Assembly: GCA_023382385.1 (NCBI GenBank)
Contig: JAHDVH010000003.1
Span: 124,001-188,000, forward strand
From: a bacterium
GTDB taxonomy: Bacteria > Electryoneota > RPQS01
Reading direction: 5' to 3'
DNA: 64,000 nt
Position 1 is the stretch's first letter, and each line of letters begins with the position of its first letter. This document shows positions 1 to 64,000 of the stretch, one piece after another. The notes under the pieces were generated by a model that worked only from the letters and a program-made list of their open reading frames with translations, had not been told where the DNA came from and ran no database searches. The position numbers and the translations under genes are program-made.

Positions 1-1027
1 GATTTACCTGAGTGACACTTGCTTTGACACCAAATGTTTCAAGGCTTTTTTCGAGCAAATAGGCGTTATGCTGTTGCTCTTCCTGAGACATCCCCCCTAC
101 CCGATCGGCCGGCGGACTGTTAAAACAATCTGCTGATGGATAAACGTATCCAGTCAAGTCATCCATCGGCATGACAAGCTGAGTTGCCGGCCTCTCGACC
201 GCCCGTCGCGCACCAGTGAGCGGGTCAATCTCTTCGTTGAGATTATGAGCTACTTTGCCCGGACGACCGTCGGCCTGTGCAGATTGCGGCAGTATCTCAC
301 CATCACGCTGCGGGATAGGAAGCTCAATGTGACGATCGATGTCGATTTCTTGAACGGACGGTTCACGATTGCTATGTTTGCTCAGGAGTGATCGAATCCA
401 GCGCCAGGCAGGAACAACAGAAGGCAAGGGTAGGTTTCGCGCTCGGCCAGCTAATTGAGCAGTCTGCTCAGCGCGACGCTCCACCCATTCTGCAAACCCT
501 GCGATCGTCATCGACAACCCAACAAACAAGAGTACAAACATCAACAGGAAGGCGCCGATGCGTCCAGTCAACAGGATGAGTTGACCTGTAGCCCAGTAGC
601 CAAACTGTCCAGAATGAACATAATAAGTCGAAGGAGAATCACGATGAATGAACTCACCAAGCACTCCGATACTCGTTGAGCTCCAAAGGCCCAAAGCAAA
701 TAGCCAAACAGATAGAATCAGTGCACTTCGTGCCGAGTGCCGACGTAGGATTGTCCAGCCCCAAATCAAAAGAAGCAGCGGGAATACCACTGCGGGCCAC
801 TGTCCCAGAAACAATGGCCCCATCAGCGCAGACATGTACTCGCCAAAGCGTCCGGCTGCATTCTCTGGATGCGAGCTGAAGTCACGATATGGGTAGTCAT
901 TCATCGAGTGACTCGCCATCGCAACAAACAAAAGCACACCCAAGCATAACAACACCAGTCCGCCTACCACAGGAGCGGCGGACCGAGTTGGCTCAGCTTT
1001 TTGGCCAGGATTCCTACGTACTGCCAT
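1..1027 (-). CDS. ftsK: DNA translocase FtsK, N-terminal part (runs off left edge)
   Basis: One open frame reads from an ATG at 1027 to the window edge (342 codons). It shows a short basic N-terminus and several hydrophobic membrane segments in the first ~175 residues, the layout of the FtsK/SpoIIIE four-TM domain. A polar linker follows. The frame ends in a block resembling the start of the FtsK alpha domain (leucine-rich helix, then an FGVKASVTQV-like strand). The RecA-like motor and gamma domain would lie outside the window. FtsK pumps DNA at the septum during chromosome segregation. The start overlaps the comB stop by 14 bases, so the two are probably cotranscribed. The call rests on the membrane domain and alpha-domain start only; no Walker motif is visible here. 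Confidence 0.82.
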   Translation of the reverse strand, partial: MAVRRNPGQKAEPTRSAAPVVGGLVLLCLGVLLFVAMASHSMNDYPYRDFSSHPENAAGRFGEYMSALMGPLFLGQWPAVVFPLLLLIWGWTILRRHSARSALILSVWLFALGLWSSTSIGVLGEFIHRDSPSTYYVHSGQFGYWATGQLILLTGRIGAFLLMFVLLFVGLSMTIAGFAEWVERRAEQTAQLAGRARNLPLPSVVPAWRWIRSLLSKHSNREPSVQEIDIDRHIELPIPQRDGEILPQSAQADGRPGKVAHNLNEEIDPLTGARRAVERPATQLVMPMDDLTGYVYPSADCFNSPPADRVGGMSQEEQQHNAYLLEKSLETFGVKASVTQVN

Positions 1028-1751
1028 TTGTCTTCGGTAACCTGATTTTGCCTTCTATGAGTACCGGCACGACTTGATGAGAATCCACTTTCGCGCAGTG
1101 GTCAAGGTCATCAGCATATCCAATTGACGCTAAATACCTTCCGTGAAAACAACTGCGCACGACTTCACGGATTTGAGATCTGTAGTATCGAAAGAGATCG
1201 AGCGCGGCCTGCGAGCCGTCGTGATCCTGAGCTGCGCCCGGCCCAGACACGCCCTCAACGATTTTCCCCGCACAAACAAAGTCTTCGAGTGAGAACTTGC
1301 CATGTCGCCCCGAGCAGATAATGGACACATCCCTTTGGAGGCCACGCGCTGCGGCAACCGCAGACGAAAAGTTGTTGAACCCAGCAACCAGCACATGGTC
1401 GGCGGTCTTGCATCGAACCAACGCCGGCGCGCCGTTTGTCGAGGAAAATACAATCGTGCGACCACCGATTCGTTCGGGCGTGTACTCAAACGGCGAATTC
1501 CCGAGATCAAATCCCTCAATAAGCTTGCCGTCGCGTTCACCCCCGAGAACCAAGTCGCTTCGACCGGCTTTGATCGCAAATTCGCCTGCTTCCGCAGGTG
1601 ATGTAACCGGAACAACTTCTCGCGCACCGTTGCTGATCGCTTGGATGATCGTCGACGAGGCTCGGAGCACATCAATGACGATTGCAGTCGTGCCGCGGAC
1701 ATCATCTTCGCTCCACTCGCGCGGAGTGGCAAAGACCTTAACCTTCAGCAT
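1014..1751 (-). CDS. comB: 2-phosphosulfolactate phosphatase family protein (ComB)
   Basis: A 245-residue protein matching the ComB family in full length. It has an N-terminal TAIVIDVLRAS block, a GGERDG loop near residue 70, an FSSTNG motif near 103 and a CSGRHG segment near 147. ComB removes phosphate from 2-phosphosulfolactate in the sulfolactate/coenzyme M route. In bacteria its physiological role is often unclear, and no comA or comC partner is visible here. An ATG start with a GGTGG sequence 6 bases upstream supports the chosen N-terminus. It lies 13 bases downstream of gcvT and overlaps ftsK. Confidence 0.88.
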   Translation of the reverse strand: MLKVKVFATPREWSEDDVRGTTAIVIDVLRASSTIIQAISNGAREVVPVTSPAEAGEFAIKAGRSDLVLGGERDGKLIEGFDLGNSPFEYTPERIGGRTIVFSSTNGAPALVRCKTADHVLVAGFNNFSSAVAAARGLQRDVSIICSGRHGKFSLEDFVCAGKIVEGVSGPGAAQDHDGSQAALDLFRYYRSQIREVVRSCFHGRYLASIGYADDLDHCAKVDSHQVVPVLIEGKIRLPKTNGST

Positions 1752-1764
1752 GTGTTTCCACCGT

Positions 1765-2850
1765 TCAGTAAGGACGCTTGTAGAACGGTGGTTTCACAAT
1801 TGTGGCTGCGGCTGGTTTCCCATGGCAAGAAACTGCGACTCTCGTGCCGATAGAACTGAACTCGACCGGCACATAGCCTAGTGCAATCCCCTTGTTTAGC
1901 ACAGGAGAGACTGTGCCGGACGTAACGTTGCCGATCACAGTGCCGGAGTCATCGAGGATCGGGTAGCCGTGTCTTGGAAATGCCGATTCGGCAAGCTCGA
2001 TTGCGACGAGCTTTCTGCTGACTCCTTGCTCCTTCACTTTCAATAGTGAGTCCCGCCCGAGAAAGTCGTCTTTTCCCAGCTTGGTTATCCAGCCTAAGCC
2101 TGCTTCCAGAGGATTGGTCGAATCATCTATGTCATTGCCATAGAGACACATCTTCATTTCCAATCGAAGAGAGTCCCGTGCGCCTAATCCTATTGGTTCG
2201 ATGTCAAAAGGTCTACCCGCTTCGAGAATCGCGCGCCACACCGGGACTGCGGCATCGTTACCGAGATAAATTTCAAAACCATCTTCTCCGGTGTAGCCGG
2301 TTCGCGAAATCACAGCATCGTTGCCCATCACTTTGCCTTGCGCAAAGTGGTAGAACTCTATCTTCGCGAGATCAATATCGGTCAACTTCTGCACGACATC
2401 CTGCGAGTTGCGGCCTTGAACGGCCATCAAAGAAATCGCGTCCGAGCGATTCTCAAGTTGTACGTCCCCTTTGACGTGGCTGCTGATCCAATCCCAATCC
2501 TTGTTTAGATTGGCTGCATTGACAACAACCATCAGATGATCGTCGGCCTTGTAGATTAGTAAGTCATCCACAATCCCGCCATCCGGACGACACATACAGT
2601 TGTATTGCGCCTGCCCGGGTACCATCGACAACACATCATTCACGGTAACATAATGCAGGAACTTTTCTCTATCTTTCCCCTTTACCACGAATTCGCCCAT
2701 GTGCGAGACGTCGAACACACCGACAGTGTTTCTGACGCGTAGATGCTCAGCGCGAATGGAATGGTATTGAATTGGCATTTTATAGCCGGCGAATTCCACG
2801 AGCTTTGCGCCCAAAGCTTCGTGCTCGGCTGTCAGCGCCGTCGTTTTCAA
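1765..2850 (-). CDS. gcvT: Glycine cleavage system T protein (aminomethyltransferase)
   Basis: A 361-residue GcvT. It transfers the methylene group from lipoyl-bound aminomethyl to tetrahydrofolate, releasing ammonia. Family hallmarks are LGAKLVEFAGYKMPIQY at the N-terminus, the GVFDVSHMGE block, a SRTGYTGEDGFEIY segment in the middle and RDSLRLEMKMCLYGNDID in the folate-binding part. I place the start at a TTG (2850) because a GGAG lies 6 bases upstream and the N-terminus then matches the usual GcvT beginning. A TTG four codons earlier (2862) has no such site. The gcvH and gcvP partners are not in the window, so the complex is encoded at more than one locus. No glycine riboswitch fits in the 50-base gap upstream. 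Confidence 0.95.
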   Translation of the reverse strand: MKTTALTAEHEALGAKLVEFAGYKMPIQYHSIRAEHLRVRNTVGVFDVSHMGEFVVKGKDREKFLHYVTVNDVLSMVPGQAQYNCMCRPDGGIVDDLLIYKADDHLMVVVNAANLNKDWDWISSHVKGDVQLENRSDAISLMAVQGRNSQDVVQKLTDIDLAKIEFYHFAQGKVMGNDAVISRTGYTGEDGFEIYLGNDAAVPVWRAILEAGRPFDIEPIGLGARDSLRLEMKMCLYGNDIDDSTNPLEAGLGWITKLGKDDFLGRDSLLKVKEQGVSRKLVAIELAESAFPRHGYPILDDSGTVIGNVTSGTVSPVLNKGIALGYVPVEFSSIGTRVAVSCHGKPAAATIVKPPFYKRPY

Positions 2851-2899
2851 GTATTTCTCCAAGAATAGACTAAATCAGAAATTCTTTGTGTTTATAGAA

Positions 2900-2927
2900 A
2901 GGCGAGCGCCTTGTCATGGCCTCGCCT
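2900..2927 (-). terminator. Stem-loop terminator at the end of the PstS-like gene
   Basis: AGGCGAG at 2900-2906 pairs with CTCGCCT at 2921-2927, with three more inner pairs (GCC/GGC). On the minus strand the stem is followed by TTTCT. It overlaps the last codons of the lipoprotein gene (stop at 2914), so transcription probably ends right there, before gcvT. Confidence 0.55.
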
Positions 2928-3840
2928 GTGATAGTGTATCCGCCGTAGCCTCGAGTTCTTCTTCCGGGGGCGACTTGAGTTGAATCACTCGAACCGGAAT
3001 CGATGCGGGCCGATAGCCTTCCTTCATGACCATCTTCTGTCCGTCGTTCGAGACAAGGAAAGTAAGGAAACCTGCCGCGACGTCGCTTTTCATGCGCGTT
3101 GTTACATATGTATACGTCGTCATAAAGGGCCAGCGCGGCGATTCCAAGATCGTCTTGGCGTTTGCGGGGATCCTTAATTCACCTTGCGCCCAACGAAGTT
3201 TCTTGAATCCTTTGGCGTCGGCCGGCTTGTGGGAAAAGATCAGCAATGCACCGGGGTCATCTGCTGACAGTTCCAGCATTCGCGTGGCTGACGAACAGAT
3301 AACAGCCGCTACCGAATCCAATTCTCCATAGAAATTGAGAAGCGAAAACCACGAACCAACTCCTTCCAAAGGAGCATAAGGCGTAATTGCGACATTCGGA
3401 CCTCCAATCTCTTTCCAATTCGTTACCACACCTTCCAAAACTCTCTTCAAGTTCGTGCTGTCGATAGCGTCTATGGCAAGACTCTCAGGAACAAGCAAGT
3501 AGGTTGGATAGTGGGCGACCGGATAGGTAAAGAGCTTCAATTGTCGCTGAGCAAAGGATGCGGATTCTGCGCTCGTCACGACACGATCTATGAACACCTC
3601 GTCAACCCGCTGGGACAATAGTGAGTCCAAGAGTGGCAGTGTTGAATGCCTTTCAAAAGTAACAAACGCCTGCGGGTAGATACGATTATACTCGTAGGCC
3701 ACATACGAAGCCATTTCAAAGACGGCATCGCTTGCGCCAATTCGCGCGGATCCCTTCGTAAAAGTCTCATCCGGTTCACTTCTCTTGCAACCCAGCAGAA
3801 GAGCGACTATCATCAAAAGCTGACAACACTTAATCATCAC
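2914..3840 (-). CDS. PstS-like periplasmic substrate-binding lipoprotein
   Basis: A 308-residue protein starting with a type II signal peptide whose lipobox is LLLGC (Cys18), so it should be lipid-anchored. The mature part resembles phosphate-binding-type solute-binding proteins (PBP_like family). It has a GSARIGASDAVFEMA opening, an ITPYAPLEGVGSWFSLLNFYG stretch and a VAAGFLTFLVSNDGQKMVMKEGYRP ending typical of PstS-like folds. The ligand cannot be stated from sequence. No permease or ATPase gene is near, so it may act in surface binding, signalling or with a transporter encoded elsewhere. It overlaps the upstream 74-codon gene by 4 bases, which suggests translational coupling. Confidence 0.75.
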   Translation of the reverse strand: MMIKCCQLLMIVALLLGCKRSEPDETFTKGSARIGASDAVFEMASYVAYEYNRIYPQAFVTFERHSTLPLLDSLLSQRVDEVFIDRVVTSAESASFAQRQLKLFTYPVAHYPTYLLVPESLAIDAIDSTNLKRVLEGVVTNWKEIGGPNVAITPYAPLEGVGSWFSLLNFYGELDSVAAVICSSATRMLELSADDPGALLIFSHKPADAKGFKKLRWAQGELRIPANAKTILESPRWPFMTTYTYVTTRMKSDVAAGFLTFLVSNDGQKMVMKEGYRPASIPVRVIQLKSPPEEELEATADTLSQARP

Positions 3841-4061
3841 TTCTCATTTCCCCAAGGCCGCGAGTGTTCGCCGCCATATCGCCGATGCTCTGACTTCGGA
3901 GTTCTCGAAACCACGAATCGATGCACACCCAAGAGTATGACGACGACGCCAAGTAAAGTGCGAAGACCAGTCTGTGGCGGGATTTCCTTTAGCAGCACAC
4001 CAGATAGGATGAGAAGTCCCAGAATAAGAAATCCAATAGGCAATACCCAGCGTGTCAACAT
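3837..4061 (-). CDS. Small two-helix membrane protein, function unknown
   Basis: A 74-residue protein with two hydrophobic segments (about residues 5-24 and 33-50) and a basic, Arg-rich tail likely in the cytoplasm. I do not recognise a family. It overlaps the PstS-like lipoprotein gene by 4 bases and both read the same way, which is the main argument that it is real and works with that protein. The start is weakly supported: an AAGGG sequence abuts the ATG too closely for a normal Shine-Dalgarno site. Confidence 0.5.
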   Translation of the reverse strand: MLTRWVLPIGFLILGLLILSGVLLKEIPPQTGLRTLLGVVVILLGVHRFVVSRTPKSEHRRYGGEHSRPWGNEK

Positions 4062-4199
4062 CCCTTGCTCATCTGTCTATGATAGGATTACAATTCTGCG
4101 GTCGATACGCTTCTCGGCGATACTGCACGATAAACATTCAAGTATGACATTGTCTCGCCGTTCAGCATTCGATCCTCTCGTGAAAGCTATCAGAGCGCA

Positions 4200-4227
4200 A
4201 GACCGCACGACCTGAGCCGCGCGGTCT
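4200..4227 (-). terminator. Weak stem-loop after tonB
   Basis: AGACCGC (4200-4206) and GCGGTCT (4221-4227) form a 7-bp stem with a 14-base loop just past the tonB stop. No T-run follows on the minus strand, so it could slow decay rather than stop transcription. The rest of 4062-4245 shows no gene or clear promoter. Confidence 0.3.
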
Positions 4228-4245
4228 GGAGGTATCGCGACTATG

Positions 4246-4995
4246 CTACTGAACCTTGAAGTTAAAAGGAATCGCGATCCATACACCAACCGGATTCCCC
4301 TGCTGAATCGCCGGGGTAAATCTCCACTTAGGCAGGATCTTCTCGACTTCTTCCTCAAATCCAAGTTTCTCTGGTTTGGCCTGAACGATGCGCCACTTCT
4401 TCACCATGCCCTTGGCATCCACATAGACTTGTGCAGTCACCTTTCCGGACACACCGGCTCGTTGCGCCATTTCCGGGAATGCGGGCTGCGGGCTGAAATC
4501 CGGAAGCGGCTGAGGCGGCACTTCGAAAGGAATGAACGTGTCATAGCTCGGGATCTCGCCGTCGCCCAGACCATCACCGAACACCAGCTCAACGCCTTCC
4601 CCGATTTCGAGCGACTCGTCGCCATACTCTTCCACGATGGCCTGCACGAGTTCCTCCTGTTTCATCATCTCAGGCTGTTCCTCGGGCACTTCCTCTTCCT
4701 TGACGGCAATCGGGATTGCCACCTTGGGTGGTGCAAGTTTGGGACGAGCGATTTTTGGTGGCGCCTTGCCCGGATCCAATTGCTTGAGCTTTTTCAGAAT
4801 CGACGGATCAACCACCATGACCCTGTCAGGTGGAGGAATCTCCTCTTGAAACAGGGTCGCGATGTACGGGGACGCTACAACGACGGTATGAATCAGTGCG
4901 CTGATCACCAGACCGCGCAACAGATTCTTGCCGACGTACCTCTTCAGCTCAATGGAGCCGTATTTGCCTTTTTCAAGCTCTTCAATATAATTCAT
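4246..4995 (-). CDS. tonB: TonB family energy transducer
   Basis: A 249-residue TonB-type protein. A cytoplasmic N-terminus precedes a single membrane anchor at about residues 28-48. A Pro/Lys/Glu-rich periplasm-spanning linker (PPKIARPKLAPPK region) follows, then a C-terminal TonB domain from about 165 (FPEMAQRAGVSGKVTAQVYVD, ending in PKWRFTPA and PFNFKV). It should couple the inner-membrane proton gradient, harvested by ExbB-ExbD, to outer-membrane receptors. It is the last gene of an operon with exbB and two exbD genes (36-base gap). A GGAGG lies 3 bases before the ATG. The target receptors are not in the window. Confidence 0.9.
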   Translation of the reverse strand: MNYIEELEKGKYGSIELKRYVGKNLLRGLVISALIHTVVVASPYIATLFQEEIPPPDRVMVVDPSILKKLKQLDPGKAPPKIARPKLAPPKVAIPIAVKEEEVPEEQPEMMKQEELVQAIVEEYGDESLEIGEGVELVFGDGLGDGEIPSYDTFIPFEVPPQPLPDFSPQPAFPEMAQRAGVSGKVTAQVYVDAKGMVKKWRIVQAKPEKLGFEEEVEKILPKWRFTPAIQQGNPVGVWIAIPFNFKVQ

Positions 4996-5031
4996 GTTCC
5001 TCCGCCTTCCTGATTGCGGTCCAGCGGTCGG

Positions 5032-5607
5032 TTAGAGCTGTTCCGATTCAAAGAATGTGCTTTCATCGGGCCGCGCAAGACCCTCTGGCCCCGCAGTTAC
5101 AAATCCGGCTGCACGCAAGAGCGAGTCTTCCCACGTCGTGTAGCGATCTATCGAGAAACGAGTCGTTCCAACCAGATTAAACTCATCGACCAAATTTACA
5201 AGTGACGAATATCGCGCCTTCGGATGAATCCGGGCCACAACTGTCACTTTGTCGCCGAATGCGTCGTAGCGTGTCTTCAGTGAGTCGCGCAAGTGTCCCC
5301 ACTCGAGCGGCTTGGGACCAGCATTTCCGACCTGCATGGCCAAAGAATCATTATTCAACACAAAGAATGTCAGGAGTCGCTCTTCCTGAACCTTTACGAT
5401 TGATTCTTCTCCGGTGTCCGGAGGTAGAACCATCTCCATCGCGGTCGGCAAACGGAATACCGTAGTCACCATGAAGAAGATCAAAAGGAGGAAGGCAATA
5501 TCCACCATCGGGGTCATGTCAATTCGAATGGCGACTCGCGGTCGCTTCCAAGCCTGACCGCCTGCACCACGTTTCGAACCACCACCGCCAACATCTACAG
5601 CACCCAT
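5032..5607 (-). CDS. exbD: ExbD/TolR family biopolymer transport protein (second copy)
   Basis: A 191-residue ExbD-like protein. A Gly-rich cytoplasmic leader comes before one membrane helix with the signature DMTPMVDIAFLLLIFFMVTT at about residues 31-50, in which the Asp of MVDIAF is the proton-conducting residue of the family. The periplasmic domain is longer than in its neighbour. It pairs with ExbB to energise TonB. It lies 10 bases behind the other exbD. Two divergent exbD copies in tandem suggest a mixed ExbD dimer or two separate output proteins. Confidence 0.92.
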   Translation of the reverse strand: MGAVDVGGGGSKRGAGGQAWKRPRVAIRIDMTPMVDIAFLLLIFFMVTTVFRLPTAMEMVLPPDTGEESIVKVQEERLLTFFVLNNDSLAMQVGNAGPKPLEWGHLRDSLKTRYDAFGDKVTVVARIHPKARYSSLVNLVDEFNLVGTTRFSIDRYTTWEDSLLRAAGFVTAGPEGLARPDESTFFESEQL

Positions 5608-5617
5608 TTTGTTCCTG

Positions 5618-6088
5618 TTATCCTTCTTCCACTTCCGTGACCATGTTCACGAAAAGGAGATCGTTTTTCTGCAATACTCCCAATACCTTCTCTACCGTGC
5701 CGTAGTCGGCGTCTCGATCAGCCTTGAGAACGACTTTCTCAACGAGTCGCTTTAGCATTAGACGCTCGATACGAGATGCGATAGAATCCGGTGGAAACTC
5801 AATACCCTTCGTAGCTCGACCCACGATTTCCGCGAGGCCGTTCTCCACGTCGAGCGCGGCGTTGTCGAGTGTCATAAATACCTTGTTGTCCTTCGGGATC
5901 GTGATGACAATGATATCCGTTTCGGGCAACTGGCGTATTGAATGTGAAGAAGGTGTTTGCACAGCCACCTCTTCCGGCTTTTTGAACACCGTCGTGGACA
6001 TGAAGAAGATAAGCAAAAGGAACGCGATGTCCACCATCGGCGTCATGTCAATGCTTACCGGAATGCGGCGTTTCTTCGGAGCAGCCAT
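5618..6088 (-). CDS. exbD: ExbD/TolR family biopolymer transport protein (first copy)
   Basis: A 156-residue ExbD of standard size. The cytoplasmic KKRRIPVSI leader runs into the helix with DMTPMVDIAFLLLIFFMSTT at residues 14-33, including the family proton-path Asp. The periplasmic domain ends with a DRDADYGTVEKVLGVLQ block typical of ExbD/TolR. An AAGGA site lies 6 bases before the ATG. It follows exbB by 35 bases in the same operon. Confidence 0.94.
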   Translation of the reverse strand: MAAPKKRRIPVSIDMTPMVDIAFLLLIFFMSTTVFKKPEEVAVQTPSSHSIRQLPETDIIVITIPKDNKVFMTLDNAALDVENGLAEIVGRATKGIEFPPDSIASRIERLMLKRLVEKVVLKADRDADYGTVEKVLGVLQKNDLLFVNMVTEVEEG

Positions 6089-6123
6089 AGTGCGTCCTTG
6101 TCGTTTAGCTTACCCTGTACCGC

Positions 6124-6882
6124 TTAGTTCTCTTTGTCCTTAAGAATCTCTACCATCAAGTAGGCCGCTTCGTCAATCTCATAGTTGAATTGGTCAACCT
6201 TGTTCACAAAGAAGTTGTAAGCAACGATTCCGAGAATCGCCGCAAACAGCCCGAGCGCCGTATTCACGAGCGCTTCTGAAATACCGCGGGCGAGTTCTGC
6301 AGCGTTCGGCGCACCTTGAGTGGACATAGCCGCGAACGCGCGAATCATGCCGATGGTCGTTCCAAGCAGACCGACCATTGTGGCGATTGAAGCAATCGTG
6401 GAGAGTGCAATCAAGTTGCGTTCAAGGAACGGAACTTCCAGCAATCTCGCCTCGTTAATTGCTCTCTGAGTGTCGGCGATCTTCTTCTCATTGTGCACCG
6501 ACTTGTCAGAGGCAACGCGTACCCACTGCTCAGCTCCGGCTTTTAGTACAGCCGCCGCCGATCCGCGTTGGCTGTCCGAAACCTTAATAGCGTGGTCATA
6601 CTTGCCTTCTCGAACGGCCTTGGTAAACTCGGAAAAGTAGACCGGCAATGGACGCGCGCCGCGGGCACGGCCCAAGGTAATGATGCGTTCAGCCACAAAA
6701 GTAATCAGCATCAGAGTAAGCGTGATCAATATCGGCACGACGGGGCCGGCCAAGCTAATCTGGTGAATCAGCGGCGTCAACTCAACGCCTTTGTCCAAAA
6801 TCGGCAGGATGACCCAATAGAAAATCGATGCCAGTGCCAGTGAAAGGACCAGCGTGATGGTCGTGAATGTGCCTTGCTTCAT
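6124..6882 (-). CDS. exbB: ExbB/TolQ/MotA proton channel family protein
   Basis: A 252-residue ExbB-type inner-membrane protein with helices near residues 9-27, 47-65, 163-185 and 205-230. The conserved block runs from LSTIASIATMVGLLGTTIGMIRAF to ISEALVNTALGLFAAILGIVAYNFF, the family's proton-channel helices with their Thr residues. It forms the channel with the two ExbD proteins and drives TonB. It is the second gene of the operon that starts with the TPR protein (47-base gap). Confidence 0.94.
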   Translation of the reverse strand: MKQGTFTTITLVLSLALASIFYWVILPILDKGVELTPLIHQISLAGPVVPILITLTLMLITFVAERIITLGRARGARPLPVYFSEFTKAVREGKYDHAIKVSDSQRGSAAAVLKAGAEQWVRVASDKSVHNEKKIADTQRAINEARLLEVPFLERNLIALSTIASIATMVGLLGTTIGMIRAFAAMSTQGAPNAAELARGISEALVNTALGLFAAILGIVAYNFFVNKVDQFNYEIDEAAYLMVEILKDKEN

Positions 6883-6929
6883 GCGAAAGTTCCTCTGCCC
6901 AAATCAGGTGTATTAAAGAATTCTAAGAT

Positions 6930-8843
6930 CTATCGTCGCCATTGGCTCAGAATCTGGCCAATCTGTTCGCACTTTTCGCGTCCCACCGGACTGCCCAGGC
7001 TGCCTGCTTTGCAGTAGGCTTCCTTGGCACGCTCGACAGTCGCTTTGTCCTCTTCATTGGAAAAGTAATAGCTGTCCCCTAAGAATACCCAGAGATCTGC
7101 GTTGTTCGGACAGGCCCGTACCCCCTCCAACAATGCCGAGACGGCAGCACCATATCGTTCGCGTTTCAGATCAATATAGGCATTCAGTTGATGAGCGTCA
7201 CAATTGCGCGGGTCTCGTGCAATCACCTTCTGCACCGATTCGCGAGCGAGATCATACTGTTTTGTCTCGATGTACGCATTCACCATGATTAGACCGTAGC
7301 GATCGAGGAAGGCAGTATCTGCGGAGAGTGAACTCAAATAGGATGCAAGTTTGGACTGGTCATCCATTCTTTGCAACAGGCTGATCTTCCGTGTGACATC
7401 ACTTGACGAACCGGGTGTAACTTCAAGCTGCTTCTCAGTGTATTGCAGCGCGGATTCCAGATTATTGAGCTTGTCATAGGCACGGGCAATATTTGCGTAA
7501 ACGTCTTGCTGCTTGACAAGCTCCGGCGTGCTGAGAGCTGCGGCCCGCATCACGACAATCGATAACTCAAGCAAGTCGCGGCGCAAGGGATGCTTGTCGT
7601 TCAGAACTGCATCCGGCTGTCGCAGCGTCGCGGCTGCAGTGCGGTAGCGGGTCGCTACATCCGCATAAAGGGTCCGGAATTCAGACTCGGGAATCGTCGG
7701 AGCCGGCGATGCGTCTGGTACGACTTCTCCGTCTACCGAGACAGGGGGAACGGGCGGCTTGGGAGGAATCGGTGCGCCCGTGGCAAGACTTTCATACGCT
7801 TCTGCCTGCTTGTCAAACTCTTCTGCTAGCCGATCGCGTGAGTCCTTCGACATTGAATCCTGCTGCGCAGCATAGAAGGTCGAGCGACCGACGAAGTACT
7901 CCGCCTCTGCAAGTGAAAGCCGGATGTCATCGCGAGTCGGTTTCAGGGCAAGTGCGCGGCGCAGGGGAGAAATTGCGGACGAGTAGAAGTTCTTCTTTTC
8001 CAGCTTTGACAAGTCCACATAACTGCGGCCTAGCCAATAGTTCGCAAGAAAATTGTCAGGGTCCTTCTCGACTGCTTTCTGAAACTCCGCCGCCGCTTCC
8101 GCGTATCGTTTTGCTGCGTAGCGCAGTCGTCCGCGTAAGTAATCGACCTGCTTGTTATCGGGATCGCGTTCCTGAACAATCTTGAAGAGCTTGTCCGCAT
8201 CATCGTACTTCTTCTGTGTCAGAAGCGTCTGACCATACTCGAAAGCGATGTCAGGATTTCCTTCATCCAGATTCCAGGCTATGTCGTAGTTGTCTGCAGC
8301 AAGCTGTACCACATTCGCATTGCTGTAAATGCGAGCCAACATCAGGGGATAAAGAGGATTGTTCGGATTCTTTGCGGTCGCACTGGCAAGAATTGGAGTT
8401 GCTTCACCGATCTTCCCCTGCTTACCTAAGATCAAGGCACGGGAAGCTTTGATCTCGTCAAGCTTGCCTTTCTTGTCCTTGGACTCCGCATTTGAGACAA
8501 CTCGATTCGCATCGTCCAGTCTATCCATCGAGACATAAAGGGTCGTCAAGTCCACGACCGATTTGGTGTCTTTTGCATCAAGCGATAGCGCCTTCTCATA
8601 GTGTCCGATTGCGGAAGACGTGTCTCCCAAGAACAGACTTGCGCGACCCCAAAGGTGCCATGCGTCAACGCTTTTCGGATCAACTTGGGCGGCTTGTTCC
8701 GCGAGTCCAACGACATTCTCCCAGTCGCCGCGCTGTGCCAATTGTCGGGCGCGGTCGAGAGGTTCATTCGGCGCAGCAAAGGCGACGCCGACACACGAAA
8801 GAACCAGCAACGCCAAAAGCCGATTGTAAATTCGAGAAATCAT
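6930..8843 (-). CDS. Exported tetratricopeptide-repeat protein of the TonB operon
   Basis: A 637-residue protein with a signal peptide (hydrophobic residues ~8-23, cleavage near AFA/AP). About ten TPR-like helix pairs follow, for instance WHLWGRASLFLGDTSSAIGHYEKAL near residue 65. A Pro-rich linker near residues 355-385 separates two TPR blocks. TPR proteins are scaffolds. As first gene of the TonB-ExbB-ExbD operon it probably organises the periplasmic or outer-membrane side of that system, as similar TPR genes do beside exbBD in Bacteroidota. No catalytic motif is visible. A promoter matching the local consensus lies 62-90 bases upstream of the start. Confidence 0.83.
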   Translation of the reverse strand: MISRIYNRLLALLVLSCVGVAFAAPNEPLDRARQLAQRGDWENVVGLAEQAAQVDPKSVDAWHLWGRASLFLGDTSSAIGHYEKALSLDAKDTKSVVDLTTLYVSMDRLDDANRVVSNAESKDKKGKLDEIKASRALILGKQGKIGEATPILASATAKNPNNPLYPLMLARIYSNANVVQLAADNYDIAWNLDEGNPDIAFEYGQTLLTQKKYDDADKLFKIVQERDPDNKQVDYLRGRLRYAAKRYAEAAAEFQKAVEKDPDNFLANYWLGRSYVDLSKLEKKNFYSSAISPLRRALALKPTRDDIRLSLAEAEYFVGRSTFYAAQQDSMSKDSRDRLAEEFDKQAEAYESLATGAPIPPKPPVPPVSVDGEVVPDASPAPTIPESEFRTLYADVATRYRTAAATLRQPDAVLNDKHPLRRDLLELSIVVMRAAALSTPELVKQQDVYANIARAYDKLNNLESALQYTEKQLEVTPGSSSDVTRKISLLQRMDDQSKLASYLSSLSADTAFLDRYGLIMVNAYIETKQYDLARESVQKVIARDPRNCDAHQLNAYIDLKRERYGAAVSALLEGVRACPNNADLWVFLGDSYYFSNEEDKATVERAKEAYCKAGSLGSPVGREKCEQIGQILSQWRR

Positions 8844-8904
8844 GAGGATTGTGCAACGCCCCAGATTGCCGGGGTGCCGAATAGAGGTCTGGAAATGTCA
8901 AGGC

Positions 8905-8933
8905 AATATAGCCAACCGAAGCAAAAAGAGCAA
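8905..8933 (-). promoter_or_regulatory. Candidate promoter of the TPR-exbB-exbD-exbD-tonB operon
   Basis: On the minus strand a TTGCTC (-35) is followed after 17 bases by TATATT and then GCC. The predicted start of transcription is about 55 bases before the TPR start codon. It shares the 17-base spacing and TAnnTT -10 form with other promoters in this window. Confidence 0.55.
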
Positions 8934-9024
8934 GTTAGCGTTCTGTTAGTCAGTGGTTTCGCTTGGTAGTTAGCCGACACTGCCTGCCTCGACTTTCTAA
9001 GGCATGTCTTTATTTTACAGTATT

Positions 9025-10653
9025 TTACTGCTTGTTTGGGCGATTGGGTCTCGAAGAGGACGAGGCAAGTGCCTTAGCCTGATCGAACATCCCAAGTGCT
9101 GCCTGAACCTGTTCGTCGTCTTGCAGGCGAATCATGTGGTAAAGATTGCGGTCGTTAAACAGAAGACCTGCAATCTCGCCACGCAACTGCGTTTTGGTGA
9201 AATGCAGATCCTGTTCCCAGCGAGGCTCATCGATCTCGATCTGGCTCTTGATGACACGCTCTTTGAAGTCTCGAAGCATCTCGTCGGTCACTTCGAACTC
9301 CTGAGAGAATCGGTCAAAGCTCTTGCCCCATTCGGGATGCTTGGCCACATAATCCGTCGCATAGTCAAAGTACAAACGCTTGCTGAAAATTTTCGCAGTC
9401 AGCGCGTTGGTTCGACTCGGCACCACTGTACTATCCGGTGAAATGCCGCCGCCACCGTAGACAATGCGGCCGCCATCAGTACGAAACGCTTCGCGAGGTG
9501 TTGTATCCTGAACGGCCTCTTCGAGTGCATTCGGGTCTTCATCGTCGCGGCCCTCCATCACATACTCTGCAAAGCCCTTGTCATAGGGACGTTGGATCAG
9601 GCGTCCCGCCGGCGTATAGTACTTGGCTGTCGTAATTCGTACCACTGAGCCGTCAGGCATTGGGTAGGGCGTTTGAACGAGCCCTTTGCCGAAGCTGACT
9701 TGCCCCACGACCAGTCCACGATCATGATCCTGAACCGCTCCCGCAACGATTTCGGACGCCGACGCGCTGCCATGATTGATCAGCACGACTAACGGCATAT
9801 CGTATTTCGCACCGACTCCTGTCGATCGAAACTCTGAGTTAGAGCGACTCGTGCGGCCTTGGGTATAGACCAAAAGCATATCCTTACGCGGCATGAACAA
9901 GTCGGCGACACGCCACGCCTGATCGAGATAGCCGCCCGGATTCCCTCGCAGGTCTAACAGCAGCCGCTTCATTCCTGCAGTTTTCAGGCTATCCAGTGAT
10001 TCAATCACTTCGTCCGTCGTTCGCGCTGTGAACTGATTGATACGAATATACCCGGTTTCTTTGTCCGGCAGCATGAATGCGGCACCCACAGAATAAATGG
10101 GGATTTTGTCCCTGAAAATTTCGAACTCGAGCGGCACTTCAATGCCCGGCCTATTTATCGTGATTCGAACCGCAGAACCCTTCTCACCTCGGAGCTTTCC
10201 GAACACCTCTTCGTTCGTAATTCCATATGCCGAGATGCCGTCAATATGCGTTATCCTGTCACCAGCCCGAATGCCGAGTCGGTCAGCCGGAGTTCCCGGA
10301 ATTGGAGAAACAACGGTCAGCCAATCACTCTGAATCGAGAATTGGATACCAATGCCTTCAAAGTCGCCTCGGAATTGCTCTGTGATCTTCGCCTGCTGGT
10401 CAGCCGGAATGTATACCGAGTGAGGATCAAGTTCCCGGAGAAGACCGTGAATTGCTCCTTCCAACAGTTTCGCAGCATCTGGTTCTTCGACGTAGTTGTC
10501 TCTTACTGAGCGCAAGATGTAGTTCAGCTTGTTAAGCTGCATGTTCACATCACCGGGATTGTCGGCAAACAGAGCCGGACCCCACAACAACCCTGACACC
10601 AAGACTGCTAACCCCAGGACCATCATCGCGTAATACTTACGAGTCTTCAACAC
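9025..10653 (-). CDS. C-terminal processing serine protease (S41 family)
   Basis: A 542-residue CtpA/Prc-type protease. An N-terminal membrane or signal segment (residues 10-30) leads to the S41 N-terminal region and a PDZ domain (about 95-170, with GIGIQF and DRLGIRAGDRI). The peptidase domain follows, with the carboxylate-binding LRGNPGGYL near 236. The catalytic dyad is Ser298 in GSASASE and Lys323 in FGKG, with the family's 25-residue spacing. It should cut C-terminal tails of periplasmic proteins. The GTG start has an AGGAG site 5 bases upstream that lies in the end of glmX. It is the last gene of the obg-dprA-glmX run. Confidence 0.94.
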   Translation of the reverse strand: MLKTRKYYAMMVLGLAVLVSGLLWGPALFADNPGDVNMQLNKLNYILRSVRDNYVEEPDAAKLLEGAIHGLLRELDPHSVYIPADQQAKITEQFRGDFEGIGIQFSIQSDWLTVVSPIPGTPADRLGIRAGDRITHIDGISAYGITNEEVFGKLRGEKGSAVRITINRPGIEVPLEFEIFRDKIPIYSVGAAFMLPDKETGYIRINQFTARTTDEVIESLDSLKTAGMKRLLLDLRGNPGGYLDQAWRVADLFMPRKDMLLVYTQGRTSRSNSEFRSTGVGAKYDMPLVVLINHGSASASEIVAGAVQDHDRGLVVGQVSFGKGLVQTPYPMPDGSVVRITTAKYYTPAGRLIQRPYDKGFAEYVMEGRDDEDPNALEEAVQDTTPREAFRTDGGRIVYGGGGISPDSTVVPSRTNALTAKIFSKRLYFDYATDYVAKHPEWGKSFDRFSQEFEVTDEMLRDFKERVIKSQIEIDEPRWEQDLHFTKTQLRGEIAGLLFNDRNLYHMIRLQDDEQVQAALGMFDQAKALASSSSRPNRPNKQ

Positions 10654-11952
10654 TCACTCTCCTGAATTAACGACTGTTTCATAGTGCCGCCGAAGCAAAG
10701 CTTCTTCAGTAGAAGACAGATCGCGCCCGCGTCGACTCATTGCAATGCGCGCAGTTCCCAATGTTCGAACAAGTGGCTCGACCTTGAAACCGCGCTTTCC
10801 GCCCCAAGAAAAACTCTGAATGGCTCGCGGTGGATAGCCTTCACCAAAGACATTCGCCGCCACCCCAACGACCGTTCCAGTATTGAACATTGTGTTGATG
10901 CCGGTCTTGGTATGGTCACCGCACATCAACCCCACAAATCGATTACCCGAATCCACCAGCTTCTGCCCAAGTTTCACCTGCACATCACCATAGTCATTCC
11001 GCAAGTTGGAGACCGTAGTATCTGCGCCAAGATTCACCCATTCTCCGAGGTGGCTATTCCCCAGAAAACCAGCGTGCTGTTTGTTGACATAGCCCTGCAA
11101 AATCGACCCGCTGATTTCCCCTGATACGCGGCATTGCGGCCCGATGCTTGATCCCCAGTAAAGTACCGTACCAGCTTTGATGCGGCAATGGTCGCCGATG
11201 CTGAGCGGACCTTTAAGATAGCAATGAGGCTCGATTTCCACCCCTCGGCCGAGCCAAATAGACCCAAGCGAAGTGTCGAAGACAACGAGCGGCGCGACTT
11301 GGGACTCTTCTCCCATGTACAGGGGATTGTCGCCAATTTTGTGAACACCCGCTGGAAAAGTTTCGAGTACGGTTGAGCCAAGCAGTTCGTCCGCACAGCC
11401 AAATCCTACAGTCAACAATCGCTCGTTGTAAGCCATGTAGTCCCAGACGTAGAGTGCGGACAGCACACCCAACTCCGCTGACCGCACCCCCCCCTTTACT
11501 GCTTTAACGAGTGAATCGGCAATCTCAGTTCCTGAGAATCCCTGCCAATCCCTGATTTCTGCGCCCGCCATCTTCGCCCATAATACATTTCCTAAAGAAT
11601 CGTAGACAGATGGTGGTAAACTGCCCTGTTGAGGAGGCATGAGCAAAACACGACCGTTCAAGAATGTCACGTCTGCCGAATCAGAAGGCCATGGGTCGTT
11701 GAAACCGGCGAGCTCGCTGGCTATGGCTTCCATGTGGCCCCGAGGTCGCAAGGTGACGGTGTGCCCCGACTGACGCAGTACCTTCATCCAGCCCTGCAAA
11801 CTACCAAGACCCGCCCGAATCTCCCAGCAGGGCCTTAGCACATTGAGCGGGAACAACTGCCCTTCCGAGGCTTCGTCTTCAAAGAGCACAATGTGTTTGG
11901 CCTGAGTCCAGGCCGGTGCTAAGAGACGGTGAACAAGGTCAAGCGCGGACAA
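10654..11952 (-). CDS. glmX: GlmX-type sugar nucleotidyltransferase / left-handed beta-helix acyltransferase
   Basis: A 432-residue protein of the putative sugar nucleotidyltransferase family (GlmX, as I recall TIGR03991), thought to replace GlmU in UDP-GlcNAc synthesis in many FCB bacteria. The N-terminal half opens with HIVLFEDE and PLNVLRPCWEIRAG in place of the usual GlmU pyrophosphorylase signature. The C-terminal half is hexapeptide-repeat beta-helix (about 240-390). The start is uncertain: I use the TTG at 11952, which has GGGGA 6 bases upstream and gives a 14-base overlap with dprA. A TTG at 11979 would lengthen it by nine residues. It should supply UDP-GlcNAc for LPS and peptidoglycan. 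Confidence 0.8.
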   Translation of the reverse strand: MSALDLVHRLLAPAWTQAKHIVLFEDEASEGQLFPLNVLRPCWEIRAGLGSLQGWMKVLRQSGHTVTLRPRGHMEAIASELAGFNDPWPSDSADVTFLNGRVLLMPPQQGSLPPSVYDSLGNVLWAKMAGAEIRDWQGFSGTEIADSLVKAVKGGVRSAELGVLSALYVWDYMAYNERLLTVGFGCADELLGSTVLETFPAGVHKIGDNPLYMGEESQVAPLVVFDTSLGSIWLGRGVEIEPHCYLKGPLSIGDHCRIKAGTVLYWGSSIGPQCRVSGEISGSILQGYVNKQHAGFLGNSHLGEWVNLGADTTVSNLRNDYGDVQVKLGQKLVDSGNRFVGLMCGDHTKTGINTMFNTGTVVGVAANVFGEGYPPRAIQSFSWGGKRGFKVEPLVRTLGTARIAMSRRGRDLSSTEEALLRRHYETVVNSGE

Positions 11953-13045
11953 AGAATTTCCCCGGTAGTTGTTTGACAAAACCCTTCAATTCGAGAAGCA
12001 GCAGCCTGCTCAAGAGTTCTCCCGGCGGCTGCGCAGCCTTTTCTACTAAGCTGTCGATATGAATTTTGTTGTCTGGAGGAATCAGAGTCCACAGACCAAG
12101 TTCGGCATCAGCCAAGTTTGGCTGAGGAACTTGAACTGACGGTTGAATAACTGTGCTCTTTAGTTTCAGCAAGTCAGCAATATCCTGAGGGGAATCGACA
12201 AGGGCGGCACCCTCTTTGATTAACTCGTGACAGCCGGCCGCCTTTCCTCCGACAATAAATCCGGGGACAGCTCCGACTTCACGGCCAAATGATGCGGCCA
12301 AACGGGCCGTTATCAGAGCACCAGACTTCTCCGGTGCTTCAACCACTACAGTAACTGCAGCCAGCCCGGCAATAATGCGATTTCGTTGCGGGAACGTGTA
12401 GACAGATGGTTGTGTGCCCATGGGGTATTCGGACAATAGCGCACCGTCCTCCGCCAGTATTCGCTCGGCGAGTGGTTTGTGGTGGTCGGGATAAATGATG
12501 TCCAAGCCGCACCCGAACACCGCCTGCGTCGGGATACCGCGCTCCAGTGCAGCCTGATGAGCAACTCCGTCAATTCCACTGGCCAGCCCGCTAATGACGT
12601 GCACTCCTGAGGATGCCAAACCACCAATTAGTTCTCTGCACGCCCGTTTGCCATAATCACTGGCTCTCCGAGTGCCGACAATTGCCACTCTGCGCGCATG
12701 TGGATCGAAGTTCCCCTTGACAAATAAGAGTGCGGGGGAATCCTGCTCAATTTCTCTCAATCCCTGAGGGAAGTCATCGTCCCAGAAGCTCATCAAGCGG
12801 ACTTGCGCCTGCTCAGCAGCCGCAAACTGTGTGTTCCCAAGTTCCCCATCAGGTTTAGTCTTGCGAATGCCATCGATTACTTTCTCTCCGATGCGCGGCA
12901 CAGCACGCAAGGCACCGTCGGCAGCTTCAAAAACGCGCGAAGGCAGACCAAATTCCTGAACCAGACGGACAGCTCCCCACGCGCCGATACCCGGGACACT
13001 TAGCAGGTTCAACAAAGCAACCTTTTCGAAGCCGCTTAATCCCAC
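11939..13045 (-). CDS. dprA: DNA-processing protein DprA/Smf
   Basis: A 368-residue DprA. The N-terminal SAM/HhH-like part (LLSVPGIGAWGAVRL) is followed by the Rossmann domain with VAIVGTRRASDYG, HVISGLASGIDGVAHQAAL, the FPQRNRIIAGL block and SGALITARLAASFGREV. A C-terminal winged-helix-like domain starts after about residue 300. DprA loads RecA on incoming single-stranded DNA during natural transformation. A GTG start with AGGAGG 4 bases upstream overlaps the obg stop by 10 bases. Together with the type IV pilus locus it hints at competence, but comEA and comEC are not in view. Confidence 0.95.
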   Translation of the reverse strand: MGLSGFEKVALLNLLSVPGIGAWGAVRLVQEFGLPSRVFEAADGALRAVPRIGEKVIDGIRKTKPDGELGNTQFAAAEQAQVRLMSFWDDDFPQGLREIEQDSPALLFVKGNFDPHARRVAIVGTRRASDYGKRACRELIGGLASSGVHVISGLASGIDGVAHQAALERGIPTQAVFGCGLDIIYPDHHKPLAERILAEDGALLSEYPMGTQPSVYTFPQRNRIIAGLAAVTVVVEAPEKSGALITARLAASFGREVGAVPGFIVGGKAAGCHELIKEGAALVDSPQDIADLLKLKSTVIQPSVQVPQPNLADAELGLWTLIPPDNKIHIDSLVEKAAQPPGELLSRLLLLELKGFVKQLPGKFFVRA

Positions 13046-14082
13046 TCGTCCTCCTCCAGAGGTTCCCCGAGCTTGCTTATCGGCCCTGGAAGTTCATCCG
13101 GCTCCCTGAAGATTCGAGGTATTGGTGCGGTCTCCAAGAGTGACCAGAGCTTCTGAATCAACTCTTCAATGCCCTGATTCGTCGCAGATGAGATAGCGTG
13201 TTTCCAGGGACCCTTGGGCAACTTCTCGCCTGCCGGCAGGAGGTCGATCTTCGAGAGAACAATCAGGGCAGGACGCTTCAGAAGATCCGGATTCCAGCTC
13301 TTCAACTCTGATTTCAGCACTTTGAGTTCCGCCTTGGGGTCGCTGCTTGTGCAATCGAGCAGGAAGAGCAGTACGCGAGTTCGCTCGACATGCCGCAGAA
13401 ACTCGTAACCCAATCCCCGGCCGTCCGATGCGCCTTCGATCAGCCCTGGCAGGTCTGCAAGGACAAAGCTCGAGTATTCGGTAGGGCGCACAATCCCGAG
13501 ATTCGGAGAGAGTGTCGTAAACGGGTAGGGAGCTATCTTGGGACGGGCTGCGGTCAGGACGGAAAGCAGGGTTGACTTGCCGGCGTTCGGCAATCCGACC
13601 AGCCCAACATCGGCCATTAATCTAAGCTCGAGGAGCAGGTTTCGCTCTTGCGCGGGCTGACCGGGGGTGGACTTTCGAGGTGCCTGATTGCGGGACGTCG
13701 CAAAGTGTTGATTGCCCTTGCCGCCGCGACCTCCTTCTGCTACACAAATTCGTTGGCCCGGTTCTGACAAATCTGCCAGCAAGCCGTCTTCTGTGTAGAC
13801 TTGTGTGCCGACCGGAAGCCGGATTTCGATATCCTTTCCGTCACGGCCAGTACACTGTTTTCTCCCGCCCATTTCGCCATCTTCTGCCTTGAACTCGACT
13901 TGATGGCGGAAGTCCATCAGCGTGTGCAATTGCGAATCTGCAACCAGGTAGACAGAGCCGCCTGCTCCTCCATCGCCGCCGTCCGGGCCACCCAGCGGAC
14001 GAAATGCTTCGCGCAAAAAGGAGACTCGGCCGTCACCGCCTTTGCCGGACCTTACATAGATTTTTGCACGATCTACAAACAC
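13036..14082 (-). CDS. obg: GTPase Obg (CgtA)
   Basis: A 348-residue Obg GTPase. The Gly-rich Obg fold covers residues 1-158 (FVDRAKIYVRSGKGG, then GGPDGGDGGAGG). The GTPase domain shows G1 GLPNAGKST at about 162, switch PFTTLSPNLG, G3 DLPGLIEG, G4 LSKIDL and a SSATNQG G5. It acts in large ribosomal subunit assembly. The GTG start at 14082 gives the standard N-terminus, but the ribosome site is weak. It is the first gene of the obg-dprA-glmX-protease run. Confidence 0.96.
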   Translation of the reverse strand: MFVDRAKIYVRSGKGGDGRVSFLREAFRPLGGPDGGDGGAGGSVYLVADSQLHTLMDFRHQVEFKAEDGEMGGRKQCTGRDGKDIEIRLPVGTQVYTEDGLLADLSEPGQRICVAEGGRGGKGNQHFATSRNQAPRKSTPGQPAQERNLLLELRLMADVGLVGLPNAGKSTLLSVLTAARPKIAPYPFTTLSPNLGIVRPTEYSSFVLADLPGLIEGASDGRGLGYEFLRHVERTRVLLFLLDCTSSDPKAELKVLKSELKSWNPDLLKRPALIVLSKIDLLPAGEKLPKGPWKHAISSATNQGIEELIQKLWSLLETAPIPRIFREPDELPGPISKLGEPLEEDEWD

Positions 14083-14152
14083 AATTTACTCAGTATTTGA
14101 GTTGCGAGTGAGGTAAGACGATCCAAGTAACATTTGGTCTGCGACAAATACA

Positions 14153-14186
14153 AGGGCCAGGTGCGGAACGATTCACACCTGGCCCT
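14153..14186 (-). terminator. Terminator stem-loop after the secreted BNR-like protein
   Basis: A perfect 11-bp stem, AGGGCCAGGTG (14153-14163) with CACCTGGCCCT (14176-14186), and a 12-base loop. On the minus strand it is followed by a T-rich TTGTATTTGT. It separates the secreted-protein gene from obg. Confidence 0.75.
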
Positions 14187-14202
14187 CGCGATTCCGAAAG
14201 GA

Positions 14203-14221
14203 CTAACTGCGGGGCAGTTAG
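14203..14221. other. Short palindrome next to the stop codon
   Basis: CTAACTGC and GCAGTTAG flank a 3-base GGG loop (8-bp perfect stem), directly after the stop codon of the secreted-protein gene and before the terminator stem. Two tandem hairpins after a probably abundant transcript suggest protection of the 3' end. Confidence 0.5.
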
Positions 14222-14222
14222 C

Positions 14223-16268
14223 TTACTTCATCAACACCATCTTGCGAGTCGAGGTAACGCCATTGGCTTCGAGGCGATACATATACACGCCGCTCGACAG
14301 CTGCGAACCGTCGAATGAAATCGTGTGAGTACCGGCATTCAGTGCCTGGCCATTCACCAACGTGGCAACTTCTTCACCCAGCACGTTGAACACCTTCAAA
14401 GTCACACGCGACGAATTGATCAAGTCGAACTGGATATTCGTCGACGGGTTGAACGGGTTCGGGTAGTTCTGGAAGAGCTGGAAGGCCTGCGGCAATTCGT
14501 TGCGCGAACCCACAGACGTGCCGGCGCACGGATCGGTCGGGTCAAACGGAACCGCGCCGGTACCGGTGTGCTGGCTGCCGTTGATGTGCATCGTCGGCGA
14601 GCTCCAATCGCGCATTCCCTGAGCCACGAAGTCGAGGTCTGCAAGCGGCACGCGCAGGTAGTAAATCGGATTGTTCGTCGCAACACCTTCATCCTGCGGG
14701 ACGCCACCGACATCATAATCCAGTTCGTACTGAACGTGCAGATAGCCGACGCCGCCATCATAAGTCACGACCTTGTTGACCGTCAAATCACGCTCGTGAT
14801 TGCATGATCCAGCCGGGGCGTTTGGAGGCGTCACCGTGCTGGTCAGGTTGATCGGGTTATACCATGTGCGGCCCATATTGCAGGAACCGGCCACCCAAGC
14901 ATCAGCACTCATGCTGTAGTTCGCCGAGTATTGCGTGGAGTCATGGCGAATAAACGTGCAATACATCCAATTGGTGGTCGGATCATAGGCCAAGCAAGGA
15001 CGCTGAACCATCAGCTGCCAGGCGTCGTCCACCAGCAAGCTGTCGCCATTCGAGAAATAGGCGAACTGATTGTGATTCACGATGCAGGAGAATTCATCGG
15101 TGTCCTCACCCCAATGCCAGATGCTCGACAAGTTGATGTAGGCCGTCGTATCCGGCAGAGGATCAACGCCGCCCGGCAAGCCGTATTCATACAGCGTGCG
15201 CGTCGTGAAAGCCACATGAATCAGGTCATTGTCGTCAATCAGGATTGAGCAATCCGTGTAGGGACGTAACGTGTCGCCATTGCAGGCCATCGTGTCCTGC
15301 GACGGGCAGCTCTGGTCTGACGGAATCCAGCTGGTCAAGTCAATCGCCGTATTCCAGTTCAAACCGCCGTCTTCCGAAATCGAAAGCATCAGGTCGTTGT
15401 TGATCTGACCGAGACCACCTGTACCGCCGCGTGAACGTGTCCACGCCACCGCAACACGATTTGATCCGGGAACCGGCGAAGCCGCGATGTCGGGAGAAAT
15501 CGTGCGGCCCTGGCCAAGCGTCCGAACCTGCTGTCCGTTGTTGAACGTTGTGAAGTCAATCTGGATTCCGAAGCCGGAATCAAACAGCGGGACGCCACGC
15601 CAGTAGTGATAACCTTGCAGGTCGGCACCGTCGTCAGTAGAAATTCCGTGCAGAACGCCGTCTGAACCCACTGCGATTTTGGGCCAGATAACCTGAGGCT
15701 CTACGTTATCTGTCGGCCAAAACGGCGTGAAAGCGCCAGCGTGCGGCTGGAAATCGATCGAAACATTGGAGAACAAAATTGACTCGCCGGGAGGAGTAGC
15801 GTGATATGCAGGGAAACTGAAGCCGTCCGGAGTAACCGTCTGCGCAACATAGCCGGCACGCGGCGCGTTGTCAATGGCAACACCGCCTTGGGGAATCAGC
15901 GCCTCCCAAGTCTGGGTCGAAGGATCCCAGCAATTGTAGAACACGTGGCGTTGCGCACTTCCTTGATCCTGACCGTTCATCCAAACGACGTGCACAAAGC
16001 CCATGTCATCGACAGTGACCATTCGGCCGGCAGTGCCGTTGTGCTGGTAGTCATACCATGTGCGGCCAGCTTCATACTGCGTACCGATCAGGTCCAACGA
16101 ACCGGATGACGGCGTGCGATAGACCGCATCCGTGCTAATCACTTCACCAGCCGTCCCGGCAAACGGGGTCTTCTGACTGGTGTCCATGCGCTTACTAGTT
16201 GTTGCGCCAGCATAAGCCGTGGCAACTAGAGCAAGCATGAGGAACAAACCTATGCTTTTCTTGATCAT
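14223..16268 (-). CDS. Secreted BNR/sialidase-like repeat protein with FCB sorting domain
   Basis: A 681-residue exported protein. The start at 16268 is chosen because it begins a clean signal peptide (MIKKSIGLFLMLALVATAYA) with AGGGAG 6 bases upstream; an upstream ATG would add 25 unlikely residues. The body carries sialidase-like Asp-box stretches such as SEDGGLNWNTAIDL and MGRTWYNPINL, suggesting a beta-propeller. The last ~85 residues are a YPNPFN-type C-terminal sorting domain ending in TRKMVLMK, the signal used by type IX secretion in FCB bacteria. Sialidase catalytic residues cannot be confirmed, so enzymatic activity is not claimed. It has its own promoter and terminator. Confidence 0.8.
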   Translation of the reverse strand: MIKKSIGLFLMLALVATAYAGATTSKRMDTSQKTPFAGTAGEVISTDAVYRTPSSGSLDLIGTQYEAGRTWYDYQHNGTAGRMVTVDDMGFVHVVWMNGQDQGSAQRHVFYNCWDPSTQTWEALIPQGGVAIDNAPRAGYVAQTVTPDGFSFPAYHATPPGESILFSNVSIDFQPHAGAFTPFWPTDNVEPQVIWPKIAVGSDGVLHGISTDDGADLQGYHYWRGVPLFDSGFGIQIDFTTFNNGQQVRTLGQGRTISPDIAASPVPGSNRVAVAWTRSRGGTGGLGQINNDLMLSISEDGGLNWNTAIDLTSWIPSDQSCPSQDTMACNGDTLRPYTDCSILIDDNDLIHVAFTTRTLYEYGLPGGVDPLPDTTAYINLSSIWHWGEDTDEFSCIVNHNQFAYFSNGDSLLVDDAWQLMVQRPCLAYDPTTNWMYCTFIRHDSTQYSANYSMSADAWVAGSCNMGRTWYNPINLTSTVTPPNAPAGSCNHERDLTVNKVVTYDGGVGYLHVQYELDYDVGGVPQDEGVATNNPIYYLRVPLADLDFVAQGMRDWSSPTMHINGSQHTGTGAVPFDPTDPCAGTSVGSRNELPQAFQLFQNYPNPFNPSTNIQFDLINSSRVTLKVFNVLGEEVATLVNGQALNAGTHTISFDGSQLSSGVYMYRLEANGVTSTRKMVLMK

Positions 16269-16287
16269 GAGAACTCCCTTTCTTTGC

Positions 16288-16306
16288 ACCTGCGTAATGC
16301 GCAGGT
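16288..16306 (-). other. 5' UTR hairpin of the secreted BNR-like gene
   Basis: ACCTGCG (16288-16294) and CGCAGGT (16300-16306) form a 7-bp stem with a TAATG loop. It lies about 10 bases upstream of the ribosome-binding site in the predicted leader. It may stabilise the messenger. Confidence 0.4.
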
Positions 16307-16352
16307 TGTCTATGCAGGAATTGGGTAATTTTGCTACTTGCAATTTCGTAAC

Positions 16353-16381
16353 AACTTACACAGCAAACACTAAAAAGTCAA
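16353..16381 (-). promoter_or_regulatory. Candidate promoter of the secreted BNR-like gene
   Basis: Minus strand: TTGACT, 17 bases, TAAGTT followed by GTT. The -35 box overlaps the end of pilD. The predicted leader is about 78 bases. It matches the TTGAnn-N17-TAnnTT pattern found elsewhere in the window. Confidence 0.55.
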
Positions 16382-17190
16382 GAGTTGGGGGCGCCAATCA
16401 GGCGAAGGTACCACGAAATCATGGATTGGCCCCATAGCAGGCAGATAACGAGCGCTATAGCGAGGAACGGGCCGAAGGGGACTGACCTTCCCGCCACATC
16501 CTTCTTTAACATTAATAAAAACAACGCGTAAAGAGTCCCCAGAGCTGATGCTACGAACATCATCAGCAGGACCGATTGCCAACCCAGAAAGCTGCCAGCC
16601 ATCGCCCCAAAGACCACGTCTCCCCCGCCCATTGCTTCTTTCTTGAATATCCATTGTCCTCCCAGCAACAAGAGGAGGAATACCCCAAAACCGACCGCGG
16701 ATCCAATCAAGGATTCGCGTAAAGGGATTGTGTCGAAAAACGCAGCCCCAACGATGCCGATTATCGTCAGAGGAACCGTTATGGCGAAGGGCAAGAGCCA
16801 ATGACGCAAATCGATGATAATTAAGGCAAGCAAACCGATAAACAACAGGCCGTAAGCAAGACCTGCGTAACTTAATCCAAACTTCCAGACGGCAAGGCCC
16901 GCGAGAACCGCAGATGTTGCTTCAATCAGCGGATACTGGACGGATATTGGAGTCTTGCAATTCCGGCACTTTCCACCCAACAACAGCCAGCTCAGAATCG
17001 GAATATTGTCAATCCACGAGATTCGCTGCTCACATTTGGGGCAACGGGATGGCGGGCGCACGAGCGACAATTCGGCAGGCAAACGATAGATTAAGACATT
17101 CGCGAAACTGCCAAAACAGGCACCAAGGAATCCAACGACGAGATAAACGGGCAGTGCCGGAAGGCCGCCCCACGGCGTGTCTATAGTCAC
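16378..17190 (-). CDS. pilD: Prepilin peptidase / N-methyltransferase
   Basis: A 270-residue aspartic prepilin peptidase (A24 family) with about eight membrane helices. The N-terminal methyltransferase part has the opening GACFGSFANVLIYRLP and the zinc-type cysteine pairs CPKC and CRNC (Cys50/53 and Cys75/78). The two catalytic Asp are Asp127 in IIIDLRHW and Asp191 in MGGGD. It cleaves and methylates the type IV prepilins of this locus. I use the GTG at 17190 because GGAGG lies 5 bases before it; the GTG two codons earlier overlaps that GGAGG. It is the last gene of the pilus locus. Confidence 0.95.
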   Translation of the reverse strand: MTIDTPWGGLPALPVYLVVGFLGACFGSFANVLIYRLPAELSLVRPPSRCPKCEQRISWIDNIPILSWLLLGGKCRNCKTPISVQYPLIEATSAVLAGLAVWKFGLSYAGLAYGLLFIGLLALIIIDLRHWLLPFAITVPLTIIGIVGAAFFDTIPLRESLIGSAVGFGVFLLLLLGGQWIFKKEAMGGGDVVFGAMAGSFLGWQSVLLMMFVASALGTLYALFLLMLKKDVAGRSVPFGPFLAIALVICLLWGQSMISWYLRLIGAPNS

Positions 17191-17211
17191 ATACACCTCC
17201 GAGAAACTAAA

Positions 17212-17244
17212 CGGGTGACTGCACTAACAATATGCAGTCACCCG
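17212..17244 (-). terminator. Stem-loop between pilC and pilD
   Basis: A 12-bp perfect stem, CGGGTGACTGCA (17212-17223) with TGCAGTCACCCG (17233-17244), loop CTAACAATA. On the minus strand it is followed by TTTAGTTTCTC. It could stop or reduce transcription from pilC into pilD. Confidence 0.7.
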
Positions 17245-17267
17245 CAGTAATTTGCAAGCCTTGTGCC

Positions 17268-18521
17268 TTATCCTGAAGCTTGAATTGCGCGGCCAAGCAT
17301 GAAGACGGGAAGATAAATTGCGATCAAAATGATACCGATAACGCCGCCGATTAAAATGATCAAGAGCGGCTCAATCAAAGACGTCAGTCGGCCAATTGTC
17401 GCGTCCACCTGTTTGGAATAGAATTCCGAAACCTTTTCCAACAGCTTATTGATCTCACCGGTCTCTTCACCCGTCTGAATCAGCTGAACCATGATGGGCG
17501 GGAAAACACCCGTCTTCTTCATTGCCACGGAAATCGCGTAGCCGTCTTTAATCATGTGCTGTGCATCGCGGAGAGCGTTTCCGATCACTCGATTCTCAAC
17601 GACGCGAATGGAATGACTGAGAGACTCGAGCACCGGGACACCTGAGCCGATCAAAATACCGAATGTACGGGCGAACTTGTCCATAAGGGAGGACATCAGC
17701 AGATTTCCAAAAACGGGAAACCTGAGCTTCATGTTGTCCCAAACCAAGCCTCCCCGCTTGGTTTTTGTCAGAATCCAGAGGCCGGCAATAACCGCCAGCG
17801 CCACTGCGAAGACTAACGGCGCCTGATTAACCATCAACTTGGAAATGTTCATCAGGACCAGTGTTGCAAACGGTAATCGGGCAGAGAATTTGGAATAGAC
17901 GTCCTCGAACATCGGCACGATGAAGACCATCAGGATCGTAATAACAATGGTCAAGAAGATTACGGAAAATACCGGATACGACATTGCTGAAATGACTTTT
18001 CGCTGCGTATCCGCGACCGATTCCAAATAGTCGGACAATTGCTCTAAAATAACGTGCAGGTTACCGGAAACTTCGCCGGCATGAACCAATGCCACATAGA
18101 GGTTGGAATACACACCGGGGTGCTTTGCCAGTGCCTCGGACAACGCATAACCCTTTTTAAGATCCGTCGCAACCTGTACGAGAACTTTCTTGAAGCGGTA
18201 ATTGCGTTCTTCAGCCAACAGGTTCTGAATAGCACGCTCGATGGTCAAACCGGCAGAGAACATCGTGGAAAGCTGGCGAGTGAAGAACACCAGTGTTTTG
18301 AGCGGTATTCGCGTTCGCCAACGGTAGATCGCAAGGCCGATCTGTTCCCCGACGCTCATTTCATCGAGCGCAAGTCCGCCTTTGATTTCGCGCACCGAGA
18401 CGATCTGCGCAGCGCCACGGCGGCGCAGAGCTTCTACGGCGGCTTCGTAGCTCGCCGCCTTGAGATTATCTTCCTGACGGTTTCCCGCGGCGTCTTTGAT
18501 GACGTAACTGTATGTCGGCAT
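17268..18521 (-). CDS. pilC: Type IV pilus inner-membrane platform protein PilC
   Basis: A 417-residue PilC/GspF protein. An N-terminal region (MPTYSYVIKDAAGN) precedes two repeated GspF domains, each with a cytoplasmic helical bundle and membrane segments (about 170-195, 215-245 and 380-410). Family blocks seen are FTRQLSTMFSAGLTIERAI, the EVSGNLHVILEQLSDYLE repeat and ETGEINKLLEKVSEFY. It forms the platform that couples PilB and PilT to fibre assembly. It lies 20 bases downstream of pilB. Confidence 0.96.
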   Translation of the reverse strand: MPTYSYVIKDAAGNRQEDNLKAASYEAAVEALRRRGAAQIVSVREIKGGLALDEMSVGEQIGLAIYRWRTRIPLKTLVFFTRQLSTMFSAGLTIERAIQNLLAEERNYRFKKVLVQVATDLKKGYALSEALAKHPGVYSNLYVALVHAGEVSGNLHVILEQLSDYLESVADTQRKVISAMSYPVFSVIFLTIVITILMVFIVPMFEDVYSKFSARLPFATLVLMNISKLMVNQAPLVFAVALAVIAGLWILTKTKRGGLVWDNMKLRFPVFGNLLMSSLMDKFARTFGILIGSGVPVLESLSHSIRVVENRVIGNALRDAQHMIKDGYAISVAMKKTGVFPPIMVQLIQTGEETGEINKLLEKVSEFYSKQVDATIGRLTSLIEPLLIILIGGVIGIILIAIYLPVFMLGRAIQASG

Positions 18522-18541
18522 CGCCTCTTGTCCGTCGCTTG

Positions 18542-20245
18542 TTAGATTTCTTGAACGGTCACGCGCAACAGCTCGTGGCTCGTCGTAATCCCTGCAAAAA
18601 TCTTCTTAAACGCCGCGTCACGCAGCGTCACCATGCCGTTGGCAAGAGCGGCATTACGAATCTCATCCTGATTCGCATTGTCAAACACGAGAGAGCGGAT
18701 GTTCCTGCGCATTTCGAGCACTTCGAAGATACCGGTTCGTCCCAGATAACCGGTGTTACGGCATTGCGCACAGCCACGTCCGCGATAAAACTTCCGCCCC
18801 TTCAAGAAGTCTGTGTCAATGGCAAGACTCTCAAGTTCCGACGCTTCCGGTTCATACTCGTGCTTGCAGTGTTGACAAATTCTGCGTACAAGTCTCTGAG
18901 CCATCACAAGGTTGAGCACACTGCCGCACAAGAATGGCGGAACACCAATATCCAGCAATCGGGTGATCGTGGAAGGAGCATCGTTCGCGTGCACGGTCGA
19001 GAATACCAAGTGTCCGGTCAATGCGAATTTGACCGCGATATCCGCAGTTTCTTCGTCTCGAATTTCACCGATCAGCAGCTTGTCAGGGTCCTGACGCAGA
19101 ATCGATCGCAGCGCAGCAGCAAAGGTCAAGCCGATTCTTGCTTTGGTCTGAACCTGATTGATTCCCGGGACGTGATACTCTACCGGGTCTTCGACAGTCG
19201 TGATGTTGTCTTCAACGCTCTTGATTTCATTCAGTGCGGCAAACAACGTCGTGGATTTACCGGCGCCGGTAGGACCGGAGATGATTACCATTCCGTACGG
19301 CTGGCGAATCCAGCGGCGGAAAATCATACTGTCTTCATCGTCGAAGCCCAGCGTCGCAAGACTGAAAGCAAATCCGGATTTATCGAGCAGACGCATCACA
19401 ATCTTTTCACCCGTCACGAGTGGCAGGATCGAGACACGCATGTCAATCTCTCTGTCGGCCGCACGAACCGTAAATCGGCCGTCCTGCGGCAAACGTTTCT
19501 CAGCAATGTTCAGTTTTGAGAGAATCTTCACACGGGACACAATACCTGCGTGCGACGCCTTGGGGGGCCGCATAACTTCCATCAGCACGCCGTCGACGCG
19601 GAAACGCACAACCAAGGCATCTTCATACGGTTCGATGTGAATGTCCGTTGCGCGCGACTTAATGGCGTCAGCAAGCATCAGATTGACAAGCTTGACCACG
19701 GGAGCATCCTCTGTCCCGCCGGTCTTGCTCATATCTACGAGGCTTTCGTCATCCTCATCGGAAGTAGCGAAAAACTGCAGGTCACCGATCGCCTCAGTTA
19801 CTTCACCTTGCTTGCGAATCTTCTCGTAGGAGTTCTCAATTGCATTAAGGATCGCGCTGGGTGACGCAAGTTTCGCGTCAACTTTCTTGCCGGAAAGCTT
19901 CTCAAGGTTATCTACCGCGACAATGTCGTCCGGATCGGCCATTGCCACCACAATCATATTTCCGGTCAGCTCAAGCGGAACAAGCAAGTGCTCCTTTGCA
20001 AACGCTTCCGGGACCATTCCCAGCGCGTTGGCATTCTTCGCACTTAAGTTGTCGGCGGAAATAAAGTCCACACCCCACTGTTCGCCGAGTGAGCGGTACA
20101 CGTTGTCCTCGGTCACCATTCCGAGGGAGATCATCGTCTCGCCGATCTTCTTACGCTTTTCTTTCTGGCGCGTAAGAGCTTCATTGAGCTGCTGATTATT
20201 GATCAGACCCTTGCGGATCAGAATCTCGCCAAGTTTCTCTCTCAT
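18542..20245 (-). CDS. pilB: Type IV pilus assembly ATPase PilB
   Basis: A 567-residue PilB/GspE. The N-terminal MshE/GspE_N domain spans about 1-150. The ATPase core has Walker A GPTGAGKS at 324-331, the Asp-box EDPVEYHVPG, Walker B LLIGEIRDEE near 391 and the His box (HLVFSTVHAND). The zinc tetracysteine is complete: Cys457, Cys460, Cys492, Cys495. It powers pilus extension. Opposite-strand frames of up to 335 codons run through this gene but show no family features. Confidence 0.97.
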   Translation of the reverse strand: MREKLGEILIRKGLINNQQLNEALTRQKEKRKKIGETMISLGMVTEDNVYRSLGEQWGVDFISADNLSAKNANALGMVPEAFAKEHLLVPLELTGNMIVVAMADPDDIVAVDNLEKLSGKKVDAKLASPSAILNAIENSYEKIRKQGEVTEAIGDLQFFATSDEDDESLVDMSKTGGTEDAPVVKLVNLMLADAIKSRATDIHIEPYEDALVVRFRVDGVLMEVMRPPKASHAGIVSRVKILSKLNIAEKRLPQDGRFTVRAADREIDMRVSILPLVTGEKIVMRLLDKSGFAFSLATLGFDDEDSMIFRRWIRQPYGMVIISGPTGAGKSTTLFAALNEIKSVEDNITTVEDPVEYHVPGINQVQTKARIGLTFAAALRSILRQDPDKLLIGEIRDEETADIAVKFALTGHLVFSTVHANDAPSTITRLLDIGVPPFLCGSVLNLVMAQRLVRRICQHCKHEYEPEASELESLAIDTDFLKGRKFYRGRGCAQCRNTGYLGRTGIFEVLEMRRNIRSLVFDNANQDEIRNAALANGMVTLRDAAFKKIFAGITTSHELLRVTVQEI

Positions 20246-20279
20246 ATTCCTACTTTAGTCGTCCAAAGCGTTCCAATAC

Positions 20280-20312
20280 GGGCCGGAGCCGGTTTAGTTC
20301 CGGCTCCGGCCC
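20280..20312 (-). other. 13-bp perfect stem-loop in front of pilB
   Basis: GGGCCGGAGCCGG (20280-20292) pairs fully with CCGGCTCCGGCCC (20300-20312) around a 7-base loop, between the Ig-like lipoprotein stop and the pilB start. No T-run follows on the minus strand, so it may be an mRNA processing or stability element rather than a full terminator. Confidence 0.65.
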
Positions 20313-20344
20313 ACTTGTGTCATTCTCGATAATTCAACCTTGCC

Positions 20345-23026
20345 TTAGCGGCGGAAGTTGATAACCTGTGAATCCTGAGCATTCTGGAAGCCGACGACTT
20401 CCACACCCACTTCGCCCGGAATCTCAGGTGTCAAAGGATCGGGGAAGATGAAGGCTTCCGTTTCCACCAACCAGAGTGAACATTCACCGCTGAAGAACAG
20501 GGGGTTATACTCGGGGCCTGTTACCGAAATACTCACGGCCTGGCCGGTACCGCCCTGGTTGTTATACATGCGGCCACGTGCTGAGCGGTAGTAGACTTCC
20601 TGCCCATTGATGCGGACGTCATGCCCATCGCGAACGATCGAGCGTAGTTCGATGCGGCACGGGGCGGCGATTCCAAAGTGCCATGAAGACGGCTGAGCGT
20701 ACAGCTCAATTCTCGGCTCTTGAATCGGGAGGATGAGATCAAACGTCTGAGTGATGCCATTTGCCGTAGAAGCCGAAATCTGAACTAACCTATTCGTCAT
20801 TTCTGATGTGAAACGCAGCGTCGTAAATGCAACGCCCGGACGAACATCTCCGTCGGAGTTTTCATTACCAACTACCACGGATTCGGAAAGAATCTGAGCG
20901 TACTCCTCGGGGATAACACTGAAGAATACGGCGGTGCCTGCAATGACGTTATTCTGCACAGCATCTTTAACAAGCGCACTTATCTCAAGATCCCAGGCAG
21001 CACCACCAGCATCCTCGCCAAGCTCATTGACACCGAGCTGGATGCGAGCCGGTGGACCAGCGACGACCGTACCTGTGGCCGGCGCGCAAGCCTGACCAGT
21101 TTCGGTGGTGACACAGCCCTGAACGAAGACTGTTCCAACACCGGTTCCGGCGTTCAAGGTTGCCACGGCAATACCGTTTGACGTCTGCGCAGAATCGGAC
21201 AGTCCGCGGTTGTTAATATTTGCACCCGTCGGGATTGAACCTTGCAGTTGGAATCTCACCCATGTTCCGTTTGGAACCGGGTTTCCGTTCGCGTCAAATG
21301 CCGTGGCTCTAATTTGTGACCAATCCTGACCACCTGAACCGCGCACGAGCATGCTGGGCGGCAATAAGGCCATGGATAGCGAATTAGCATTTCCTGACTG
21401 AACAAACAGAGCTGTCGAGTCTATTGCGCCATTACCCAGTCGAGCTCTGACCACACCATCACCTGCAGTGGTTCCGGTACTTAAGCTGGTTGTAGCGAGG
21501 CCATCAACATTTGTTGCCGCAGTTGACGGACTAACTGTTCCGATTGTGGTCTCGAAGAACACAATCACACCAGCTCGGACGGGGTTTCCAAAAGTATCCG
21601 TCACTGCGACAGAGACGTCCTGCGCAGTGTTGGTGCTTAACACTCCGATGGGAGTCGGGAATCTTACATAGGTTGCCGGTCCCGGATTGATCTGGATATT
21701 CAGCGGGCTTGACACTACCCCGCCAACACTTACTGTCAACTGTGGCGGCATTGCAGGAATCTGCTGGCAAAGGCGGTAGAACTGCACCGTGTCCAATGTT
21801 CCATTCCGCAAGCGAACCGAGTCAAATAAAAAGCTGCCACACTCTGTAAACCGGAAGTGAGCGTAATAGCCATTAACTGGAGCACCATTTTCATAGGCAG
21901 CATTGACAAAGAGCTGGATTGAATCCTTACCAGCAGTTCCGCTGGCCGTCGTGGCAGACAGAGTGACATTGGTGATTTCAGAGGCAGGGTCAATGCGAAT
22001 ATAGACTGTGTCGCGCAATCCCCACTTCTCATAGCGGGCCACAACGAATGATGAATCCGCAGGATCTTCGCCGTTAGGGACGCCCATTCCACAGAAAGTG
22101 GCAAAGGCACGCCCCAGCGAATCGGTGACCCCGATCGGCTGGATCGCGCCGCCATAAGGAGCACCGAAGCGCACTGTGTCATTGCGAATCGCTTCCCCGA
22201 ACTGGTTCTGCAGAACAGCAGTAATGTTGGCGGCGGTTACACAGCCGTCTGCCTCTACCTGCAGTTTATTCGACGTCACCGTCAAGAAGCCTTGGCGAGA
22301 CTCAATCTCTTGAACATGAACATTCTGCGAGCGGTTAAAACCACTAACCTGAACGCTGATCGTGAATGTTCCAAATTGGCCGTTATTGAACCAGTACGTT
22401 TCTGTCCGACCACCATCATCAGTCGGCGGTGGTACGATCATACGGCCGCCGGTTGCTCTCAAGTCAAGAGACACACCTGAGATTCCGCGCGCGTCGCAGT
22501 CCGTGAGCGTAAGTACTACACGAGTCGAGTCTTCCACATATTGGTTTGCTTCCAATAGTGTGTCCGCGATCGTCATGGACACGTTGCAGACCACGTTGGA
22601 AGCGGGCAGAATGGCCAGAATCGCGTTATCAGTCAAACCACCTGTGGACGCTGAGATGATCTGGTTTCCGGCACGGGCGTACGTTCTAAACGTCGCATTG
22701 ACACGGCCCACTGAGTTGGTCGTATCCTGCAAGTCAGTATCCGCCCACTCGATGTAACCGAGGTTATTATTGGACAGGCTGACTTCAACTTTCTGCCCAG
22801 CGAGCGCACGACCCTGATCATCAGACACAATAATCGTGACCGACGTTGAAGCCGAGTCACCCGGCAGGAACCGCAGCGTATCATTGACGGTACCAAGCAC
22901 GATTTGAATGGAACCGACATTGCGTCCGGTCTGATTTGTGCCGGTGGACTTCTCGTCACAACCGACGCCACTTAACAGCACAGCGATTGCCGCCAATAAA
23001 ATAGCTGTCCAGCGGATAAATTTCAT
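20345..23026 (-). CDS. Large Ig-like (Big_1/invasin type) lipoprotein inside the pilus locus
   Basis: An 893-residue protein with a lipobox signal peptide (LLSGVGC, Cys near residue 23), so lipid-anchored and probably at the outer membrane. The mature part is a string of about six to eight bacterial Ig-like domains with Big_1 features, for example VTDTFGNPVRAGVIVFFETT followed by TNVDGLATTSLSTG and a similar DANGNPVPNGTWVRFQLQG unit. Such domains make rigid surface stalks or adhesins. It sits between the SLBB gene and pilB in the same direction. The start could be the ATG at 23026 or one four codons earlier; both have GGAGG-like sites. The link to pilus function is from position only. Confidence 0.78.
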   Translation of the reverse strand: MKFIRWTAILLAAIAVLLSGVGCDEKSTGTNQTGRNVGSIQIVLGTVNDTLRFLPGDSASTSVTIIVSDDQGRALAGQKVEVSLSNNNLGYIEWADTDLQDTTNSVGRVNATFRTYARAGNQIISASTGGLTDNAILAILPASNVVCNVSMTIADTLLEANQYVEDSTRVVLTLTDCDARGISGVSLDLRATGGRMIVPPPTDDGGRTETYWFNNGQFGTFTISVQVSGFNRSQNVHVQEIESRQGFLTVTSNKLQVEADGCVTAANITAVLQNQFGEAIRNDTVRFGAPYGGAIQPIGVTDSLGRAFATFCGMGVPNGEDPADSSFVVARYEKWGLRDTVYIRIDPASEITNVTLSATTASGTAGKDSIQLFVNAAYENGAPVNGYYAHFRFTECGSFLFDSVRLRNGTLDTVQFYRLCQQIPAMPPQLTVSVGGVVSSPLNIQINPGPATYVRFPTPIGVLSTNTAQDVSVAVTDTFGNPVRAGVIVFFETTIGTVSPSTAATNVDGLATTSLSTGTTAGDGVVRARLGNGAIDSTALFVQSGNANSLSMALLPPSMLVRGSGGQDWSQIRATAFDANGNPVPNGTWVRFQLQGSIPTGANINNRGLSDSAQTSNGIAVATLNAGTGVGTVFVQGCVTTETGQACAPATGTVVAGPPARIQLGVNELGEDAGGAAWDLEISALVKDAVQNNVIAGTAVFFSVIPEEYAQILSESVVVGNENSDGDVRPGVAFTTLRFTSEMTNRLVQISASTANGITQTFDLILPIQEPRIELYAQPSSWHFGIAAPCRIELRSIVRDGHDVRINGQEVYYRSARGRMYNNQGGTGQAVSISVTGPEYNPLFFSGECSLWLVETEAFIFPDPLTPEIPGEVGVEVVGFQNAQDSQVINFRR

Positions 23027-23140
23027 TCTTGCCTCCATAAGTCCCTCCAGGTCCTGGATTGTTTGAGGAAACCGACCGGAAATCTCCGATTTGCGAAAAT
23101 CTCCGATTGATTCCGACTGCTTAGACCCACGGGAAAAGTG

Positions 23141-24802
23141 TCACTTACTTGCACTATCGATGACCAAAACCACTGTCGCGAGTTGTGCGACAACGGTAAT
23201 TACGTCCTTGATGCGATCCCAACCTGTTGTGCGGGGGCGCTGAGGCACGAACACAACATCACCCGGGTCAATTGAAACTTTACTTGAGTAGCGGATTTGC
23301 GATCCGTTCCGCCCTTTGATCAACACCGCACGACCTTTCCACCCTGCCTTGTTCTTGCCTCCGGCTTTCTCAAGATAGTGGCTAAGATCTCCCCCCTCGA
23401 TCCACGGCACTTCTCCGGCGTGGTTCACGTAGCCAAGCACACGAACACCGAGGGGCTGTTCCGGAATCTCAAGGCGATCGCCGTCTTGCAGACGAACGTC
23501 TCCGGCCCATCCGGGTGCTTTCTGTTTTGCCGATAAGTCAAGAACGACAGTACCGTATTCCCATCGTGAAAACTCTGCCGACAATTCCTGATCGGCGAGC
23601 ATCCAAGGGTCGTCCTTGGACAACGTCTTGATAGGATTGTGAAGGAGCCGCAACCGCTCAGCTGAAGTCCTGTCATCATTCCGTCGTTCAAGTCGTGCGG
23701 ATCGTATCTCTGCACCTGGGAGCAAACCACCGGCCATGTCTAGCAATTCTTGGACGGTCGTAACGCCCGGGGTAACCATGTATGCACCGGGCTTAGCAAC
23801 CTGCCCGGATATCATCGCTGAACCGGAAACTCGAGAGTGAGGTTTGCCCCCAACATGCACACGATCTCCTGGTTCCAAGCGCGCAGTCAGTCCGCCTGCA
23901 GCAAGACTGATCTGTTCAGTGCTTCCCGCCGATCGCTGAATCGTAACTCTTGCTGAATCGGCGCTCGCTGTCAATCCTCCGGCGAGATTCAGGATCGTTT
24001 CAACATTATCGCCGCTTGCGAAGATATAGAGATCGGGATACTGCACCTCGCCAAACACCCCGACCTTGGGGCCGTCGGCGAGCGGTGGAACATAGATCAC
24101 TGCTCCGTCCAGAAGCAATGGATTGCCTCGCAGATCTCCGCCCCTGTAGAATCGCAACAAATCGACTGCGTGAACCCTGCCATCCATCCCGCGCATCTCG
24201 ATGAGACGCAGATTGGCTTGCGGAACTGCGATTGTGTCGCCGTTCTGAATACGAAGAAACGATCTAATCCCGCCGCCTTCAAGGATCGCATCCGCAACAC
24301 GCGACGTGGCTCGCAACTTGTACGTGCCCGGAACCAATACTTCACCCGTAACATGCACGCGAAACATCCGAGGCTCTAATAGGGAAACCGATACCCGGCC
24401 ACGCTTCAGCGCGCGCTCAAATTCGGCAGCAATCAGCCGTTCAGCCTCCGATAGAGCCGTGCCGGCTACCTGAACCGGTCCGGCATACGGCACGGCAACA
24501 CGTCCATCGCCGGACACCAGAATCGGCACTTCTTCATACGCCGGACTCCAGATCTGCAGGATCAGTTTGTCGCCGGGACCGACGAGATACTGGTCTCTGT
24601 CAACAACGCCCTCATACGCCGTTACGCTCGATAAATCCGTTGGCAGTGACTTCGCCGCATCAAGATACTTTGACTTCAGTGGATCGGTTGTGCGGTTTAC
24701 CGCATCCTGCGCCGACAACGGAAGAGTGCCACAGAGCAAACCTAACAGTAACGCGAGAGCCGCGGCCTGCACCCGCGGAAGCCGCTTATTCTTTTGACTC
24801 AC
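23141..24802 (-). CDS. SLBB-domain polysaccharide-export-type outer membrane protein
   Basis: A 553-residue exported protein. After a signal peptide it has a Poly_export (Wza-like) domain (DQYLVGPGDKLILQIW, then VSGDGRVAVPYAGPVQVAG). Four SLBB-like units follow, each built around a G-V-x-x-P-G-x-Y type turn (VTGEVLVPGTY, FGEVQYPDLY, ISGQVAKPGAY, LGYVNHAGEV). A hydrophobic helix lies near the C-terminus (VVAQLATVVLVID). Proteins of this kind normally form the outer-membrane channel for capsular polysaccharide. Here it directly follows the pilus secretin with overlapping ends. A GTG start at 24802 has AGGAG 4 bases upstream; an ATG ten codons earlier is possible. No polysaccharide synthesis genes are nearby. 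Confidence 0.82.
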   Translation of the reverse strand: MSQKNKRLPRVQAAALALLLGLLCGTLPLSAQDAVNRTTDPLKSKYLDAAKSLPTDLSSVTAYEGVVDRDQYLVGPGDKLILQIWSPAYEEVPILVSGDGRVAVPYAGPVQVAGTALSEAERLIAAEFERALKRGRVSVSLLEPRMFRVHVTGEVLVPGTYKLRATSRVADAILEGGGIRSFLRIQNGDTIAVPQANLRLIEMRGMDGRVHAVDLLRFYRGGDLRGNPLLLDGAVIYVPPLADGPKVGVFGEVQYPDLYIFASGDNVETILNLAGGLTASADSARVTIQRSAGSTEQISLAAGGLTARLEPGDRVHVGGKPHSRVSGSAMISGQVAKPGAYMVTPGVTTVQELLDMAGGLLPGAEIRSARLERRNDDRTSAERLRLLHNPIKTLSKDDPWMLADQELSAEFSRWEYGTVVLDLSAKQKAPGWAGDVRLQDGDRLEIPEQPLGVRVLGYVNHAGEVPWIEGGDLSHYLEKAGGKNKAGWKGRAVLIKGRNGSQIRYSSKVSIDPGDVVFVPQRPRTTGWDRIKDVITVVAQLATVVLVIDSASK

Positions 24803-26225
24803 CTGACTCCTGCGGCAAGAACTTGCCTTCAACCTCGCGCACGCGTTCCGGAAGTTTCAGCGAGTAACCCGTGCCCAGGATGTGCGGTGTCACCTGAATG
24901 ATCAGGTCTGTTTTGCGTGTGCTGGTTGTCTTGTGACGGAACAAGCTGCCCAGAAACGGGATATCTCCCAAGAACGGGAAGCGATGCTCGGTCTTTGATG
25001 ATTCAACGCCCAACAAGCCGCCGATGATTACAGTTTCGCCGTCTTTGATGCGGATCGTCGTCGAAGAAATCCGGCGCTTCACCCAGGGAAGCTGAGTGTC
25101 GGACGACTCCAGAAACTGGAAGATTGAAGAAAGTTCAGGTTGAATATCCGTTGTGATGTAGCCGTCTGAGTTGATTTTCGGGGTCACATTCAACATCACA
25201 CCAACTGTCACTTGGTCAATCTGCACCTGACCGCCCACACCGCCGCTGCGTGCGACATACGGGATCTCATCCACAACTTGAATCCGCGCCGTCTTGTTGT
25301 TCAGAGTTGCGACCGACGTATTGGCGAGCACTTCGGCACGGCCCGTGCGAAGGAGCATGTCCAGCGCCACTTCAAAAGCGGTCGCCTGCTTCGACCAATA
25401 GCCTATGCGGCGAGGTTCCATCGGAAAGAACGGCAACTGTGACGGAACTCGACCGCGAACGGACGGGTCGATTCCGCTTAGCGCGGGATTACCGTCCTGA
25501 TCCACAGCGTTGCCAAGCGCGTCCACCGGTGTCTCTGCGATCACGGTCTGCAGAGTGGAAAGTCTGTTCCAGTCAATGCCAAGAGCCTCTTCGTTCTCCA
25601 CGGCGACTTCGATCATCCTGCATTCCAGCACGATTTGCAAAGGCGGCACGTCTACTTCCGAGACGACACGATGGATGTCAGCGAGAACTTTCGGACTCGT
25701 CACGACCAACAGCTTGTTCCCGATACTGTCCACAGTGATGTCAGCGTTGAGCTTTTCCAGCATCTTACGGACGACAGGGGCCTCTACGTACTGCAGATCA
25801 ACCACGTAGGCGTTCAGTCCAACCTGCTCGCGCAGCTGTTCGCGAGGTGCGACCAGGAATGACTTGCCAACGATTTCATAAGACAACCCCGCCGCGCGGA
25901 CAACGAGATTCATTGCCTGCTCGATGGGTGTGTCTTTAAGATGAATCGAGATGCGTTCTTCCTGATTGACTTGCGGACCAGTCACGATGTTGAATCCACT
26001 TTCCGCGGCAAGAATGGCCAATACCGACGGCAGGAACGCATCATCGGCATCAATCGTCACCAGCCGTTGCAGCGCGTCATCAGTTGAGTTTTGCGCATAC
26101 ACGGCGGTTTGGGTAAGGAGCGTCATGGCCAAGACGGCCGCCCACAGGGCACGGCACCGCGCGAACGAACCAGTCCGACGCACGGCCAGCCCCAAAGAAT
26201 TACGGAGATGCATTGCCAGTTTCAA
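24786..26225 (-). CDS. pilQ: Type IV pilus secretin (PilQ-like)
   Basis: A 479-residue secretin, shorter than typical PilQ because no AMIN domain is present. After a signal peptide ending near VYAQ, an STN-like domain (about 50-110, SIHLKDTPIEQAMNLVVRAAGLSY) and one N1-type domain (to about 190) lead to the secretin barrel. The barrel has the VLANTSVATLNNKTARIQVVDEIPY block, IKDGETVIIGGLL and a PFLGDIPFLGSLFRHK ending. It forms the outer-membrane pore for the pilus. The start is a TTG at 26225 with AAGGA upstream; an ATG at 26213 is an alternative. It overlaps the SLBB gene by 17 bases. Confidence 0.92.
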   Translation of the reverse strand: MKLAMHLRNSLGLAVRRTGSFARCRALWAAVLAMTLLTQTAVYAQNSTDDALQRLVTIDADDAFLPSVLAILAAESGFNIVTGPQVNQEERISIHLKDTPIEQAMNLVVRAAGLSYEIVGKSFLVAPREQLREQVGLNAYVVDLQYVEAPVVRKMLEKLNADITVDSIGNKLLVVTSPKVLADIHRVVSEVDVPPLQIVLECRMIEVAVENEEALGIDWNRLSTLQTVIAETPVDALGNAVDQDGNPALSGIDPSVRGRVPSQLPFFPMEPRRIGYWSKQATAFEVALDMLLRTGRAEVLANTSVATLNNKTARIQVVDEIPYVARSGGVGGQVQIDQVTVGVMLNVTPKINSDGYITTDIQPELSSIFQFLESSDTQLPWVKRRISSTTIRIKDGETVIIGGLLGVESSKTEHRFPFLGDIPFLGSLFRHKTTSTRKTDLIIQVTPHILGTGYSLKLPERVREVEGKFLPQESGESKE

Positions 26226-26294
26226 AAGCCTGTTCCTTATATCTCGGCTAAAAATTGCTTACTTCGTAAGAGTAGTCCAGTGACCAGCACCGGT

Positions 26295-26834
26295 TTAGAA
26301 ATTCGATCCTTCAAGCGAAGTCTTGCCCTCGGACAACTCCCCCTCGGGCGCCGACTCATTGATCAACACCAGACGTGAACCGCCCTTGGTCATCACCATT
26401 TGAGCAGGTTCGATGGCCGCCACCCGAAAACCGTTGAGTTCGTCGCCCACGCGCAAGACATGACTTCTTCCCATGAACTTGACAATCGCAGACGGAGTCT
26501 CACTCATGACCGTGCATGACAGCCGCATGCGCCCGCGCTGCTCAAGCGTCTCACGCAAACCAAGACTTGCGAGAAATGCTCGCGTCTGGATCGTGCGAGT
26601 AAGGTCGAGCGGATCGACCGTCACCTGAGTCTGGTACGCAATTCGATCATTCAAGTCCTTCTCAAGCGTATTGACGGTCTCTTCAAGCTGCTGGTCGGTT
26701 CCCAGCACAATCTGCTTGTTCCGCATCACCTCGATGCGTTCCGAAATCTTGTAATTTGTCCAGCCCATCCAGACCATCGTCGCCACCAATAAGGTGAGCA
26801 GGATTCCCCAGAGGACGTTTACTCGTTGCGTCAT
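26295..26834 (-). CDS. PilP-like pilus assembly protein
   Basis: A 179-residue protein with one N-terminal membrane helix (residues 8-24), a coiled-coil stretch (about 30-70) and a C-terminal beta-rich part. The C-terminal part has FMGRSHVLRVGDELNGFRVAAIEPAQMVMTKGGSRLVL, the pattern of the GspC/PilP homology region. PilP links PilN-PilO to the secretin. The position between pilO and the secretin supports this. Unlike classic PilP it does not carry a lipobox but a transmembrane anchor, as in GspC. I therefore leave the symbol open. Confidence 0.7.
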   Translation of the reverse strand: MTQRVNVLWGILLTLLVATMVWMGWTNYKISERIEVMRNKQIVLGTDQQLEETVNTLEKDLNDRIAYQTQVTVDPLDLTRTIQTRAFLASLGLRETLEQRGRMRLSCTVMSETPSAIVKFMGRSHVLRVGDELNGFRVAAIEPAQMVMTKGGSRLVLINESAPEGELSEGKTSLEGSNF

Positions 26835-26855
26835 TTCGCGATTGCCTTATCCGGC

Positions 26856-27416
26856 TTATTTCTGCTTTATGAGGGTAAGTGTGGACAGCTCAATGCTCAT
26901 GGGGCGCTTCGTCGTCAGCCCCGTCTCCTGCTTTGCCAAGGCCTGCACCTGCTTGACTTGGCTCGAAAGATCAAACTTGTCCAACGTCACCAAACGATTG
27001 CTCTTTTCTACATCATTCAGGAAATTGACCAGTGACTTGTAGCTCGTGTTCACTCCCAATACGTAGGGCGTTGCAATATACGAGCTGTAGGTCCTGCGTG
27101 ACTTTGGTTCAATCACCCGCAACTCAATATCATGATCGCGCAAGATATCCGTCAATTGATTCATGAACGGAAGCGACGCATCCTCGGCGAGCGAATCGCG
27201 CTGCGACTGGGCTAAGTTGCCCTCGATTAAGCGTGTCACTTGCTTCAGTTCATTGGCAATTATCTGTGCTGCAATCAACTTCTCGTTCTCGCGGCGGATG
27301 GACTCGTCAAGCTCCCGAATTCTTGCAGGCTTTGTCTTATAGACGTAGGTCGTATAGTAATAAAAGCCGCCGGCGGAGATCACAAGGAGCAGCAGTGCGA
27401 AAATACTCTTTCTCAT
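26856..27416 (-). CDS. pilO: Type IV pilus alignment protein PilO
   Basis: A 186-residue PilO: one N-terminal membrane helix (residues 5-22), a coiled coil (about 33-75) and a ferredoxin-like C-terminal domain with YIATPYVLGVNTSYKSLVNFLNDVEKSNRLVTL. It forms the inner-membrane alignment complex with PilN and PilM. An AGGAG lies upstream of the ATG, and pilN ends 14 bases before it. Confidence 0.88.
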   Translation of the reverse strand: MRKSIFALLLLVISAGGFYYYTTYVYKTKPARIRELDESIRRENEKLIAAQIIANELKQVTRLIEGNLAQSQRDSLAEDASLPFMNQLTDILRDHDIELRVIEPKSRRTYSSYIATPYVLGVNTSYKSLVNFLNDVEKSNRLVTLDKFDLSSQVKQVQALAKQETGLTTKRPMSIELSTLTLIKQK

Positions 27417-27430
27417 GTTGCTGTATCTCC

Positions 27431-28072
27431 TTATGAGGTTGGAACGTTAGTACCGGGGGTCGTTGCCGGTGCCGCCGCTCGGCTGCGCCGCTTGCCGCGA
27501 TCCGGGTCTCGCGTCACGCATTCCACGGAGAACATCAGACAGTCCTGACCCTCAAGATTCTTGCGCAGAGACTTGTCAAACTTGATCTCATACATGCCCT
27601 GTCGAAAATCCGGTGTCGTCTTCAGCAAATCAACGAACCGCGAAATGATGTCAAATTCCTTTTCCGTGGAATCAACTTTCGCGATGCAACTAATCAGTAG
27701 CCTGTTATTCTGAAGTTCGAGTCCCGTCATTGACATGCCCTGCGGCAGAATGTCTGCAAGCACTTCCAGACGACGCGCCCACAAGAAGCGCTCCTTCTCC
27801 AAGTTCGCGAGAGCCATGACGTCGTCTTTTGAGACGTTCGTGCCTTCGCGCTTTAAGCTGTCCAGCTCAAACTGAATCCTGGCCAGCTTTTGTTCACGAG
27901 ACTTGATCACGTCATTCATGGCCTCGTTTTGTGCCCAGGTGATCCCACCAAGCACCACGAACACGAGCGCGAGCAGTCCAAGCAGCAGAAAACTGCGCCG
28001 TTCCTGGCGCCGTTGCCGCAGGACGAGTTCACCTTCGCCCTTGTTCAGATTGATTGCAAATAGTCTAACCAT
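27431..28072 (-). CDS. pilN: Type IV pilus alignment protein PilN
   Basis: A 213-residue PilN. The short cytoplasmic N-terminus carries INLNKGEG, close to the PilN INLLP motif that binds PilM. A membrane helix at about 29-48 is followed by a coiled coil and a ferredoxin-like domain (MSMTGLELQNNRLLISCIAKVD). A basic, Ala/Pro-rich tail ends the protein. The gap to pilM is 32 bases. Confidence 0.88.
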   Translation of the reverse strand: MVRLFAINLNKGEGELVLRQRRQERRSFLLLGLLALVFVVLGGITWAQNEAMNDVIKSREQKLARIQFELDSLKREGTNVSKDDVMALANLEKERFLWARRLEVLADILPQGMSMTGLELQNNRLLISCIAKVDSTEKEFDIISRFVDLLKTTPDFRQGMYEIKFDKSLRKNLEGQDCLMFSVECVTRDPDRGKRRSRAAAPATTPGTNVPTS

Positions 28073-28104
28073 GCGCCTTTAAGTAGTGCCTTGCGGCGGT
28101 TTGC

Positions 28105-29196
28105 TTAGTAAATCGCCTGTGCTCGCAGTGCGAGACCAACCGCAGCGGCAAATTGAGGAGGATTCTTCACGTTCACGGTGCCGTCCACGACTTCAAACGG
28201 GTCGTAAGATTCCACAGGTACGCTGAAACGCTGGGCCAAGAAGTCACACAAATCCTGCGAAGCCGCGCTGCCGCCGAACAGGATGAACTTCATGATTCCG
28301 CTCTGTCCCGTCTCCTTCACGTAGTAGCGAATCGAACGGTTGATTTCATCGTATAGCTTTTCAAGTGGCGCCTTGTCAGATAATGCAAGGCTTGCGGCTA
28401 ACGACGCACTTGTTGCGGTAGACGCCATTGGTTTCAAGTCCTTGGCTGCTATCCCTTGCCGCTTCTTGATCTCCTCTGCCTCCATATAGAGACAGTTCAG
28501 ACGGTTCATGATGTCTTCGGTGAAACTCCACCCCGCCACCGGAAGGTCGCGGCTGAAGTACATATCCTTGCGACCGAGAATCAGCAGGTTCGTCCGACGC
28601 GCGCCGATGTTCAGGAAGCAAACGACGCCCTCATCGGGCAACTCGTGGCGACAGATGTAGGAATTCAAGCACGACAAAGGTTCAAGATCGACCACGCCGG
28701 GCTTTAGTTCAAGCTCGCGCAAAACGTCAACATGCGCATCAAACATGCGCTTGGTTGTCACGGCAATCAGCACTCGGAGCTTGTCCACTTCACGCGGATC
28801 GTCGCCGATGACCTGATAGTCAACAAGGGACTCGGAGCCATCCAGCGGCAAGTGCTTGCGCGCTTCCTGCGTGATCGCCGAGGCCATTTCGTCATCCGGC
28901 ATGCTCAAGGTGCGGATTTCCTTGGTGGCCATATTCAGTCCCGAGAGGCACGACCCCAAGTGCGAGACACGCTTGGGCCTGATTCCGGCTTCGCGGAACA
29001 TTTCCAATACGAGCGGCACGACAGACCCCTTTTTGGGTCCGTCCAAATCATACTTCTCGTTGGCCGCAGTGTAAATATCACGCTGCCAGGCACCAATCAC
29101 ACGATGCCTGTCACCATGCTTCTCGGCAACCACCAATTTGATCGCGGACGAGCCAATATCGAGGCCCACGCGAAGATTAGATTTTAGTCCAAACAC
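28105..29196 (-). CDS. pilM: Type IV pilus actin-like protein PilM
   Basis: A 363-residue actin-fold PilM. It shows the phosphate-1 motif GLDIGSSAIKLVV at about 11-23, phosphate-2 FLNIGARRTNLLIL near 194 and the adenosine motif ILFGGSAASQDL near 308. It sits on the cytoplasmic face and binds the PilN N-terminus. A GTG start with TTGGAG 5 bases upstream is used. The 243-base gap before it holds a palindromic repeat and no other convincing gene. Confidence 0.93.
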   Translation of the reverse strand: MFGLKSNLRVGLDIGSSAIKLVVAEKHGDRHRVIGAWQRDIYTAANEKYDLDGPKKGSVVPLVLEMFREAGIRPKRVSHLGSCLSGLNMATKEIRTLSMPDDEMASAITQEARKHLPLDGSESLVDYQVIGDDPREVDKLRVLIAVTTKRMFDAHVDVLRELELKPGVVDLEPLSCLNSYICRHELPDEGVVCFLNIGARRTNLLILGRKDMYFSRDLPVAGWSFTEDIMNRLNCLYMEAEEIKKRQGIAAKDLKPMASTATSASLAASLALSDKAPLEKLYDEINRSIRYYVKETGQSGIMKFILFGGSAASQDLCDFLAQRFSVPVESYDPFEVVDGTVNVKNPPQFAAAVGLALRAQAIY

Positions 29197-29301
29197 GGAA
29201 ACTCCAAGGCGGGAGAGTAGTTCAAGAAGGTCTCTGCACTAAGTTGTTCAGCAAGTCTGCGGCAGACAATAGCAAGGTGGGCAGGCCGCGGCATGCAAGG
29301 C

Positions 29302-29346
29302 GACCCCGCGGGCAAAGCATGTTAGTTGCTCCGCCCGCGGCGGGTC
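29302..29346. repeat. GC-rich palindromic element between pilM and the DUF4900-like gene
   Basis: GACCCCGCGGGC (29302-29313) pairs with GCCCGCGGCGGGTC (29333-29346) with a 2-base bulge across a 19-base loop. More GC-rich self-complementary words (GCCGCGG, GCATGC) lie at 29281-29298. The rest of 29197-29439 shows no promoter matching the local consensus. The composition is unlike the flanks, which suggests a mobile palindromic repeat. Confidence 0.5.
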
Positions 29347-29439
29347 GAAATTCTTTGGGAACAGATCAATGAGCGTATCTAAGTTCACATCCTAAAGGCC
29401 ACAGGACCTTTCAGACGTAGAAGCGCGCAGCGAAAAGGC

Positions 29440-30963
29440 TTAGTTATAACGAACGCGTTTCGGCGGTTCCGTATTAACATCCACCGAAGATTCAGACGCC
29501 TGACCCCACTGGACAAGGTTGAACAAGGCACGGCCTTCATCATCCGTCGCGTCAAGGAAACAGGGCGGGCGGCGCGTCTTGAAGCGGTTATCGTAGTGAT
29601 AAACCTTATTGTAACCGGTGCCGCCGCGATTCGATCTGTGAACGTAACCGCGATTGTACTGAGTAATCGATCCGGTCATCACGATATTGCCGCGCTCGTC
29701 CGGCTGACAGGGACAGATGTAGTTGTCACCAATGTCATTCATCTGCTCGAGCTGGAAACTGCCGCGCAGTGCCACAATTGCCGCCGTGATGACGATGTTC
29801 TGGCCCTGTGCGCGATTCTCGCGTCCGTTTTCCCACGTGTTCGCGATATAGATCCACTTCTCGCCGACGATTCCGATGATGCTCCCGTTATCTCCCATCG
29901 CCGCGGCGGGAAGTGTGCCGTTGATCTGATTCGTGCCCTGAAGCATGATGTTATCAATCAACCGGATGTCTTCCTCGCAACCAATCGTGATTGCGCAGTT
30001 CTGTGGAGCCATTTCCCCCTTCAGATCCAGCTTGCCCTTCACGAACACACAAGGCTTCGGGGTGGCCGCGCAGTTTACCTGAATCAGAATCGCGTGGTCA
30101 TAACTGAACTCCGTGCCTTCTTCGTAGTGATAGAAGTTCGCGGTCGTTCCGTTGATTTCGCAGCGCCATTGATGGCCGGGCACCTCGAGGATCCAGCCCT
30201 GCTGGGCCGCACCACTCCGGATCGGGTCAGCAAGTTCCGGCAAGTTCACAGGAGGCGCATTAAAGATCGGCGCACCACCCAAAAACTGCCCGGCGGGATT
30301 CGGGGAACCGGGCCGGAAACTCGGTTTTGTCGTGGAAACAATGTCATAGAACACTGGAAGGCCGTACACATTCTGGGTCGCAATCCAGTCATTCGAGTGC
30401 GTTCGGCCCCAGAGCGTGTCGCGTCCGAAGAAGCGCACAATATCGCCCGGGAACGTAATCGAGGTTTCGTAGTTCGTAAGGTACATATAATCTACGAAAC
30501 TTCTGACTTGAATGTAAAGAACCGCTTTGCGCTTGACCTGTCGGACTTCATCGCGCGACACCGGGACTTCAACCACACCGACCGCGGAGATTCGGTACTT
30601 GGTCGAATATCCGAAGTTGCTTTGGTCGTTGAGACTGCCAAACACCGGAGCAATCCTGACGTCCTCAAACGTGCCGACCCCGACAATCTCACCGGAGGAC
30701 TGCTGTGCTTGGACCTCGCTGCCCGGAAGAAAAGCTAACTGTAGCCTGTCCATGTGATTCAGGCCCGATTCAATCACGGCGGTCTGCGCGATGTAGTAAG
30801 CCTTCATCGCGGCCTCGGTCTGTTTGATGTCCGTCAGCTCATCGGCTGCCCACTGCATGAAGGCAAGGCCGGTGCCCAGCAATGCAGCCACCAGCGCCAT
30901 CATGGACATCAGAATGTAACCGCCGTCGCGGCGGCGTGCGGATAGGATTGTGGTCCTGTTCAT
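29440..30963 (-). CDS. DUF4900-like pilus-associated protein with pilin-like N-terminus
   Basis: A 507-residue protein. The N-terminus is prepilin-like: basic residues, Gly15, then YILMSMMALVAALLGTGLAF, but position 5 of the predicted mature form is Ser, not Glu. A helical part (ELTDIKQTEAAMKAYYIAQTAVIESG) follows as in PilX/GspK proteins. The body resembles DUF4900 proteins of FCB pilus loci (GRTHSNDWI region, CVFVKGKLDLKG beta-helix-like part). It is probably a minor pilin or tip protein. AGGGA lies 7 bases before the ATG. A 380-codon antisense frame inside it is rejected. Confidence 0.72.
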   Translation of the reverse strand: MNRTTILSARRRDGGYILMSMMALVAALLGTGLAFMQWAADELTDIKQTEAAMKAYYIAQTAVIESGLNHMDRLQLAFLPGSEVQAQQSSGEIVGVGTFEDVRIAPVFGSLNDQSNFGYSTKYRISAVGVVEVPVSRDEVRQVKRKAVLYIQVRSFVDYMYLTNYETSITFPGDIVRFFGRDTLWGRTHSNDWIATQNVYGLPVFYDIVSTTKPSFRPGSPNPAGQFLGGAPIFNAPPVNLPELADPIRSGAAQQGWILEVPGHQWRCEINGTTANFYHYEEGTEFSYDHAILIQVNCAATPKPCVFVKGKLDLKGEMAPQNCAITIGCEEDIRLIDNIMLQGTNQINGTLPAAAMGDNGSIIGIVGEKWIYIANTWENGRENRAQGQNIVITAAIVALRGSFQLEQMNDIGDNYICPCQPDERGNIVMTGSITQYNRGYVHRSNRGGTGYNKVYHYDNRFKTRRPPCFLDATDDEGRALFNLVQWGQASESSVDVNTEPPKRVRYN

Positions 30964-31129
30964 GATCTGTTCCCTGTTTGATCCTTGAATGGACTAACTC
31001 TTACGCGGGTGGCCGGGCAATTGCCGGCGAAGCTCCCGCTCTCTGACTCATGCGAGCCAGAAAGCAAGACCTCTCGCCTTGTCCGATGCTCCGCGTGTGG
31101 TCCATTCAATTCCACTGGAACAAACAGCT

Positions 31130-31165
31130 GTAGGCCGGGTTGCCGCGCCCTGCGGCGCGGCAACC
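31130..31165. repeat. REP-like palindrome with GTAG head
   Basis: A perfect 12-bp stem with a CTGC loop, GGTTGCCGCGCC (31138-31149) with GGCGCGGCAACC (31154-31165), is preceded by GTAG at 31130-31133. A head tetranucleotide GTAG next to a GC-rich hairpin is the layout of REP elements mobilised by RAYT enzymes. It lies in the 244-base gap between two pilin-like genes. No T-run follows on the gene strand, so a simple terminator is less likely. Confidence 0.55.
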
Positions 31166-31207
31166 ACACGGATTTCATAAACTAAAAGAACACAAGGCAG
31201 GTCGGGC

Positions 31208-32062
31208 TTAGGATCCCGTCAACATGCCCTGAACGAACTCTTGATAGTATCGGTTGTCGTTGATCGACTTTCCGAAATTGAGAGGACTGACACTCGTTTC
31301 ATAAACACGCTCGCGAATGTAGTCGTCTCCATAGAGGCCGATCCCGTTGGCCGCGCGATATCGATACTGCATGACCAGCTTGATCCGGATAACCGACTGT
31401 GCGATCGTACGGCGCTCAACCTCATTGCTCAAGTTCGCCAAGACCGGATCTGTGCTCAACGGAAAATCCAAACTGAATGACTTCACACTCATCTGGTCCC
31501 TGCGGTCAAAGGCAGCAAGTTCGTTGTTCCGGGAACGATTACTACCGCGCCAAACGTATTGGCCGGACCGGTTATTCGCCCATTCGGGCTGAGTCCGATT
31601 AAACAGAATCCCCTGGTCCGAACGATGCGAGAGCAGAACAAATCCGCCAAGCATGTTGGGGTCATACAGCGCCCAGGTATCCGTAAAATATCCGTCATGG
31701 CGGTATGGGAAGTGACCAGATCCGGCATCCATTCCGGCATTGAAACCACCATTCTCACCGACATACTCACCCATCGCAATGCGCCACAGAGGATTGCGGC
31801 CCCCGGCCAATTGATAGGCGCCCATGGACCACTGCAGGACATTTATCATTTCTGACATGGCTGCCTGCGCGTACTGGTCCATCTGTCTTTCGGCGTTGGT
31901 CACGCGCCACTGCATCGAAAAGTCGCGATACGCCGTCCATCCGCCCAGCAATCCGATGGAACCAATCGCCACAACGACGATTTGCGACATCAGCGTGAAT
32001 CCGCCAGCTCGAGTCAGGCTGGAGAGTCCTACCTTCCGGAGGACAGAATTGAGTCTACTCAT
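31208..32062 (-). CDS. Pilin-like minor protein of the pilus locus (no Glu5)
   Basis: A 284-residue protein. The start at 32062 is set by AGGAGG 5 bases upstream; a longer frame would add 72 residues that run into the neighbouring gene. The N-terminus has a prepilin peptidase-like site, Gly21 followed by FTLMSQIVVVAIGSIGLLGG, with Ser instead of Glu at mature position 5. The rest is a Tyr/Asn/Gly-rich domain I do not recognise. It sits 10 bases after another pilin-like gene, suggesting a minor pilin complex. Confidence 0.7.
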   Translation of the reverse strand: MSRLNSVLRKVGLSSLTRAGGFTLMSQIVVVAIGSIGLLGGWTAYRDFSMQWRVTNAERQMDQYAQAAMSEMINVLQWSMGAYQLAGGRNPLWRIAMGEYVGENGGFNAGMDAGSGHFPYRHDGYFTDTWALYDPNMLGGFVLLSHRSDQGILFNRTQPEWANNRSGQYVWRGSNRSRNNELAAFDRRDQMSVKSFSLDFPLSTDPVLANLSNEVERRTIAQSVIRIKLVMQYRYRAANGIGLYGDDYIRERVYETSVSPLNFGKSINDNRYYQEFVQGMLTGS

Positions 32063-32072
32063 CTTGGCCTCC

Positions 32073-32582
32073 TTAGCGGGGTAGGGTGAAAGTTGTACTG
32101 AGCGTAATTCTTCGGTCAGGACCGAGCATGGCACGGGCCGGAGCACGCGGCATGCCGGCGACTGCCGGTTCCTTCCATTCCGCATGAGCAGTGATCCGCC
32201 AGTAATCCGGTGCCATTCTGGTAACCGGATCGTCAACCCATTCCATGGCATCGCGGTAGATGTACGAATAGGTTTCACGCAAGTCTCCGTCGCGATCTGT
32301 CGGACTGTCGAGGTTGAATTCCTCTAAATCGTTCGGCGTGCCCCACCAGCCCTGATTGTCCTGATACCAGGCTGAGAATTTCATGCGGGCCATCTCTTCT
32401 TCCATAAAACCGCGCAATTTGTACAAAGCGGTCCGGTAGTGCTCTTGTTGAATTAGAGCCTGCCGCCCGTACAAGAGAGAGTAGGATGTACCGACTGCGG
32501 TTATGGAGATGATGGTCAGTCCGATGGCAATTGAAAACAGGTCAATTGCGCCTCGTTGCAGCTTACGTAGACGATTGCTCAT
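32073..32582 (-). CDS. Short pilin-like protein of the pilus locus
   Basis: A 169-residue protein with a basic N-terminus, Gly11 and then AIDLFSIAIGLTIISITAVG, a single hydrophobic helix in the pilin position. Mature position 5 would be Phe. The C-terminal part is a small domain of unknown type. The start at 32582 uses GAGG 6 bases upstream; an ATG four codons earlier is possible. It follows pilT by 49 bases. Probably a minor pilin, judged by helix and location only. Confidence 0.65.
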   Translation of the reverse strand: MSNRLRKLQRGAIDLFSIAIGLTIISITAVGTSYSLLYGRQALIQQEHYRTALYKLRGFMEEEMARMKFSAWYQDNQGWWGTPNDLEEFNLDSPTDRDGDLRETYSYIYRDAMEWVDDPVTRMAPDYWRITAHAEWKEPAVAGMPRAPARAMLGPDRRITLSTTFTLPR

Positions 32583-32631
32583 GTGTGGCCTCATCTGTTT
32601 CGTTCCAGTGGTTCAAGGCCTATCCCCCGGA

Positions 32632-33714
32632 TTACTCCGAGAGATTAACCTCGAACAACTTGGAATTCTCTGCCACGTGAGCCGCAGTCTCTCTGCTGAT
32701 CATGCCCTTATGCAGCAAACGCATAAGGTCCTGATCGAGGCTCTGCATGCCCGATTTGCCGCCCGACTGAATGACGGAGGGAATCTGGTAAATCTTATCT
32801 TCGCGAATCAAATTGCGGACAGCCGTAGTCGCAACCATGATTTCAGCGGCGACGACCCGGCCATTCCCGTCTTTTCTCGGAAGCAGTTTTTGTGCCACCA
32901 CCGCTTCCAAAGACTCGGCAAGCATCGAGCGCACCTGGGTCTTCTGGGCGGCAGGGAAAATGTCAATAATACGATCAATCGTCTTTGCCGCGCTTGAAGT
33001 GTGCAGCGTCGCGAATACAAGGTGACCCGTCTCAGCCGCAGTCAGCGCAAGCGATATAGTTTCGAGGTCGCGCATTTCGCCGACCAGAATGACATCCGGG
33101 TCTTCACGAAGTGCCGCACGAAGCGCGTTCGCAAAACTGTGTGTATTCGCACCCAGCTCGCGCTGGTTCATCATGCAGTTCTTGGAATCATGGAAGAACT
33201 CGACCGGGTCTTCAATCGTGATGATGTGAAGCTCTTTATACTCGTTAATCCAATCCACCATCGTGGCCAGAGTCGTAGTCTTGCCAGACCCAGTCGGACC
33301 GGTCAAGAGCACCAAGCCTCGGTCACGATCCGCCAAGTCCCGCATGACTTCCGGCAAACCCAACTCTTCAAATGAGCGGATTTCCGCGGGAATCGTCCGG
33401 AATACCGCGCCGTATCCATTAATCTGCTGGAATACGTTGACACGAAAACGGGCGATATCCTCAAGCTTGGCAGAGAAGTCGATTTCCTTCATTTCGAGGA
33501 ATCGCTCCAACTGCTCACGAGTCAGCACCTGCTGAACGATATTCTCAAGGGTTGCGTGAGCCATACGCGGCAGGTTCAGCTTGCGCATGCGACCATGCAC
33601 GCGAATCATCGGAATAGATCCGCTGGACAGGTGCAAGTCCGATGCGCCCTGATCCACGGCAAACCGAAGCAGATCAAAGATGTTAATATGCTGTGCCGTT
33701 GCTACTTCCGCCAC
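32632..33714 (-). CDS. pilT: Pilus retraction ATPase PilT
   Basis: A 360-residue PilT. The PAS-like N-terminal part (DQGASDLHLSSGSIPMIRVHG) leads to the RecA-like core with Walker A GPTGSGKT at 139-146, Asp box EDPVEFFH, Walker B VILVGEMRDLET and His box HLVFATLHT. The C-terminal EIMVATTAVRNLIRE segment contains the AIRNLIRE-type motif needed for retraction. It has no tetracysteine, unlike PilB. A GTG at 33714 with AGGAG 4 bases upstream gives the standard N-terminus; a longer frame would add 29 unlikely residues. Confidence 0.95.
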   Translation of the reverse strand: MAEVATAQHINIFDLLRFAVDQGASDLHLSSGSIPMIRVHGRMRKLNLPRMAHATLENIVQQVLTREQLERFLEMKEIDFSAKLEDIARFRVNVFQQINGYGAVFRTIPAEIRSFEELGLPEVMRDLADRDRGLVLLTGPTGSGKTTTLATMVDWINEYKELHIITIEDPVEFFHDSKNCMMNQRELGANTHSFANALRAALREDPDVILVGEMRDLETISLALTAAETGHLVFATLHTSSAAKTIDRIIDIFPAAQKTQVRSMLAESLEAVVAQKLLPRKDGNGRVVAAEIMVATTAVRNLIREDKIYQIPSVIQSGGKSGMQSLDQDLMRLLHKGMISRETAAHVAENSKLFEVNLSE

Positions 33715-33769
33715 TTCGCTCCTCGCTTCCTGAATCCTGTCTATCGCCCCTAATTCATTACACGGAGCA

Positions 33770-33797
33770 AGTGCGGAGCAGACTTTGCCGCTCCGCA
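33770..33797 (-). terminator. Stem-loop after pilA
   Basis: A 9-bp stem, GTGCGGAGC (33770-33778) with GCTCCGCAC (33789-33797), loop of 10 bases, about 15 bases past the pilA stop. It lacks a strong T-run and may partly terminate, giving more pilA than pilT message. Confidence 0.6.
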
Positions 33798-33811
33798 CCA
33801 CCCCTAATCAC

Positions 33812-34240
33812 TTAGTTCTCGTCGGGTTCCGGCAGGCCGTACCCAAACCAGCGGCCTTCCTTAATCCGGTATCTGACTTCCTTGCCGGCGCCGCCGCGCA
33901 TTTGGTCGGTCGACGTGGCAATGATTTCATCCGGTGGTGAACCTGTGAAGTTAAAGGTCCACTGAAGTCTTGTTGCCTCCGAGAGATCCAGATACTTCGT
34001 ATCCTGAAGGTCTTCAACAGCACCCGGCCACTCGCCGCGGTCCTGATAATAGATCTGAGCTGCTTGCCAGATCGAGTTAATTGCGGTCTTGGCATCGCTG
34101 GCACGAGCACTGTTCACATATTCAAGGTAGATCGGTACCGAAATCGCGGCGAGAATGGCCACAATGACCACCACGATCAGAATTTCGATAAGGGTAAAAC
34201 CCTTCTGGTTCTTCCGCCGACGAATGAGTCGGTTCAACAT
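33812..34240 (-). CDS. pilA: Major type IV pilin PilA
   Basis: A 142-residue type IVa-type prepilin. The basic leader ends in Gly14, the mature protein begins FTLIEILIVVVIVAILAAISVPIY, and Glu19 is the conserved Glu5 of the mature form. The mature length is 128 residues. The globular part has two acidic stretches and no Cys pair, so the usual C-terminal disulfide loop is missing; in this it resembles GspG-like pilins. GGAGG lies 8 bases before the ATG. It is the first gene of the pilus locus, with its own promoter and a downstream stem-loop, as expected for the most abundant subunit. Confidence 0.93.
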   Translation of the reverse strand: MLNRLIRRRKNQKGFTLIEILIVVVIVAILAAISVPIYLEYVNSARASDAKTAINSIWQAAQIYYQDRGEWPGAVEDLQDTKYLDLSEATRLQWTFNFTGSPPDEIIATSTDQMRGGAGKEVRYRIKEGRWFGYGLPEPDEN

Positions 34241-34330
34241 AATACGTCCTCCAATAATGGCTTACCGTTGCAGATTCCCCGTGCCTGAATCCAATCACTT
34301 GCACGGTCCTCCATGAACTTAATGACTCCC

Positions 34331-34359
34331 AACTTACAACGAGAGGCTCAATTAATCAA
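34331..34359 (-). promoter_or_regulatory. Candidate pilA promoter
   Basis: Minus strand: TTGATT, 17 bases, TAAGTT then GGG. The predicted leader is about 85 bases. The TGTAAGTTG around the -10 box is identical to that in front of the secreted BNR-like gene at 16268. Confidence 0.55.
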
Positions 34360-34491
34360 GTCCTCAGAGGGCCGTTCTGCAATTCAGGTTCCTTGCAACT
34401 CAATGACTTAGGGCAACAATTACGCCCGGAATAGTGAGCTGAAGCACCATTTAACTTTAATAATTACAGTATCTGGACGCGCAATCTGCTG

Positions 34492-34527
34492 TGCAAAGCG
34501 TGCAAATGATGCATATTGTGCACTCGG
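34492..34527. repeat. Four 9-base units each starting with TGCA
   Basis: TGCAAAGCG, TGCAAATGA, TGCATATTG and TGCACTCGG follow each other without gaps, so TGCA recurs at 34492, 34501, 34510 and 34519. This lies about 130 bases upstream of the pilA promoter. It may be a binding array for a regulator. Confidence 0.45.
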
Positions 34528-34634
34528 AGATTTCCGTTGGACATTTCTCCTATTTATTTATTCGAGAGTCGAGAGGCACGACTGGATTAGGAGGACTGTC
34601 ACGAACTTCCCCATGGTGGCGGTATACAAAACCG

Positions 34635-34663
34635 AAAAGAGGCGGCCACCAGCCGCCTCTTTT
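34635..34663 (-). terminator. Terminator of the sigma/anti-sigma operon
   Basis: A 12-bp perfect stem, AAAAGAGGCGGC (34635-34646) and GCCGCCTCTTTT (34652-34663), with a CACCA loop, about 20 bases past the anti-sigma stop. The A/T ends give a T-run in either direction. Confidence 0.88.
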
Positions 34664-34684
34664 CCCAATTCCTCAACGTGTAAC

Positions 34685-35185
34685 TTAGATTTCTGCGCGC
34701 CAGCTGTCCTGCAGAGTGGGGTACACAACTGCAATGACAGCAACAGGGATAAGCAAAGCCAGCAACATGAAAGGCTGCTCGGAAAACAAGTTCGTTCCGA
34801 GCAATTGGTCAAGCCAGCCCGCACCAAGCGAGAGATCCGAGACTGCGCGATTCCACAAATCGCGTCCCCAAATCAATGCAACGATTGCGATGCCCAGTGC
34901 CGGCGCAAGACCCACTATCCAGTCGTAGATGACTGAGCGCTCTTTTACTGTTTCGATTGCCGGATGGGTTCGCCTGAGCACGGCTGATGTGAACCCAGCA
35001 GAAGGCGTCAGAGCAGGAAGCGAGCTTAGCGCGTGATCCATACGCTTGACTTGGCGAAAGAGTCGAGCTGCACGGGGATCTGACGCGACCAGAGCATCAA
35101 GCTGTTCCGCTTGTGCCGGTGACAATTCGCCCTGCAGCCTTTGGCAAATCAGTTCAATGAGTTGTTCTTGATTCATTCTGTCCAT
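34685..35185 (-). CDS. Probable anti-sigma factor (membrane protein)
   Basis: A 166-residue protein. The N-terminal ~75 residues form a helical domain (QLIELICQRLQGELSPAQAEQLDALVASDP) like those of ECF anti-sigma factors, but the zinc HxxxCxxC motif is absent. Two membrane helices follow at about 91-106 and 138-156, with the segment between them likely periplasmic. It overlaps the ECF sigma gene by 13 bases, the usual arrangement for an anti-sigma gene. It should hold the sigma factor at the membrane until a signal arrives. A strong terminator follows. Confidence 0.72.
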   Translation of the reverse strand: MDRMNQEQLIELICQRLQGELSPAQAEQLDALVASDPRAARLFRQVKRMDHALSSLPALTPSAGFTSAVLRRTHPAIETVKERSVIYDWIVGLAPALGIAIVALIWGRDLWNRAVSDLSLGAGWLDQLLGTNLFSEQPFMLLALLIPVAVIAVVYPTLQDSWRAEI

Positions 35186-35769
35186 TCCTGCCCCTCCAAA
35201 CTATCCCCAAACATCTGCTCCCGTAGCCAGGCTTTTCCTCTAAAAAGGTAGCTCTTCACGGTTCCCACAGGCACTTCCATTATTTCGGAAATCTCACTGT
35301 ATGAGTATTGTTTCAAATAGAAGAGAACAACCGCAGTTCGATGCTTTTCCGGCATCTTTGGAAGTAATCGAAGCATCTGCTCTTTGAGGAGGATCTCTTC
35401 GGCATAGGGATTCTCCTCATCCTCACTCACAAACTGCGGACCGCGTTCCACCGCCGGGTCATTAATATCATAGAATTGTGACTTGGAACGCGAAGTCTTG
35501 CTCTCTGCAATCGCTAAGTTCAAGGCTATTCTGTATATCCAAGTCGAGAGTTTGCAGTCTCCGCGAAAATTATGCAGACCCTTCCAAACCCGAATGAACA
35601 CTTCCTGGGCAAGGTCCTCCGCATTCTCCACCTTCCCGGACATGCGGGCAACCAGATTCAGAACCAGTCCTTTGTACTGGTCAACCAATTCACCGAAAGC
35701 TCGCTGATCGCCTGACCGGATTCTCTCGATTAATGCGAGATCCTGATCATCTGACTGCGGAGATGACAC
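35173..35769 (-). CDS. ECF-type RNA polymerase sigma factor
   Basis: A 198-residue sigma-70 family ECF protein. Region 2 runs from about 12 to 85 (FGELVDQYKGLVLNLVARM, the NAEDLAQEVFIRVWKGL core, then KLSTWIYRIALNLA). Region 4 covers about 130-180 (LPEKHRTAVVLFY-like helix, YSYSEISEIMEVPVGTVKSYLFRGK). The GTG at 35769 is preferred because AGGGGA lies 4 bases before it and the protein then starts like other ECF factors. A TTG at 35820 would add 17 residues and start inside an inverted repeat. It heads an operon with the probable anti-sigma gene. Confidence 0.92.
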   Translation of the reverse strand: MSSPQSDDQDLALIERIRSGDQRAFGELVDQYKGLVLNLVARMSGKVENAEDLAQEVFIRVWKGLHNFRGDCKLSTWIYRIALNLAIAESKTSRSKSQFYDINDPAVERGPQFVSEDEENPYAEEILLKEQMLRLLPKMPEKHRTAVVLFYLKQYSYSEISEIMEVPVGTVKSYLFRGKAWLREQMFGDSLEGQEWTE

Positions 35770-35808
35770 CCAGTCCCCTGTTTTTAATATCTGAGCCGGT
35801 TCTCGTCC

Positions 35809-35839
35809 AGAATGTTGCAATCAGCTGCTGCAACATTCT
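35809..35839. promoter_or_regulatory. 11-bp inverted repeat upstream of the ECF sigma gene
   Basis: AGAATGTTGCA (35809-35819) is perfectly repeated as TGCAACATTCT (35829-35839) around 9 bases. It lies 40-70 bases before the sigma start codon, in the region between the sigma gene and the divergent 35948 gene. It could be an operator for a dimeric regulator or a leader hairpin. Confidence 0.5.
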
Positions 35840-35947
35840 CACGCCTGCCTTGCTCATACAAACTGAAAGGGTCCATCCGGGGCCTCCTGCAGATTGGCCA
35901 GCATGCAAAAGGGATTTCAGCATCGGCTCAAGTTTAGGAGAAATAAA

Positions 35948-36367
35948 ATGTTAGATGATGTGATTGGCGCGCTCATCGGATTAGTGACGGTTTCAGGAAT
36001 CCTGCTCCTTGTCCTGATTGTTGTAATCATGGACAACCGAACTCGTCGAATGAGGGTGAAACTGTTGCATGAGGAACGAATGCTGGCCCTCGAAAAGGGC
36101 TTGCCTGTGCCGATGGACTATCAGGACGGCATCCGGCAAAAGCGCCGCCCGTACGTCCGAGGGCTGGTCTTCCTGGGGATAGGTATTGCCATGCTGAGTT
36201 GGTCGGGCTTTGCTTCTGGTGACGAGGATCTGGCCGGCATGGCAATGGTGCCGACGATGATCGGCATTGCGCTAATTCTTGGGGACTGGCTCAACGAGCG
36301 GAAGGCTCAGGCAAAGACGAAAGTCGAGTCAGCCTCGTATGCTGCGGAGCCTGTGAAGTATCCATAG
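35948..36367 (+). CDS. Small membrane protein resembling DUF6249
   Basis: A 139-residue protein with three membrane helices (about 6-28, 73-88 and 96-112) and a conserved-looking cytoplasmic loop (MDNRTRRMRVKLLHEERMLALEKGLPVP). That loop is the hallmark I associate with DUF6249-type proteins found beside ECF sigma genes. The ATG has AGGAG 7 bases upstream. It is divergent from the ECF sigma gene and may be a target or sensor of that system. Its last 77 bases overlap the end of nadB on the other strand. Confidence 0.68.
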   Translation: MLDDVIGALIGLVTVSGILLLVLIVVIMDNRTRRMRVKLLHEERMLALEKGLPVPMDYQDGIRQKRRPYVRGLVFLGIGIAMLSWSGFASGDEDLAGMAMVPTMIGIALILGDWLNERKAQAKTKVESASYAAEPVKYP

Positions 36368-37958
36368 AAGGATAGTCTGTGATGTAGTGCAGTCCCCGGC
36401 TCTCTTTGCGAGAGATTGCTGAGCGCACGATTAGGTCGGCCACGAGTACCAGATTGCGGAGTTCAACCAGATCCGAGTTTATGCGGTTTCTGCGATAGAA
36501 TTCCGCAATTTCTTTTGTCAAGAATTCCAAGCGTGCCTGCGCTCGCTCAAGCCTTTCTGTAGTTCTCACGATTCCCACAAAGTCCCACATCAAGCGGCGG
36601 ATCTCATCACGATTGTGTTTGATAAGGACGGCCTCGCGCTGGTCATGTGTTCCTTTCGCTGACCATGGGTCGGCGGGAGGAAGATCCTTGCACTCGCTCA
36701 ACCATTCACTGCAGTCTTCCGAAGCGTTTGCCGCATACACGACCGCCTCCAGAAGGGAATTTGACGCCAAACGGTTTGCGCCGTGCAAACCGGTACTGGC
36801 CACTTCTCCGACCGCATACAACCCTTGAACCGTGCTGCGACCGTTCAAATCTGTTTCGACACCGCCGCATTGGTAGTGAGCGGCTGGCACGACCCAAATG
36901 GGTACTGCCGTGAAATCGAACCCTTTGCGTTGACAGGTCTTGTCGATATTGGGGAAGCGTGCACGCAATGCGTCTGCATCAAGATGTGTACAATCCAAGA
37001 GAACGTATGGATCGCCTCTGCGTTTCAGCTCCGTGTCAATGGCTCGGGCAACGATGTCACGCGGGGCAAGCTCTTCCCGTGCATCATAGTGATGCATGAA
37101 GAAATCACCAGACAGAGTCCTCAGACGCGCGCCAAACCCGCGCAGAGCTTCCGTTATCAGGTGATTCTGCCCGGACTGTTCGTGGTCATACATCGTCGTA
37201 GGATGGAACTGGAAAAACTCCATATCTGCAACCACCGCGCCAGCCCGATAGGCAGCGGCAACACCGTCTCCCGTCGCAATGGTCGGGTTGGTCGTGTGCT
37301 GATAAACCATGCCGGCACCACCTGTTGCCAGCACAACGGCACGAGCACGAATGGGTTCGATTGAGCCGTCCCTGGAATCCAGCACATAGACACCGAAGCA
37401 CCTAATTCCGTTTAGCGTTTCCGGAGAAGAAGGCCTTGGCGTGACCAGCAAGTCCACCATCACATGATGCTCAAGAATCCGAATCCGCGGATTCTCGCGC
37501 ACCCGTTTTAGCAGCACACTCTCGATTTCCTGTCCTGTTTTGTCTTTATGGTGCAGGATTCGGGCGCGGCTGTGCCCACCCTCGCGGGCGAGTTCCAATT
37601 CGCCGTCTCGCTTCGTGAAGCGGACACCGAGTTCCGCAAGTTCAGCGATCCGGCGCGGCGCTTCACGAACGACCATTTCCACAACTGACAGATCACAGAG
37701 TCCCCCTCCCGCTCCCACCGTGTCCTCCACGTGCAGCTGAAAGTCATCGTCACGTGCAGTAACTGCGGCAATTCCTCCTTGAGCCCAGTTCGTCGCAGAC
37801 TGCGCAGATTTCTTCTTGGTAATCAGTACAATGTCGGCAAAGCGTGCGCATTTCAGGGCCATAGAGAGGCCGGCAATGCCACTGCCAACGATGACGATAT
37901 CTGTTTTATCTGGGAGTGTGGACACCTGGAGGCAAGAAAATCTGATAGGTATGTTCAT
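36291..37958 (-). CDS. nadB: L-aspartate oxidase
   Basis: A 555-residue flavoprotein that oxidises aspartate to iminoaspartate, the first step of de novo NAD synthesis. It shows the FAD motif IVGSGIAGLSMALKCA at about 22-37, TNWAQGGIAAV near 56, GGHSRARILHHKDKTG, the GGAGMVYQHTTNP block and the C-terminal flavin contact ANRLASNSLLEAVVYA. The helical C-terminal domain is complete and the tail runs about 20 residues past the usual end. nadA and nadC are not in view. The gene is 54 bases behind the giant secreted protein gene and overlaps the convergent 35948 gene at its 3' end. Confidence 0.95.
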   Translation of the reverse strand: MNIPIRFSCLQVSTLPDKTDIVIVGSGIAGLSMALKCARFADIVLITKKKSAQSATNWAQGGIAAVTARDDDFQLHVEDTVGAGGGLCDLSVVEMVVREAPRRIAELAELGVRFTKRDGELELAREGGHSRARILHHKDKTGQEIESVLLKRVRENPRIRILEHHVMVDLLVTPRPSSPETLNGIRCFGVYVLDSRDGSIEPIRARAVVLATGGAGMVYQHTTNPTIATGDGVAAAYRAGAVVADMEFFQFHPTTMYDHEQSGQNHLITEALRGFGARLRTLSGDFFMHHYDAREELAPRDIVARAIDTELKRRGDPYVLLDCTHLDADALRARFPNIDKTCQRKGFDFTAVPIWVVPAAHYQCGGVETDLNGRSTVQGLYAVGEVASTGLHGANRLASNSLLEAVVYAANASEDCSEWLSECKDLPPADPWSAKGTHDQREAVLIKHNRDEIRRLMWDFVGIVRTTERLERAQARLEFLTKEIAEFYRRNRINSDLVELRNLVLVADLIVRSAISRKESRGLHYITDYPSMDTSQAPQHTRLTRLSSLPEPSAR

Positions 37959-38012
37959 GGGATCGTTGTCCCTTGAACAACTGACTACTACGTGGCTAAG
38001 TTCTGAAGCCGC

Positions 38013-41000
38013 TTAGCGAATCAACAGTACTTTTTGTGACGCGTCGAATCGCCCAGCGGCGCGCAGATGGACGATGTAGACTCCCGAGGGGACATGGACT
38101 CCCGTATCATCGGTCGCGTCCCATCGAACACGGTAGTTCGCAGGCGCCAACTGAGCACGAACAAGGTTACGGACAGGATGACCAAGGATGTTATAGATCT
38201 TCAATTCAACCACTTGACTAAACGGGGCCACGAACTCGATATAGACTTCCTGATTGAACGGATTCGGGTAGATTCTGCGCAAGTCAAAATTATCGGGAGC
38301 GACGGCTGGCGTACCGCTGGCTTGCAATCCCACGGGGTATGTTGTCAGACCATTCATGCCGATAGCGTCGATCCGATACGTGTAAGTGACTCCGGCTCGC
38401 AGTCCTCTGTCCACGACACTGTATCGTTTTGAGGTGGCAGCGCTGCCACGACCATATAACTCCGGATGGTCAGCATAACTCGCAACGATCCGCTCTGTTT
38501 CCGTGTCAGAATCGAATCGCCAAAGTCGGAAGCCAAGCGTATTGAATTCAGACTCCACAATCCAAGTCACCACCAGGGCACTGAATGTCGTATCCGGCCC
38601 GACGGAGAAGCTGGACACCTCAACTGGAAGGGCAAAGTCCGGGATGCCAATCGGACAGACCGCACAGAATACCGGATCGCCGCCGCAATCCGCATATGTC
38701 CCATCCCGAAACACCAAATTTGCCTGATTTGCCGGATTCGCAGTTCCAGAAAATCTGCCGCCAATGATGACGTATCGCTCTGTATCAGATATTGGGAAGA
38801 CCAGCGAGTCAAAGATCATGTCTCCCGCGAACCAACTGTCTAATGAGTCGAGCGGTGAGTCGAGGTCGGTTTGAAGAATCGAATCCGCACTCGACCAAAG
38901 CACAAACTCACGAGCTATTATGTCCGAAGGCTGCAATCCACCCTCAACAGCCAATCGTAAGCTGCGGAGCGCACTCTCACCTTCCGCTCTAAACGACAGC
39001 TGCAGCAGCGGGACATTGCCCGCGCCTGGAATGACCGTGCTGCTAATCGGATTGCCCTGAACGGATACCGCCGAGCCACTCGGGAAGATCAATTCATTGA
39101 CGGAATGCGAGGCTTCAGCGTTGAGTAAAGCATCACGATAGGCGAAGGTCAATCGATAACGCCCGCGTGAAACCAGCGAACCGGCGTTTTGAACCGAGTC
39201 AATGCCCGCGCCCGGCCCGAGAAAACTCGCGTTGAAGAAAACGGACTTTACTTCCCCCGAATCTGAATTGGACAAGTACAGAGTATGTGGCGACAACGGA
39301 TCGGCAACAGGTCCACCGGTTTGCTCAATGATTAATTTGACCGTTCCCGGCGAGCCTCGCTCGGGCTGGCGAAATGTGACCTCTGTCCCAGTAAATCTAA
39401 ATGTGTCAAATGAGACCGGAGAAAACATGAAGGGTGCTTCGGTTGCACCGTCATAGGTAGCCGTTCGAGGTGAAGAACCCGCTTCGGGATTGCCGGAAAT
39501 GTCGCGATAGAAGACGCGAATCACATAGCGAGAGTTGTGCACGAAGGAGTTTCCTCCCTCAACACGCGTCACCGGCGGCCCGCTCAGGTTGAGAGCCTGT
39601 GCATTCAAGAACAATCCACGAATTCCCGCTGAATTCAGGTTATCCAAGTAGATGGCATGGGGAGAACCGGGGGCGGGTGGGATTGCTGTGAAGAGCAGGT
39701 AGACGCTGCCGGGAAGCGGCTGTTCGGGCAAGTCAAACTCCACCCAGAAGGAACTGTTGTCTACTCCGCCCGGGACGGGTGCGATCAATCTTGGAGGAAC
39801 CGTCGTCAAGTCCTCGGGCCAAATATACCCGAAGTTTGTCGCGGAGGCGATGGGATTGCCGACACGATCCCTGTATGAGAGTGTGACGTTATAGAGAGTC
39901 TGCGAGACTAACGCATCGAACGACCCATTGTTGTTCTCCAGCACGAACGGCCCGCCCGTTCCGATGTTTGATCCGTCCAAGACAAAGTAGTGTTCCTGTG
40001 CTGAGTACAGACTTGAGACGAGCGTGATAATGTGCGGGCTTAGGGGATCCGGCACGAGTGATGCGCTGTCCGCGTCAAAGCGCAATTGGACGATGCTGGC
40101 TTGTTCCGGCAAACGATATATAACGCGAACTTCCGGTGAAGGAGACTCGGAACCCAGACGAGGTTCAATAAACGTCGGAGATTCCGTCTGTAAGTCGGCA
40201 AATAGATTTTGGACTCGCGCAGTATCGGAGCGCGCGCCGTTGTCTCGTCGGTCATAGTACATGCGCAGTTCGAGACGCGAACGATGGTTCAGAGAGTTCG
40301 TCCCCGCCAAAGAATCGACTCCAGGCGTTGCCAGCAGATTCAATCCGTTCACAAGCAGCTGTTTTCCCAAGCCGGCCGCAGTATCTGTGAGAAAAAGCCT
40401 GTGGAGCAAAAGTCCCCCTGTTTCAGGCGTCTCGCGGATCTCGAGTTGAAGTGTACGGCGACGTGCATCGAGCGGCTGATCATACAACACCAGCATGCTG
40501 CGGCTCACTGTGTCGTTCTCGACAGGCTGGTGGATTGTTGGCCGTGAGACGCTCACGGGTTGCACGCGCAGGTATGTCATGTGCTGCGCATCGGGAGTTA
40601 CCGCAAGTCCATTATACTCTTCCACGTCGATGTGGCTGGCCAACGCTTGAGTATAGTGGATATTCTCTTCATCATCGATGCTGATGACTCCCAGTGCGAA
40701 CTGCAGCGATCGTATCTGCAATCCAATGACTTCAGGCAATTTGACTCGAAACGAAACGCGTTGCGGTTCCACGCCGGAATTGACTACGAAGCTCGTAGAA
40801 TCAACAAGCAGGTCTCCTGCCGCCGATGGCGTGCCTGTGGGAACGTTTTGCGAGTAATAGTATACCCTGACCTCGAAACGGGAGCCGCCTTCGATTCCCA
40901 CGCCATTGATAGTCCAGCCAACAGGCACTTCTACCCCAAGCACTATATGGACATACTCCCCCTGCTCTACGATGGAGTCAAGTGCTGTAGGCTGCCCGGA

Positions 41001-41111
41001 CAGTCCGAAGCTCCGGATGTCGAATTGAGCCTGCGCCTCCTGAGTACCGAGAAGCAAGAATAGCCCGGCAATAATTGCGGCGAAGTTGATTTTTATGTGC
41101 TTAGAGATCAT
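38013..41111 (-). CDS. Giant secreted protein with FCB sorting domain
   Basis: A 1032-residue exported protein with a signal peptide (hydrophobic residues ~9-22, cleavage near AQA/Q). The body has at least five repeated beta-sandwich-like units of ~120 residues, each with a (P)EQ-x-x-x-G-x-V-x-L strand, an SPH-x-(I/L)-x-L phrase and a YRD-x-x-GN turn. Examples are DPLSPHIITL, GSPHAIYL and DPLSPHTLYL. The last ~85 residues are a YPNPFN sorting domain ending SQKVLLIR. No enzymatic motif is visible; an adhesin or surface-layer role is possible. I use the ATG at 41111, though a TTG six codons earlier is open. No good ribosome site is seen at either. Confidence 0.76.
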   Translation of the reverse strand: MISKHIKINFAAIIAGLFLLLGTQEAQAQFDIRSFGLSGQPTALDSIVEQGEYVHIVLGVEVPVGWTINGVGIEGGSRFEVRVYYYSQNVPTGTPSAAGDLLVDSTSFVVNSGVEPQRVSFRVKLPEVIGLQIRSLQFALGVISIDDEENIHYTQALASHIDVEEYNGLAVTPDAQHMTYLRVQPVSVSRPTIHQPVENDTVSRSMLVLYDQPLDARRRTLQLEIRETPETGGLLLHRLFLTDTAAGLGKQLLVNGLNLLATPGVDSLAGTNSLNHRSRLELRMYYDRRDNGARSDTARVQNLFADLQTESPTFIEPRLGSESPSPEVRVIYRLPEQASIVQLRFDADSASLVPDPLSPHIITLVSSLYSAQEHYFVLDGSNIGTGGPFVLENNNGSFDALVSQTLYNVTLSYRDRVGNPIASATNFGYIWPEDLTTVPPRLIAPVPGGVDNSSFWVEFDLPEQPLPGSVYLLFTAIPPAPGSPHAIYLDNLNSAGIRGLFLNAQALNLSGPPVTRVEGGNSFVHNSRYVIRVFYRDISGNPEAGSSPRTATYDGATEAPFMFSPVSFDTFRFTGTEVTFRQPERGSPGTVKLIIEQTGGPVADPLSPHTLYLSNSDSGEVKSVFFNASFLGPGAGIDSVQNAGSLVSRGRYRLTFAYRDALLNAEASHSVNELIFPSGSAVSVQGNPISSTVIPGAGNVPLLQLSFRAEGESALRSLRLAVEGGLQPSDIIAREFVLWSSADSILQTDLDSPLDSLDSWFAGDMIFDSLVFPISDTERYVIIGGRFSGTANPANQANLVFRDGTYADCGGDPVFCAVCPIGIPDFALPVEVSSFSVGPDTTFSALVVTWIVESEFNTLGFRLWRFDSDTETERIVASYADHPELYGRGSAATSKRYSVVDRGLRAGVTYTYRIDAIGMNGLTTYPVGLQASGTPAVAPDNFDLRRIYPNPFNQEVYIEFVAPFSQVVELKIYNILGHPVRNLVRAQLAPANYRVRWDATDDTGVHVPSGVYIVHLRAAGRFDASQKVLLIR

Positions 41112-41226
41112 CTTATGTAGTGGTAGCAACCCTCGTGCCGGACAAGTCAGATTCGAACCTTAGTATCATGGAGGTAACGGCCCAGCCAAGTCCCAAAATT
41201 TGAACGTGCGCCAAGGTGTAAAGTTG

Positions 41227-42321
41227 CTATATAGACTCTCGAATCATCTCACCCAAGAGTCCAAGATGCTGGCGCGTCTGTACCGGGTCGCAGCCGATGC
41301 TGACGCGAATGACTCCCGGCATTTCAAAAAGAGAGCCGGGGAACGCAGTCACTCCCTTCTCTGCAGACAATTTCGCGATGAACGCAAGGTCGTCAGCCTT
41401 TCCCGGAAGTTTCAAACAGGCATTCACTCCACCGCTCGGCGGAATCAGCTCAGCGGATGGAACGCTTCTCAAGAAGCTCGTTAACAATGACATTTGCCCG
41501 CAAGATGTCTGTCTGCGCTGGCGAAACCAGTTAAGTGCAGTGTCGCTCCGCAGAATCTGGTCGGCCAAGTCTTCTGTGATAAAGGGTTGCATAACCCCCA
41601 TCAAGTTGTTCAAGTGATAGGCACGTCTGATGACTTCCGCCGGACCAACCGCCCAGCCGACTCGCAACGGATCCAGCCCCCACGCCTTGTCAAGACTGTT
41701 TATCGAAATTGCACCGTATGTGAAGCCATGTGTACGGAATTCCTCACGAGTGAAGGACAAGTAGACTTCATCTATCACGAGTTGGGCACCGACATTCCTA
41801 CATGCAGCAGCCAAGTCTTGCACCAACTGTGAATCCATCTCACGCTGCGTCGGATTGTGCAGATTCGTCAGCCAGATAAGCTTGACGTCCTTTGAAAGCA
41901 AACGGCGAAGCTCGGAAACGTCTGGGAGAAAGCTCGTCTCTGCACGGCGAGGAATGCGAATAACCTTGTCCGCAAGCATTTCAATCCCGCGCAGCACAGG
42001 TTCATAGACCGGAGTCTCAACGATCGCAGTGCCGCCAAATTCAAGAAGTGCGCCTGCTATCAAGTAATTAGCTTGAGAAGCACCCTGCGCAATCAGCACT
42101 TCTTCTGAGGAGGCGTCGTATAGCTGTGCCAAACGCGAGCGTAAACCCGGATGGCCGTAGGGTCCGCCGTCACCGGTGATGCGAGGCACAAACGGTCCGC
42201 CCGGGATTTCGCCAAGTGAACCCACCAGCGGAACGGCGCTCCTTGCCAACGATGGTCCTTGTCCCGAATGAGCACCCTTCGCCCACTCCATCAAGCGCGA
42301 ACTGTTCCACAAAGGTGTCAT
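41227..42321 (-). CDS. PLP-dependent aminotransferase, class I/II
   Basis: A 364-residue fold-type I aminotransferase. The substrate-binding opening GPYGHPGLRSRLAQLY is followed by the phosphate-site ASQANYL region (about 81-87). Asn156 lies in LHNPTQ, Asp184 and Tyr187 in VIDEVYLSF, and the Schiff-base Lys212 in SLDKAWGLDPLRVGW. A C-terminal GVIRVSIGC contains the carboxylate-binding Arg. The amino donor and acceptor cannot be told from sequence. It sits between two secreted-protein genes on the same strand. It needs PLP, whose synthase genes lie 14 kb away. Confidence 0.85.
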   Translation of the reverse strand: MTPLWNSSRLMEWAKGAHSGQGPSLARSAVPLVGSLGEIPGGPFVPRITGDGGPYGHPGLRSRLAQLYDASSEEVLIAQGASQANYLIAGALLEFGGTAIVETPVYEPVLRGIEMLADKVIRIPRRAETSFLPDVSELRRLLSKDVKLIWLTNLHNPTQREMDSQLVQDLAAACRNVGAQLVIDEVYLSFTREEFRTHGFTYGAISINSLDKAWGLDPLRVGWAVGPAEVIRRAYHLNNLMGVMQPFITEDLADQILRSDTALNWFRQRRQTSCGQMSLLTSFLRSVPSAELIPPSGGVNACLKLPGKADDLAFIAKLSAEKGVTAFPGSLFEMPGVIRVSIGCDPVQTRQHLGLLGEMIRESI

Positions 42322-42345
42322 CGTCGAAGTCGGCTCCAGATTGTG

Positions 42346-43224
42346 CTATTTCAAAAGTATAAGTGGCATGGAGACGAGGTCATCGTGTAAGACCAATGAC
42401 AAGTAGTAGCGTCCGGTCGCAAGCCGGGAAGCATCTATCAACGTGCTTGACTGAATTGGTGAGACGCGCCAATTTCCAACGAGCCGTCCGGTAATGTCGA
42501 TTAGCCTAAGTTCACCGTCAATTGCCGTTGCACCTTGCCATTCGATTCGCGTGAAAGAATTGAACGGATTAGGGTACGCACGAAGCGCTATTGAGGATGG
42601 GATCACGACTTCTGGCGAACCCAGCGAGCTGTCCCGCACATACATTGCTCGGATGAACAAGTTACATCCCCGCCAACTCTCGGCAAGGAATCTGAAGCGA
42701 CCGTCTCGCCATTCGCTCGCGAAACTCGTCTCCGGACTGCCGCGATCTGCGAGAATTGCCAGTGAATCGCCGGGCGACGGACTTTGGAGAGAGTATCCAA
42801 GATGGAACTCCTGTCCGGCATTGAATCTCAAGTCTTCAGAGGTCAAGTCTACTTGAAACCAGGGGACGTTGGAGTTTTCCCAGCTTGAGTCAAGGTGGAA
42901 GTAGCTCACCACAGGACTAGTTAAGTAGAGGACGGCCAATTCCACCTGTGGGTCCGGCAATCCTTCAGCTGTCGTCCCCCAAACATGAATCGTGGGTTGC
43001 GGGGATCCTGTCGTGAACTGACCCTCTCTGCCGCCGAAACAGAACAGCGCACCCACCAATTGACCACTCTCCTGGACGGCAAAACGCTGATTTCGCAGAT
43101 CGTTTCCGAATGCGTCCGGATACCGAAAGACATAAAACGGGTCTGACCGATCCCTGGCGAGGGTGTCAGGAGTCTGAGCATAGGCAAAAGAAACCAGCAT
43201 CAAAAGCAGGAAAAACGGGAGCAT
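42346..43224 (-). CDS. Small secreted protein with FCB sorting domain
   Basis: A 292-residue exported protein with a signal peptide (MLPFFLLLMLVSFAYA, cleaved before QTPD), a ~190-residue domain of unknown type and a C-terminal sorting domain with AYPNPFNSF and the ending SMPLILLK. The ATG has no Shine-Dalgarno sequence, and a promoter ends only about 9 bases upstream, so the message may be leaderless. It is the first gene of a run with the aminotransferase and the giant secreted protein. Confidence 0.78.
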   Translation of the reverse strand: MLPFFLLLMLVSFAYAQTPDTLARDRSDPFYVFRYPDAFGNDLRNQRFAVQESGQLVGALFCFGGREGQFTTGSPQPTIHVWGTTAEGLPDPQVELAVLYLTSPVVSYFHLDSSWENSNVPWFQVDLTSEDLRFNAGQEFHLGYSLQSPSPGDSLAILADRGSPETSFASEWRDGRFRFLAESWRGCNLFIRAMYVRDSSLGSPEVVIPSSIALRAYPNPFNSFTRIEWQGATAIDGELRLIDITGRLVGNWRVSPIQSSTLIDASRLATGRYYLSLVLHDDLVSMPLILLK

Positions 43225-43232
43225 AGCGTTGC

Positions 43233-43261
43233 AAGGTAATGGGAAAGCGGGAGATAATCAA
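43233..43261 (-). promoter_or_regulatory. Candidate promoter abutting the small secreted-protein gene
   Basis: Minus strand: TTGATT, 17 bases, TACCTT then GC. The -10 box ends 9 bases before the ATG at 43224, so transcription should start 2-4 bases from the start codon. Confidence 0.5.
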
Positions 43262-43304
43262 GGGCTTTGAGGCACTTAAGTCGTCCGGAGGACAAGCTTG
43301 AGGG

Positions 43305-43333
43305 TTGACAATTCTCGTAAATTGCCCTATCTT
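43305..43333 (+). promoter_or_regulatory. Candidate promoter of the kdsC-kdsD-lptC-lptA-yfhO-lptB operon
   Basis: TTGACA at 43305-43310, 17 bases, TATCTT at 43328-43333 then TC. The predicted leader is about 29 bases to the TTG start of kdsC. This is the closest match to the classic -35 box in the window. Confidence 0.65.
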
Positions 43334-43368
43334 TCAAAGCAAAAATTATACCCCAACTCTATACGGTC

Positions 43369-43953
43369 TTGAATCAACGCTTGAAAAACAACGTTCTGGC
43401 TTTCCGGCCTGAACTTCCGACCGAGTTGCACGACAAAATCGCACGAATCAAACTCCTTTTGGTCGATGTGGACGGTGTGCTAACGGACGGGACAATATCT
43501 TTTGGGGACGACTTGCTGGAGGCAAAAGGTTTCTCGACAAAGGATGGCCTCATTCTTGGCAGGATCCGAAAGTTCGGGTTGCTGACTGGTGCCATTTCAG
43601 GCCGTAGTTCGACGGCCACGGAAGCTCGTCTGTCGGCTCTTAGGTTTGACGAAATCCGGTTAGGGTTTCTGGCAAAGTGGCCGGTCGCGCACGAGATCAT
43701 CGGGAAACACGGTCTCAAACCAGAACAAATGGCGTTTATTGGTGACGATTTAGTGGATTGGCCTGTGATGGCTCGCTGTGGTTTGTCGGTCGCACCCTGT
43801 GACGCCCATCCTGCCATCATCAACGGTGTGGACTTGGTACTTAACAGTTGCGGCGGGCAGGGTTGCGTCCGCGAGTTCCTTGATTTGTGGCTATGGTCCA
43901 CCGGCCAGTGGGAGGCATTTGTGAACAGTTTCGACGAAGGTGGCGATGAGTGA
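43369..43953 (+). CDS. kdsC: KdsC family 3-deoxy-D-manno-octulosonate 8-phosphate phosphatase
   Basis: A 194-residue HAD phosphatase of the KdsC type. Motif I is LVDVDGVLTDG with catalytic Asp33 and Asp35. GAISGRSSTATEAR is motif II, the Lys of HGLKPEQMAFIGDDLVDWPVM and its Asp pair are motifs III/IV, and the typical APCDAHP tail follows. It makes free Kdo for LPS inner core. The start is a TTG at 43369 with no clear ribosome site; another TTG lies four codons on. It overlaps kdsD by 8 bases. Confidence 0.92.
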   Translation: MNQRLKNNVLAFRPELPTELHDKIARIKLLLVDVDGVLTDGTISFGDDLLEAKGFSTKDGLILGRIRKFGLLTGAISGRSSTATEARLSALRFDEIRLGFLAKWPVAHEIIGKHGLKPEQMAFIGDDLVDWPVMARCGLSVAPCDAHPAIINGVDLVLNSCGGQGCVREFLDLWLWSTGQWEAFVNSFDEGGDE

Positions 43954-44935
43954 TCATCCGACAATAGCTGATGCCTTGAATGCCGCCCGCAGGCTGCTGG
44001 ACATCGAGGCTCGCTCTGTCCTGGAACTCAAACCGAGGGTTAACGGTGAATTTCAGCGCGCAGTTGAATTGCTCTTGGGGATAAGAGGAAGAGTTGTCGT
44101 GACAGGAGTCGGCAAGAGCGGGCATATCGGCAGGAAGATCTCCTCTACCCTCGCGTCCACTGGCACTCCGTCTGCCTATCTTCACCCTGTGGAAGCCGCA
44201 CACGGAGATCTCGGTATGGTTACTCGCGATGACGCAGCAATCATCATCTCCAAAAGCGGCGACACAGAGGAACTGTGGGCAGTACTCCCTTATCTCAAGT
44301 TGATTGGTATACCTGTGATCGGTCTCCTTGGCCACACCCGCGGAGCTTTGGCAGACAAGTGCGACGTCGTGCTCGATACGGGGGTCGCCGAAGAAGGCTG
44401 TCCGATGAATCTTGCGCCGACCGCTTCGACAACAGCCTCTTTAGCCATGGGTGATGCACTCGCCGTAGCGCTGCTGACTGCAAAGGGATTCACTGCAGAG
44501 GACTTCGCTTACCTGCATCCAGGCGGGACTCTCGGGCGGCGGTTACTGCTAAGGGTTGAAGATGTCATGCATACCGGGGAGAATGTCCCAACGGTTCGCG
44601 TTGATGACGACTTAAAGACCGCTGTGCTTTGCATGTCAAAACGCAGATTGGGTGCTGTATGTGTTGTCAATGATGGAGGGCGTCTGGAAGGGATTTTTAC
44701 CGATGGAGATTTGCGGCGCGCATGGCAACAGGACATTGATCTGACAAGGATCCGCATCGGCGAAATTGCTACTCGCAATCCCAAGACAATCTTGCAGGAT
44801 GAGCTGGTGACAAGAGCCGTCAATCAGATGGAGCGGCACAACATAATGGTACTGCCGGTCGTGAACCGCGACGGAGCCCTTGCGGGTATCGTACACATGC
44901 ACGATCTGCTCAAGTCTGGAATCGGCCGGCCGTGA
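43946..44935 (+). CDS. kdsD: Arabinose-5-phosphate isomerase KdsD
   Basis: A 329-residue sugar isomerase. The SIS domain (about 35-170) has GVGKSGHIGRKISSTLASTG and SKSGDTEE, then the LAPTASTTASLAMGDALAVAL block. Two CBS domains follow (about 205-325). It converts ribulose-5-phosphate to arabinose-5-phosphate for Kdo synthesis. The ATG at 43946 has a GAAGG site upstream and overlaps the kdsC stop; a GTG two codons earlier is possible. Confidence 0.96.
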   Translation: MSDHPTIADALNAARRLLDIEARSVLELKPRVNGEFQRAVELLLGIRGRVVVTGVGKSGHIGRKISSTLASTGTPSAYLHPVEAAHGDLGMVTRDDAAIIISKSGDTEELWAVLPYLKLIGIPVIGLLGHTRGALADKCDVVLDTGVAEEGCPMNLAPTASTTASLAMGDALAVALLTAKGFTAEDFAYLHPGGTLGRRLLLRVEDVMHTGENVPTVRVDDDLKTAVLCMSKRRLGAVCVVNDGGRLEGIFTDGDLRRAWQQDIDLTRIRIGEIATRNPKTILQDELVTRAVNQMERHNIMVLPVVNRDGALAGIVHMHDLLKSGIGRP

Positions 44936-45504
44936 AGTTTGTATTGCCAATAGTATTGCTGGCGATCATTATAGGGTGCAGCACTTCGCAACCACCACCG
45001 GAGACCGCCGCTGAAGAGGAATTTCCGGAGCAAGAGCTGTTCGGCGCAAAGATCTCGTTCTATACGGATGACAGATTGGCGACTTTGATCGAGGCGGGGC
45101 ATGTGCTCCAATATGACAAGCAGAATCTCATCATTCTAGACAGCGGTGTCGTCGCGGATTTCTTTGACGAACTGGGTAGACAAAGGACTCGCATCTGGGC
45201 TGACTCGGGAACAGCGACAGAAACTACCCGGAACCTGAACGCCTTCGGGAACGTGGTTGCACGCTCGGACAGCGGAGAGCAGCTTGAAACAGACTGGCTT
45301 CGTTATGACCATGCTCAAGGGATGATCTACGCAGACGGGCGAGTGAAGATATCGACACCTACGGACACGATCTATGGGACGGGATTTCGTGCGGATAAGA
45401 ATCTGCGCAATTGGACAGTAGACCGTCCGACTGGCCGCACATTGCGCGATCGACCGGCCCGTACTGCGACTGAGTCCTCAGTCCAAGACACGCCACTCCC
45501 GTGA
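44932..45504 (+). CDS. lptC: LPS transport protein LptC (lipoprotein-like N-terminus)
   Basis: A 190-residue LptC. A membrane or signal segment (residues 3-15) carries a lipobox-like LAIIIGC, so it may be a lipoprotein rather than the transmembrane anchor found in Escherichia coli. The LptC/OstA-like fold covers about 35-160, with repeated short strands such as ARSDSGEQLETDWLRYD and ADGRVKISTPTDTIYGTGF. It passes LPS from LptBFG to LptA. GTG start and kdsD stop overlap by 4 bases. Confidence 0.85.
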   Translation: MKFVLPIVLLAIIIGCSTSQPPPETAAEEEFPEQELFGAKISFYTDDRLATLIEAGHVLQYDKQNLIILDSGVVADFFDELGRQRTRIWADSGTATETTRNLNAFGNVVARSDSGEQLETDWLRYDHAQGMIYADGRVKISTPTDTIYGTGFRADKNLRNWTVDRPTGRTLRDRPARTATESSVQDTPLP

Positions 45505-46580
45505 ATCGCTGTTTTGTCATCGCCTGTCTGTTCGTCGTTGTGACGTCTGCGCAAGGTCAGCGCGAAGCAGTTGAGCTTCGGCGGGCGGACGAGTTGCGCT
45601 ACGGAGAAGTTAATGGCGCGAAGTATCAAGAGCTGACGGGAAATGTCGAAATCGGGAAGGATAGTTTGAGCATCACTTGCGAGAAAGCTATCTACTTTCC
45701 AGACTCAGGCAAGCTTGACTTTCGAGAAGACGTCATCGTGAATGACGGACATCGCAAGATGTTCGCCTCAGAAGTCACATACTTTGATTGGCTTGAAGAG
45801 GTTCATGCCAAGGGTGGAGTGCGCATCTATCAGGACTCCATCAGAATTCACTGTGACCGGGCAGTCTATCGCGAGCGGCTCGGCAACGGATATCTGTATG
45901 ACAACGTGCGCGTACGGTACGATTCCCGGGATGTCACATTGACCGGAGGGCTTGGCTACTTTGATCACAAGAGCGAGGCTGCGTGGATGACTCGCAGTCC
46001 GGTTCTCATTCGTAGAGACAGCACGGGTAACGCATTCACAGAGATAGTTGGTGACACAATAGCTTACTTAGATGCAGAAGGTCTGGCGACGGCTCGCGGG
46101 TCCGTCAAGATTGTGCGGGACAGCTTGACAGCCTTCGGAGATCTCTTGACTTTTGTCACCGACTCTTCCTACGCCGTATTGACAGGTAAACCACTGGCTG
46201 TTTCGAGTGCCGATAGCATTCTCGGCGACAGTATGCGGCTCTATTTCGATGGCGAAGCGCTCGAACGTGTCGAAGTTCATGGACATGCTATCGCTTCGAG
46301 TCCCTCTGACAGCTTGCCAAGTTCGCCGAGACAGGTATTGACAGGACAAAGCATGACTCTGTGGATCGAGGAAGGACTGCTTTCGCGTGCCTTAATTGAA
46401 GGAACCGCGACTGCAAATTACTTTGTTCGGGACGAGCAGGGCGACCAAGGACTGAATGTAACCTCAGGTGACCGCCTTGCCATTAGGTTTAGCAACCGGA
46501 AGATTTCACACATCCGCGTCGAAGGCGGCACGAAGGGAAAGTATACGCCTGAGTCGCTGGTCAACGCAAAGTTCAAGTAA
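45501..46580 (+). CDS. lptA: LptA/OstA-family periplasmic LPS bridge protein
   Basis: A 359-residue protein with a signal peptide (residues ~1-17, cleaved near SAQG). The OstA/LptA beta-jellyroll repeats extend almost full length (NVEIGKDSLSITCEKAIYFPDSGKLDFREDV, then RIHCDRAVYRERLGNGYLYDNVRV). It is about twice the size of Escherichia coli LptA, suggesting a longer bridge or a fused second OstA unit. GTG start with a 4-base overlap with lptC. Confidence 0.85.
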   Translation: MNRCFVIACLFVVVTSAQGQREAVELRRADELRYGEVNGAKYQELTGNVEIGKDSLSITCEKAIYFPDSGKLDFREDVIVNDGHRKMFASEVTYFDWLEEVHAKGGVRIYQDSIRIHCDRAVYRERLGNGYLYDNVRVRYDSRDVTLTGGLGYFDHKSEAAWMTRSPVLIRRDSTGNAFTEIVGDTIAYLDAEGLATARGSVKIVRDSLTAFGDLLTFVTDSSYAVLTGKPLAVSSADSILGDSMRLYFDGEALERVEVHGHAIASSPSDSLPSSPRQVLTGQSMTLWIEEGLLSRALIEGTATANYFVRDEQGDQGLNVTSGDRLAIRFSNRKISHIRVEGGTKGKYTPESLVNAKFK

Positions 46581-46596
46581 CCACACGGAGCAATTC

Positions 46597-49098
46597 GTGA
46601 CCGCAAAGCCTGCCAAGGCGGTTCCCGCCCCACATGTTGTGAAGAAGCCTATGCCGCACTGGCTGCCCGATGTCCTCGGTGTGCTGGTGCTCTATATCGC
46701 TGTTGTCGGCCTGTTTCACGAGATTGTCCTTAGCAATAAAGTGTTCTCGGCAGGTGATGACACAGTGGCATCGATGTCCTGGAACACTTTTGCAATTCAG
46801 GAGGCTGAAAAAGGCAAATATCCGCTCTGGTGTCCGGAAATCTACGGCGGATTCCCCTCTTTTGCGGCGGGCGCATACTCCAATTTCGAACATGTCGAAG
46901 CGCCATACGCATTCGCATATCGCTGGGCTAATCCGCGCTATTGGGCGGATATGTTCACGAATTACGTCTTGCTGCTGGGGAATTACTCCGGCCCAAATCG
47001 AGGTGAAAAGTGGCTCGTCGCCTTGATGCTCTATGCGGGTCTGCTCGTCTTTTATGTCGTGCGAAGGCTCAAGTTCGCGGTGCCTATTGCAGTGCTCTGC
47101 GGACTTGTGCTCGCATGGAATCCCTATTTCATCTCGCTAATCACTGCATCTCACGGCGGTAAACTTGCTACCTTCATGTACATCCCGATTCTGATGTTTC
47201 TGAGTTGGCAAATTTTCGAGAAGCGAAGACTGCTTGACTTAGCGCTGTTTGCCATGGTCTTTGGGTGGCAGATTCAGCACGGGGGACATACGCAGGTTCT
47301 ATTCTACAGCGGGGTTTCGGTGGGAATACTCTTCATCACTTGGGCGATTCACGAAATCCGCTCGGGAGGAGTTTTGTCTGCACTAACGGCCGGCGGACAG
47401 TTGGCAGTCGCGGTGGTGCTGGCCGTATGCGTCGGATCTCTTTGGTACATCCCTTTGCTGGAGTACGTGGAGTACTCAATACGTGGAGTGGGTCCCGCGA
47501 TTGGCACCGCAGGCCAAAGCGGTTACACAATGGACGACGCGACGGCATGGAGCATGGCCCCATCGGAGTTGATTACATTCGTCTTTCCATCATGGTACGG
47601 GCTGAAGTCCCCAACCTACTGGGGGGACATGCTCTTCACATCATCGAGTTTCTATTTCGGCATTGTGCCTCTGTTGCTCGCGATTCTCGCGTTGTTTGGC
47701 AAGAAATCGCGCTTCATCTGGGCTTTGATCAGCCTATCCGTATTTTCAATCCTGCTTTCCTTTGGCAAGCACTTTGAGAGCTTCTACTCAATCTTCTTCA
47801 ACTATGTTCCATTCTTCGACAAGTTCCGGACACCGTCACTGATCCTCCTATTGGTTATGATGTGTGCTGCAATCCTCGCAGCGTTTGGTTTCCGCAAACT
47901 CGAAGAGCAGCAAGACAACGAGAAGTGGAAGAAGACGTTCCGCTACGTTCTAATTGGCTGTGCCGTGCTGTTGGTCATCTCGCTTGTGGGCGGCGAAGGC
48001 TTGGCAAAAGGTCTGGCAAGTCTAACTAAGGACGGAGAAGCACAGCGCTATCAGCCGCAGCAGATAACCATGCTGGTGAACGAGCGCGCCTCTATGCTTG
48101 CTGGTGATCTCACGTGGCGTCTGTTACTTTTGACGTTGGCCACTGCGGCCATTTACTTATTCATGCTCAAGAAACTTGCAAAGTCAGCTCTGATCGGCGG
48201 ACTGCTGTTGCTGACCGCGATTGACCTTGGAAGTTTTGCGGGAGAGTTTTTTGATCCTCAGCCAAAAGCGCAACAGGCCGCACTATTGCAGACAAACCGC
48301 GTCGTGCAACAGCTTCAGCAGGACAAAGAACTCTTCAGGGTCTTTCCAGCTGGACGGCTGAATCAGGACAATCGGTGGGCGGCATGGGGAGTTGAATCTC
48401 TGGGCGGCTATCACGGCGCGAAGATGCGGAGTTGGCAGGACATGGCCGACTATTTGTTCTATAACGGCACGAATCGTTCCTTCCCGCTCAATCTCGAGTT
48501 GTTTGCATCGCTTAATTGTAAGTACATTATTGCCGAGGGCCTCTTACCGCCCGAGTTTGGGTTGCAATTGGCTTATGAGGATGGTAGTGCTAAGATGGCT
48601 GCTTACCGCCTGCCCAATGCTAAGGAACGCGCCTATTTCATTGACTCGGTGCTCGTGATTCCTGACAGGCGGAACGCATTTGAAACGATGCGGCGCCCGG
48701 GCTTCCCATTCACTCAAATTGCTGTGATTAACAATGACTTGCCGGGACGTTTGGGCAGCGATCCCACGTCTGAAGTCAGAATACTAAAGCATGAAGCACA
48801 CCGCGTGGAAATTGAAACGCGCCGAAACGAACCCGGCCTGCTTGTCCTTGCAGATGCATACTATGAGCCAGAGTGGGTTGCCAAGGTGGACGGGAAACAG
48901 GAGAAGATATTTCTGGTGAACGGGTTTACTCGAGGGCTTTACCTGACTGCAGGTCAACATCAGGTCGTCTTCGAATACGCGGGAAATCGCGAGAGACTGG
49001 GCGTCAATGTAGCGACAGTCTCTCACTTCGTTGTGCTCCTGCTGGTTGGTGCAGGATTCTGGCTTGCGCGACGCCGTAAAACGGAGATCGTGGATTGA
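46597..49098 (+). CDS. YfhO-family multi-pass membrane protein in the lpt operon
   Basis: An 833-residue membrane protein with about twelve to fourteen helices and a ~250-residue soluble C-terminal part (about 570-800), followed by a last helix ([17 protein letters not shown]). The layout and sequences such as [11 protein letters not shown] and the RTPSLILLL helix match the YfhO/GT-C-like family. In Bacillus the family member works with CsbB in glycosylating lipoteichoic acid. The GTG at 46597 has CGGAG 6 bases upstream. Its stop overlaps the lptB start by 4 bases, so it is fixed within this operon. A role in sugar modification of LPS or lipid carriers is inferred. Confidence 0.8.
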
Positions 49099-49865
49099 AC
49101 GATTCTCCAGACATAGTTAACCTCTCCTCAAGCGAAGCGTTAACGACGACCTTGCGAGGTGAACACCTTGTCAAGTTTTACGGACGACGCAAAGTTGTGG
49201 ACGAAGTCTCGGTACAAGTGAGAACCGGCGAAATTGTTGGCCTTCTGGGCCCAAACGGAGCCGGCAAAACGACCACGTTCTATATGATGACGGGAATGAT
49301 CAGGCCGCGTTCCGGACACGTTTTCCTGGGAGATGCCGAAGTCACGGATTGGCCGATGTTTCGACGTGCAAGGTTAGGAATGGGCTATCTGTCGCAAGAG
49401 CCGTCTGTTTTTCGCAAGCTGACCGTGCGAGAGAACTTAATGGCAATCCTCGAACTGTTGCCAATCACGCGTTCTGAGCGCAGAAGCCGTGCTGAGGAGT
49501 TGCTGGCCGAGTTCAGACTGGAACACGTGATCAATAATAAGGGCTTTCAGTTGTCTGGCGGTGAGAGGCGACGTGTGGAGATAGCAAGGTCGCTGGTGAC
49601 ACGCCCGAAGTTCATGCTTTTGGACGAACCCTTTGCCGGGATTGACCCGATTGCCGTAGCCGACATCCAGAGCATCGTTCGGTCATTGAAAGACCGTGGG
49701 ATTGGAGTTCTCATCACGGATCACAACGTTCGCGAGACTCTGGCAATAACTGACCGGGCCTATCTGATCTTTAGCGGGCGGCTGTTGATGGAGGGTTCCG
49801 CAGAGTTCCTTGCCTCGAACGAAGAGGCGAGGCGAATCTATCTCGGCGATTCTTTCCGCCTTTAG
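49095..49865 (+). CDS. lptB: LPS export ABC transporter ATP-binding protein LptB
   Basis: A 256-residue ABC ATPase. Walker A GPNGAGKT lies near residue 54, followed by the LptB-type [12 protein letters not shown] and the Q-loop [14 protein letters not shown]. Signature [10 protein letters not shown] is near 154, Walker [16 protein letters not shown] near 175, and the switch His is in [11 protein letters not shown]. It powers extraction of LPS from the inner membrane with LptFG, which are not in this window. The start is a TTG with GGAG 8 bases upstream. Confidence 0.96.
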
Positions 49866-50166
49866 GCATGCTATAACACCTGCTTTGCCGAAGCAAGTCG
49901 GGAAGTAACACTATGATTCGACATGCAATAGTTAGACAGAATTATATTATCCCTCTTAAAGTAATCAAAAACAGTGTTTAGATACTAAGACAATCGTTTG
50001 TTCAAAATTACATACCTGGTCAAATTGCAGTCTGCTCCCTTGTGGCACAGGGGTTGCATGAAAGGAGAACTGATCTGCCACGGTGAATGGCTGTGCGGGG
50101 TTGTCCTCAAAACTCCGATTTGCAGAGTCCACTCCTCCCTACCGCTCGGACCAGAAGGGTAATTCG
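49866..50166. other. Intergenic region between lptB and rpoN
   Basis: This 301-base stretch holds an AT-rich part (49935-50025), a -24/-12 sigma-54 promoter (50043-50058) and the rpoN leader. A 34-codon frame starting at 50058 begins inside the promoter and is not a credible gene. No lptB terminator with a T-run is clear; TGCTT/AAGCA near 49881 makes only a 5-bp stem. Confidence 0.6.
50043..50058 (+). promoter_or_regulatory. Sigma-54 promoter in front of rpoN
   Basis: TGGCAC, 5 bases, TTGCA: the -24 GG and -12 GC are 12 bases apart exactly as in the sigma-54 consensus. Transcription would start near 50069, about 98 bases before the rpoN ATG. The AT-rich DNA upstream would suit activator looping. 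Confidence 0.75.
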
Positions 50167-51642
50167 ATGGAACTCAGACAAGTCCTCAAACCCGAACTTC
50201 AACAATACCTTCAACCGCAGCAGATACTGCGGAGCGAGCTCATTCAGCTCCCTATGCTCGAGCTGGAATTGCGCGTGCGTGCCGAGCTGCAGGAGAACCC
50301 GTTCCTCGAGGAAATTGCTGAAGACGAAGTGGTTGTGGAACGAAATGTCGCTGAAGTCGAGACGGACAACTCTGCAGCCTCGTTGGACGATCGTTCCGAC
50401 GCCGATGAGGTCACCGCGCGGACAAGCCGAGAGGAGTCGTCCCGTCAGGATGATGAGGTCGATTGGGACAGCTTCTTGAGCGATGAGGACCCGTCTGTGT
50501 ACAAGGCTTCACGATTCACTTCTTCCGGAGGTGAGGAGCTGACTGAATTGCCCCGCCCGTCTGTTCAATCCCTCGCCGAGCACCTTGAAGATCAACTGCG
50601 GCTTCAGCGGCTGACTGAAGAGGAATATCGCGTAGGACAGTATATCATCGGCTCTATTAATCGTGACGGGTTCTTGAGCTATCCTATCGAGGAAATCGCC
50701 AGAGAGTTGAACGTGCCCGTGCCGCTGGCGTTGCGAGTGCTGTCCGTGGTTCAAGAGCTCGACCCCCCGGGAATCGGCGCGCGGGACTTGCGGGAGTGCC
50801 TGCTGATTCAATTGCGGCAGAAAGATGACCCCCGGGAGTACCGTGTCGCGATGCGCATGTTAGTTGAAGGATACGACGACTTCATGAACAAGCGTTTTGA
50901 AGTCGTGGCACGCAAACTCGGAATTACTCTCGATGAAGTTAAGTCTGCCTACGAAGATATTCGCCGCTTAAATCCCAAACCGGGCGAAGGATACTTCGAT
51001 GAAAAGCAAAATTACATTGTCCCGGACCTTGTCGTGCAGCGCATTGACGATAACGGGAATTTCAATGTCTATTTGAATGACGGCAATACCCCGAACTTTC
51101 ACGTCAATACCGCCTACAAGGAGATGTTCCTCTCGGGGAACACAGACAAGAAGGTCAAGGAGTTTGTTACAAGGAAGCTTGAGAGCGCTCGTTGGTTTAT
51201 CAACGCGATTCACCAGCGGAGGACGACGATTCTGCGCACAATGCGGGCTATCGTAGAACGGCAGAAAGAGTTCTTTATGAAGGGGAGAGAGTTCCTCAAA
51301 CCAATGATTCTGCAGGATATCGCGGAAGACATTGGCATGGATATCTCCACTATTTCGCGTGTCACGAACGGCAAGTACGTTCAAACCGAGTGGGGAGTCT
51401 TCGAACTAAAGTACTTCTTCAGCGAGCGCATGGAAACAAGCGATGGCGAAGAGATTTCAACAAAGGTTATCAAATCGCGCCTGCAGGAGATCATTGAAGC
51501 TGAGGACAAGAGTGACCCTCTGTCGGATCAGGCGATTGCCGAATTCCTCGCCGCGGAAGGATTCCCCATTGCCCGTCGCACAGTGCAGAAATATCGTGAG
51601 CAGCTCAGCATTCCGGTGAAACGACTGCGGCGGGAGATTTAG
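50167..51642 (+). CDS. rpoN: RNA polymerase sigma-54 factor RpoN
   Basis: A 491-residue sigma-54. Region I is the Gln/Leu-rich MELRQVLKPELQQYLQPQQILRSELIQLPMLELE activator-responsive part. An acidic region II linker covers about 60-140. The core-binding domain follows, and the C-terminal DNA-binding part includes the HTH (EDIGMDISTISRVTNGKYVQTEWG) and an RpoN box ARRTVQKYRE near 470. The box has one change from the usual ARRTVAKYRE. The ATG at 50167 has AAGGG upstream and begins at the conserved region I. A terminator follows 41 bases past the stop. Confidence 0.97.
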   Translation: MELRQVLKPELQQYLQPQQILRSELIQLPMLELELRVRAELQENPFLEEIAEDEVVVERNVAEVETDNSAASLDDRSDADEVTARTSREESSRQDDEVDWDSFLSDEDPSVYKASRFTSSGGEELTELPRPSVQSLAEHLEDQLRLQRLTEEEYRVGQYIIGSINRDGFLSYPIEEIARELNVPVPLALRVLSVVQELDPPGIGARDLRECLLIQLRQKDDPREYRVAMRMLVEGYDDFMNKRFEVVARKLGITLDEVKSAYEDIRRLNPKPGEGYFDEKQNYIVPDLVVQRIDDNGNFNVYLNDGNTPNFHVNTAYKEMFLSGNTDKKVKEFVTRKLESARWFINAIHQRRTTILRTMRAIVERQKEFFMKGREFLKPMILQDIAEDIGMDISTISRVTNGKYVQTEWGVFELKYFFSERMETSDGEEISTKVIKSRLQEIIEAEDKSDPLSDQAIAEFLAAEGFPIARRTVQKYREQLSIPVKRLRREI

Positions 51643-51674
51643 CTGGAAGCGTAGCATTTCTGAATTCAGTTTTG

Positions 51675-51680
51675 TATCTT
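51675..51680 (+). promoter_or_regulatory. Possible -10 box for lon
   Basis: TATCTT followed by GG fits the local TAnnTT form, 67 bases before the lon ATG. The expected -35 position (51652-51657) reads TAGCAT, a poor match. Transcription starting here would carry the following hairpin in the lon leader. Confidence 0.25.
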
Positions 51681-51683
51681 GGG

Positions 51684-51723
51684 GCCGGTTGCCGAAGGAT
51701 TTGGCAGCCGGCTTCCTTTTTTC
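51684..51723 (+). terminator. rpoN terminator
   Basis: A 10-bp stem with one GU pair, GCCGGTTGCC (51684-51693) and GGCAGCCGGC (51703-51712), with a 9-base loop followed by TTCCTTTTTTC. It is a good factor-independent terminator between rpoN and lon, and it excludes the TTG at 51672 as the lon start. Confidence 0.85.
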
Positions 51724-51746
51724 ACATCAATCATCCCCGAAATTAC

Positions 51747-54143
51747 ATGTCCTTAGAAAACCCAGAAGTTCTGGAGACCCGCTCGGCAGAACTACTGCCT
51801 GTGTTGCCGCTGCGCGATGTGGTCGTCTTTCCGGCAATGATCTTTCCCCTACTCATCGGCCGCGCCGCGACTCTCGTAGCTATAGAGAAAGCCATGCTGC
51901 TCGAGCGTCGCATACTCCTTGTGACCCAGCGCGACCCGGGCACTGAGGAAATCACCCCGAAAGATCTCTTTGAGATTGGTGTTGTCGCTAACATCCTGCA
52001 GACTCTAAAGCTCCCCAATGGTCTGGTTAAGGTGCTCGTGGAAGGAGTAAGCCGCGCCCGTATTACGAACTGGGAGCCGGAAAGTGATTGTTTGTCGGCA
52101 CTCAGCGAACCCATCGAGCTTACAGGAGAAGATGGACCAGAAGCCCGTGCTCACATGAAGGTCGCTTTGCGCGGGTTCCGTGAGTACGTCAGCTTGAATC
52201 GTCAGCTACCCGACGAAGTTCTCCTGACGCTCAGCAATCTGAACGACCCTACGCCGGTCGCCGATTTCGTGATCGCGCATTTGCCCATGACGGCCGTGCG
52301 CAAACAGGAAGTCCTTGAGCAGACGCATGTTCCAGATCAATTCCGTTTGATCAACAATGTGCTCGATGAAGAAATTGAGATTCTGAAAATCGAGCGCAAT
52401 ATTGAAGGACAAGTAAGAGAGAAGATCTCCCGGACGCAACGCAACTTCTTCTTGCAGGAGCAGATGCGCATAATCAAAAAGGAGTTGGGCGACGAAAGCG
52501 AGGAGGATTTCTCGGACGTCATCGCTTATCGCAAGAAGTTGCGGAAACTGCGTATGCCCAAGGATGTCCGGCAGCGTGCGGAGGAAGAGATTGAAAAACT
52601 CAAGGGCATGCCGATGATGTCGCCGGAAGCGACGGTGCTCAAGAACTATCTCGACTGGATGCTGGCGATGCCGTGGGGAGTAACGACTCAAGATCGGCTT
52701 GATTTGAAGGAAGCCGAGCGCATTCTGGACGAGGACCATTTCGGTTTGCGCAAACCCAAAGAGCGTATCCTTGAGCATCTTGCTGTGCTTGCGCGAGTTG
52801 AAAAGATTCGCGGTCCGATTCTCTGTCTCGTTGGCCCTCCCGGTGTCGGGAAAACGTCGCTCGGACGGTCCATCGCGCGGGCAATGGGACGCAATTTTGT
52901 CCGCATTTCACTGGGAGGTGTGCGCGATGAAGCTGAGATTCGCGGTCACCGAAGGACGTACATTGGCTCGATGCCCGGTCGAATCATTCAGGGAATGAAG
53001 CGCGCGGGTTCCATGAATCCGGTGTTCCTGCTGGACGAAGTTGACAAGATGTCCGCGGACTTTCGTGGCGACCCTGCGTCCGCCCTGCTTGAAGTTCTCG
53101 ACCCCGAACAGAACTCGACCTTCTCGGATCACTATCTTGAAGTGGATTTCGACCTCTCACAGATTCTCTTCGTCACTACGGCTAATATTCGTCACGATAT
53201 CCCGGTCCCGCTGCAGGATCGCATGGAGATCATCGAGTTGCATGGCTACCTCCATCACGAAAAAATGCACATCGCGCGCGAGTTCCTCCTGCCAAAGCAG
53301 ATGCATGATCACGGTTTACGCGACGGAGAACTGCATGTTGTGCCCACTGCATTAGATAAGATCATCTCGTCATACACGCGCGAGTCCGGTGTGCGTGAAC
53401 TTGAAAGGCTGATGGCCCGCATCTGTCGTAAAGTTGCCAAAGAAAACGCCGGCGACCTTGCTCGAACCATCAATGTCGCGCCAAACAAATTGAATCGCCT
53501 GCTGGGAGTCCCGCCGTACAAGGACAGTCAGATTGAGAAAGGGGATAGGATCGGCACCGCCGTTGGTCTCGCGTGGACATCGCAGGGCGGTGAGATCCTG
53601 AATATTCAATCAAGCGTGATGAAGGGCAAAGGTGCGATACAACTGACCGGCAGGCTCGGCGATGTTATGAAGGAGTCTGCTCATGCCGCAGTATCTTTCA
53701 TACGTGCTCATGGCGGTGATTGGGGCGTCTCACCGGATTTTGTCACGAAGTGCGATGTTCACTTCCATATTCCGGAAGCCGCCACTCCTAAGGACGGGCC
53801 TTCTGCAGGTATTACGCTCGCGACGGCGCTGCTCTCGGCGCTGACTTCGACACCCGTACCTGCAGATATTGCCATGACTGGTGAAATTACGCTGCGTGGC
53901 CACGTGCTCCCAATCGGAGGTCTCGCCGAAAAGACAATGGCCGCGAAACGGGCAGGGATTCGGAAACTCATCATCCCTGCTGAAAATGAGCCTGATTGGC
54001 ATGAACTCGATCTGGCACTGCGCAAGGGTATGGAGGTGGTCTTCGCAGACAATATCACGACTGTGTGGCGCGAGCTGTTTCCGACGACCAAGCGGAAGGT
54101 TCGAGCGATAACGACCGTCAATCAAGAGTCGGCTTCGCACTAA
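51747..54143 (+). CDS. lon: ATP-dependent protease Lon
   Basis: A 798-residue LonA. The N-terminal substrate-binding domain starts [20 protein letters not shown] (about 15-35), followed by a coiled-coil part. The AAA+ module has Walker A GPPGVGKT at 362-369 and Walker [10 protein letters not shown]. The serine-lysine protease domain has catalytic Ser686 in [10 protein letters not shown] and Lys729 in [14 protein letters not shown], spaced 43 apart as in the family. It degrades misfolded and regulatory proteins in the cytoplasm. The ATG at 51747 lies just after the rpoN terminator; the ribosome site is weak. engB follows 3 bases after the stop. Confidence 0.97.
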
Positions 54144-54146
54144 CCC

Positions 54147-54749
54147 GTGGCCACGCGTGCTTTCTCAATTCCCGTTGCAGAGTTTGTCAAATCATGCACT
54201 GATCTTGCGCAAGCGCCACGCCCTGTGTTACCGGAGATCGCCTTCGTCGGTCGCAGCAACGTAGGGAAGTCTTCACTCATCAACTCGTTATTGAATCGTA
54301 AGGGGCTGGCATTGGCTTCTGCGACGCCGGGAAAGACGAGACTCCTGAACTACTTCCGGATCGGCGAACGGATGTTCTACTTCGTGGATCTGCCCGGCTA
54401 TGGTTATGCGAAAGTTTCGCGGTCGCTGCAGGACGAGTGGGCAGGTTTCTTGGAAGACTACCTTGCCGACTCGGAAAATCTTGCGCTCGTCATTCTAATT
54501 GTTGACGTGCGGCGAGGGTTGACAAAGTTGGATCATCAGATGATTCAGGCTCTGAACATGTATCGCAGGCGTTTTCTCGTGATTGCGACCAAAGTGGATA
54601 AATTGACGCGCAGGGAGCGTGATCAGCAGCTTGCCACACTTCGAGGGCCTATGCTCTCACTGGGTGCGGAGGCTTTGGTTCCATACTCGAGCACGACACA
54701 TGAAGGTCGCGAAGAATTGTGGGAAAAGATTATGCAGATCCAAAGTTGA
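54147..54749 (+). CDS. engB: Ribosome biogenesis GTP-binding protein EngB/YsxC
   Basis: A 200-residue circularised-type GTPase. G1 is GRSNVGKSSLIN at about 32-43, G2 ATPGKTRLLN, G3 DLPGYGYAKV, G4 TKVDKL and G5 YSSTTHEG. It is needed for 50S subunit assembly. GTG start 3 bases after the lon stop, so the two are a translational pair. A strong terminator follows. Confidence 0.95.
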   Translation: MATRAFSIPVAEFVKSCTDLAQAPRPVLPEIAFVGRSNVGKSSLINSLLNRKGLALASATPGKTRLLNYFRIGERMFYFVDLPGYGYAKVSRSLQDEWAGFLEDYLADSENLALVILIVDVRRGLTKLDHQMIQALNMYRRRFLVIATKVDKLTRRERDQQLATLRGPMLSLGAEALVPYSSTTHEGREELWEKIMQIQS

Positions 54750-54770
54750 CCTGCGCCTCGATAGACGTCA

Positions 54771-54797
54771 AAAGCCCCGGAGAGTATCCGGGGCTTT
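54771..54797. terminator. Bidirectional terminator between engB and the LVIVD lipoprotein
   Basis: An 11-bp perfect stem, AAAGCCCCGGA (54771-54781) and TCCGGGGCTTT (54787-54797), loop GAGTA, with A/T ends serving both strands. It lies between two convergent operons. Confidence 0.9.
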
Positions 54798-54822
54798 CAA
54801 TTTGCACGGCTCAGACCTTACT

Positions 54823-55860
54823 TCACCGCGAGTAAATCATGACTCCGAGCTGTTCATCGGCGACGACCAGCTTACCGTTAGAAGCTGAAATTGAGTTGGG
54901 CTCTGGAAAATCGAGTTTCTGAACATACTTCGGATTCACTGGATCTGACACGTCCACAATGTATACTCCGTCTGCGTCATCCAGGATGCAGGCGTATGTT
55001 CCATCCACGACGATACGGATGAGTCTGTCCGCACCGGGGATGATTAGCCACGTGACGACTTCGGGAGCACTAACAGTTGAGACGTCGACTACCGTCAGGA
55101 ACAAATTGTCTGCGACCAGAATGTAATTGCCATACCACGCGCAGTCCTGGGGATCGCCGGGGGTGGGTACGAGAGCAACGGTGGAATTGTTCAGCACATC
55201 GAAAATGCGAAACTGATAATTACTCTGTGCAACCGCGAACAAATCGCCATTCACACCAAAACCACGAATTCTGACGTTTATTGGTATGTAGGGGAAATAG
55301 AAATTCGTGCAATAATTGGGTCGCCAGCGTCCGGAGTCAGGCAGATAGCAGAAGGGGCTGTAGAGCAATCCGTCCCCGCCGCTAATATCGGATCTCCAAG
55401 CATATAGCTCGTTTTCACGTGAAACAATTTCCGTCTCCACAATGCCGCCGGAGAAATTCGCGTAGCCAATGATCGTGCCGTTTGTGTAATTATGAATCGG
55501 GTACTTATCACCCGGTTCTCCATCCGGTTCCGAGACCGTCAACACCAAATTGTTGATCGGGTCAATCCCGACATACGTGGTGTAGAACGGGTCACTTTGC
55601 GGATAGTGAAAAATCTGTGAAGGTGATCCGGCATTTGAGATGTCGTACACGTAGGTTCCGGAAGACGAAGCGCCGATCGCAAGCATGTTCTGTTTGCAGT
55701 CGACATTTTGTGCGACACCGGTCGTGACGATTTTTGATCTAAAAGAGTACGCTCGCGGAGGAATATCCGCTTCGTTGCGTTCGTCGCAACTAACGAAAAG
55801 AACCATAGCAATTAATTGCAGTGCGGCCAATGCGGCGCGCGTCATAGACTGTGCGGTCAA
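54823..55860 (-). CDS. LVIVD-repeat lipoprotein
   Basis: A 345-residue lipoprotein. The signal peptide ends in a lipobox LFVSC (Cys near 25). The mature part carries LVIVD-type beta-propeller repeats, seen as YVYDISNAGSPSQIF, LTVVDVSTVSAPEVV and VYIVDVSDPVNPKYVQ. Such proteins are surface propellers of unknown ligand. I use a TTG at 55860 with GGGAG 7 bases upstream; an ATG five codons later (55845) is the alternative. It is the last gene of the operon with pdxT (16-base gap). Confidence 0.8.
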   Translation of the reverse strand: MTAQSMTRAALAALQLIAMVLFVSCDERNEADIPPRAYSFRSKIVTTGVAQNVDCKQNMLAIGASSSGTYVYDISNAGSPSQIFHYPQSDPFYTTYVGIDPINNLVLTVSEPDGEPGDKYPIHNYTNGTIIGYANFSGGIVETEIVSRENELYAWRSDISGGDGLLYSPFCYLPDSGRWRPNYCTNFYFPYIPINVRIRGFGVNGDLFAVAQSNYQFRIFDVLNNSTVALVPTPGDPQDCAWYGNYILVADNLFLTVVDVSTVSAPEVVTWLIIPGADRLIRIVVDGTYACILDDADGVYIVDVSDPVNPKYVQKLDFPEPNSISASNGKLVVADEQLGVMIYSR

Positions 55861-55876
55861 GTGCGGTCTCCCGTGC

Positions 55877-56485
55877 TTAAGATGCAACTCGATGAGTTTC
55901 GAGAATCCAAGATAATAACAAACGATGAAAACGATCATCACCGGTCAATTCAGGATGAAATGTGGTGAGCAGCATTCTGTCTTGGGCTAAGGCGACCGGT
56001 TCATCCTTGTACCAAGCCAAAATTCTTGTGCCGCTTCCAACTTGAGTCACTCGGGGGGCGCGAATGAATACCCCAATTGCCGGTCTCTGACTCTTAAGCT
56101 CAGGCACGACGCGCAGTTCCGCTTCAAAAGAATGGACCTGCCGCCCCCAACCGTTGCGATTAACATGAACGTTAGCCAGGCCAAGCGACTTCACGCGAGG
56201 ATCATTGTCCGTATGCGAGAGCATGATCATGCCCGCGCACGTCCCCCACACCGGGTAGGTTGAGCAGTATTCCATCAGAGCCGAACGCAGCTCATCGCTC
56301 ATCACGCGTGTCATAGTGGTGCTTTCACCACCGGGCCAGACAAGCGCTTCGAGTCCCTCGAGTTCGGCAGGCGTGCGCACCTGCCTTACTTCACAACCCA
56401 GTGCGCGCAGCCGCTCCTCATGAACAGGGAAATCGCCTTGCAACGCCAGTACACCAACTCGCGCCATCACGAGACCACTCACCAT
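55877..56485 (-). CDS. pdxT: Pyridoxal 5'-phosphate synthase glutaminase subunit PdxT
   Basis: A 202-residue class I glutamine amidotransferase. It has [14 protein letters not shown] at the N-terminus, the oxyanion WPGGESTTM, catalytic Cys83 in GTCAGMI and the His-Glu pair in TFHPELTGD. It feeds ammonia to PdxS for PLP synthesis from ribose-5-phosphate and glyceraldehyde-3-phosphate. It overlaps pdxS by 7 bases. The start may be the ATG at 56485 or one six codons on. Confidence 0.96.
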
Positions 56486-57363
56486 CCGCGCGTGGACAAG
56501 AGTTCGGACTCATCCATGGTGCGCACGTCGAGGCCGTGCATGGCCGTCTGCAAGCCTTCGGATACTCGCACAAGAACATCGGGATCGCGGTAATGCGTTG
56601 TTGCCAAAACAATCGCCTCGGCACGCGCGGCGGGGTCATCGCTCTTGAAAATGCCGGAACCTACGAACACCGACTCAGCGCCTAACTGCATCATCAGTGA
56701 CGCATCGGCCGGTGTCGCAATGCCACCCGCTGCAAAGTTCGGCACAGGCAACTTGCCGAGTTCACGAACTTGCTTCAACAGTTCGAAAGGTGCTCCGATT
56801 TCCTTGCCATAGTGCACGAGTTCTTCATCGCCCATCCCCTTCACGCGGCGCATTTCGCTCATGACCGAGCGCATGTGCCGGACGGCTTCCACGACGTTTC
56901 CCGTTCCTGCTTCACCTTTGGTGCGAATCATAGCCGCACCTTCGGCGATTCGCCGCAGCGCTTCACCGAGATTCCGGCATCCGCAGACAAACGGGACTTT
57001 AAATTTGTGCTTGTCGATGTGATACTCTTCGTCAGCGGGCGTCAGCACCTCGCTCTCATCGATGAAATCCACTTCGAGCGCTTGTAGAATCTGTGCTTCG
57101 GCAAAGTGCCCAATGCGGCATTTGGCCATCACAGGAATTGATACCGTATTCTGAATTTCGCGGATCACGGAAACCTGCGACATTCGCGCGACGCCACCTT
57201 CCTTGCGGATGTCCGCAGGAACACGTTCCAACGCCATCACGGCGCAAGCTCCCGCCTTTTCCGCGATGCGCGCCTGCTCGGCATTAGTCACGTCCATGAT
57301 CACGCCGCCTTTGAGCATTTCGGCCAATCCAACTTTTGTTGCAAATGTCCCCGTTGCACTCAT
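56479..57363 (-). CDS. pdxS: Pyridoxal 5'-phosphate synthase subunit PdxS
   Basis: A 294-residue TIM-barrel PLP synthase with catalytic Asp24 in VIMDVTN and Lys81 in [11 protein letters not shown], in the positions known for the family. [28 protein letters not shown] phosphate-binding part and the full C-terminal tail are present. It forms a dodecamer with PdxT. The ATG at 57363 has GAGG 9 bases upstream; a GTG five codons earlier overlaps that site. It lies 23 bases behind an FG-GAP secreted-protein gene. Confidence 0.97.
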
Positions 57364-57386
57364 GTTTGTTCGCCTCACAACACTGA

Positions 57387-59360
57387 TTACTTGATCAATC
57401 TGATAGAAGTTTCCCAGCGGCCACGCGGGGATTCAAGCACTACGAAGTACGTTCCGGACGCGTACTCTCCGGCTGACCACTGAAATGTCATACGTCCTGG
57501 TGAAAGGTAGCCATTGTGCAAGGTCGCGACTTGCCTGCCCATAATATCAAATGTGCGTATTGAATAATGGTCGGCGGCACCAATCTCTACTGGCAGCGTC
57601 ACGGTCGCGTTAAACGGATTTGGAAACGCGGATTCCATTCGTGTCGTGAGCGGCAGCCGTGAATCTCTGTCAGGTGAATCCAGCACAATAGCGTGAATGG
57701 CGATTCGCACTACGGTATCCGGGCACGAGTTTGTGAGCAGTGTCAACTCGCCGAGGAAATCATAGACTCCGTCATTCAGAGTATCAGGAGAAAAGGTGAC
57801 TGTGAACAACCCTGATTCTCCGGGCTGAATCGCCAGCGACCTGGGTTGGACGTCAATCCACGGGAACAAAGGTGCGATGCTCATCGGCTCAGACTCCACA
57901 TGGAGCGGCGCATCTCCGGAATTCTCTATCCAAAGTTCGTAGGTCGAGACAATCTCGTTCTGCACGAACACGTTAAGAGATGAAACAGGCAATTCTATCA
58001 CAGGACGTTGCATTGCCGCATCGGCAAAAGTCGTGTCCTCGCTGTTTGTCTCGATACCGACAATGGTCCTAGTCTGCCAGCAGGGGTGATGAAATCGAAG
58101 CGAAAATACACCTTCGATAACGCCCAGTTCGTATCGTCCGGCAGCGTCGGTTATCCCCGTAGTTCCTGTCTCCAGCGCAGTAACAATAACGCCTTCAATC
58201 GGCGCACCGCCCCGCTCTGAGGATACTATGCCTATGATGCGAGAAGGAGTCCCCATGAGATTTCTGAACAGCACGACTTGCTGGCTGCTGACGTTTGCTG
58301 CCAATAAATCGAGGTCTCCGTCAAGATCATAGTCGCTGACGGCAAGACCATAGAAGTTTGATTCGTTTGTGATCTGCTGAATCGTGAACGTTCCCGCTGC
58401 AGATTGCCTCCACCAGAACACCCCGCCGCCGCTATTCTGCTCCCCTTGAGCCGTGCAGGCAACATCCATCAAACCATCGCCATCAAAGTCCGCAAGTTCG
58501 ATGTCCCGAGGATTCGTCACAGACCCAGGCAGAAGGGACATCGCCCAACCAGTGCCGGTTGCTTCCCACCGTCGAATGCGGTCCGCGCCGAAATCGCAAG
58601 CGAAGATGTCTGTCTCCCCATCCCCGTCAATGTCCGCTGCGGCCAAGGCCGTCAGCGTGAAACCGGGAATCTCCTGAGACAGAGAATATCCTCCGATTGA
58701 CGTATGACGCATGACGTAGACTCCGCCATCTTGTCCGGCAGCAATGAGCACTTCAAGTGTCCCGTCGCCGTTAAAGTCGGCAGTGGCCAAACCGAGCGGA
58801 TCGTGCGCCAATGAGCTTAACCAGATTTCCTCTAAAGAGCCGTTCAACTGCTCAAAGATGCGCACCTGATTTGTGGCATTTCTCAGCTCACTTGTAATCA
58901 AGTCGGTTTCGCCGTCGCCATTCAGGTCTGCCGCCTTAGCCGCATAGGGTCCTCCGCCCTGTGCGAAGACGGTATCGATTGCAAAAAGGGATTGCGGGTT
59001 GGATGATCCTGTGTTTCGCAGCAGCGCACAGAACTCATCATCCCACGCGGCGATGGCCACGTCCCAATCGCCGTCATTGTCAAAGTCGCCTGATGTAAGA
59101 TTCCTCGCAGAACCGCCTGAGACGTAAACCTCATATCGGATTAGCGAGTCAAATGTTGCGCGATCGTAGTACAGCGCGGCTCCGGGCCACCATGAGGCAA
59201 TCATCAAATCAATATCGCCATCTCCGTTGAAGTCACGCGCTGTCACATCTCCAATGCCACCGGCGTCTCGAACCAGCACCGTCGGGCTGAAAGACTGAGA
59301 AAGCAGCGGTGTCGCCATCGGGGCGAGCAGTAGGAAGCAAGTCAAAAGTTGCAGGACCAA
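57387..59360 (-). CDS. Secreted FG-GAP/VCBS repeat protein with FCB sorting domain
   Basis: A 657-residue exported protein. After a signal peptide (cleavage near LLSQ) come seven FG-GAP repeats with calcium-binding D-x-D/N-x-D-G-D loops ([70 protein letters not shown]), forming a propeller. A carboxypeptidase-regulatory-like domain (about 375-430, [16 protein letters not shown]), an ASH-like domain and a C-terminal AFPNPFN sorting domain follow. The start is a TTG with TGGAG 7 bases upstream. It lies 39 bases behind another secreted-protein gene. Confidence 0.82.
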
Positions 59361-59399
59361 CGCGGGACTCCAGATCCAGAGCGAAAAACTGAGCGATTA

Positions 59400-61508
59400 T
59401 TACTTAAGCAAGAGCAATTTCTGGGTTGCGACAAACTCGTCGGCACTCAGACGTGCGAAATACACACCGGTCGATACGGGAGCACCGTCGGAGGTTCCAT
59501 CCCAGCGAACGGTATGCGAACCGGGGGCTTCGACACCCGAAGCGAGCAACGCGACCACTCTTCCGGTTATGTCAAATACCGAGAGATTTACATTCGTCGC
59601 CTGCGGGAGTGAATACTCCAGCGTAACCACCGTGTTAAACGGATTAGGATATGCCCGATCAAAGGTGAACTGCGCGGGAACGTATGGAACAGGGTCGGCA
59701 GAAACATTCCAATTGACGAACGTCCAAGTCTGTCTCGATTGCCGCTGCATCACGGGATACCGGCTATTGGCAACCACCCACCAACGCACAGTATCACTTT
59801 CCTGTATGAAAGGATGGTCAGTGAACGTGACATTTGAAGACGTTCCCCAAATCGTGTCAATCAAAGAGATTGAATCTTCATTTTGAAAGAACAGGCAATA
59901 GAAGATCACCTCATCCGCACTATCCGGATCAAGCGCCGCTTCCCATGAAAAGTGTCCAGTCGGCGTGGTCAATGCGCTTCCACTGTCCGGGCCGAGCAGG
60001 TTGAAGGCCAGAGTGGAATCCGGTCGGATTTTGCGAACGTGCCTATGGCGGTCGCTGCACACCCGCAAGTTACCATGCTGGTCCTGCGCAACAACTCTCC
60101 AGTATCTGTCAAAAATGTCATCTGAACGATTCAGTAAGTGCGTCGGATTCTGGAGCGGTCCTACTGCAAAGGGGTCGTCGAACAACGTGTCGGTATCAAA
60201 TAAAAGCGCGTAGGCGATTTGGTCCCCGGGATCCGGATCTGTAGTCGCCTCCCACCGGAAGCGCATCGTGTCGGTCGTGAAAAACGCGCCATCGTCCGGC
60301 AGCAGCAGCGAAAAAGGCAACGGAGAATGCTGCACGGGCGCAGACGGATCCACGTCCGTCTTCATGTAGAAGCCATGTGGCAGCGGAGTAGAACGAATCC
60401 CAGCGGCGTGATAGCGAAAGCTCGCGTCAAGTGCAACATCTCGAAACTCCGAGGAATTCACAGTGTCGTTGAAGACGATTGTCCAAACGCTGTCGAAATC
60501 CTGATCGAACTTCATAAGGAAGGCGTTGCGTGTTCCAAGATGCTGTTCAGACCAGTAGCCCCCTACTACGAATCCGCTGTCTCGATCCGCAACACTCCGC
60601 ACGCACAGTGCTGCATCGTTCTCTGTTCCTCCAAACGACTCCTGCCAAATGAGGTCGCCGAAGTCATTTGTGGCGACAACCCAAATGTTGGTTCGAGCGC
60701 TGTCGCCAAAGGAACGCGTCCAGCCCACCAGCAGAGTCAGATCTTCACTCACGCGAACTGCATCGTACAGATCTTCGTCACGAACTCCGCCAAAACGAAA
60801 CTGTGCGGTAATCTCGCCCGTCGAGTTGGCAGTCGCCATCCAGAAATCACGACCCGCTCCTGCTACCGAGTCAGCAGTTCCGTAAATCCATATCGTCTGC
60901 GAATCGACTTGTGCGACACGCCGCACAACGGAAGATGAGTCATACAGTTGAGACCACTCGACTCCGCCGTTTTGGTTCAGCCTGACCATGCTGCCGTCAG
61001 AATCACCGAATGTTCCCGGAGTGACCTGCCCAACTACTAAGTACCCTGTTCCACTGTACGCAGCAGAGAAACCCCGATCGGAGGTCTGATTGCCGCCAAA
61101 ATTCCATGTGTTTTGCAGTGTCCCCGTTCCGCTGAAGTGAACGAGTTTGTAATCGAGCGTGCTGTTCTCAGACGTGAAACCAATCATGGTTCCTCCGCCG
61201 TCCCTCCAGAGACAATCGAACATGCGATTCGTGGTTCCCCATGTTCGAGTCCATGCGGTTTCACCGTTAAGATTCAGCTTCACAGCGTATGCTTGAAAGA
61301 GATTCTGCAAGGCTATTCCGGTAAGATATGTCCCGGGAGAAGCCGTGTCGGTGTGGGCAATGACGACGGAGTAAAATTCGCCCCGTTCGTCAAATGTTTG
61401 TGTCGAGAGGATATCCGGCGGCGTTGCCGAAGACGGGTCAGTAAATATCAAGCACTGCGTAGACAGAGCAAGCAAAGCAACAAGCAGTGTTCGCCACCAA
61501 CCTCCCAT
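59400..61508 (-). CDS. Secreted beta-propeller-like protein with FCB sorting domain
   Basis: A 702-residue exported protein with a signal peptide (about 6-20). The first half has delta-60-like repeats of the form G-G-T-(E/N)-N-D-x-x-x-x-V, W-x-x-x-(F/W)-G-G and GFVVGG, suggesting a propeller. Two similar Ig-like units follow (FSLLLPDDGAFFTTDTMRFRWEA and FNLLGPDSGSALTTPTGHFSWEA). A YPNPFN sorting domain ends in TQKLLLLK. AGGGAG precedes the ATG. It is the first gene of the operon leading to pdxST and has a near-ideal promoter upstream. Confidence 0.78.
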   Translation of the reverse strand: MGGWWRTLLVALLALSTQCLIFTDPSSATPPDILSTQTFDERGEFYSVVIAHTDTASPGTYLTGIALQNLFQAYAVKLNLNGETAWTRTWGTTNRMFDCLWRDGGGTMIGFTSENSTLDYKLVHFSGTGTLQNTWNFGGNQTSDRGFSAAYSGTGYLVVGQVTPGTFGDSDGSMVRLNQNGGVEWSQLYDSSSVVRRVAQVDSQTIWIYGTADSVAGAGRDFWMATANSTGEITAQFRFGGVRDEDLYDAVRVSEDLTLLVGWTRSFGDSARTNIWVVATNDFGDLIWQESFGGTENDAALCVRSVADRDSGFVVGGYWSEQHLGTRNAFLMKFDQDFDSVWTIVFNDTVNSSEFRDVALDASFRYHAAGIRSTPLPHGFYMKTDVDPSAPVQHSPLPFSLLLPDDGAFFTTDTMRFRWEATTDPDPGDQIAYALLFDTDTLFDDPFAVGPLQNPTHLLNRSDDIFDRYWRVVAQDQHGNLRVCSDRHRHVRKIRPDSTLAFNLLGPDSGSALTTPTGHFSWEAALDPDSADEVIFYCLFFQNEDSISLIDTIWGTSSNVTFTDHPFIQESDTVRWWVVANSRYPVMQRQSRQTWTFVNWNVSADPVPYVPAQFTFDRAYPNPFNTVVTLEYSLPQATNVNLSVFDITGRVVALLASGVEAPGSHTVRWDGTSDGAPVSTGVYFARLSADEFVATQKLLLLK

Positions 61509-61607
61509 TATCCTCTCCCTTGCGTTTCGTCCTGACTACCTTATGCATCCTGCAACAGCGGGTCAGGTAACTCGCAGTTGACGCATTCCGACATTCTGTA
61601 AACACAA

Positions 61608-61636
61608 AAGTTACAGATTTTGGGACAGAGTGTCAA
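61608..61636 (-). promoter_or_regulatory. Candidate promoter of the secreted protein-pdxST operon
   Basis: Minus strand: TTGACA, 17 bases, TAACTT then TTG. The predicted leader is about 93 bases. It is one of the two best matches to the TTGAnn-N17-TAnnTT pattern. Confidence 0.65.
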
Positions 61637-61710
61637 GGCGTTCCAGGAAGGCATCGAATTTGCGCTCTTAGAAAGCTGAATTATCAAAGCTTTTTCATAG
61701 GTTTCCTCGT

Positions 61711-64000
61711 ATGCATGCATTCTTGAAGATCGTAGCGATGGCTGTGGGCCTAACGGGCCTACTTGGTGGTGCTTTGCTATCCATGGGGCACCTGCGAACC
61801 TCAGAATCAGACTTCAAGCAGCTCGAGATGGCAAAACTCAGGAACTTGGCAGGAAACTGGGAAACCCGGCTGCTTTCTGCAAGATCCGCGTTTCGCGATC
61901 AGATGCTCCGGCAAAACGTGACCGCCGTGGTGGAACACCCATCGGACTGGGCAGCATGGCGAGTTGAAAATAAGATACAGCAAATGGCTGATAATTGGCC
62001 GTCCGGCCAGGCGATCCCCCGAGGATGGGTGTTGCTAAGAGGCAACCAGACGGTCCATGCGCTTGTCGGAGACACAACTGGACTGGGGCTGGCGCTGGAT
62101 GGATTCTCGAAGTACGGAGCACCCGACATTCTGCTCGGAAATCCGGAGGCTGGGCGCGATCGCTTCTTGGCGCTGCAGTATGGGCCTCCGGCAAGCACGC
62201 AGAACCCGAATCCTGGACAACTTGTCGCCCTTTTCGGAGCTTCAGACTTGTTTTCGCTTCCGGCAGATCCGCCGACACGCTGGGTCTTGATGAACGGTCC
62301 CAAAGAAGCTTTCCTGGCCTCGACCAGAGGCGGTGAGCCACCGATAGGTGCCGGGACATGGGGGTTGCTGATTTCGCAGACTTACGGTATCGTCAACCTG
62401 GATGGTGGCGTACCTCTGGCATACTGTAAGCTGCATGTCCCCGGCATGGAACCGCTCTTGGTGGTGTCCGAGATCAACGCGCCGACCGGCGCTGGAAGTG
62501 CGGCAAGTGCATTGTTACTGCTGTGTGCTGGTACGGCCTTTCTGGTCCTTGCCTTTGGTGCCCGCAAGCCAAGTTTAACTGAATCGGCAGTTGCCAGTCA
62601 ACCTGCCTATTCGCAAGATGATCAGAAGGCAACTGCGCCTGAAATCGTGACCTTTCGCCAAATCTTCCAGGCGGTCCGTACACCACTGTGCGTTGTGGAT
62701 GGAAGCGGCAGAGTTCTGCGGGTGAATTCCGCTGCACGTGAGCTGTTGCGCCTGCCCAAGGGAGGCCAGCCAGACGACTCCGTAACCGTGATTGGAACCA
62801 ACTTCCAAGGCTCGCTTAAAGAATTCTTGAAAGAAGCTGCCTCAACGGAATTCAAACAAGGAAGCTGGCTATTATGCCAGATGGACAAGCATTTCTTTGA
62901 CGGGGAAGTGATTGCGACAAGGCTGTCCGGCACGCTTAACGAACAAGGACCAGTCGCATTGGAATTTGTCGAGCACAGCAAAGTTGAAGCGAATAACGCC
63001 CCGGTTACAAGGCCGACATCCCACGCCCTCGTTGATATGCTCAACCCGCAACCAGTCCTGCTGATTGATTCCGAGGGGAGAGTCATCTCAGGCAACAGCG
63101 CCGCTCTCGACATTTGCTCTAAGCTCGTCGACAAGCCGATGCTTCATGAGATACTTCCGGGCATTGAACAAGCAAATATTGCTGGTATTCTTGATCCGTT
63201 GCGCGCCCAGCGATTCGAAAGCCTCTTCGGGTCAAGGGTCCACGAGTTTTATCCCGTTCCTGCCGAACAAGGCACTCTCCTGTATGGGTTAAGGCGTACG
63301 GACGCGCAGTCGTTGCAGGTTGAGCTGCACCAAGCACAAGAGAACTTCAACACTCTCTGCGCGATTTCGAGTGAAGCGATACTGCTAGTGGAGCCGCGCG
63401 AATACAAGATTCTCGAGTCAAATCTGTCAGCTTCAGAGCTGTTTGGAGCCACCCATCCCGGGCTGATCGGTAAGAGTATGGACGAGTTTGCCGAGTGGCC
63501 GTGGCAGGAGGATCATCTGCGCAGCACGGTGCAATTGCAGAGAAATGACGGACAAGTTGTGCCGTGCTCCTTTGAACATGAACTCATCAAAGTGGAAGGC
63601 GAGCCCACTCTGTTAGTCGTGGTATCGCGCGTTTCGGACGAAGTCCAACAGGATGTCAGGCAACTGGCCGACTACACAACTGAACTTGCGGAGAAGCTTG
63701 CGGAGCAACTTCAGAGGGAGGCAAGCCCAGCACAAGAATCTGCTCAGATGACGGTAGGACCGGGGATGCTCGTGGTGACCAATCCCACTGTTCGGGATGT
63801 GGCAAGAAGGATGCTTGAGCACTTGGGACACAACTGCGAAGTATTCACGAATCTCGACGATGCAACCGTTTGGCTCGTCCGAAGCGACCAGCGTCCGGAA
63901 TTCGTCATCATTGACTTGGGTGATTTTGACCAGCCTGCCGATTGGGTGGAGATGCTGCGTGCTCGTTGCGGCGATGTTCCATGTGTCGGCCTTTCCGATA
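61711..64000 (+). CDS. Membrane-bound multi-PAS sensor with degenerate receiver domain (runs off right edge)
   Basis: An open frame of 763 codons from ATG 61711 to the window end. A membrane helix at about 7-25 and another at about 262-285 enclose a ~235-residue extracytoplasmic domain. Three PAS-like domains follow: about 313-400 (CVVDGSGRVLRVNSAARELL), 440-520 (LLIDSEGRVISGNSAALDI) and 544-640. A coiled-coil part leads to a receiver-like domain from about 679. That domain lacks the usual acidic pair after its first strand (MLVVTNPT) but keeps an Asp in FVIIDLGDFD. No histidine kinase core is seen before the edge. It is divergent from the secreted-protein operon. The ribosome site is weak; an ATG at 61738 is an alternative start. 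Confidence 0.72.
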   Translation, partial: MHAFLKIVAMAVGLTGLLGGALLSMGHLRTSESDFKQLEMAKLRNLAGNWETRLLSARSAFRDQMLRQNVTAVVEHPSDWAAWRVENKIQQMADNWPSGQAIPRGWVLLRGNQTVHALVGDTTGLGLALDGFSKYGAPDILLGNPEAGRDRFLALQYGPPASTQNPNPGQLVALFGASDLFSLPADPPTRWVLMNGPKEAFLASTRGGEPPIGAGTWGLLISQTYGIVNLDGGVPLAYCKLHVPGMEPLLVVSEINAPTGAGSAASALLLLCAGTAFLVLAFGARKPSLTESAVASQPAYSQDDQKATAPEIVTFRQIFQAVRTPLCVVDGSGRVLRVNSAARELLRLPKGGQPDDSVTVIGTNFQGSLKEFLKEAASTEFKQGSWLLCQMDKHFFDGEVIATRLSGTLNEQGPVALEFVEHSKVEANNAPVTRPTSHALVDMLNPQPVLLIDSEGRVISGNSAALDICSKLVDKPMLHEILPGIEQANIAGILDPLRAQRFESLFGSRVHEFYPVPAEQGTLLYGLRRTDAQSLQVELHQAQENFNTLCAISSEAILLVEPREYKILESNLSASELFGATHPGLIGKSMDEFAEWPWQEDHLRSTVQLQRNDGQVVPCSFEHELIKVEGEPTLLVVVSRVSDEVQQDVRQLADYTTELAEKLAEQLQREASPAQESAQMTVGPGMLVVTNPTVRDVARRMLEHLGHNCEVFTNLDDATVWLVRSDQRPEFVIIDLGDFDQPADWVEMLRARCGDVPCVGLSD

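Follow-up and report, generated by a model that had tools for sequence, protein, structure and literature searches.

Control of rpoN, the gene of sigma-54, by its own product is known in principle from other bacteria, and the present analysis extends it, as a prediction, to Candidatus Electryoneota. A 2025 survey (aRpoN-DB), which covers 33 classes in 16 phyla, finds rpoN enriched among sigma-54-driven genes in eight classes in total, i.e., Bacilli, Clostridia, Erysipelotrichia, Verrucomicrobiia, Planctomycetia, and the alpha-, beta-, and gamma-Proteobacteria, and names Geobacter sulfurreducens and Dokdonia MED134 as bacteria in which autoregulation is documented (PMC12316311). The words KSB1, Calditrich, and Electryon are absent from its text. 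In rhizobia, prxS-rpoN2 of Mesorhizobium loti and Rhizobium etli is regulated by NifA, with rpoN1 as a second copy, and the rpoN of Rhizobium leguminosarum is negatively autoregulated (PMC3538637).

We analyzed a window of 64,000 nucleotides (the whole stretch of DNA under study, G000:C3:124001-188000) from a 2.9-Mb genome, 98% complete, of Candidatus Electryoneota, a phylum that NCBI places in the FCB group. The order is represented by 13 genomes in our collection (G000 to G012, G000 being the window genome). All the genomes compared are metagenome-assembled and few in number; promoter classes were assigned from sequence alone and gene starts were set by comparison. As in the aRpoN-DB predictions, a -24/-12 promoter precedes rpoN. 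The arrangement also resembles that of the rhizobial prxS-rpoN2, where a sigma-54 gene lies on a sigma-54 promoter and NifA is the enhancer-binding protein. However, the rhizobia have a second rpoN and prxS precedes rpoN2, whereas here rpoN is single-copy and predicted to be transcribed alone. R. leguminosarum likewise has a single rpoN under its own control, but this control is negative there and proposed to be positive here. Finally, the sigma-54/FliA flagellar cascade of polar flagellates, with flgB, flgF, and fliC, offers a comparison: the window genome has perfect sigma-54 sites at flgB, flgF, and a gene in the flgM position, a FliA-type flagellin promoter, and an encoded FliA, yet differs in that rpoN itself has a class II-type promoter. 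The original prediction, which assigned a site of sigma-54 type to rpoN and counted few autoregulated cases, holds for the assignment, given the other sites and the conservation described below, but was too strong on rarity, since many classes have predicted rpoN autoregulation in the 2025 survey.

The rpoN locus and its -24/-12 site

The local gene order is YfhO-like protein, lptB, rpoN, lon, and yihA-type GTPase. The features around rpoN are the following:

49095-49865, + strand: lptB, upstream neighbour of rpoN (TIGR04406, E=1.5e-108)
49869-49877, + strand: TGCTATAAC, extended -10-like, candidate basal promoter just after lptB
49933-49962, + strand: TAGACA-N18-TAAAGT, second candidate basal sigma-70 promoter (9/12 consensus)
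49954-49961, + strand: TCTTAAAG, containing TCTTAA, candidate upstream activator element or basal -10
49969-49979, + strand: AAAC-AGT-GTTT, short dyad read in the sequence, weak candidate activator site
50043-50058, + strand: sigma-54 promoter TGGCAC-AGGGG-TTGCA (TGGCACAGGGGTTGCA), perfect match, 124 nt before rpoN
50069 (about), + strand: predicted sigma-54 transcription start upstream of rpoN, placed 12 nt from the GC element
50069-50166, + strand: 98-nt leader of the predicted sigma-54 transcript
50167-51642, + strand: rpoN (sigma-54), 491 aa (TIGR02395, E=2.8e-128; Pfam AID, CBD, and DBD)
51681-51715, + strand: intrinsic terminator after rpoN, a 16-pair stem followed by CTTTTTT

The genome search returned one match to rpoN, which is thus single-copy. 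Its ATG at 50167 agrees with the starts in relatives, and its translation contains the RpoN box ARRTVQKYRE. The near-ideal TGGCAC-N5-TTGCA site that had been proposed in front of the gene is indeed there, with 0 mismatches and the canonical spacing: the GG of -25/-24 lies at 50044-50045 and the GC of -13/-12 at 50056-50057, with 10 nt between them. It is the sole exact TGGCAC-N5-TTGCW in the window, and a perfect match arises by chance in about 0.0002 of the dinucleotide shuffles of the region upstream of rpoN, a value obtained separately for the nearest relative as well. Matches with up to two mismatches are no more frequent in the window than chance predicts (33 seen vs 34.2 expected), and loose matches do not exceed the reversed-pattern control genome-wide (97 vs 106). 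Hence, we dropped the counts with 1-2 mismatches as evidence, and only perfect matches are informative. The claim of an AT-rich upstream stretch is also borne out, as the 110 nt before the site are 67% AT vs 55% in the whole intergenic region, although this stretch is weakly conserved. Having its own leader and terminator, rpoN forms a separate unit, as had been suggested. The leader matched no Rfam family, its folding is unremarkable (z = -0.14), and no terminator was seen when we looked for one in it. A riboswitch or structured RNA in the leader was therefore rejected, as neither Rfam nor the folding score gave support.

Other sigma-54 sites and candidate activators

The window genome contains 6 perfect -24/-12 matches (TGGCAC-N5-TTGCW), all in the correct orientation and 18-124 nt before plausible gene starts. 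Besides rpoN, they precede flgB (TIGR01396), flgF (TIGR02490), a gene standing where flgM would be expected, a GspG/pilin-like pseudopilin gene, and the gene of an enhancer-binding protein. The third of these encodes 105 aa with no family match and lies directly after fliD-fliS-like genes, a position from which we infer that it is flgM. The enhancer-binding protein has 325 aa, no receiver domain, and a GAFSGA loop, and its gene follows pilT-, pilC-, and pilR-like genes. Its sigma-54 site (G000:C6:53676-53691) has a spacer that is identical in the nearest relative (L226). Carrying its own site, this activator gene probably forms a second feedback loop. In total, the genome encodes 12 strong PF00158 proteins. 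A simple pattern identifies a clear GAFTGA-type loop in 7 of them, and 10 have Fis/HTH-like ends.

Perfect matches also outnumber the reversed-pattern control in 11 relatives (71 vs 30), many of which share the flgF site. In three genera (L100, L224, and L234), RAGTTGYTATAGNGTS stands directly before the flgF site; it resembles the GTTGCTATAGC that precedes rpoN in G006 and is possibly an overlapping second promoter. Small heat-shock genes, assigned as Hsp20-like by eye from their translations, apparently lie directly behind perfect sites in three genomes (L228 in G001, L202 in G009, and L218 in G008). G002, a member of the same family, has 9 perfect sites (0 in the reversed control), and no rpoN was found in this 97% complete genome, where the gene is probably missing because of an assembly gap.

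The sequence search of the clade genomes found no convincing activator site upstream of rpoN, and no inverted repeat that could serve as one is shared among the genomes compared; a sequence similar to the AAAC-AGT-GTTT dyad, ACAGTGGTTTA, occurs in G005 only. The hexamer TCTTAA lies at -88, -87, and -88 from the promoter in G000, G001, and G005, respectively (three-genome distance p about 0.009); its position in G006 is -54. The hexamer could belong to an activator site or serve as a basal-promoter -10. Among clear sigma-54 targets only flgF also has TCTTAA before its promoter, at other distances, and we rejected it as a general flagellar activator site.

Conservation of the site and promoters in the sister clade

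Loss of the site from close relatives had been set as the refuting observation, and the site is instead kept. More precisely, the nearest relative (G001, same genus, RpoN 86% identical) has TGGCACATACTTTGCT, a perfect site 116 nt before rpoN. The spacer differs (ATACT vs AGGGG), both elements are unchanged, and the lptB-rpoN intergenic DNA is otherwise alignable only in part. Two other genera have imperfect matches that keep GG/GC: TGGCACGGAGTGTGCG at -75 from rpoN in G006 (1 mismatch, p about 0.01) and, more weakly, TGGACCGGTTCTTGCT in G005 (2 mismatches, p about 0.02), the latter overlapping a CTTGCAA...TATTTG stretch. In the RpoN tree, G006 groups with G000 and G001 with support 100/99, and G005 joins them with 97/94. 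Upstream of rpoN in the sister clade (G003, G007, G008, G009, and G010) and the outgroup (G011 and G012), we found no match below 3 mismatches except CGGCACGGCTCTTGCT in G010 (1 mismatch), which overlaps a sigma-70-like promoter. In G006, lptB and rpoN are separated by a Septu-like defence unit of two genes (PtuA, E=3e-174; PtuB, E=2.5e-63; L050:1821-3899, C78, JADLDM010000077.1). A perfect direct repeat of 20 bp from the 3' end of lptB borders the unit, which suggests an insertion at the end of lptB, and the elements upstream of rpoN are retained despite it.

The sister clade appears to use another type of promoter. A sigma-70 matrix derived from 14 tRNA promoters in the lineage (TTGACA-N17-TAccTT type) has its best match near rpoN at one shared place in 5/5 genomes of this clade, with a -10 that begins 36-56 nt before the gene. 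The sequence is TTGCTT or TTGATT-N17-TATCTT in G003, G007, G009, and G010, and TTTACT-N16-TAAATT in G008. Single p values range from 0.002 to 0.11, and the case for a sigma-70 promoter draws more strength from the shared position. In the window clade, no matrix match near rpoN is significant, the top one in the window genome being TAGACA-N18-TAAAGT (p = 0.087).

Relatives may in addition place sigma-54 under the flagellar sigma factor FliA, which is encoded in every genome tested. An exact GCCGATAA occurs between lptB and rpoN in G007, G008, G010, and G011 (p 0.002-0.006 each), and it is part of FliA-type elements in G008 (TCAAGTTT-N11-GCCGATAA, i.e., AAGTTT-N11-, L053) and G011 (TAAAGTTT-N12-GCCGATAA, i.e., AAGTTT-N12-, L056). 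These are very like FliA-type flagellin promoters such as TTTAAGTTC-N11-GCCGATAA in the window genome. Since the genome-wide enrichment of GCCGATAA correctly spaced from AAGT is weak (32 vs 27 in reversed-pattern controls), the argument for FliA control is one of position and conservation, not of counts. The equivalent place reads TGCTATAACACC in the window species; TGCTATAAC there has 3 mismatches to GCCGATAA, and we do not claim a FliA promoter in this species. The related TGYTATARMACCTGCTTTGCCG, kept in G000, G001, and G006, resembles an extended -10.

Most of the remaining genomes in the phylum have a gap of 0-40 nt from lptB to the start of rpoN, which makes joint transcription of the two genes the likely ancestral state. 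On the sequences compared, the best reading is that the sigma-54 promoter of the window clade occupies the place of the relatives' sigma-70 promoter, which would make it a clade-specific promoter change. A fuller history, which draws on about a dozen intergenic regions and which we offer tentatively, is that rpoN left the lptB operon and gained sigma-70 and FliA-type promoters, and that one clade swapped these for a sigma-54 promoter, tying the level of sigma-54 in various ways to the flagellar programme. That the sister clades appear to differ by a switch of promoter type is the least expected part of the analysis, and the original prediction overlooked this switch.

Proposed control of rpoN and its alternatives

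We favour a working sigma-54 promoter that would put the single rpoN into its own regulon, with positive feedback conditional on an activator and a basal promoter in addition; we give this a probability of about 0.62. In such a scheme rpoN would probably boost its own expression alongside the flagellum genes. The site, its conservation, the other sites, and the sister-clade promoters are what we see, and from them we infer the promoter's activity, its sign, the activator, and the basal promoter. Since rpoN is single-copy, the loop could not start itself and a basal source is needed. Basal sigma-54 would come probably from TGCTATAAC at 49869, from TAGACA-N18-TAAAGT, or from lptB read-through, and would load RNA polymerase on the rpoN site as a closed complex. 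An active enhancer-binding protein, one of about ten, would then open this complex, and rpoN output would rise with that of its targets, the basal promoter and the activator together setting the threshold of the loop. As flagellar, pilus-type, and activator genes share the site type, the first candidate is a motility or pilus activator, and the likeliest would be one that switches on flagellar or type IV pilus-type genes. Several points count against the model: the site is present in no more than three or four genomes, the search for an activator site gave no convincing candidate, and a sigma-54 site that lacked an activator would be silent or repressive, as the R. leguminosarum case illustrates.

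Repression is the basis of one of the two main alternatives, in which a stalled sigma-54 closed complex blocks transcripts from upstream promoters and rpoN limits itself. A closed complex on the site would stand in the path of the candidate basal promoters, which are 80-170 nt upstream of it, and R. leguminosarum sets a precedent. Against it, the -24 and -12 elements and the distance between them are preserved intact, as in the activated promoters of this genome, and the leader has a ribosome site at a normal distance, although both observations are compatible with repression too. We consider this sign of control unlikely. The other alternative, which we also hold to be improbable, is that sigma-54 binds the site and adds little, the site being a weak or recent addition and a housekeeping promoter expressing rpoN. 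The need of a single-copy rpoN for a sigma-54-independent source, the two candidate basal promoters, and a sister clade that manages without a sigma-54 site at rpoN all fit this explanation. However, the site was kept through spacer turnover in two species and in one other genus, and no significant housekeeping promoter was detected near rpoN in the window clade. A chance match to a short consensus is already disfavoured and very improbable: exact TGGCAC-N5-TTGCA is hardly more frequent genome-wide than its reversed control (3 vs 2), but the nearest relative has an equally perfect site there, which brings the joint chance to the order of 1e-7 (two shuffles, with descent not fully independent), and all 6 perfect sites precede genes. 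That the promoter serves a small RNA or peptide gene in the lptB-rpoN interval rather than rpoN itself, as the 98-nt leader and an in-frame upstream GTG at 50083 might suggest, is scarcely credible, given the leader results above and an extension from this GTG that is not conserved whereas the ATG agrees with relatives.

If the proposed positive feedback is true, a global sigma factor would have become part of its own motility and pilus regulon in an uncultured phylum of the FCB group. Its relatives would then show the earlier states, with rpoN first next to lptB in an operon-like arrangement, then under sigma-70 and possibly FliA promoters, and then under sigma-54, i.e., successive natural rewirings of one global regulator. 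The value of the finding lies in this comparative series and in the extension of the prediction of rpoN autoregulation to the phylum.
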